DNA of 22,357 nucleotides from a virus. Below the pieces are notes generated by a model. That model did not search any database, was not told the DNA's origin, and saw nothing but the letters and a program-made list of their open reading frames with translations. Below, in pieces: positions 1-22,357 of this stretch. Numbering within the stretch: position 1 is the stretch's first letter; every line of letters begins with the position of its first letter. The translations under genes were made by a program, and so were the position numbers. The stretch lies in the IMG/VR virus record IMGVR_UViG_3300035389_000102, positions 1 through 22,357 of that record; one strand, written 5' to 3'.

Positions 1-213
1 ACACCACACATCCACTTGATACACCAAACTCACTGATAAAGGCTCGTTGTCCGCATAGTTTCCATCATCATTCACCACTTCAAAGAACGTGATATATGGC
101 GACTCAATCCCTTCAGGAGCTTTCAATCGGTGCACTTTTTCTGCGCCAGTGACCGCTAGAATCTCCGCATCACTTTCCAAAGCATTTTTGATCGCTCCAC
201 CTAAATCAATCAC
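1..213 (-). CDS. Tail terminator/completion-like protein (5' part only)
   Basis: This gene enters the window from the left edge; only its first 71 codons are visible. The start is a GTG at 213 preceded by a clear AAAGGAGG site, overlapping the end of the gp10-like gene by 8 bases. The visible protein has a PYITFFEV segment followed by YADNEPLSVSLVYQVDVW. That pattern is typical of small tail terminator/completion proteins (DUF3168-like) that follow HK97 gp10-like genes in Gram-positive siphophages. These cap the tail tube and join it to the head. Family assignment rests on pattern and position; the C-terminus is not available. Confidence 0.65.
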   Translation of the reverse strand, partial: MIDLGGAIKNALESDAEILAVTGAEKVHRLKAPEGIESPYITFFEVVNDDGNYADNEPLSVSLVYQVDVWC

Positions 214-646
214 GAGCAACCTCCTTTCTCAGCACTTCTTCCTGCTTCTTGATAACTTCAGCCTTCTTTGCTTCCTTAGCAGGCAAAACAAACGGTCGAG
301 CTGTTATTTCCGAGGTTCCCCATTCCATAAACTTCATATAGAAGTACGGAGAGTTATCTCCCTTCTCAACACCGACAAATACATTCTTTGTTCCATACTT
401 ATCAGTCTTCACTCGAGAGATCGAAATATGATCCGCCGCATGTTCACCGGTTCTCCAAGTATGCTTTCCATCCTTGGGATTTTCTCGGGGCTTCTGACTT
501 CTTGGTGCGCGTCTCTTGATTTCGTCACGAAGCACTTTCGCGCTCTCTTTCAAAGCCTTGTTTCCAATCCGGTCGATGTTTCGACCTTTCTCAGCAAGCT
601 TGCCCATTAATTCTTCAAATCCAGAAAACTCAAGATCTACACTCAT
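206..646 (-). CDS. HK97 gp10-like head-tail/tail-completion protein
   Basis: A 146-aa protein beginning MSVDLEFSGFEELMGKLAEK, a signature start of the HK97 gp10-like family. It has an amphipathic helix with an AKVLRDEIKRRAP stretch, then the FMEWGTSEITARPFVLPA segment characteristic of the family. Family members act late in head-tail joining at the neck of siphophages. It follows the small 51-aa gene with one intervening base before that gene's stop, and has GGAAGG as its ribosome site. Length and position after the head-tail adaptor genes agree with the family. Confidence 0.88.
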   Translation of the reverse strand: MSVDLEFSGFEELMGKLAEKGRNIDRIGNKALKESAKVLRDEIKRRAPRSQKPRENPKDGKHTWRTGEHAADHISISRVKTDKYGTKNVFVGVEKGDNSPYFYMKFMEWGTSEITARPFVLPAKEAKKAEVIKKQEEVLRKEVARD

Positions 647-802
647 CTATTCAGCCTTCCGTTTCACCTTTTTCTCTGGTGCTAACTTCGCCAATCCACG
701 TCTGGTAAAATCATGACCAAACAAATCTGGAACTTCGAGTTCATCACCAGGCTTGTACTCAACTCCCTTGTAACGAATCACTTTAATTGCTTTGATCTTC
801 AT
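647..802 (-). CDS. Small phage protein, 51 aa, in the connector operon
   Basis: A short gene begins with ATG at 802, behind a GAGGTGAT ribosome site, and stops with TAG just before the gp10-like start. The protein starts MKIKAIKVIRYKGVEYKPGD, a beta-rich pattern (hydrophobic strand, turn, GVEYKPGDELEV) seen in short proteins of Gram-positive head-tail regions. It ends in a basic tail (KKVKRKAE). I do not recognise a named function. The tight packing between the head-tail joining gene and the gp10-like gene makes it very likely to be expressed. Confidence 0.7.
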   Translation of the reverse strand: MKIKAIKVIRYKGVEYKPGDELEVPDLFGHDFTRRGLAKLAPEKKVKRKAE

Positions 803-812
803 CACGATCACC

Positions 813-1133
813 TCACTTTACTTTCTTGGCCAAGATCTCCATTTTGAAGTGTCCCTCGTTCACATCGACAATCGATTCAATCTCATAAATCTCACCATTG
901 TACGAAATCACAAAGGATTCATCTATATCCTTTCGGTACCGAATCGTAATCAATGTCGTAGCTTCTGTCTTTTCAGTATTTCCAGTAAAGATCTCTTTGG
1001 CGGTAATTGGTTTCACTCCCGCCCAGCACGAAGGACCCGGGACATATTGCTGCTCTTCCGGATACCCTTCTGCAGAACCGCCCTCACTTTTTATCAAGAA
1101 CGTGATTCGCTTGTTCAAACTTCCAGCTCTCAT
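813..1133 (-). CDS. Head-tail joining (head closure) protein
   Basis: A 106-aa protein starting MRAGSLNKRITFLIKSEG, the usual opening (RxGxLxxRItf) of the phage head-tail joining family, PF05521, related to SPP1 gp16. The middle segment CWAGVKPITAKEIF and the later ATTLITIRYRKDI are also typical. Such proteins form the ring that closes the portal channel after packaging. Its start overlaps the upstream connector gene by four bases (ATGA), indicating translational coupling. Length fits the family, about 110 aa. Confidence 0.88.
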   Translation of the reverse strand: MRAGSLNKRITFLIKSEGGSAEGYPEEQQYVPGPSCWAGVKPITAKEIFTGNTEKTEATTLITIRYRKDIDESFVISYNGEIYEIESIVDVNEGHFKMEILAKKVK

Positions 1134-1696
1134 ACATTCACCACCCGATCTGCAGACAATAACGCCTGAACTGAAAACTCCATTTCCTTCGAGATGGTTC
1201 CAACAAGCATTGCTTCACGATTCTCATAGTAGTGACTAGTAAGAAGCAACAATGCTTGGACATAATTATCAGGAAGTGTATCGTATCCAGCTACAAATGA
1301 AATCTGATAGCCCGCCGGTTCCATCTGAAGCCCCTGATACTTCGAAGGATCCTTCAAAATCACGCGACCAAGAAATGAACTATCGTCAACAAAATAATCA
1401 GCTAAGGGGACAATAAGCTCTGTACCATCAAGAAGCTTCAGCTTCACATCCGTTATTGATACCAAAGGAGGAAATGGCAATTTCACAGATTCAAGAATGT
1501 AGTCAGAAAAGTTTCGATAGGTCTTTTTTGAATACGTCCTTCCCTGGTACTGCTCACAGATCCCTTCAGCTGCTCTGATAAACTGAGTCAATAAAACATC
1601 TTCAGTAGAATCCTCCTCATCCAATCGAAGATGCTGTTTCACTAAAGCAAGTTCCACCGGCAAAATAATCGCCGGTGCAATCAGCTTGGTACTCAT
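1130..1696 (-). CDS. Head-tail connector protein (gp6-like)
   Basis: A 188-aa protein with the gp6-like/phiE125 gp8-like adaptor pattern. It has LALVKQHLRLD near residues 17-26, then acidic DEEDSTEDVLLTQFIRAAEGICEQYQGRTY, then a beta region, and LLLLTSHYYENREA near the C-terminus. These adaptors bind the portal and form the first neck ring. The start overlaps the previous stop by one base (TAATG) and the end overlaps the joining gene (ATGA). It is slightly longer than HK97 gp6 but similar to versions found in Gram-positive phages. Confidence 0.85.
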   Translation of the reverse strand: MSTKLIAPAIILPVELALVKQHLRLDEEDSTEDVLLTQFIRAAEGICEQYQGRTYSKKTYRNFSDYILESVKLPFPPLVSITDVKLKLLDGTELIVPLADYFVDDSSFLGRVILKDPSKYQGLQMEPAGYQISFVAGYDTLPDNYVQALLLLTSHYYENREAMLVGTISKEMEFSVQALLSADRVVNV

Positions 1697-2022
1697 TATT
1701 CATCACCCTCTTGATCAGCTGCACCAACTGCAGCGTTCTCTTCCTGCTCCATCAGATATTCTTCAAGAGCCTTTTCGGCCTTTTCCTTGCCCTTGACCCG
1801 TTCGCTGTTTGGCAATTCATAATAACCACCGCCCACATGGTTGAGTAAAGACTCCGGATCATCTTCATGATCTTCTTGGGGTTCCTTCACTTGAGGTTCA
1901 AGAGAAACAGCTGCACCCACAGCAACCAACAACTCTGCAAATTCAGTCTCGAGATCATACTCTCGATTATTTAAAAAGACACCCGCGCTACACGCGGATG
2001 TCTTTTTCATTTTTACTCTCAT
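1696..2022 (-). CDS. Acidic phage protein downstream of capsid gene
   Basis: A 108-aa acidic protein of no named function. The start at 2022 follows a strong AGGAGG site (2029-2034) overlapping the capsid stop. The N-terminal part (AGVFLNNREYDLETEFAELL) looks like a small beta strand-turn unit. The middle is low-complexity and Glu/Asp rich. Residues around 65-90 contain GGGYYELPNSERVKGKEKA, a short conserved-looking motif I have seen in small phage proteins at this position. Codons 5-17 coincide with a perfect terminator-type hairpin (1973-2007), so the level of this and later genes may be set by read-through. The downstream connector start overlaps its stop. Confidence 0.75.
   Translation of the reverse strand: MRVKMKKTSACSAGVFLNNREYDLETEFAELLVAVGAAVSLEPQVKEPQEDHEDDPESLLNHVGGGYYELPNSERVKGKEKAEKALEEYLMEQEENAAVGAADQEGDE
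1973..2007 (-). terminator. Terminator-type hairpin inside the gene after the capsid gene
   Basis: On the minus strand the arms GACATCCGCG and CGCGGGTGTC (one G-U pair) flank a five-base loop and are extended by an A5/T5 pair. Transcripts would end in UUUUUAAAUAA. It lies 26 bases after the major capsid stop and has the form of an intrinsic terminator in both directions. It sits inside the coding region of the next gene. Confidence 0.75.
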
Positions 2023-2032
2023 CTACTTCCTC

Positions 2033-3268
2033 CTATCCCAACTTAACGCGGGCAAAGGCTTCTTCCATCACCGGTTGGCCATCCGTCTCTTTACGACCAA
2101 TAAACCCAACTTGGTTGCTCTCAGCGTAAAGCTCAACAAGACGCTGGATCTTCATATCCAATGCATCAGCAATCCAGTAGTGGCTGAAGTCGCCCAAAAG
2201 ACCAACATACTGAGCCGTGGTAAAGGTGTTCGGAGCAAACTCTGACGTGTGGTACGGCATGTTCAAAATCTTGTCCGCTTCAGGAAGATTTGGATTCAAG
2301 ACATACTGGCCGTTCCCGTCTTTCAGCTGCATGATCTTAAGAACCGCGTCGCGGTGGAACATCCATCGAGCACTTCGGCGGTACCCTTCTTTCAGCGAAA
2401 GCTTGGTGGCCAAAAGACCATCATAGGTAATTTCCGTAGCAGTATTCCCTGCTGCAATATCACGGGCTGCTGAAATACCATTTGCACTTGCTGTAAACAC
2501 GCCCAAAGGCTTGCCAGCACCGTCCCCCGTCAAAAAGGCCTTCTCTTCAGCCACCGCAAATTTGTACATTAAGCGATCTCGAATAATGTCTTCAACCGGC
2601 AAAGCTGCCATTCGCATTAAAGTATTCGAAGCTTTAATTCGCTTCGCCAAAGGCTGAGGCTTCAACTCTCGCTTGCCAAATTCCAAGGTACCTTCGCTAC
2701 CTGTTGCAAGCTCTGTTGTCCAGTCTGCATCAGCAATGTCTGTATCAAGCGTTGGAATCCCCATGCTCAAAGCAGTCTTAAGTTCAAAGACAGTCGCGAA
2801 TTGACGCATCCAGACTGCATCTTTCAAAGCTACAAGGAGCTTCTTCATAAACTCCTGCGGAGCCGTGATATTCCCACCACTGATTGCAACACTTGCTTGC
2901 AGTGCTCGAGCCTCTTCAGTCGTAAAGGCTGCTGATCGACCATCAACTAAAAACTTACCGAAAGCCGAACGATACTCAGGAGTGTTCGTTGGGTGAATTG
3001 TACCTGCACGTGTACCTAAATCAATCTGGCCAACTTGAGGTGCACCCGTTCCAGTAATGGATTGCTCCAAGGCTGACAGCTGATCCTTTCGCTCTTCATC
3101 GCCAATCTGATCATCAAACTTTCGCACATCTGCCATGTGCTTATCCCAAACAGTCTTCTCATCCGCGTTCATGCTTCGCTTTTCTTTTCCTGCCTTGTCA
3201 ACCAAAGTACGGGCTTGGCCAATTAGATCCGCGCGCTGTTGCCGTAATTCTCTTGCTCTTTCGTTCAT
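2033..3268 (-). CDS. Major capsid protein, HK97 fold
   Basis: A 411-aa protein matching the HK97-family major capsid protein. The first ~75 residues are charged and helical with coiled-coil character, as in the delta (scaffold) domain removed by the prohead protease. A linker containing GTRAG and HPTNTPEYRSAFGKFL leads into the shell domain. Recognisable family segments include LKTALSMGIPTLDTD, ALPVEDIIRDRLMYKFAVAEEKAFLTGDG with GKPLGV, and YWIADALDMKIQRLVE. It starts immediately after the protease stop (TAG-ATG), with GAGGGA as its ribosome site. It forms the icosahedral shell. A strong hairpin follows the stop. Confidence 0.96.
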   Translation of the reverse strand: MNERARELRQQRADLIGQARTLVDKAGKEKRSMNADEKTVWDKHMADVRKFDDQIGDEERKDQLSALEQSITGTGAPQVGQIDLGTRAGTIHPTNTPEYRSAFGKFLVDGRSAAFTTEEARALQASVAISGGNITAPQEFMKKLLVALKDAVWMRQFATVFELKTALSMGIPTLDTDIADADWTTELATGSEGTLEFGKRELKPQPLAKRIKASNTLMRMAALPVEDIIRDRLMYKFAVAEEKAFLTGDGAGKPLGVFTASANGISAARDIAAGNTATEITYDGLLATKLSLKEGYRRSARWMFHRDAVLKIMQLKDGNGQYVLNPNLPEADKILNMPYHTSEFAPNTFTTAQYVGLLGDFSHYWIADALDMKIQRLVELYAESNQVGFIGRKETDGQPVMEEAFARVKLG

Positions 3269-3871
3269 CTATTTTCCCTCCATCTCTAAAAGATCCAATT
3301 TCAATTTCATCAACTCGAGCTCAACTGCACTTTCAGTTACACTTGCTCGTGATTCAAATACATCTTGTGCTGACCTTGCCGATGCAACACTCTGCGGATA
3401 TGCCGGAATGGTAACCGGGCACACCTCAAACAGATCAGCTTCAAGAACTGTTCGTACAGCCATCTCCGGATCCGTTTCATCCCATTCTTCCTTTGTTGCA
3501 TGAAAGATAAAGGAACTTCCCCGCACATCCCCGCGCTCGATTGTTTCGATATGTCTTTCCGCCCAAGAAGGTGGATCGATTTCATACCGAAGACCAATCT
3601 CATCTTCAGCAACTGACAAAGTACCAGGCGTTCTACCCAGCACCTCTTCCATTCGATGCTGCCATGTTGCAACAACTTCCTGATTTGATAGCGACTTCTG
3701 AAAAGCACCCTTCCTGAACTGTTCTTGGAACAATCCCCAAATTGGCTTTGATCGCTGATCCCACTTTACAGCGTAACCAACAATCTTTTTCATCTTGCTT
3801 TCTTCAGCTGCACGAAGCTCGACACTTGGTAAAAACACATTGCTCCTTTGTTCTCGTTCCTTGCTATTCAC
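3269..3871 (-). CDS. Prohead protease, HK97 family (S78/U35)
   Basis: An about 200-aa serine protease that cleaves the capsid delta domain during prohead maturation. Family hallmarks are the IVGYAVKWD start of the fold, a WQHRMEEVLGRT segment carrying the catalytic His, a VRGSSFIFHA segment carrying the catalytic Ser, and LFEVCPVTIPAYPQ near the end. I prefer the GTG at 3871, because GGAGG lies eight bases upstream. A GTG at 3880 in the same frame is too close to the ribosome site. With that start it overlaps the portal gene end by 8 bases. It sits directly before the capsid gene, as usual. Confidence 0.93.
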   Translation of the reverse strand: MNSKEREQRSNVFLPSVELRAAEESKMKKIVGYAVKWDQRSKPIWGLFQEQFRKGAFQKSLSNQEVVATWQHRMEEVLGRTPGTLSVAEDEIGLRYEIDPPSWAERHIETIERGDVRGSSFIFHATKEEWDETDPEMAVRTVLEADLFEVCPVTIPAYPQSVASARSAQDVFESRASVTESAVELELMKLKLDLLEMEGK

Positions 3872-5084
3872 TCTTCCCACCTCCCTGAAGAATCTCCTTC
3901 ACCGGTTTCATATTCCCATTGATGAAGTATTCATCCAATCCATCTTGCAGTTCCATGTTCTCTAGCTTCCTCACATCATTCCCACTCATCCAACCATCGT
4001 TAATTGCGAAATGATATCCCTTATATCGCGTGTTAATGTCCCCTCGAAGAAGGCCATCCACATTAAACTCGATTGAATACCGCTTTCTCTCGATCGATGT
4101 CAAAAGAGATCGAACCATCGACTGCTCCCATCGAACCAACCAAGGACGAATCGTGTGTTTCACAAACGAAATGTCCTGATGCTCAATGTTCGAGAAAGTC
4201 GCTTTATCCAATATGCCAATCAAATGCTGCGGTACTCGGTAGATTCGCGCAATTTCTTCAAGCTGAAACTTGCGCGTTTCCAAAAACTGAGCATCCTTTT
4301 GCGGAATCCCAATCTGCTTATACTGCATGCCCTCTTCAAGGATTGCAATTCGATGCGAGTTCTCAAGTCCTTTGTGCATCTCATTCCATGACTCACGTAA
4401 ATTCCCCTGAGCATCCTTCCCTAAAGCCTTTGGATGCTCCAAAACTCCGCCTGGAGTTGCATTGTTCCCAAAGAATCTTGAACCGAATTCTTCAGCTGAC
4501 AACCCAAGGCCAATAGCCTCACGCGCCAATCCAATCGGTGAAATTCCCTGGATCCCATCCAACGTGAGCCCTACCAGGTGCAACACATTTTCAGCCGGCA
4601 AAAGAACCTGCTTCCCATTTGGAATCGAAACCCGGTACCGGATCTTCTTGGTACCCTGCTCCCGTTCCATAACTGTTGTCGACGGATTCAATGGCCAAAG
4701 CGCCTTTGGATATCCATCATTTCCCCATTGGATTTCCGCATATGCATTCCCCCATAAAAGCAGATGCACCTGCATCATTGCCCTGAAGGATGCCGAAGTC
4801 ATTTCTGGATTGGGCTGATCATGCAATAATCCATACAGCGGATGATCCCTGGCCTTAGTGCGAGTGTCTTGGTTCTTCTCATAGAGAAACAACGGTATCG
4901 ATGCAACGGTATCACTGATCACGTTTACACAAGCAAGCACGCCCGAAAAGGTCAATGCATTCCCCTCCGTGACTACTTTACCTGTATAGCTCTGTAATCC
5001 ACCGGTTAAGAAACTTACCATCGAATTCGATGGATTTGCGATCGAATCACCACGCCGCTCTACAAGCTTTCCGAATAACCCCAT
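3864..5084 (-). CDS. Portal protein, HK97 family
   Basis: A 406-aa protein with a portal opening: LTFSGVLACVNVISDTVASIPLF near residues 44-66. It then has DHPLYGLLHDQPNPEMTSASF and the LLLWGNAYAEI segment. Later come the FFGNNATPGGVL and ARIYRVPQHLIGI motifs and WLVRWEQSM, all typical of HK97-type portals. Twelve copies form the DNA entry/exit ring at one capsid vertex and dock TerL. The ribosome site AGGGGGTGAT overlaps the end of the small membrane-protein gene. Length is close to the family norm. Confidence 0.95.
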   Translation of the reverse strand: MGLFGKLVERRGDSIANPSNSMVSFLTGGLQSYTGKVVTEGNALTFSGVLACVNVISDTVASIPLFLYEKNQDTRTKARDHPLYGLLHDQPNPEMTSASFRAMMQVHLLLWGNAYAEIQWGNDGYPKALWPLNPSTTVMEREQGTKKIRYRVSIPNGKQVLLPAENVLHLVGLTLDGIQGISPIGLAREAIGLGLSAEEFGSRFFGNNATPGGVLEHPKALGKDAQGNLRESWNEMHKGLENSHRIAILEEGMQYKQIGIPQKDAQFLETRKFQLEEIARIYRVPQHLIGILDKATFSNIEHQDISFVKHTIRPWLVRWEQSMVRSLLTSIERKRYSIEFNVDGLLRGDINTRYKGYHFAINDGWMSGNDVRKLENMELQDGLDEYFINGNMKPVKEILQGGGKSE

Positions 5085-5091
5085 TTATTTA

Positions 5092-5277
5092 TCACCCCCT
5101 CGCCAAAAGAAAACTAAACCCCATCAACAAAACACCCGCAGCGATAAACGCTGCGGGTATTGATATGAGATGGATCCCATAAATCAGTAGGCTCATGCCC
5201 AATAACAAAAACAGATCATCAAGGTGTTTGATAAAACTCATCCCGATCCGTCTGATCCCTTTTTTCAATTTCATCAT
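5092..5277 (-). CDS. Small two-helix membrane protein between TerL and portal
   Basis: A 61-aa protein with a basic start (MMKLKKGIRR) and two hydrophobic segments, roughly residues 21-38 (DLFLLLGMSLLIYGIHLI) and 41-58 (PAAFIAAGVLLMGFSFLL). It is predicted to span the membrane twice with both ends inside. It overlaps the TerL stop by four bases (ATGA) and ends eight bases before the portal start. Small membrane proteins of unknown role sit between terminase and portal in other Gram-positive phages. Codons for IPAAFIAAGV form a perfect 10-bp hairpin at RNA level. Confidence 0.7.
   Translation of the reverse strand: MMKLKKGIRRIGMSFIKHLDDLFLLLGMSLLIYGIHLISIPAAFIAAGVLLMGFSFLLARG
5134..5158 (-). 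repeat. Perfect 10-bp hairpin upstream of the portal gene
   Basis: ACCCGCAGCG and CGCTGCGGGT are exact inverted copies separated by five bases. On the minus-strand transcript the hairpin is followed by GUGUUUUGUUG, a weak U-rich tail. It lies within the small membrane-protein gene, 50 bases before the portal start. It could be an RNA stability element or a partial terminator. Confidence 0.6.
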
Positions 5278-6962
5278 AGAAATGCAATCCCTCTTTCTGA
5301 ATAAACGCTCCTGGATTCATTCTCATAAGGTCGAAGAATCGCGCGAACATGACTGATCACTGCTGCAACCGCCGGATCAATCCGGTACTGCGCCTTCGAC
5401 TTGTCCAACTTGATATTGCCAGCTGGATCCGAAACCGCAACGGCGTTACTCATTGCCCAGGACAATACCGGATTATTGTTGTGAATGTATATCCCCTTAA
5501 GAACCAACTTGTACAAATCCTTGGTCGGTTCAGACATTGTTTTGTATCCTTGGCGAATCTCAACACAAAGAAAACCCTCGTTGGTCAAGGTGTTGGCCAT
5601 CTGCGTAGCATTCCATGGGTCATAACAAATTTCTTTGATATCCCAAATTTCAGACTTCGTCATAATATACGAAATGATCCAATCATAATCCACTACAGCC
5701 CCGGGAGTGAAGGTCAAATACCCTTGCTTTTCCCATAAACGGTATGGCACTTTATCTCGTTTGATCTTTTCATCCACCTTGTCTTCCGGAATAAAAGAAT
5801 GACTGTGAACGTATACGCGGCCATCCGGAAGCGTAAACTCAAAGTTGATACTCGTGATATCTGTTGTAGCTGAAAGGTCGACCCCAACAATGCAGGGAAG
5901 TTCTTCCAGCTTAAGCGCCTTCACTTCCTCTTCGGTAAGCGTTGGGCACTTACGCCACCTCTCCATATCCATCCAGCGCACTTCACTGTTCACCCAAACA
6001 TTCAGATGCTTGCACAGGAAGTTGTTTTGCGCCGCAGGGATTTCCTTGGCCTTTTTTGCTTTTGCTTCCAGGTCTTCCAGTTTTACTGAAACCCCAAGGT
6101 TCGGATTCGCCTTCGCCCATGTTTCTGGATCCCGCCAATCATCTTCCGGATCCATCTGCGCAATATAAGCAAAATACCGATCATCTTCCATGCCGGCAGT
6201 GTTGTTCAGGATCTTCACCGAGTATTCATACTGCTCATAACAAATACCGTTATGATTAAAGCCGGCCGTTGTGATCGGAAACATCAAAGGTTGCCGCCTT
6301 GCACCGGTTGCTGTTTCAAGTACATCCCACAGCTCCCTTGTCTTATGCGCATGCAACTCATCGATCAATGCAAAGTACACATTCAATCCATCCAGGCTAT
6401 CTGCTTCTGAAGCCAATGGTTCAAACTTGCTGAAGGTATCCGGCACACTCAGGTTTAGCTTATAGACATCAACCATCTTCTTTAGTTCATCGGATGTCAT
6501 AACCATCCGCTTGGCTTCTTCGAAGATGATCTTCGCCTGGTCACGCTTGGTTGCAGCTGAATATATCTCAGCCCGAGCTTCCCCGTCTGCCAGCAAACCA
6601 TAGAGTGCAATGCCGGCAGCCAAAGTAGACTTTCCATTCTTACGAGGCACCTGAACATAAGCCGTCCGGAATCGCCGGATCCCATCAGACTTGCGGACCC
6701 ATCCAAAAACGGATCCAACTACGAAACACTGCCAGAGCTCCAACTCGACTGGACGCCCCGCCCATTCACCAGTGGTGTGCTTCAAGAACGGGAAGAAGTT
6801 AATCGCTCGATCCGCAAGCTCCTTATCAAACTTGTACGGATACTTCTTCCGAATCGACTTCTTCAGGTCTTTCATATGTCGCTTGCATGCCAGCTTAACC
6901 AACTTGTTGGCCGGAATATTGCCGGCTAAGACTTCCCTGGCATACTTGCTTGTTCTATCCAA
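5274..6962 (-). CDS. terL: Terminase large subunit (packaging ATPase/nuclease)
   Basis: A roughly 562-aa TerL of the Terminase_1/YmfN type. Numbered from the preferred start, the ATPase has Walker A VPRKNGKST near residue 105 and Walker B ALIDELH near residue 198. The RNase H-like nuclease half shows acidic residues in GVDLSATTD, CYDPWNATQ and RIDPAVAAV. It powers DNA translocation through the portal and cuts concatemers. The start is uncertain. A TTG at 6962 has AAAGGGTGG at good spacing, whereas a GTG at 6971 abuts that site. It overlaps the TerS end by 8 bases and the downstream membrane gene by 4. Confidence 0.96.
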   Translation of the reverse strand: MDRTSKYAREVLAGNIPANKLVKLACKRHMKDLKKSIRKKYPYKFDKELADRAINFFPFLKHTTGEWAGRPVELELWQCFVVGSVFGWVRKSDGIRRFRTAYVQVPRKNGKSTLAAGIALYGLLADGEARAEIYSAATKRDQAKIIFEEAKRMVMTSDELKKMVDVYKLNLSVPDTFSKFEPLASEADSLDGLNVYFALIDELHAHKTRELWDVLETATGARRQPLMFPITTAGFNHNGICYEQYEYSVKILNNTAGMEDDRYFAYIAQMDPEDDWRDPETWAKANPNLGVSVKLEDLEAKAKKAKEIPAAQNNFLCKHLNVWVNSEVRWMDMERWRKCPTLTEEEVKALKLEELPCIVGVDLSATTDITSINFEFTLPDGRVYVHSHSFIPEDKVDEKIKRDKVPYRLWEKQGYLTFTPGAVVDYDWIISYIMTKSEIWDIKEICYDPWNATQMANTLTNEGFLCVEIRQGYKTMSEPTKDLYKLVLKGIYIHNNNPVLSWAMSNAVAVSDPAGNIKLDKSKAQYRIDPAVAAVISHVRAILRPYENESRSVYSERGIAFL

Positions 6963-7449
6963 CTCGACCACCCTTTATGAAACTAGCAAAAGGACTCTCC
7001 ATTTTCTCCGCCTGCTCCATTGTCAGCGATGTTCTGGAGCTTGGAGTCAAACCAAACTCCTTGCAAAAACTCACCATCAACTTCATTGCAGTGTTAGCAA
7101 TCCCAACTTCAGGTCGCTGAATGACATTCCCTTTGTCAGATTTGTAAGTCATGCCAAATTCTCTAACTTTCTTCTCTGCCTGCACCCAGCGAGAGAAGTT
7201 CGCGCAGTATGCAGCCAATGCTGCTTCGTCCGCTTTGGTCAATAGCCCAGCTTTATGGAGGATCGGTGCGATCCGCTTCCACTCCTTCTTGGCCAAGCTG
7301 TCTAAATGGGTTGGCGGCTTGATCGTTCCTCTCGCATCCAACTCATATTTTTCAAATGTCGGCTCATTTTTATTCAGGGCACGCTTTCCAGGGTTCCCTT
7401 GAAGCTCTTTCAGAGCCGTTGGCTTCGCTTTTCTTCCAGGTTGTCCCAT
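6955..7449 (-). CDS. terS: Terminase small subunit, P27 family
   Basis: A 164-aa protein starting MGQPGRKAKPTALKELQGNP, the standard start of P27-type small terminase subunits (GxxGRkpkPtalk.l.GNPGkR). It then has PPTHLDSLAKKEWKRIAPIL and a C-terminal LMVSFCKEFGLTPSSRTSL, both family hallmarks. TerS recognises the packaging site and regulates TerL. The ATG at 7449 is chosen because AGGAGGGG lies five bases upstream. A longer in-frame start at 7500 lacks a ribosome site and would run into the inverted repeat that may belong to the packaging site. Confidence 0.95.
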   Translation of the reverse strand: MGQPGRKAKPTALKELQGNPGKRALNKNEPTFEKYELDARGTIKPPTHLDSLAKKEWKRIAPILHKAGLLTKADEAALAAYCANFSRWVQAEKKVREFGMTYKSDKGNVIQRPEVGIANTAMKLMVSFCKEFGLTPSSRTSLTMEQAEKMESPFASFIKGGRVG

Positions 7450-7496
7450 CGATACCCCTCCTATTCTAATTCGCGGGCACGTTTCTGAAGGCTCAC

Positions 7497-7522
7497 CCAA
7501 CGGTCCTATCCGGAACCGTTGG
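7497..7522. other. Candidate cos/packaging-site inverted repeat
   Basis: CCAACGGT and ACCGTTGG are exact 8-base inverted copies around a 10-base centre containing TCCGGA. A run of six C (7534-7539) lies on one side. The segment falls in the roughly 90-bp gap between the HNH gene and terS. In many Gram-positive cos phages the cohesive-end site lies here. The assignment is positional and structural only. Confidence 0.45.
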
Positions 7523-7542
7523 AGAGATTCAGACCCCCCTAC

Positions 7543-7911
7543 CTATCTACCGAAACCACCGTCCTCGGTTGCAGTCTTAACGTTGTGGCATTCCTCACAG
7601 AGCGGTTGCCAGTTACTCACATCCCAGAACAAGCCTGGATCACCCTTATGAGGGATGATGTGGTCAACAACTGTCGCCTGTCGAACGATTCCAATGGCTG
7701 CACACCGAGCACATAGTGGATTCCGTAATAAAAAAGACCTTCGAGCTTTGCGCCAACGATGATCATATCCTCGCTGACTTGCCGATGGTCTTTGTTTATC
7801 CTTTTGTCGTTTTACCTTTTTCTTTTCTGCCTTGTGTTCCTCACAATAATAGCCTGAAGTGAGGTTCTTACACCCTATCTTGGCACATGGTTTCAATGAT
7901 CTGTTTGCCAT
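7543..7911 (-). CDS. HNH endonuclease next to the terminase
   Basis: A 122-aa HNH nuclease. The C-terminal core reads VVDHIIPHKGDPGLFWDVSNWQ then PLCEECHN, giving the DH, N and HN residues of the family. Structural cysteines lie in CARC and CEEC, so it is a zinc-containing HNH. An extra N-terminal Cys pair-rich stretch (CAKIGCKN...YYCEEH) is followed by a basic region. HNH proteins encoded beside terS in HK97-type phages stimulate terminase cutting at cos sites. This one lies exactly there, supporting a cos packaging mode. The ribosome site is GAGGTGAT with long spacing or AGGA with short spacing. Confidence 0.92.
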   Translation of the reverse strand: MANRSLKPCAKIGCKNLTSGYYCEEHKAEKKKVKRQKDKQRPSASQRGYDHRWRKARRSFLLRNPLCARCAAIGIVRQATVVDHIIPHKGDPGLFWDVSNWQPLCEECHNVKTATEDGGFGR

Positions 7912-7955
7912 TTTCCTAAAATCACCTCTTCAATCATAGGACAGCCCGCATGGTT

Positions 7956-8044
7956 ACTGGGGTTGAATGTGTTTTCCTAACACCTATTTGAGTTTCTCGT
8001 ATCTAAGGAATTGTTAAATTCATTAAAAAGTATTCAACCCCAGT
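7956..8044. repeat. 13-bp perfect inverted repeat flanking 63 bp
   Basis: ACTGGGGTTGAAT (7956-7968) and ATTCAACCCCAGT (8032-8044) are exact inverted copies separated by 63 bases. They lie in the 221-bp gap between the tyrosine recombinase gene and the HNH gene, which otherwise contains no gene longer than a 14-codon leader. They may be recombinase or regulator sites, or form a long-range RNA stem ahead of the late operon. Confidence 0.7.
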
Positions 8045-8047
8045 CAT
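8003..8047 (-). CDS. Possible 14-codon leader peptide before the late operon
   Basis: A short open frame encodes MTGVEYFLMNLTIP, starting at ATG 8047, with AGGAGG (8060-8065) twelve bases upstream, and ending in TAG. Its codons 2-6 form one arm of the 13-bp inverted repeat, so its translation could affect RNA folding upstream of the HNH and terS genes. The ribosome-site spacing is rather long. It is listed only as a possibility. Confidence 0.25.
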   Translation of the reverse strand: MTGVEYFLMNLTIP

Positions 8048-8079
8048 ATCAACGGCTTTCCTCCTGTCGTAAAATCACA

Positions 8080-8107
8080 GTTTAACAACCTACTCATTTT
8101 GTTAAAC
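8080..8107. repeat. 9-bp inverted repeat GTTTAACAA/TTGTTAAAC
   Basis: GTTTAACAA (8080-8088) and TTGTTAAAC (8099-8107) are exact inverted copies with a 10-base spacer, just after the recombinase stop. A third near-copy, TTGTTAAAT, is at 8011-8019 inside the larger 13-bp repeat pair. The set resembles clustered protein-binding sites. Confidence 0.6.
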
Positions 8108-8132
8108 CAAACAGAAAAAAATATAAAACAGA

Positions 8133-8684
8133 TCAATATCTAAAGCTTTTCAACTTCCTGTCGATATAGTCCTGTTCCACACCAATGTACTCCAATGTTT
8201 GCAATTCGGTTGCATGGCCATAGATCTTCATCAGGATCGGTAAAGCATTCTTCTCGCCACACTGCAAATAGAAATGGTACCCAAATGTTTTCCGCATACT
8301 GTGCGTACTCAAATGAATACCAAACTGTTCGCCTGCTTTCGTAATAACCTGATAAGCGCGTTGCCTGCTGATCGCTCGATTGTAGTTCTCCCTCGACCTG
8401 ACCAGATAGTCTTCATTATCTTTCTCTGCAACATACTTGGCAATCTCTCGCCTTAGTTCCGGATTGACAATGATCTTCCGGATGTTCCCTGTCTTCTGCT
8501 CGGTTACCATAAAGTAGTCTTGGTCCCTAACATCCGACACCTTCAGCTTCAGTATGTCACTGATCCGCAGTCCGGAATAGATCCCCAGCATGAAGAGAAT
8601 GTAGTCCCGATCACACTGCATCTTCAAATATTCAGTTATGTCTTTCAGTACCCGCTTATCGCGGATTGGATTTGCTGCTGCCAT
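8133..8684 (-). CDS. Short tyrosine recombinase (catalytic domain only)
   Basis: A 183-aa tyrosine recombinase. All catalytic positions are visible: Arg40 in SGLRISDILKLK, Lys64 in EQKTGN, His128-x2-Arg131 in THSMRKTFGYHF, His157 in YGHATELQT and the nucleophile Tyr166 in TLEYIG. It lacks the arm-binding and most of the core-binding domains of phage integrases. Its size is near that of FimB/FimE invertases and XerH-like proteins. Similar short recombinases occur just upstream of the packaging genes in other Gram-positive phages. The ribosome site GAGGTGGAATA-ATG follows directly on a terminator (8698-8726), so expression needs read-through or regulation. The substrate is unknown; nearby inverted repeats are candidates. 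Confidence 0.9.
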   Translation of the reverse strand: MAAANPIRDKRVLKDITEYLKMQCDRDYILFMLGIYSGLRISDILKLKVSDVRDQDYFMVTEQKTGNIRKIIVNPELRREIAKYVAEKDNEDYLVRSRENYNRAISRQRAYQVITKAGEQFGIHLSTHSMRKTFGYHFYLQCGEKNALPILMKIYGHATELQTLEYIGVEQDYIDRKLKSFRY

Positions 8685-8697
8685 TATTCCACCTCAC

Positions 8698-8726
8698 AAA
8701 AAAGAGAACCGCTCTAGGCAATTCTC
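8698..8726 (-). terminator. Intrinsic terminator of the XRE-ImmA-PIN cassette
   Basis: On the minus strand GAGAATTGC and GCGGTTCTC pair (nine pairs, two G-U) around a five-base loop and are followed by six T. It lies about 50 bases after the PIN-like stop and ends 10 bases before the ribosome site of the recombinase gene. A perfect -10 hexamer (TATAAT, rc 8736-8741) lies just upstream of the hairpin. Confidence 0.8.
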
Positions 8727-8775
8727 CTTGATACCATTATATTCCCCAAATACAGCACGTAGTGTTCGTTTATTG

Positions 8776-9378
8776 TTAGAACCTTATATCTAATGTCTTA
8801 GCAATTCCCAATTCTTTAAACTCAGCAATTCTCTCTTCCCGTCTCCGACTAAAACTTTTTGCGGATGCTCGTCCTCTCGAATTATTCAGTTTATTATACT
8901 TGGCTTCTGCAATTTCATAATCCATATGACCTTTAGCAACAAGTATTATCAACAAATCATAATAAGCTAGAGGTATCGAATAATCTTTGAATAAGTAGAA
9001 CTCCGTGTCATTATTACTCACTACTATTGGTGGGGATGCTATTGCTACAGCAAGTGCAATACAATGTCTTTCACCAAGTCCACAGACATCAAATGCGCTC
9101 ATTACGTTTTTTTTGCTTATCTTTTCCGCAAGATCTAAATCCTTGTCATACACGACTTTAAAAGCATCGTTATTTGCAAGAACATCTAAGCAAGCTCCTA
9201 AATGACGCCCAGCCTTATTCCTAATTTCAACACGCTTGACATACTCAGGAACTAGTATTTTCTCTGCAAACATTTCAAGTAGCTCGATTTCATCATTTCG
9301 GATCAAATGCAAAAAAATATCTGTATCGCATATTACTTGCTCAAATTTTTCATACTGTCTTCGGGGGTAAATAGCCAT
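8776..9378 (-). CDS. PIN-like domain protein, putative RNase toxin
   Basis: About 200 aa from ATG 9378, behind AGGTGATT. A longer in-frame ATG at 9408 is less well placed. PIN-fold features include QVICDTDIFLHL near residues 14-25 (first acidic Asp18), CGLGERHCIALAVAIA near 99-114 (Glu103, the usual xGExxxIxLA turn) and VVSNNDTEF near 119-127. PIN proteins are metal-dependent RNases and often toxins. It overlaps the ImmA/IrrE gene end by about 29 bases and is last in a cassette with an XRE regulator. XRE-ImmA/IrrE-PIN combinations are known as toxin-antitoxin-like modules. Activity here is not demonstrated. The basic C-terminus (RRREER) might bind RNA. Confidence 0.8.
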   Translation of the reverse strand: MAIYPRRQYEKFEQVICDTDIFLHLIRNDEIELLEMFAEKILVPEYVKRVEIRNKAGRHLGACLDVLANNDAFKVVYDKDLDLAEKISKKNVMSAFDVCGLGERHCIALAVAIASPPIVVSNNDTEFYLFKDYSIPLAYYDLLIILVAKGHMDYEIAEAKYNKLNNSRGRASAKSFSRRREERIAEFKELGIAKTLDIRF

Positions 9379-10114
9379 AATCACCTGGGTCCTTTCCGAT
9401 GAATTCAAGTAGTTCTTGCAACAACGAATATGAAATCAAACCTTGCTCAAAATTCTCACGTGTTTTTTGAATCCATTCTTCTGAAACATGATTTCGTCCA
9501 GACGGTTTAATAAGCGAAACATCAAACCCTTCACGTTCAGTTAGTTTTACTAGCTTCTCATGATTTTCCAAAGTACCCATTTCACGTAATTCATCGTATT
9601 TTTCAGGAGCACATAATCCTATTTTTACTAAACGCTTTAGCATAGCTTTATAGCTCACTCTGAATTTATTGTGCATTCTTACAATATGCCTAGGCTCTAC
9701 TTCACTCGGATTTACACTTGGCGCCAGTTTATAAAACTGTTTTTTTACGCTTTGTTCTGGCATTAAGAAGAGTGATGCAAACACATTTGCCTTTTCTTCA
9801 TTTTCTTCATCTGCTTCGAGTACTTCGCCAGTCATTAACTTATGATGATCTTGAACTAAATGGTAATACTCATGCGCTGCTGTATAAATCTGGTGTCCCA
9901 ATGTATAGTTGGTATTAATTATCACAATAAATTCATCATGGTAATAAGTAGAAAATCCTGATATTTTTTTACTTTCAAATGGATAAAGTACAAGAATTGC
10001 ATTTTCCTCGATCACATCAAAAATATCTAAAAACATATCAGATGCAATTTTACTGCGTTCTTGTGCTGCCAATATTTCAAGATCGTTTTCTATCTCTAAA
10101 TCAATTTTAAACAC
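9350..10114 (-). CDS. ImmA/IrrE-family metallopeptidase
   Basis: A 254-aa protein with the HEYYH zinc motif at residues 81-85. A downstream EEKANVFASLFLMP segment (about 106-119) supplies the third metal ligand and the family's ANxFAxxLLMP signature. Such peptidases (COG2856/DUF955) cleave partner repressors, as ImmA cleaves ImmR in ICEBs1. The C-terminal ~100 residues form an uncharacterised extension. It starts with GTG at 10114 behind GAGGTGAT, seven bases after the XRE stop. It overlaps the PIN-like gene, so the three genes are co-translated. The likely substrate is the adjacent XRE protein, perhaps also the prophage repressor (inference). Confidence 0.9.
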   Translation of the reverse strand: MFKIDLEIENDLEILAAQERSKIASDMFLDIFDVIEENAILVLYPFESKKISGFSTYYHDEFIVIINTNYTLGHQIYTAAHEYYHLVQDHHKLMTGEVLEADEENEEKANVFASLFLMPEQSVKKQFYKLAPSVNPSEVEPRHIVRMHNKFRVSYKAMLKRLVKIGLCAPEKYDELREMGTLENHEKLVKLTEREGFDVSLIKPSGRNHVSEEWIQKTRENFEQGLISYSLLQELLEFIGKDPGDYGYLPPKTV

Positions 10115-10120
10115 TAGATA

Positions 10121-10492
10121 TCACCTCTTCCATGCTGGATACTTTGGTTCAGCTTTCGCTCTTATATTCTTTTGATTAATAAAACTTTTTAGAACTTCCT
10201 CAACATAATAAATTTCATCAAGTACCAAATCACCTTCGCTAATCTCAAATCTTTTACGGAACACTTCGGTCATTTCTTCATCTTCTTCAAAAAAATCATT
10301 CAAATCACTTTTTAAAGCTTTCGCAATTGCTTTCAACTCGATTGCGCTTAAGACACGTTGATCTGTTTCAATTTTACTTAAAGCGACTCGAGATAACTCA
10401 ATACCATCCTTTGCTATCAAATCACATAACTGTGATTGAGTATAATTCAGCGCCATTCTTTTTTCTTGTATACGCCCACCTATTTCTCCCAT
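10121..10492 (-). CDS. XRE-family regulator of the ImmA-PIN cassette
   Basis: A 123-aa protein with an N-terminal helix-turn-helix of the Cro/CI type: RIQEKRMALNYTQSQLCDLI, then ELSRVALSKIETDQR as the recognition helix region, residues ~7-60. The acidic C-terminal part (FFEEDEEMTEVFRKRF) probably mediates dimerisation or contact with the peptidase. It is first in the cassette, with an AAGGAGGG ribosome site and a good promoter. A dyad, ATACT-8-AGTAT, overlaps the -10. Autorepression through that dyad and relief by ImmA/IrrE cleavage is the expected circuit; this is inferred from related systems. Confidence 0.88.
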   Translation of the reverse strand: MGEIGGRIQEKRMALNYTQSQLCDLIAKDGIELSRVALSKIETDQRVLSAIELKAIAKALKSDLNDFFEEDEEMTEVFRKRFEISEGDLVLDEIYYVEEVLKSFINQKNIRAKAEPKYPAWKR

Positions 10493-10515
10493 CTTTGTTC
10501 CCTCCTTGTAACTTA

Positions 10516-10544
10516 ATACTACACCATCAGTATTTTTTTATCAA
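10516..10544 (-). promoter_or_regulatory. Promoter and operator of the XRE-ImmA-PIN cassette
   Basis: On the minus strand, TTGATA (rc 10539-10544) and TAGTAT (rc 10516-10521) are separated by exactly 17 bases. An inverted repeat, ATACT-8-AGTAT (10516-10533), covers the -10, as expected for an autoregulated XRE gene. The promoter overlaps the last codons and stop of the late-regulator gene. Confidence 0.7.
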
Positions 10545-10974
10545 CTTTTTGCAATAAATGTTCCTTTTTAGAACATTGTCGGATATATCCATAACTATAT
10601 CCTAAATCCTCAGCAATTTCTTTCAAAGATTTTCCTTCGATCACTCTCTTATAAACAATCTTATATTCAATCCCGTCCATATTGCTAATTCGAACTTCCA
10701 TAGCTTTCTGGCACTCTTTGACTTTATCAAGCAACAACTGATATTTCTCAATATCCTTCTCCAATGCTGCAATATGTGGCAGTTGCTCCGTCATATCCAA
10801 CTTACAATGATTCTCCTGAACTCTCGGTTTTGAATAGTCAATTCCAGAAACATCGCCAATCGGCTTCAACCACCCATCCACAATCGCATCCTTCTGGGCG
10901 ATGAGTGACTCAAGCCGCATTTCATATATTTCAATCTCTCTGCATAGATCCTGATAACATTTCACAAACTCCAT
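10519..10974 (-). CDS. Sigma-like/ArpU-type late transcription regulator
   Basis: A 151-aa protein with a helical, coiled-coil-like N-terminal two thirds. Its C-terminal HTH reads YKRVIEGKSLKEIAEDLGYS then YGYIRQCSKK, resembling sigma-70 region 4 and the DUF1492/ArpU phage regulators. Genes of this type sit at the end of the early region and switch on packaging and structural genes. The start at 10974 is chosen because AGGGGAGA lies in front. A longer frame to 11007 would begin inside a terminator. The packaging genes lie downstream beyond the inserted cassette. Confidence 0.75.
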   Translation of the reverse strand: MEFVKCYQDLCREIEIYEMRLESLIAQKDAIVDGWLKPIGDVSGIDYSKPRVQENHCKLDMTEQLPHIAALEKDIEKYQLLLDKVKECQKAMEVRISNMDGIEYKIVYKRVIEGKSLKEIAEDLGYSYGYIRQCSKKEHLLQKVDKKILMV

Positions 10975-10993
10975 CTTTTTCTCTCCCCTCACA

Positions 10994-11032
10994 ATAAAAA
11001 AAGACACTCCTGGTATGTTACTCAGAAGTGTC
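10994..11032 (-). terminator. Intrinsic terminator before the late regulator
   Basis: On the minus strand GACACTTCTG and CAGGAGTGTC pair (ten pairs, one G-U) around a ten-base loop, followed by seven T. A second small GC-rich dyad (CCGGACATGCCGG, about 11034-11046) precedes it. It would end the early operon transcript just before the late-regulator gene, whose ribosome site is 10-20 bases further on. Confidence 0.85.
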
Positions 11033-11055
11033 CGCCGGCATGTCCGGTAGGACTG

Positions 11056-11232
11056 CTATATTTTTTTCTTCTCCTTGAGTTGCAGATTGCAACTCAAATT
11101 ATCTTGATGAACACTTATCGAAATGTCGAAGTGCGCCAATCCGCCCTGCGCTTCAAGTATCGATAATGATGAATGGATATACTCTGTTATCCTATCCTCT
11201 AACTTCTGTCTCTTTTCAATCTGTCCTGGCAT
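11056..11232 (-). CDS. Small phage protein, 58 aa
   Basis: A short gene starting MPGQIEKRQKLEDRITEYIH, with an N-terminal helix and a second half (AHFDISISVHQDNLSCNLQL) that looks beta-stranded. It begins 18 bases after the previous stop, with GGTGAGAG in front, and is the last gene before the early terminator. No function is recognised. Confidence 0.6.
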   Translation of the reverse strand: MPGQIEKRQKLEDRITEYIHSSLSILEAQGGLAHFDISISVHQDNLSCNLQLKEKKKI

Positions 11233-11249
11233 CTCTCACCGTCCATTTA

Positions 11250-11510
11250 TTATTTTGTACCGCCCTTACTTTCATTCACAATAATTGCCGATTCAGTTGT
11301 TATAAAACAAGGTTGAACGGTCTGACCAATCAAATACAAATAGATCCGGCCATTCTCAATTATTTGATTTTTCTCGAAAGGAGTCAACTCCCACACAGTT
11401 TCAAAGCACGGGGACACTCCATCATTCATCGTGCAACTCGTCGCCGGAAGATCTCCGGCACCCTCTTTTCTAAATACAATATCGCTTGTTTCTGTTTTCA
11501 CTGGTTTCAT
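11250..11510 (-). CDS. Hypothetical phage protein, 86 aa
   Basis: An 86-aa protein with a GGAGGGA ribosome site. It contains three cysteines and several beta-type segments (RIYLYLIGQTVQPCFITTES). The sequence TSCTMNDGVSPCFETVWELTPFE suggests a small compact beta domain. I do not recognise it. It follows the 45-aa gene by 18 bases in the same transcriptional unit. Confidence 0.65.
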   Translation of the reverse strand: MKPVKTETSDIVFRKEGAGDLPATSCTMNDGVSPCFETVWELTPFEKNQIIENGRIYLYLIGQTVQPCFITTESAIIVNESKGGTK

Positions 11511-11528
11511 ATGCTTCTCCCTCCAAGA

Positions 11529-11666
11529 TCACCTACCACCATTTACTTTCACTTTGACTTCATCCGATAGTGTACACATAGCACTTTGAACCACTGGATC
11601 ACTTAAGTCTCCAAACATTAGAAGCTCAATTTGCGCTGATAATAAGTTCAAAATCTCTCGTTCCAT
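11529..11666 (-). CDS. Small phage protein, 45 aa
   Basis: A 45-codon gene starting MEREILNLLSAQIELLMFGD behind an excellent GAGGAGGAGAG ribosome site. The protein looks helical, with a short basic end (KVKVNGGR). Tight spacing with neighbours supports expression. No function is recognised. Confidence 0.6.
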   Translation of the reverse strand: MEREILNLLSAQIELLMFGDLSDPVVQSAMCTLSDEVKVKVNGGR

Positions 11667-11705
11667 TGCTCTCCTCCTCAGTTACAAAACCAACTCTTTA
11701 CGTCT

Positions 11706-12440
11706 TTATTGATAAGATGCCTCAGGTTCTTTCTCCGGTACTATAAATTCACTCTCGAATTCAGTATCCATCTCAATTTTGGTAGAATCTTGTTCAAGCC
11801 GCATAATGAGTATATCCAAATCTCTCAATCCTCTCAGAGATCTTATATCCACTTGACTTCCATATGCATAAATTTCCCATTTGCTTCGATATTTCCACAT
11901 ACGAATTCCTAGATTCATGCTCTCATCATGTTCACATTCAAAATATACACTGGCATATCGAAAGCTACTCCATGACTTTTCATCTTCAATTTCAACTGAC
12001 AACGATACACCAACTTCTTCATATCGAAGCCCATCATCATAGTCCACTTCGAGACCATCAGTATCAACATTCTCTGCAACATACTTCATCCACTTTTCAA
12101 AAATTGCCGACAATGAGATCTTTTCAATCTTCTCATCAAGCAGCAGGCCCTTGAAATTCTCAGCGAGTTTCAAGTTTTCTCCCATTGCCTGCTCAACAAA
12201 CTCAGAAAGCAACGAATCCATTTTAACCAGGTACTTCGAAAAGTCTTGGTTCTCGATTCGTTCCACCATAACATCTTCAATCTTCTTCTTCAAAACTTTT
12301 GTCACATCGCCATATCTTGAAAACAAATCATCAACAGAATTTCTGATGCTTTTCTCAAATTCTTCTTCAATCGCCTTAGTGATAGTACCATCCTCAAGTT
12401 TTTTCTCAATTACACTTTGCAACTCTTGTTCAATATTCAT
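11706..12440 (-). CDS. Conserved phage protein of unknown function, 244 aa
   Basis: A 244-aa acidic protein. The first ~120 residues are charged helices (IEKKLEDGTITKAIEEEFEKSIR and similar), suggesting a coiled-coil or oligomerisation region. Residues about 130-225 look beta-rich (GVSLSVEIEDEK, YASVYFECEHDE, SKWEIYAYGSQVDIR). The tail is unstructured and Glu-rich. Its start overlaps the previous stop (ATGA). No catalytic motif is visible. It sits in the early operon after the replication genes. Confidence 0.75.
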   Translation of the reverse strand: MNIEQELQSVIEKKLEDGTITKAIEEEFEKSIRNSVDDLFSRYGDVTKVLKKKIEDVMVERIENQDFSKYLVKMDSLLSEFVEQAMGENLKLAENFKGLLLDEKIEKISLSAIFEKWMKYVAENVDTDGLEVDYDDGLRYEEVGVSLSVEIEDEKSWSSFRYASVYFECEHDESMNLGIRMWKYRSKWEIYAYGSQVDIRSLRGLRDLDILIMRLEQDSTKIEMDTEFESEFIVPEKEPEASYQ

Positions 12441-12619
12441 TTCACTTTCGCCCCTTTCATCATCTTCAACGACTTCGGATCCATTTCCAGCATCTTCTTC
12501 GCCGCCTCATCATAGAGAATAACCTTGCCATTATCTTCCGACTTGTACAACACCATCTCCGGATTCAATCGCATTTGGTAACTGTACAGCGCTGGTGCAT
12601 CAATCTCCACTTTATGCAT
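12437..12619 (-). CDS. Small phage protein, 60 aa
   Basis: A 60-aa protein from ATG 12619 (MHKVEIDAPALYSYQMRLNP) with an AGGAGGAGAAAT ribosome site, overlapping the zinc-binding gene by eight bases. A longer frame back to 12724 lies wholly inside that neighbour and has no ribosome site. Lys-rich at the C-terminus (KSLKMMKGAKVK). No recognised function. Confidence 0.65.
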   Translation of the reverse strand: MHKVEIDAPALYSYQMRLNPEMVLYKSEDNGKVILYDEAAKKMLEMDPKSLKMMKGAKVK

Positions 12620-12890
12620 ATTTCTCCTCCTGCTCCATCTGATGTATGGTCCTTCTTCCGACCACCAATTCATCCAATCCAAATTCCTCAACCACTCGAT
12701 CGTTGCCATCCCAATACTCAACAAAGATCCGCTTTTTCATATGCATGTAATACCAACCCGAAATACCTCTGCCCTTTATGTGAATTTGCTTCAGGCACCT
12801 CCCGCAAAATGCCTTGCCTCCGATCACAATCAAATTCGTGTTTCTTACTGATCGATTGCATGCAGCACAGTTAATTAATCTACTGGCCAT
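12612..12890 (-). CDS. Small zinc-binding phage protein, 92 aa
   Basis: About 92 aa from ATG 12890. The N-terminal half is a Cys4 zinc module, CAACNRSV then FCGRC, followed by a short beta region (RIFVEYWDGNDRVVEEFGLD). The start overlaps the DnaC-like stop by 11 bases; the ribosome site is weak, so translational coupling is likely. A longer frame to 13049 lies inside the DnaC gene and is unlikely. Function unknown; it could bind nucleic acid or a replication partner. Confidence 0.65.
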   Translation of the reverse strand: MASRLINCAACNRSVRNTNLIVIGGKAFCGRCLKQIHIKGRGISGWYYMHMKKRIFVEYWDGNDRVVEEFGLDELVVGRRTIHQMEQEEKYA

Positions 12891-13668
12891 AGAACCTGTG
12901 ATCCAGCTTTGGATCCTTGAATTCGACGATGTTGCCGCGGGCATACTCAACCAATCGTCCTGTAATTGCTCGATCCATATTACGTAACTCTTCAATCGTT
13001 TTTTCGCAAGTAACCACAATCCCCTTTTTCTTGAAATAACGATAGTCAATGATCTGAAACATCGTATCGATGTGACTCATCAAGGGATTCTTTTGGCCAT
13101 TCCACTCTCGGATCGTCGTCCTGAAGATATCGTCAATTACCAAGAGCTCTGCATCCTTGTACTGGCTAATCACTTTGTACAGATCCTTTTCTTTCTTGGC
13201 GTTTGCAAAGGTAGCAAGCAAATCTTGGAATGTCACATAGCGCACCAGCACATTCTTCTTGATCAAAGCATTTGCTATCCCGATACATAAATGGGTTTTG
13301 CCTGCGCCATTTTGTCCCATCAACATAAAATTCATATGCATGTTGTCATACTTTCCAAAGATCTCAACAAACCGTTTGGATCGACTCAATGCATCAGCCT
13401 GGACCTCATTCTTTGGGATGTAATTATCCAGGGTACGATCCTGAAAAGCCTCTGCAATCCCTGAATCCTGCAAAGCATGAATTGCCTTCTTGCGTTTCAA
13501 GCACTCACACGGCCGGCAAAATTCACGACCATCATCTTTGGTCACAATCTCCCAACCCGAATCATGACAAAGCGGGCACTTATACTGCGTTTGTGTCTTT
13601 CTTTGCACTGCGCCCTGGTTAGAATTGGTTCCAATCCCGTTCTGCAAGATCTGGTTCAACGCTGTCAT
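12880..13668 (-). CDS. DnaC/DnaI-like helicase loader ATPase
   Basis: A 262-aa protein with an N-terminal Cys cluster (CPLC near 31-34, CRPCEC near 51-56), as in phage DnaC/DnaI zinc regions. An AAA+ core follows: Walker A GQNGAGKTH at 118-126, Walker B ELLVIDDIF near 174-182 and sensor-like VVTCEKT. The C-terminus has AITGRLVEYARGNIVEF, the arginine-finger region usual in these loaders. It loads the host replicative helicase at the phage origin together with the replisome organiser upstream. The ribosome site is AAAGGAGTGAGGTGA. The start overlaps the preceding frame by 50 bases. Confidence 0.93.
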   Translation of the reverse strand: MTALNQILQNGIGTNSNQGAVQRKTQTQYKCPLCHDSGWEIVTKDDGREFCRPCECLKRKKAIHALQDSGIAEAFQDRTLDNYIPKNEVQADALSRSKRFVEIFGKYDNMHMNFMLMGQNGAGKTHLCIGIANALIKKNVLVRYVTFQDLLATFANAKKEKDLYKVISQYKDAELLVIDDIFRTTIREWNGQKNPLMSHIDTMFQIIDYRYFKKKGIVVTCEKTIEELRNMDRAITGRLVEYARGNIVEFKDPKLDHRFYGQ

Positions 13669-13876
13669 TCACCTCACTCCTTTCAGCTGGTATCTGTCCT
13701 TTGGCTAAGCGTTCTCTGTATGCGCCAATCACCCAATTCCGCATCACATGGTAATCACTCTTGTACTTCTTGCCATTACCGATCTTGTAATTGTTCAGGT
13801 AATCAATCACCCATTTTGCTCCCGATACCTCCACTTCCTCCACGAGTTTTTGATATTGATCTTCGGTCAGTTTCAC
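13619..13876 (-). pseudogene. C-terminal part of the split replisome organiser
   Basis: This frame encodes VKLTEDQYQKLVEEVEVSG, then VIDYLNNYKIGNGKKYKSDY and VMRNWVI. This is the conserved C-terminal module that normally ends phage replisome-organiser (DUF4373/Lin1244) proteins. The frame is open back to 13987, encoding repeated KVKES units continuous with the repeat in the upstream gene. The GTG at 13876 has no ribosome site. It is therefore best read as the 3' part of the 13960-14574 gene, separated by a -1 shift. Whether it is made by frameshifting, by repeat-length variation, or is dead cannot be decided from one sequence. Confidence 0.75.
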
Positions 13877-13932
13877 GTTTTCAGCATAGGCGATTTTAGG
13901 TGGAGAGGGTTTGCTCGCTTTACTCTTTTTCT

Positions 13933-13970
13933 CTTTACTTTCCTTTACTTTACTTTCCTTTACTTTACTT
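13933..13970 (-). repeat. Pentanucleotide repeat tract (TAAAG/GAAAG)n
   Basis: On the plus strand the tract reads CTTTA, CTTTC, CTTTA, CTTTA, CTTTC, CTTTA, CTTTA, CTT: seven five-base units plus three bases, with a higher 15-base period. It covers the stop of the DUF4373 frame (13960-13962) and lies in the region where the two frames overlap. Loss of one unit would fuse the frames. Confidence 0.85.
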
Positions 13971-14574
13971 GTGTACTTTTGACGCCATTAAGTCGGCATT
14001 CTTCTGCGGAAATACTTCCGTTACCCTCCGTTAACTGTTCATCAAGTGGGGTTTCTTCCGGATTAATTCCGCAATAACCCTCCTGTTTCGGTTCTTCTTC
14101 CTTGGTTTCTTCGGAAATAACCTCTTCACTAGCGTTGTTTTCGTCAGTTTTAACCGGGGTTTCTTCTATGTTATTGCCGTCAAACCACTTCAATAACTTG
14201 TCATGAAGAATGTATTCTGGAATGATCTCAATCTCTATACGCTTTCTCGCCGCCATATAAAAACGCTTCTGAATCCCTCGGGAAGTGATGATTCCATACT
14301 GATCAAAAAGTTCCTGATTGAATAAACCAACCTCCAGGCAACTGGCAAGGATCTCTTCGATCTTGTCCATCTTAATCCCCGTCTGTTTTTTCATAGAAGC
14401 TAACTGAAACTTCGACCATTTAATGAAATAACCACTCGAGTATATCCGCTGTAAAAGCTTGATCCAGAGATAAAAACCTTCCGCCTCATGTAACGTCTCG
14501 ATATATTCCACCTTTTCATCTGGAAGTACATCCAGACTGAAGTACTCTATGCCTAATTTAATCGGTCTCGCCAT
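13960..14574 (-). CDS. Replisome organiser, DUF4373/Lin1244-type (N-terminal part)
   Basis: A 204-aa protein from ATG 14574 (MARPIKLGIEYFSLDV, the family signature start) behind AGGTGGGGTGAT. The winged-helix DUF4373 domain covers about residues 1-110, with EAEGFYLWIKLLQRIYSSGYF and a later LFDQYGIITSRGIQKRF. A Glu-rich linker follows. Proteins of this family bind the phage origin, often inside their own gene, and recruit DnaC and helicase. The frame stops at TAA 13960-13962 inside a pentanucleotide repeat, and the usual C-terminal module continues in the -1 frame. The last sense codon context A-AAG-TAA could allow -1 slippage. Confidence 0.85.
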   Translation of the reverse strand: MARPIKLGIEYFSLDVLPDEKVEYIETLHEAEGFYLWIKLLQRIYSSGYFIKWSKFQLASMKKQTGIKMDKIEEILASCLEVGLFNQELFDQYGIITSRGIQKRFYMAARKRIEIEIIPEYILHDKLLKWFDGNNIEETPVKTDENNASEEVISEETKEEEPKQEGYCGINPEETPLDEQLTEGNGSISAEECRLNGVKSTQVK

Positions 14575-14578
14575 GTCA

Positions 14579-15043
14579 TCACCCCACCTCTGAAAGTTCT
14601 TCTGGATCATCCCCTGGGAAGAAATTCTCCATCCCTGCATGGTATGCCTTGTAATACGCTCTGTTATCGACTCCCAACTTCTTAATGGCACCATTCACCT
14701 TGAAGCCAAGATACTCCCGTAAAAAGTAAATCCTGAAGAATAATCGGTCTTGATCAGTTAGTATCGTATCCCCAACGATCGTCTTAAAATCCTTTGCGAA
14801 TTCTCTTTTCACATACTCTTCAAAATTAATTGGAGCATGCTCTTTCAACTGTTTTTGAACAATTTCAATTTCTTCTCTTTTTAGTTCCACATCAGTGTAC
14901 TCGTGGTTCCTAATGCAAATATCAACTTCAACCTGGAGCTCTCTGATCCTCTTATTCAGCGCTTGAATCTTGTCACGATACTTTTTGTAGTTAGCGGTGC
15001 AATGCTTCGCCCATTCCTCTCTCAACATGTCTACGTGCTTCAT
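14579..15043 (-). CDS. Early phage protein with coiled coil and HTH-like end
   Basis: A 154-aa protein from ATG 15043 with GGGGAAGG in front; an upstream in-frame ATG at 15073 has no good ribosome site. Residues ~15-75 are strongly charged and helical (YRDKIQALNKRIRELQVEVD, LKREEIEIVQKQLKEH). The C-terminal part, LTDQDRLFFRIYFLREYLGF then VNGAIKKLGVDNRAYYKAYH, resembles a sigma-region-4-like HTH. It ends five bases before the replisome organiser start. A DNA-binding role is likely; the specific function is unknown. Confidence 0.7.
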   Translation of the reverse strand: MKHVDMLREEWAKHCTANYKKYRDKIQALNKRIRELQVEVDICIRNHEYTDVELKREEIEIVQKQLKEHAPINFEEYVKREFAKDFKTIVGDTILTDQDRLFFRIYFLREYLGFKVNGAIKKLGVDNRAYYKAYHAGMENFFPGDDPEELSEVG

Positions 15044-15062
15044 TAACCTTCCCCCTCTGATT

Positions 15063-15107
15063 TCTCTATTCACTTACAGAAGTGATTCTGCTATACTTGA
15101 ATAGAGA
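15063..15107. repeat. Nested inverted repeat upstream of the 154-aa gene
   Basis: TCTCTATTCA (15063-15072) and TGAATAGAGA (15098-15107) are exact 10-base inverted copies. Between them CAGAA-GTGA-TTCTG (15077-15090) forms a second small hairpin. The element lies in the 5' leader of the 14579-15043 gene, just before its ribosome site. It could control translation or be a protein-binding or origin-like site. Confidence 0.65.
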
Positions 15108-15177
15108 TATTTTTAGTCGAATACTCATTGGATCCGCATTCCCGTACGGGTCTTTTTTCTTTCCCAAAATTGTTCAT
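15091..15177 (-). CDS. Possible 28-aa micro-protein
   Basis: An ATG at 15177 follows AGGAGG with good spacing, eleven bases after the HNH stop. It encodes 28 residues starting MNNFGKEKRPVRECGSNEYS. It ends inside the nested inverted repeat. The strong ribosome site is the main support; no homologue is recognised. It may act as a leader peptide for the next gene. Confidence 0.4.
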   Translation of the reverse strand: MNNFGKEKRPVRECGSNEYSTKNISIQV

Positions 15178-15187
15178 CTCTTGCCTC

Positions 15188-15973
15188 CTATCCGATCTTT
15201 TGTTTCTTTTTCCGCTTAATCCGGGCTTTCTTTACTTTCACTATTAATATTCCAGTTTTCGTAAATTCCGCATTTTTACTTCTTAGGTTTGATCTTGTCA
15301 GTTCCAGTGATTCAGCCATTGTGATAAGCGCCAGATTTTCTAAAGTGATATTCTGTTTATCTGCGTCAAGAAAAGTTAAAACATACCCTTCAGGCACTTC
15401 TCCATTTTTTCCTTCCCAAATCACTTTATGTTTTGGTCTCCATACATTAGGCTCCGCCGTCTTGATGAGCCTATAACCATCGACATCCACTCTTTCGCTA
15501 CCTAAAGGTTTATGGTTCACTGGCCTATGTCCTTTTTTGAACCACCCTTTCTCGCTGCCTGGTGCGTGGTATCCTTTCCTTCCTTTATTCAATGGAATAT
15601 GCCCTTTTGGAAACTGTCCATCCAAACCACTATTGATGCCGTGATTCCCATAGTAGTTCTTCATCTGTTCATGAGTGTAGCTTGTTCCAAATCTCTTGTT
15701 CAATTGCTCCATCATGTCTTTGGGTCCTATTCCAACATGGTTCACTTTGATGAACTCTTTAATTTCCTTCGGATATAACATCGTTGGTCTTCCAGCTGGC
15801 AATCCGATCGGTGTCCCACTTTTTAATTTATTATTGCTTTTATAAGACTTCATCTTCGATTCTGTAAAGATCGGACCAAAGTTTTCATTCACAAGTGCTA
15901 CTAGAACTTTTGTTGTGGTTCCTCCTACGTGCTTTGCTATAAAATTTTTAACCTCCATAGGGTACCTTTTCAT
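15188..15973 (-). CDS. HNH endonuclease with duplicated N-terminal DNA-binding unit
   Basis: A 261-aa protein. The HNH_3-type core lies near residues 160-215: GSERVDVDGYRLIK, then KHKVIWEGKNGEVPEGYVL, FLDADKQNITLENLALI, with His182 and Asn208/213 as expected active-site residues. The linker GHIPLNKGRKG and WFKKGHRPVNHKPLG is also standard for this family. The N-terminal part carries two copies of a ~50-residue unit (about 4-53 and 67-116), each with YPxExKxFI, HVG, FG, T, MKxY and SG, probably HTH domains. It may be a free-standing homing-type nuclease. It overlaps the upstream gene (ATGA). Confidence 0.88.
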   Translation of the reverse strand: MKRYPMEVKNFIAKHVGGTTTKVLVALVNENFGPIFTESKMKSYKSNNKLKSGTPIGLPAGRPTMLYPKEIKEFIKVNHVGIGPKDMMEQLNKRFGTSYTHEQMKNYYGNHGINSGLDGQFPKGHIPLNKGRKGYHAPGSEKGWFKKGHRPVNHKPLGSERVDVDGYRLIKTAEPNVWRPKHKVIWEGKNGEVPEGYVLTFLDADKQNITLENLALITMAESLELTRSNLRSKNAEFTKTGILIVKVKKARIKRKKKQKIG

Positions 15974-16212
15974 TGGCTTGCCTCTAACATCGGCGGAAGA
16001 GATTCTTTCGGTGTCTCTATCCCATATTCATTGAGGTGCTTCATAGTCTTTAATGCCAGTTCACCATTTTGGATAATTGTTGCCGCTACAGCCGTTACCG
16101 CCTTACTTTTAACTATTTCTTTTTCCATTTGCTCTCCGGTCATATCATCGTCCGTGATCTTTTCCAATGTCTCAAAAAGGTAATTGTTTAAATCCGTCAA
16201 TGTGTTCTTCAT
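15970..16212 (-). CDS. Conserved small phage protein next to the HNH gene
   Basis: About 80 aa, starting MKNTLTDLNNYLFETLEKIT, with DDMTGEQMEKEIVKSKAVTA and ATIIQNGELALKTMKHL. This pattern (LTDLNNxLFExLExL...GExxxxEIxRxKAV...A..II.N) is common in Gram-positive phage early regions, usually beside an HNH gene, and carries no assigned function. AGGAGGCGA supports the second of two adjacent ATG codons (16212) slightly better than the first (16215). All-helical prediction. Confidence 0.8.
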   Translation of the reverse strand: MKNTLTDLNNYLFETLEKITDDDMTGEQMEKEIVKSKAVTAVAATIIQNGELALKTMKHLNEYGIETPKESLPPMLEASQ

Positions 16213-16568
16213 CATTCGCCTCCTAACGCTTGCAATGCCAACTGGATCCGCATGTCTACACCCTCGGGAATCGTCTGTATATAGTCCAAATCAATCTCCT
16301 CAAGCGTTTGTGTCGAGAAGCTGACACTTTCCCTCAGCACTTGATTCTCTGCCCTTAAATTCTCAATAACAACCGCTTGGAAGCCATTGCTATCATCAAG
16401 CAGTTCGACCGCCTCCTGATACTCTCCGATCAGGCTATGCTGCATAACAGCAATCATTACCAACATGATGATCAGGATTACAAAACAGGGAATAATTATC
16501 GAATCAATCTTCATCTGCTCCCTGATCTTTGGTCGTTTCCCCTTTCTCTCATTCAAATTGTCATTCAT
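16212..16568 (-). CDS. Single-pass membrane protein with coiled-coil tail
   Basis: An about 118-aa protein with a basic N-terminus (NERKGKRPKIREQMK) and one hydrophobic span near residues 24-43 (IIIPCFVILIIMLVMIAVM), then a helical extracytoplasmic or coiled-coil part (IENLRAENQVLRESV). The N-in, C-out orientation follows from the positive charge. Three tandem ATG codons occur; AAAGGTGG fits the third (16568) best. Function unknown. Confidence 0.7.
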   Translation of the reverse strand: MNDNLNERKGKRPKIREQMKIDSIIIPCFVILIIMLVMIAVMQHSLIGEYQEAVELLDDSNGFQAVVIENLRAENQVLRESVSFSTQTLEEIDLDYIQTIPEGVDMRIQLALQALGGE

Positions 16569-16583
16569 CATCATCCACCTTTC

Positions 16584-16766
16584 TTACATGTACACTTTCT
16601 CATCAAAATATCGTCTGCTGATTTTGCCACGTACTGTGATTTTCCCTTGACCTGAAAGCTCCGTATTCAGTTCTCGAATTAGACGATATGCATAGCTCAT
16701 CGATACTTGAAGAATCTCCGATATTTCCTGCGCGTTATAAAATCTTGATTCAATAACTTTTGCCAT
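16584..16766 (-). CDS. Excisionase-like winged-HTH protein
   Basis: A 60-aa protein reading FYNAQEISEILQVSMSYAYR, then LIRELNTELSGQGKITVRGKISRRYFDEKVY. This is the compact winged-helix pattern of small phage excisionase/MerR-like proteins (Yt.xEva.iL.vS...aYk.IreLN.eL...G......ki...yf.e..y). It may be an Xis or an early-gene regulator. No integrase is next to it, so excisionase function is unproven. It starts 12 bases after the XRE stop with GGGAGA in front. Confidence 0.78.
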   Translation of the reverse strand: MAKVIESRFYNAQEISEILQVSMSYAYRLIRELNTELSGQGKITVRGKISRRYFDEKVYM

Positions 16767-16778
16767 AAGGCTCTCCCT

Positions 16779-17303
16779 TCATGTTTTTTTGTAATAACCC
16801 TTCATACTCATTTTCTTTTCTAGCCGATATTCTAGGTCCCTCAGATCCAATCCAAAAACCTCGGACATTTCTATCAAATGCATTTGAATTGCCGGCATGA
16901 TATCAATAACCTGCATTTCATACTGCATAAGCAGCTTCCAATCATCCTTAGTAAACTCCCGCCGGTCGCGTTTATTCACTACCATTTTCCGCAGCCTTTC
17001 AATGTTTGATATCAGTTCCCCAGCTTCTTCAATCAAAATGCCCATACCAACCACATTGTGATCATCAACTCGATTCAGTACTGGTATATTGAAAAAATTC
17101 GTCTTGTACTCGAAGCAAAACTCCGCAAGCAACCGATCACTCTCCAGCACTCTTGTCATCCGGAAAGCATTGTCCGGTGGAACATCGCGCCCGGCTTCAT
17201 AATCTGAAATCGTTGACTGGGTAACCCCGATCGACCTAGCCAAAACATTTTGACTCATTCCAATCTTCTTTCTCTGAATCAATAACTCATCTGAAAACGA
17301 CAT
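16779..17303 (-). CDS. Second XRE-family regulator, 174 aa
   Basis: An N-terminal Cro/CI helix-turn-helix (RKKIGMSQNVLARSIGVTQS, then TISDYEAGRDVPPDNAFRM, residues ~11-50) is followed by about 120 helical residues (ELISNIERLRKMVV, WKLLMQYEMQVIDIMPAIQM) of unknown role. No peptidase or LexA-type active site is seen. The gene follows a 17-bp palindrome at 17331-17347 and has AGGTGAT in front, so it probably autoregulates. In other Gram-positive phages such proteins control the early operon. Confidence 0.85.
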   Translation of the reverse strand: MSFSDELLIQRKKIGMSQNVLARSIGVTQSTISDYEAGRDVPPDNAFRMTRVLESDRLLAEFCFEYKTNFFNIPVLNRVDDHNVVGMGILIEEAGELISNIERLRKMVVNKRDRREFTKDDWKLLMQYEMQVIDIMPAIQMHLIEMSEVFGLDLRDLEYRLEKKMSMKGYYKKT

Positions 17304-17330
17304 ATAATCACCTCCAATAATATTTATTCA

Positions 17331-17347
17331 ACCGGTAACTTACCGGT
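17331..17347. promoter_or_regulatory. 17-bp perfect palindromic operator
   Basis: ACCGGTAA-C-TTACCGGT is an exact palindrome in the 71-bp gap before the second XRE gene, 28 bases from its start. A single copy with this symmetry is typical of a dimeric HTH repressor site. The binding protein is most likely the XRE protein encoded just downstream (inference). Confidence 0.65.
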
Positions 17348-17374
17348 GAAATATCAGTTCATTATCCAGTACAA

Positions 17375-17563
17375 TTACACTAGAAGAGCTTCACAAATCT
17401 CATCAAGGGTTCGCTGAAGAAGCAATCTCCCCTCACAAATTAATTCATCAAGATCGTGCCCCTGGTGAACCATCTCCGCAATATCTCTTGAAATCTCTCT
17501 AGCAGCACGTCTCATCTCTTCTGTGACCAGATTCGCCCTCTGGTCAATCACCATTAATCTCAT
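17375..17563 (-). CDS. Small helical phage protein, 62 aa
   Basis: A 62-aa protein with GAGGTGAGTA as ribosome site. It is acidic/basic mixed and predicted wholly helical (EEMRRAAREISRDIAEMV, LQRTLDEICEALL). No family is recognised. It ends at the operator region of the second XRE gene, so it is the last gene of the first early transcript before that control point. Confidence 0.6.
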   Translation of the reverse strand: MRLMVIDQRANLVTEEMRRAAREISRDIAEMVHQGHDLDELICEGRLLLQRTLDEICEALLV

Positions 17564-17602
17564 TACTCACCTCATTTACGGTCATGCAAATGGCCGTCAT
17601 TT

Positions 17603-17749
17603 CTATGAATACGTCGAAGCCCAGAAGCCGCACGTTTCATCAACATCAATGACCTGCTTCGCCTTCGGACTTAATAAATTCCTGCAATGATCATCCTCTT
17701 GATCTCTCCACTTGCAGAATCCACAAATTCGCTCATCGCTAACACTCAT
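17603..17749 (-). CDS. Small Cys4 protein, 48 aa
   Basis: A 48-aa protein starting MSVSDERICGFCKWRDQEDD with AAGGAGAAAAA as ribosome site. Cysteines at 9, 12, 22 and 42 (CGFC, HC, TCGFW) suit one zinc site; the spacing is like small phage proteins of the C-x2-C-x9-C type. The start overlaps the stop of the double zinc-ribbon gene (ATGA). It forms the third of three adjacent Cys-rich genes. Confidence 0.7.
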   Translation of the reverse strand: MSVSDERICGFCKWRDQEDDHCRNLLSPKAKQVIDVDETCGFWASTYS

Positions 17750-18180
17750 TTTTTCTCCTTTAAATTATCCACACGACTCTTTGATAACTCCCTGCCGCAT
17801 CCCGCACAATATTCATCAGTACTTAAACCGATGTATCCACACGAACACGTCTGAGTGCTTACACTCATTTGATGGCCGCAACTTGAGCAGAATTTAGCAG
17901 TTGAACTCACATCAGAATGGCACGCTGGACATTCTTCCATCCTCAATGAATACCAATCAATTTCATTGGCTCTGATTCTTTTGAATTCATCATCAATCCA
18001 TTCATTTAACTTCGCCACCTCTTGCTTGTAGCCCTCAACTAGCACAAGTGCAGCTTCTCTTTCCTCTCGTTTCATTTCCGATAGGTTGTGAATCAGATCC
18101 TCTGCACAACGTATGGTTTCGGATCGATTACGACAAAGTCGATCTAGCGTTTCATTAGTCTTTACGTCTCTTCGTTTCAA
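17746..18180 (-). CDS. Double zinc-ribbon protein with helical N-terminus
   Basis: About 144 aa from a TTG at 18180. AAAGGAG lies in front and the TTGA overlaps the previous stop. A frame extending to 18237 would lie inside the neighbour without a ribosome site. The N-terminal ~85 residues are helical (ALVLVEGYKQEVAKLNEWID). The C-terminal part holds two zinc ribbons: ECPACHSD...FCSSCGHQ and TCSCGYIG...YCAGCGRE. Such double ribbons (DZANK-like) bind nucleic acid or proteins. Function in the phage is unknown; its position right after cro suggests an immediate-early regulator or host-takeover protein. Confidence 0.75.
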   Translation of the reverse strand: MKRRDVKTNETLDRLCRNRSETIRCAEDLIHNLSEMKREEREAALVLVEGYKQEVAKLNEWIDDEFKRIRANEIDWYSLRMEECPACHSDVSSTAKFCSSCGHQMSVSTQTCSCGYIGLSTDEYCAGCGRELSKSRVDNLKEKK

Positions 18181-18335
18181 GAGTTTTCTCTCCTTTCGAT
18201 CATCCACACAACAACTGGATCTAATAGTAATCCGCAACGCATGCAGCGCGTGTCACCCTGCTGGATCTCACAATGGCAGCGGGGACAGTTCTGTAATTCC
18301 TGGTGCTTTGCATCGATGCGACTGAAATTAGCCAT
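18177..18335 (-). CDS. Small zinc-ribbon protein, 52 aa
   Basis: From ATG 18335 (MANFSRIDAKHQELQNCPRC), with AGGAAG nine bases upstream, overlapping the Cro-like stop by 8 bases. One zinc ribbon is visible: CPRCHCEIQQGDTRCMRCG. The following VVVWMIERRENS is a short helix. An in-frame ATG at 18371 is possible but lies well inside the Cro-like gene. First of three consecutive zinc-binding genes in the earliest transcript. Confidence 0.65.
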   Translation of the reverse strand: MANFSRIDAKHQELQNCPRCHCEIQQGDTRCMRCGLLLDPVVVWMIERRENS

Positions 18336-18579
18336 TGCCACATTCTTCCTTGTCTGGATCATTTTGTCCATCTTTAATGGGTTCCGTCTTTAAAAAAATA
18401 TCATCCGGTTTCATATCAAAGATTTCAGCTATCATAACAGCCATGTCATACCTCAGTCGAATAGTGCCTGTTGCTAATGCAGAAATATATTGCTTGCTTT
18501 TCCCTAGCTTTTCGGCAAGTTCCGACATAGTAATTCCATTCTCTTCGCATAATGTTTTGATTTCTTTACCATAATTCAC
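18328..18579 (-). CDS. Cro-like XRE repressor
   Basis: An 83-aa helix-turn-helix protein: YGKEIKTLCEENGITMSELA then EKLGKSKQYISALATGTIRL, with IAEIFDMKPDDIFL closing the domain. The start is a GTG at 18579 behind AAAGGAGA. An in-frame ATG at 18618 cannot be used, because the promoter -10 at 18624-18629 places the transcript start near 18617. It is the first gene of the early lytic transcript, divergent from the repressor. It presumably competes for the palindromes at 18631 and 18671 (inference from lambda-like switches). Confidence 0.88.
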   Translation of the reverse strand: MNYGKEIKTLCEENGITMSELAEKLGKSKQYISALATGTIRLRYDMAVMIAEIFDMKPDDIFLKTEPIKDGQNDPDKEECGNG

Positions 18580-18623
18580 GGTATTTTCTCCTTTCGATCC
18601 ATTAATTATGTACTTCAATTACA

Positions 18624-18652
18624 AATATAGTCCATTAATAATGGATTGTCAA
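18624..18652 (-). promoter_or_regulatory. Early (PR-like) promoter
   Basis: On the minus strand TTGACA (rc 18647-18652), a 17-base spacer and TATATT (rc 18624-18629) form a near-consensus sigma-A promoter reading toward the Cro-like gene. The spacer is almost completely occupied by the palindrome at 18631-18645, so a bound repressor would block RNA polymerase. Confidence 0.85.
18631..18645. promoter_or_regulatory. Operator palindrome 1
   Basis: TCCATTA-A-TAATGGA, a perfect 15-bp palindrome inside the spacer of the early promoter. Related half-sites (TCCATTAAT at 18593-18601 and GTCCATG near 18709) lie on both sides. Confidence 0.8.
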
Positions 18653-18670
18653 CTATTTTTTCTATTCTTA

Positions 18671-18683
18671 GTGGATTATCCAC
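18671..18683. promoter_or_regulatory. Operator palindrome 2
   Basis: GTGGAT-T-ATCCAC, a perfect 13-bp palindrome sharing the TGGAT/ATCCA core with operator 1, placed between the two divergent promoters. It is flanked by a wider dyad, CTTAGTG (18667-18673) and CACTAAG (18697-18703). Confidence 0.75.
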
Positions 18684-18724
18684 GATTTTCCTATTTCACT
18701 AAGGAAAGTCCATGTATTTTTGAC

Positions 18725-18730
18725 TATAAT
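18725..18730 (+). promoter_or_regulatory. -10 element of the repressor promoter
   Basis: TATAAT is perfect and 24 bases before the ATG, but no good -35 is found at 16-18 bases upstream. A weak -35 is usual for repressor-maintenance promoters that depend on activation by bound repressor. Confidence 0.5.
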
Positions 18731-18753
18731 TATAGACATGGTAGGTGATTAAT

Positions 18754-19065
18754 ATGGATTTTCAAGATAGATTGAAAAACGAGCGGAAGCGCGTTGGATT
18801 AACACAAGATGAGTTTGGAAAGAAATTCAGCCTCTCAAAACAAGCCATCTCTTCATATGAGAATGGTATTAGTTATCCTAATCCAGATAGTCTAAAAGCC
18901 TTTGCAAAATTTTTTGATGTTTCAGTAGATTATCTCCTGGGAGAAACAAACGTGAGGCACCAGCACGATGTCCTCGCCTTCCACACCACTGAAGATCTCA
19001 CCGAAGAAGAATGGGAAGAAGTAAAACAATACATAGACTTCATTAGAAGCAAAAGAGACGACTAA
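18754..19065 (+). CDS. Prophage repressor, XRE/CI-like, without peptidase domain
   Basis: A 103-aa protein from ATG 18754 (AGGTGA five bases upstream; a GTG at 18745 overlaps that site). The HTH is clear: RLKNERKRVGLTQDEFGKKF, SLSKQAISSYENG, then FAKFFDVSVDYLLGE. The C-terminus (LTEEEWEEVKQYIDFIRSK) is a short helix, not a LexA/CI self-cleavage domain. Derepression must therefore come from another route, such as ImmA/IrrE cleavage or an antirepressor. It faces the Cro-like gene across the operators and is followed at once by a terminator. Confidence 0.9.
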   Translation: MDFQDRLKNERKRVGLTQDEFGKKFSLSKQAISSYENGISYPNPDSLKAFAKFFDVSVDYLLGETNVRHQHDVLAFHTTEDLTEEEWEEVKQYIDFIRSKRDD

Positions 19066-19092
19066 GAGCACAGGGAGACCTGTGCTCTTTTG
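19064..19092 (+). terminator. Terminator of the repressor gene
   Basis: AAGAGCACAGG and CCTGTGCTCTT pair perfectly around a GAGA tetraloop, followed by T residues (four in a row including the stem end). It begins at the repressor stop codon. It separates repressor transcription from the accessory operon at 19164. Confidence 0.85.
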
Positions 19093-19163
19093 ATGTAAAC
19101 AAATATATCGATAGATTTCCCAATACTTAGGAAAACGTTTAGAATTTTTGAAAGGAGTTATCT

Positions 19164-19967
19164 ATGAATGCAACAAATGAAATAAAAACAGAGGTGAAAA
19201 ACCTCTATCTCCACGGAAGGGCTTTGCTGTTCCTCGAAACCGTCAAAAAAGAACAGATTACTGAAGAACAGCTTGGAAATGTCGCTAAATCAAGCATTTA
19301 TCAGGATTTAAAAGAACACGGTGATATTTTAATTAACGAGTATCAAACATGGTATTTCAAAAGTCTGAGAGTGGTGAAACAACTCGCCCCTGAAAGACTA
19401 TCCGAATTTATTAATCTATACAAACCTCATAAAGAACCTAAGTCAATCGACTATTCCACGTATTCTATCTATGACTATTTGAACAATTTACAAGTAACAA
19501 AAGCGAGTGGGAGAATTGTAGATTCATATTCGGCATTTTCATCAAAATTTCTAAATCAGCTGGGGATTGTCAACTCAATACATACCACAATTGATAGTCT
19601 GATTATTGATATCGAAGGCACAATTCAAAGTGCATTCTTTGATTCGGAAATAAAGGTTGCTGAAGATCTATTAATGAAAAAACACCTCCGAGCAAGTGGA
19701 GCCATATGTGGAGTCGTGTTAGAAAATCACTTCGCCTCGGTATGTGAAAATCATGAGATTAAATTCCGAAAAAAGAATCCAACAATTGATGATTATAACA
19801 ATGAGTTGAAAACCAACAAATTAATTGACATACCAGTATGGAGACATATTCAACACCTTGGAGATATCAGGAATTTATGCGTTCATAAAAAGGACCGTGA
19901 TCCGGAACCTGATGAAATTGAAGATTTGATTCGAGGATGTAAGAAACTCATTGCAGAGCTATACTAA
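19164..19967 (+). CDS. HEPN-motif protein, putative RNase (accessory operon gene 1)
   Basis: A 267-aa protein with GAAAGGAG in front. The N-terminal ~150 residues are helical and not recognised. The C-terminal ~105 residues look like a HEPN/DUF4145-type helical bundle: LMKKHLRASGAICGVVLENH, then HLGDIRNLCVHKKDRDPEPD and DLIRGCKKLI. Arg236-x4-His241 in RNLCVH is the Rx4-6H signature of HEPN ribonucleases, with Asn in the second position as usual. HEPN proteins are frequent toxins in abortive-infection systems. First gene of a four-gene unit; AT-rich relative to the phage genes. The assignment is by motif. Confidence 0.72.
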   Translation: MNATNEIKTEVKNLYLHGRALLFLETVKKEQITEEQLGNVAKSSIYQDLKEHGDILINEYQTWYFKSLRVVKQLAPERLSEFINLYKPHKEPKSIDYSTYSIYDYLNNLQVTKASGRIVDSYSAFSSKFLNQLGIVNSIHTTIDSLIIDIEGTIQSAFFDSEIKVAEDLLMKKHLRASGAICGVVLENHFASVCENHEIKFRKKNPTIDDYNNELKTNKLIDIPVWRHIQHLGDIRNLCVHKKDRDPEPDEIEDLIRGCKKLIAELY

Positions 19968-19995
19968 TGAAGTATGGAGTTAATGGAGGCTTGTT

Positions 19996-21009
19996 ATGAA
20001 CTGGAAAGAATACGAAAAAGAAACCCATGAATATTTCGAAACAAAATATCCAAATGCAACAATCAAATACAATGTAAAACTTGATGGGAGAAAATCAAAA
20101 ACTAAAAGACAAGTTGATATTCTGATCGAAGAAATAGTTTGCGGATACATGATACGAATGGCAATTGAATGTAAGAACTGGTCTCAACCCTTAGATGTAG
20201 CAGATGTTGGTAGCTTTATCTACACGCTGGAAGATATCGGCGTTGATAGAGGGATTATGGTCAGTAGATCAGGTTATTCAGAAGCTGCAAAAAATCTATC
20301 ATATGAACATACAAACTTGAACTTACATGTTTTGAAATTTGATGAACTCGAATTATTTCACGGCTTCTATGGGGTCCCTTATCGTGGTAGATTTGGTGCA
20401 ATTGTAACTCCACCCAATGGGTGGATATTGCAAAGTAAAGTTCCTAAAGAAATGAAAACATCATTCATTTGCTCAATGTATCCAATGGAACATAACTTTG
20501 ATTCCGCATTGGACACACCAAGTATTATTTTCTTCGATATACCCGAATTCCCATCAGAGAAAGAACATAACACCTGCAAACTTATTGACACATTTATTCA
20601 ACGCCTTGAAAAAAGCACCTACTCCTTCGATGAAAAGGCTGAAGTTGAATATTTCGATGAACAGTTTAATGGAAAGCAAATTAAATTAAGAATTACTAAA
20701 TACTATATATTTGATTATGTAGAAACCGCAATAATCACTTGCGTTGGTAATTTCTTAATACATATTTTCGGAGCACATAAAGCAAGAGATCAAGAAGATT
20801 TTATAACTCATGCAAAGTATATTCTTAACTCAATAATTCCGATCGAATTACCTGTCGTTGTGTTGCCAACAAATTCAGATCGAGAATGGGCTAAATACAT
20901 GGCAAGTCAGCCAGGCACAACACAGTTTGTTTCTCATAGTTCAGATAAAGATGGGAATAGCGTTGTTAAGATTTACCAGAAACTCCCCTCTGAGGATTCA
21001 GAAAAATAA
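19996..21009 (+). CDS. Mrr-like PD-(D/E)xK endonuclease (accessory operon gene 2)
   Basis: A 337-aa protein. The N-terminal ~120 residues carry a restriction-endonuclease fold: RQVDILIEE (Asp41), AIECKNWSQPLDVADVGSFI (Glu58-x-Lys60) and GVDRGIMVSRSGYSEAAKNL, typical of the Mrr catalytic domain. The remaining ~200 residues are an unrecognised, beta-rich domain (SIIFFDIPEFPSEKE, AIITCVGNFLIHIFG) that could sense a ligand or target. Mrr-like nucleases attack modified or foreign DNA. It lies 28 bases after the HEPN gene, with TGGAGG in front. Confidence 0.82.
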   Translation: MNWKEYEKETHEYFETKYPNATIKYNVKLDGRKSKTKRQVDILIEEIVCGYMIRMAIECKNWSQPLDVADVGSFIYTLEDIGVDRGIMVSRSGYSEAAKNLSYEHTNLNLHVLKFDELELFHGFYGVPYRGRFGAIVTPPNGWILQSKVPKEMKTSFICSMYPMEHNFDSALDTPSIIFFDIPEFPSEKEHNTCKLIDTFIQRLEKSTYSFDEKAEVEYFDEQFNGKQIKLRITKYYIFDYVETAIITCVGNFLIHIFGAHKARDQEDFITHAKYILNSIIPIELPVVVLPTNSDREWAKYMASQPGTTQFVSHSSDKDGNSVVKIYQKLPSEDSEK

Positions 21010-21042
21010 GCACAGATAGAATAATTTACATAGGAGAGAATC

Positions 21043-21741
21043 ATGAAATACGAAATTTATTGTGACGAAAGCTGCCATGTAATGAATGATGGATTCAACA
21101 CAATGGCGATTGGCGGAGTATTCTTTCCCGCCGAAATGAGAGAAGAAATTAAGAAAGAGATTCGCAATTTAAAAATGAAACACGGGATCAAATCTTCTAC
21201 AGAGATCAAGTGGACTAAAGTCTCAGAAAACAAATTTGATTTTTACTCAGAACTTATTGAGTATTTCTTTTCCAAAGAAAATCTTGGATTCAGGGTCATC
21301 GTAGTGAAAAATAAAAAAAGCCTTGATCATGAAAAATACCATCAGACTCACAATTCATTCTACAGTAAAATGTATTATCTACTGTTATCTCGAAAACATT
21401 TCGGTAGATCATTTGATGCCTTCTTTGATGTTAAAGATACTCATGGCGGTCCCAGAATAAGCAAAATGAAGAAATACTTATTAAATCAAAATACCGGTAT
21501 TGGATTGACAGAGCAAATCAATTCAAGTGATTCCGATATTCTGCAGCTTGCCGATGTACTTGTAGGTGCAGTTACTTATTACCATCGCTATATAGATAAA
21601 CCAAAGACTGAAAACAAGAACGCAAAAAAGAAAATTGTAAATCAAATATTCAACCATGGTGTTAACTTTGCAAAAAAAACCAATCCTCAAGAAAGTAAAT
21701 TTAATCTTTTTATCTGGGAGCCGAACTATGGACACAATTAA
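21043..21741 (+). CDS. DUF3800 protein, RNase H-like (accessory operon gene 3)
   Basis: A 232-aa DUF3800 protein. Family positions are visible: YCDESC with Asp8 near the N-terminus, GGVFFP, EIKW (Glu54), FDAFFDVKDT (Asp125/129) and SDILQLADVLVGAVTYYHR (Asp171). Together they form the acidic set of an RNase H-like active site. Members are predicted nucleases, common in mobile elements and near defence genes; biochemical function is largely unknown. It starts 33 bases after the Mrr-like gene with TAGGAGAG, and overlaps the next gene by 14 bases. Confidence 0.85.
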   Translation: MKYEIYCDESCHVMNDGFNTMAIGGVFFPAEMREEIKKEIRNLKMKHGIKSSTEIKWTKVSENKFDFYSELIEYFFSKENLGFRVIVVKNKKSLDHEKYHQTHNSFYSKMYYLLLSRKHFGRSFDAFFDVKDTHGGPRISKMKKYLLNQNTGIGLTEQINSSDSDILQLADVLVGAVTYYHRYIDKPKTENKNAKKKIVNQIFNHGVNFAKKTNPQESKFNLFIWEPNYGHN

Positions 21742-22357
21742 AAACATTAATCCAAAAAAATATCTCGAATCAAAACATAAAGAATTTATACAACTGATTC
21801 CGCAAGACTGCGATATTTATTTGTATGATAATAAAGTTAACTTCAAACTAGATCCCGTACTTCATCGGGGTATTGAAATGGCTAATGATTTCCTTCACAT
21901 TTCTAGCCTTTCGCCCAAAGACTATAATTCCGAGTATATGTTTTGCTCTAATACAGCTTTCCCTTTTGCATGTGAAAATCCCCATGAGTTCTATCTATCA
22001 GGGAAAAAAAGATACGAATGTTTGTATCGAGCAAACAAGAGTGCCATGGCGATAGATCTGATCAATAAAGCAAATAATCTTCGAGAAAACTCTAATATCA
22101 AGGTATGGAGAGTTCGTGAAGATACTCGTCTTATTAACACCTATATAAGATACACTGATAAATCAGAATATGAAGACTTCATTGTTATTCTACGAGAGAA
22201 ATTTGTTAAAAAGACATTTGAAACTAAATGGTACTATTTTGTCACAGCTTATCCAATATTTATGAAGAGATCGAAAGACGAATTTGATAAATCCTATGAC
22301 CGCTATTTTAAATCAATCGGGCGTGGCCGCACGCTATATGATAAAATTGAGCAATAA
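21728..22357 (+). CDS. Unrecognised 209-aa protein (accessory operon gene 4)
   Basis: From ATG 21728 behind GGGAG; the frame opens upstream to 21656 but lacks a ribosome site there. It ends with TAA exactly at the window edge, so it is complete. Residues ~1-100 are of mixed structure with several Cys. The C-terminal part, KVWRVREDTRLINTYIRYT, then KKTFETKWYYFVTAYPIF and DEFDKSYDRYF, has a beta-strand pattern ending in TAYP. That recalls BECR-fold RNases (RelE/EndoU/colicin-type), but this is only a resemblance. Overlap with the DUF3800 gene implies a functional pair. Confidence 0.7.
   Translation: MDTIKNINPKKYLESKHKEFIQLIPQDCDIYLYDNKVNFKLDPVLHRGIEMANDFLHISSLSPKDYNSEYMFCSNTAFPFACENPHEFYLSGKKRYECLYRANKSAMAIDLINKANNLRENSNIKVWRVREDTRLINTYIRYTDKSEYEDFIVILREKFVKKTFETKWYYFVTAYPIFMKRSKDEFDKSYDRYFKSIGRGRTLYDKIEQ

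Follow-up and report, generated by a model that had tools for sequence, protein, structure and literature searches.

The four genes that close the viral record IMGVR_UViG_3300035389_000102 raise the question of whether a compact operon rich in nuclease-type motifs is a single defence system or a row of separate ones. The window analysed here is the entire IMG/VR record of 22,357 nucleotides, and its ORF listing confirms four open reading frames on the + strand at the end of the window (19164-22357), preceded by a repressor-like gene:

18745..19065, + strand: HTH_3 repressor-like gene (Pfam HTH_3, 4.7e-15; PHROG transcriptional regulator, 8e-24)
19064..19089, + strand: terminator-like hairpin in the interval between the repressor gene and the operon (11-bp stem, -19.6 kcal/mol)
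19164..19967, + strand: gene 1, 267 aa; a helical N-terminal part and a predicted C-terminal HEPN domain (~148-267) with R236-x4-H241
19996..21009, + strand: gene 2, 337 aa; N-terminal Mrr catalytic domain (D41, E58, K60)
21043..21741, + strand: gene 3, 232 aa; DUF3800 / RlfA / PDC-M04A, an RNase H-type nuclease as judged by family
21728..22357, + strand: gene 4, 209 aa; RlfB / PDC-M04B, a predicted BECR-type RNase (H57, R101, T173)

The arrangement is as tight as a sequence-only reading of this DNA had described, with 28 bases between genes 1 and 2, 33 bases between genes 2 and 3, a 14-base overlap of genes 3 and 4, and purine-rich ribosome sites, read by eye, ahead of genes 1-4 (AAAGGAG, GGAGG, AGGAGA and GGGAG, respectively). 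The start of gene 4 is taken as the internal ATG at 21728, the mechanical ORF beginning at 21656. The same reading had placed the operon just past the repressor terminator, and the hairpin found there is stronger than expected by chance (z -5.6; 0 of 200 shuffles equally good); it is absent from the list of a simple terminator scan. The AT-richness that had been noted relative to the phage core stands for the window's first 8 kb, where GC is 0.44-0.49 compared to 0.34-0.36 in the operon, but it is not unique to the operon, as the stretch at 9-11 kb is equally low (0.35-0.36). A promoter scan ahead of gene 1 returned one weak match only (19117-19145), and promoter matches in the scanned stretch were fewer than in shuffles (9 vs 16.2). 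The final base of the record (22357) is that of the gene 4 stop codon, and because the record stops there, four genes is a lower bound and the operon may continue. Apart from gene 2, no ORF of at least 300 aa is listed in the window, and thus no full-length integrase is listed either. A DNA similarity search against phages gave nothing informative. A DUF3800-type structured RNA near the operon was also considered and rejected, an Rfam search (18600-22357, E<=5) having returned five sub-threshold matches, none of the DUF3800 family.

The answer to the question comes from the company that relatives of these genes keep elsewhere. Among 118 other loci bearing gene 1, a set that includes near-duplicate contigs and in which 96 reach at least 3 kb downstream, no relative of genes 2-4 was present (E<=1); among 48 other gene 3 loci, 44 of which reach 2.2 kb upstream, none carried relatives of gene 1 or 2. 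Genes 3 and 4, in turn, stand as a pair without genes 1 and 2 in phage P1 and in other sampled loci. The view from gene 2 is narrower, with only 2 other loci having wide flanks, and a distant Mrr gene beside gene 1 or 3 would escape detection because the gene 2 profile consists of three proteins. The neighbourhood tabulation proposed by the sequence-only reading thus went against its own idea of a single four-gene sense-then-kill module, since in the loci sampled gene 1 does not co-occur with genes 2-4, nor genes 3-4 with genes 1-2. Such a system, in which the HEPN and RNase H proteins would act on RNA, the Mrr protein on DNA and the gene 4 product as partner or sensor, would suit the common strand, the short gaps and overlap, the good ribosome sites and the low GC throughout; against the absence of its partners in all 118 and all 48 loci, and the independent pairing of genes 3 and 4 in P1 and elsewhere, it is rejected as very improbable. 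A smaller alliance has a precedent, as a paper of 2013 (PMC3710099) reports HEPN genes adjoining NamA/RlfA-type RNase H genes and argues for multiple cuts. Gene 1 and genes 3-4 could accordingly be read as a working HEPN/RNase H pair whose joint RNA cuts would defeat phage RNA repair, and the window does share with those neighbourhoods the joint presence of a HEPN gene and an RlfA-type gene of RNase H fold. It differs from them in that the operon holds two further genes and in that the gene 1 HEPN family is near RlfA in none of the 118 loci (the search for HEPN genes near RlfA covering the gene 1 family only), and we regard this pairing, too, as improbable.

The individual genes nevertheless largely bear out their first assignments. 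For gene 1, the protein itself yields only sub-threshold Pfam matches (DUF4145, E=0.16), whereas its family is matched by HEPN in 12 of 40 members and by DUF4145 in 10 of 40 (Pfam, E<=0.1). The residues R236 and H241 that had been singled out are invariant in the 72 covering rows of an 82-row alignment, and an R-x4-H-type motif lies near the C-terminus of all 40 further viral relatives; one gene 1 alignment of the analysis took 39 of 75 loci, and a scan of viral contigs with the single gene 1 sequence gave no relatives. The structure check suggested alongside returned a predicted HEPN fold: in the structure model (pLDDT 92.5), residues 148-267 resemble HEPN structures, best of all 2hsb (Z 14.1, rmsd 2.5, 116 residues) with many HEPN-domain entries ranking below it, and Foldseek gave a probability of 1.00 but E >= 0.056. 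By sequence family and model, gene 1 is a HEPN-type protein and a predicted RNase-type enzyme.

Gene 2 was likewise correctly named as Mrr-like. Its Mrr_cat domain scores 33.3 bits against a Pfam cut-off of 21 (E 5.6e-8) and bears D-x16-E-x-K as in the Mrr-type restriction nucleases, of which D41 and K60 are kept in all 3 distinct proteins aligned and E58 in 2 of them, the third having Asp. Unlike the domain it shares with those nucleases, the C-terminal part of gene 2 has no family assignment. Relatives are few: the closest among 299 genomes has 42% identity over residues 1-149 only, a single-sequence scan of viral contigs found none, and an alignment-based scan found one locus, matching in the Mrr domain only.

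Gene 3 belongs to DUF3800 (Pfam, 47.2 bits vs a cut-off of 21; E 4.9e-12), and the two acidic residues proposed for it, D8 and D171, are invariant along with E54 and D129 (D8 and E54 in 38/38, D129 and D171 in 36/36 covered rows). Of the 45 viral gene 3 loci, 23 entered one alignment of the analysis, near-duplicates, truncated loci and a few with unclear starts being omitted. DUF3800 and NamA proteins are given an RNase H fold in parts of PMC10910872 and PMC3710099, and by family gene 3 would be an RNase H-type nuclease. It matches the PADLOC model PDC-M04A (4.9e-73), and it is 38-39% identical to RlfA of phage P1. Gene 4 matches the companion model PDC-M04B (4.1e-24), and the P1 proteins match both models (RlfA to PDC-M04A, 1e-95; RlfB to PDC-M04B, 1.3e-51), so that the PADLOC candidate pair PDC-M04 and P1 rlfA-rlfB are the same family. 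This tempers the earlier statement that no described system has exactly this set: the precedent partly exists, given that genes 3 and 4 are catalogued as PDC-M04 and that HEPN genes beside RlfA-type genes appear in text of PMC3710099. The term PDC-M04 was not found in the literature searched, and the pair's anti-phage role is that of a candidate.

With the window copy removed, a gene 4 relative follows within 60 bases of the gene 3 relative in 44 of the 48 other gene 3 loci, or in 30 of 33 when counted by distinct sequences. Genes 3 and 4 adjoin in the window as the PDC-M04 genes do, the difference being the two extra nuclease genes ahead of the pair. Gene order is also shared with P1, as are RlfA (~38% identity over 97% of its length) and, by profile, RlfB. 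The setting differs: in P1 the pair stands beside repL behind a C1-controlled operator, whereas in the window a repressor-like gene is found upstream and the HEPN and Mrr genes come directly in front.

The second protein of the pair is the less tractable of the two. Gene 4, at 209 aa, is a long and divergent member with 14-24% identity to 23 other RlfB homologues; it matches no Pfam family itself, has no significant match to P1 RlfB in direct BLASTP, and found no relatives in a single-sequence scan of viral contigs, but profile comparison places it in one family with P1 RlfB. Across that family H57 and T173 are each invariant (35/35 covered rows) and R101 is nearly so (35/36); in P1 RlfB the residues aligned with H57, R101 and T173 are H58, R75 and T131. 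In the structure model (pLDDT 87.5), T173 sits in strand 166-177, the last of four consecutive strands, and R101 in the helix pair 99-115 directly ahead of them, while H57 is found in an earlier short helix (53-58) rather than in the helix directly ahead of the sheet. Sites of BECR enzymes, as set out in passages of PMC5512222, comprise a Ser or Thr in strand 4 with a histidine or, in one family, an arginine of the N-terminal helix.

Profile comparison by hhalign links RlfB to PBECR2 at 40-42%, with seven other families at <=1.9% and a reversed profile at 0.1-0.4%. The values for PBECR1 (0.3%, from a two-sequence PBECR1 profile) and ParE (0.1%) are low, and PBECR2 likewise matches neither of these profiles. 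Of 23 PBECR2 loci, the first comparison used 13 chosen by a rough pattern filter; the second used 18 of 23 for PBECR2, 26 of 30 for ParE, 22 of 30 for SnoaL (23 given) and 18 of 28 for PemK (21 given), omitting truncated loci and frames with stops. Direct family searches return little: Pfam PBECR2 is matched by 1 of 24 RlfB members (E 8e-4), a separate Pfam scan of ten members gave PBECR in none at E<=0.01, and a PBECR4 search found none in 100 genomes. In structural comparison the top VIA match is 7vd7 chain A, one chain of a toxin-antitoxin complex, at Z 5.2, a value that common arrangements also reach; Foldseek against the PDB and viral models gave nothing at E<=0.001, and as most of the 50 PDB matches listed have NTF2-like or small designed folds, Foldseek alone would not suggest a BECR fold. 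Sequence searches of solved structures had a best E of 0.021, to an unrelated protein. For gene 4, membership of the pEK499_p136-type HEPN proteins was considered and rejected on two features, the lack of R-x4-H in the conserved columns and a C-terminal part consisting mainly of strands.

From T173, H57 and R101 and the weak but specific PBECR2 profile link, gene 4/RlfB is predicted, on indirect evidence, to be a BECR-type RNase, a prediction that is new in this analysis, and the suggestion that the fourth gene may be another nuclease is more likely right than not. The role of H57 in such a site is unsure, since the helix next to the sheet does not contain it and the hhalign match does not extend to it. 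With the PBECR domains RlfB shares the last-strand threonine, the conserved histidine and arginine in preceding helices and the profile link; it differs in the placement of the H57 helix and in being a stand-alone protein paired with RlfA, whereas the PBECR domains of PMC5512222 belong to large, injected polyvalent proteins.

What two such RNases would do for a phage can be read in several ways. The annotation of P1 puts rlfA beside repL and behind Orlf, an operator under C1 control that suggests lytic rather than lysogenic expression in P1, and it gives the pair a possible association with lytic replication; moreover, RegB is a BECR-fold phage RNase according to passages of PMC5512222. RlfAB might therefore be a regulatory RNase pair for lytic growth, comparable to RegB cleaving early phage mRNA. 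This remains doubtful, however, as the P1 genes are counted as nonessential (PMC10695390), lie within a low-GC region that varies among P1-like elements (text of PMC9603915) and are missing or swapped in some of them (text of PMC6906374), and as the window pair is on the repressor side. The neighbours of RlfAB also speak against it: in 5 of 14 loci with neighbours scanned, a scan that favoured loci flanked by long ORFs, the pair has type I restriction genes or Shedu as neighbours, with the order HsdM-HsdS-RlfA-RlfB-HsdR in L048, positions behind HsdS in L033 and L046, near HsdR in L047 and behind Shedu SduA in L049. Slightly less credible still is a plain addiction module of the toxin-antitoxin type, with one protein neutralising its partner and any defence arising as a by-product. 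Two small overlapping or adjoining genes, a BECR-type candidate toxin and a mobile-element location would all fit it, but the invariant nuclease-type acids of RlfA (D8, E54, D129 and D171) would be superfluous in a plain antitoxin, and neither gene 3 nor gene 4 matches a DNA-binding family (Pfam, PHROG). A two-RNase abortive anti-phage or inter-prophage exclusion system, forming a cassette that moves among prophages and the HsdS/HsdR slot of type I restriction operons (L048), is a tentative proposal for RlfAB, to which we give clearly less than an even chance.

A conflict or defence role for the operon is likely, in line with what the sequence-only reading supposed, and the explanation that on balance appears probable is that of a prophage cargo operon of three independent modules. 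Read in the direction of the repressor, the operon would probably be expressed in lysogeny; the C1-controlled operator of P1 rlfA and the poor promoter signal ahead of gene 1 count against the proposal. Its modules would be a solo HEPN RNase-type gene (gene 1), an Mrr-like DNA nuclease gene (gene 2) and the two-gene RlfAB, or PDC-M04, unit (genes 3-4). Within the last, RlfA would act as a metal-dependent nuclease of the RNase H type and RlfB, presumably with a BECR-type fold and activity, as a metal-independent RNase; coupled through genes that overlap or lie close together, the pair would most likely make up a single toxic RNA-cutting unit, possibly as a complex. This unit might be held in check until the arrival of a competing phage sets it off, whereupon it would stop translation and so protect the prophage.

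The apparent novelty of four genes thereby becomes a testable statement on a model phage, namely that P1 rlfA-rlfB is the candidate defence pair PDC-M04 and that RlfB of this family has candidate RNase active-site residues. The locus is also a warning that a compact operon is not automatically one system. Unrelated nuclease modules can come to be stacked in shared slots of prophages and restriction operons, and the gene 1 family also occupies the HsdS/HsdR slot of a type I restriction operon elsewhere (L069).

The four genes behind the repressor-like gene are real, and the coordinates, motifs and residues assigned to them by the sequence-only reading are correct. The best start of gene 4 lies at 21728, which gives a protein of 209 amino acids and an overlap of 14 bases with gene 3.

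18745-19065, + strand: repressor-like HTH gene, upstream of the four-gene operon
19064-19089, + strand: strong hairpin (-19.6 kcal/mol, z -5.6) between the repressor-like gene and gene 1
19164-19967, + strand: gene 1, HEPN protein
19996-21009, + strand: gene 2, Mrr-domain protein
21043-21741, + strand: gene 3, DUF3800 protein (RlfA family)
21728-22357, + strand: gene 4 (RlfB family)

These genes had been proposed to form a single sense-then-kill anti-phage system. One profile per gene was searched against all ORFs of the loci fetched around their relatives, and the counts for gene 4 leave out the window's own copy. Genes 3 and 4 are strongly linked: of 48 gene 3 loci, 45 have gene 4, which lies within 60 bases of gene 3 in 44 of them, and in 30 of 33 when counted by distinct sequence. 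The exceptions are a locus with a distant, partial gene 4 match (L036) and three with a truncated gene 3 (L052-L054). Relatives of genes 2, 3 or 4 were found near gene 1 in none of 118 loci even at E<=1 (downstream sequence of 3 kb or more in 96), nor were relatives of genes 1 or 2 found in any of the 48 gene 3 loci (upstream sequence of 2.2 kb or more in 44); the gene 2 profile comprises three proteins and would be escaped by distant Mrr genes, and the HEPN search near RlfA covered gene 1's own family. Co-occurrence of the whole set is absent from both sets of loci, the outcome that the proposal itself named as refuting it, and the claim of one system is therefore not supported in the loci sampled; the pair of genes 3 and 4 alone survives from it. 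Judged from sequence, the unit was wrongly drawn and is instead a composite cargo operon.

Within this operon, genes 3 and 4 add a new member to a candidate kind that is already known. Gene 3 matches DUF3800 in Pfam, as had been recognized, and PDC-M04A in PADLOC, while gene 4 matches PDC-M04B, the second half of the same candidate defence pair. RlfA of phage P1 shares 38% identity with gene 3 over 97% of its length, and rlfB lies downstream of rlfA in the same order as genes 3 and 4. P1 RlfA and RlfB match PDC-M04A (1e-95) and PDC-M04B (1.3e-51), respectively, which makes PDC-M04 and RlfAB the same family. BLASTP of gene 4 directly against P1 RlfB returned no significant match, and the link between them comes from profiles. 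PMC3710099 notes an RNase H fold in RlfA and discusses HEPN genes adjoining NamA-type (RlfA-like) genes, and PMC10910872 describes DUF3800, from modelling, as an RNase H fold that has undergone a catalytic rearrangement. The genes rlfA and rlfB of P1 are listed as nonessential (PMC10695390), placed among variable low-GC regions (PMC9603915) and, for some P1-like plasmids, described as deleted or replaced (PMC6906374).

The prediction that RlfB is a BECR-type RNase is one new and testable point, and we hold it to be somewhat better than an even proposition. Three residues are near-invariant in the family, namely H57 (35/35 rows), R101 (35/36) and T173 (35/35). The model of gene 4 (pLDDT 87.5) has four consecutive strands, with T173 on the final one, R101 within the helix pair directly preceding them, and H57 on a short helix that comes earlier. 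Section 19 of PMC5512222 locates the BECR site at a Ser or Thr in strand 4 and a His in the N-terminal helix, the latter replaced by Arg in one PBECR family; on this description, the modelled T173 fits the threonine position well, and either R101 or, with less certainty, H57 would supply the helix residue. When the RlfB and PBECR2 profiles were compared, the probability was 40-42% (pairwise P about 3e-4) across a segment spanning R101 and T173; reversed-profile controls gave 0.1-0.4%, and no more than 1.9% was reached with the families of genes 1, 2 and 3 or with PBECR1, ParE, SnoaL and PemK. Pfam PBECR2 was matched by one of 24 RlfB members (8e-4). The best VIA match of gene 4, a toxin-antitoxin complex chain (7vd7_A; Z 5.2, rmsd 4.3, 94 residues), is weak, and a HigB2-HigA2 chain scored 3.1. 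Against the assignment count the lack of a match to the ParE and PBECR1 profiles and the results of Foldseek alone, which gives nothing or NTF2-like folds. No prior BECR assignment of RlfB was found in the literature searched; the text of PMC5512222 contains neither RlfB nor DUF3800, and DUF3800 is absent from PMC11980606.

Neighbouring genes were scanned in 14 gene 3 loci, mostly picked for their long neighbouring ORFs, and defence genes adjoin RlfAB in five:

L048: HsdM-HsdS-RlfA-RlfB-HsdR
L033 and L046: HsdS directly upstream of RlfAB
L047: HsdR and a YgjP-like gene upstream of RlfAB
L049: Shedu SduA directly upstream of RlfAB

An integrase lies within 0.5 kb of RlfAB in four of the 14 (L027, L028, L037 and L040). 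The operon is probably co-read with the repressor during lysogeny, with RlfA and RlfB acting as a single unit that would combine metal-dependent and metal-independent RNA-cutting sites, the HEPN protein as a separate dormancy-type RNase, and the Mrr protein as a putative restriction factor for foreign DNA. The main rival is a RegB-like role of RlfAB in the lytic phase, which retains this standing because rlfA of P1 is preceded by an annotated C1-controlled operator, Orlf (L007:3818-3834); this argues against general lysogenic expression and would make rlfA a lytic-phase gene in P1. A role in conflict or defence is nevertheless preferred over one in replication, since restriction or Shedu genes and integrases adjoin RlfAB in the scanned loci.

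The assignment of gene 1 as a HEPN protein is borne out by its family and its model. The protein itself shows only sub-threshold similarity to Pfam families, and among 40 family members, 12 match Pfam HEPN and 10 match DUF4145. R236 and H241 are invariant in all 72 covered alignment rows. The AlphaFold2 model (pLDDT 92.5) forms a HEPN bundle at 148-267 and aligns with 2hsb (Z 14.1, rmsd 2.5, 116 residues), with many HEPN-domain entries, by title, ranking lower; these matches include Csm6, MntA-HepT and AbiV entries, which we take to be HEPN-domain proteins. Foldseek returned a HEPN probability of 1.00, but with E-values of 0.056 or worse, and PADLOC models matched neither gene 1 nor four other family members. 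The family was found in 7 viral and 68 genome loci, 40 further viral loci and 3 plasmid loci (L002, L003 and L006), counts that include near-duplicate contigs. By record title, the genomes that carry it range from Pseudomonadota and Bacteroidota through candidate phyla to archaea, the last represented by Methanophagales, Methanosarcinales, Methanoculleus and Halorientalis (L074, L089, L123, L125 and L127). Neighbours are variable, the commonest cluster (integrase-like by eye) occurring in 6 of 78 loci. Type I restriction genes lie near gene 1 relatives in 4 of these 78 and in none of the 40 later viral loci; at L069 the relative is placed between HsdS and HsdR. One HsdS-HsdR slot of type I restriction operons is occupied by either RlfAB (L048:2863-10634) or a gene 1-family HEPN gene (L069:1449-9664).

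Gene 2 had been read as Mrr-like, and indeed its Mrr catalytic domain exceeds the Pfam cut-off, with D41, E58 and K60 present. Few relatives reach well past this domain. Among the 20 matches listed of 46 plasmid records are one gene from Sulfuricurvum (32.5% over 1-196) and one from an E. coli plasmid (27.8% over 20-231), and 299 genomes yielded one far-reaching relative (42% over 1-149), alone in its 3.4-kb locus with an ABC-transporter-like ORF (by eye). Two of 25 gene 1-carrying genomes hold a gene 2 match, weak and confined to the Mrr domain. A longer relative (L134:1501-2898; 465 aa) has, in its C-terminal part, what look by eye like TPR-type repeats, unlike gene 2.

Ten proteins from the window's first 16 kb were scanned, and nine of them matched phage families: head-tail adaptor, major head protein, protease, portal, terminase, a regulator or protease family, a family of unknown function, replication initiation and HNH. 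The terminase shares 41-44% identity with those of Geobacillus, Paenibacillus, Marinobacter and Escherichia phages among the 12 matches listed of 2,390 phage records. The window is the full 22,357-base virus record, it closes with the stop codon of gene 4, and its ORF listing includes no full-length integrase; it is therefore probable that the right end has been trimmed or truncated, and more cargo may lie past base 22357. The low GC noted for the operon holds against the first 8 kb (0.34-0.36 compared to 0.44-0.49), but is not unique to it, as the 9-11 kb stretch is equally low. A minus-strand gene in that stretch (9353-10114), distant from the repressor, has a product that matches the PHROG families for transcriptional regulators and metallo-proteases (phrog_2439 and phrog_87). 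The early-region protein at 17746-18237, also on the minus strand, carries a double zinc ribbon (Pfam DZR, 2e-9).
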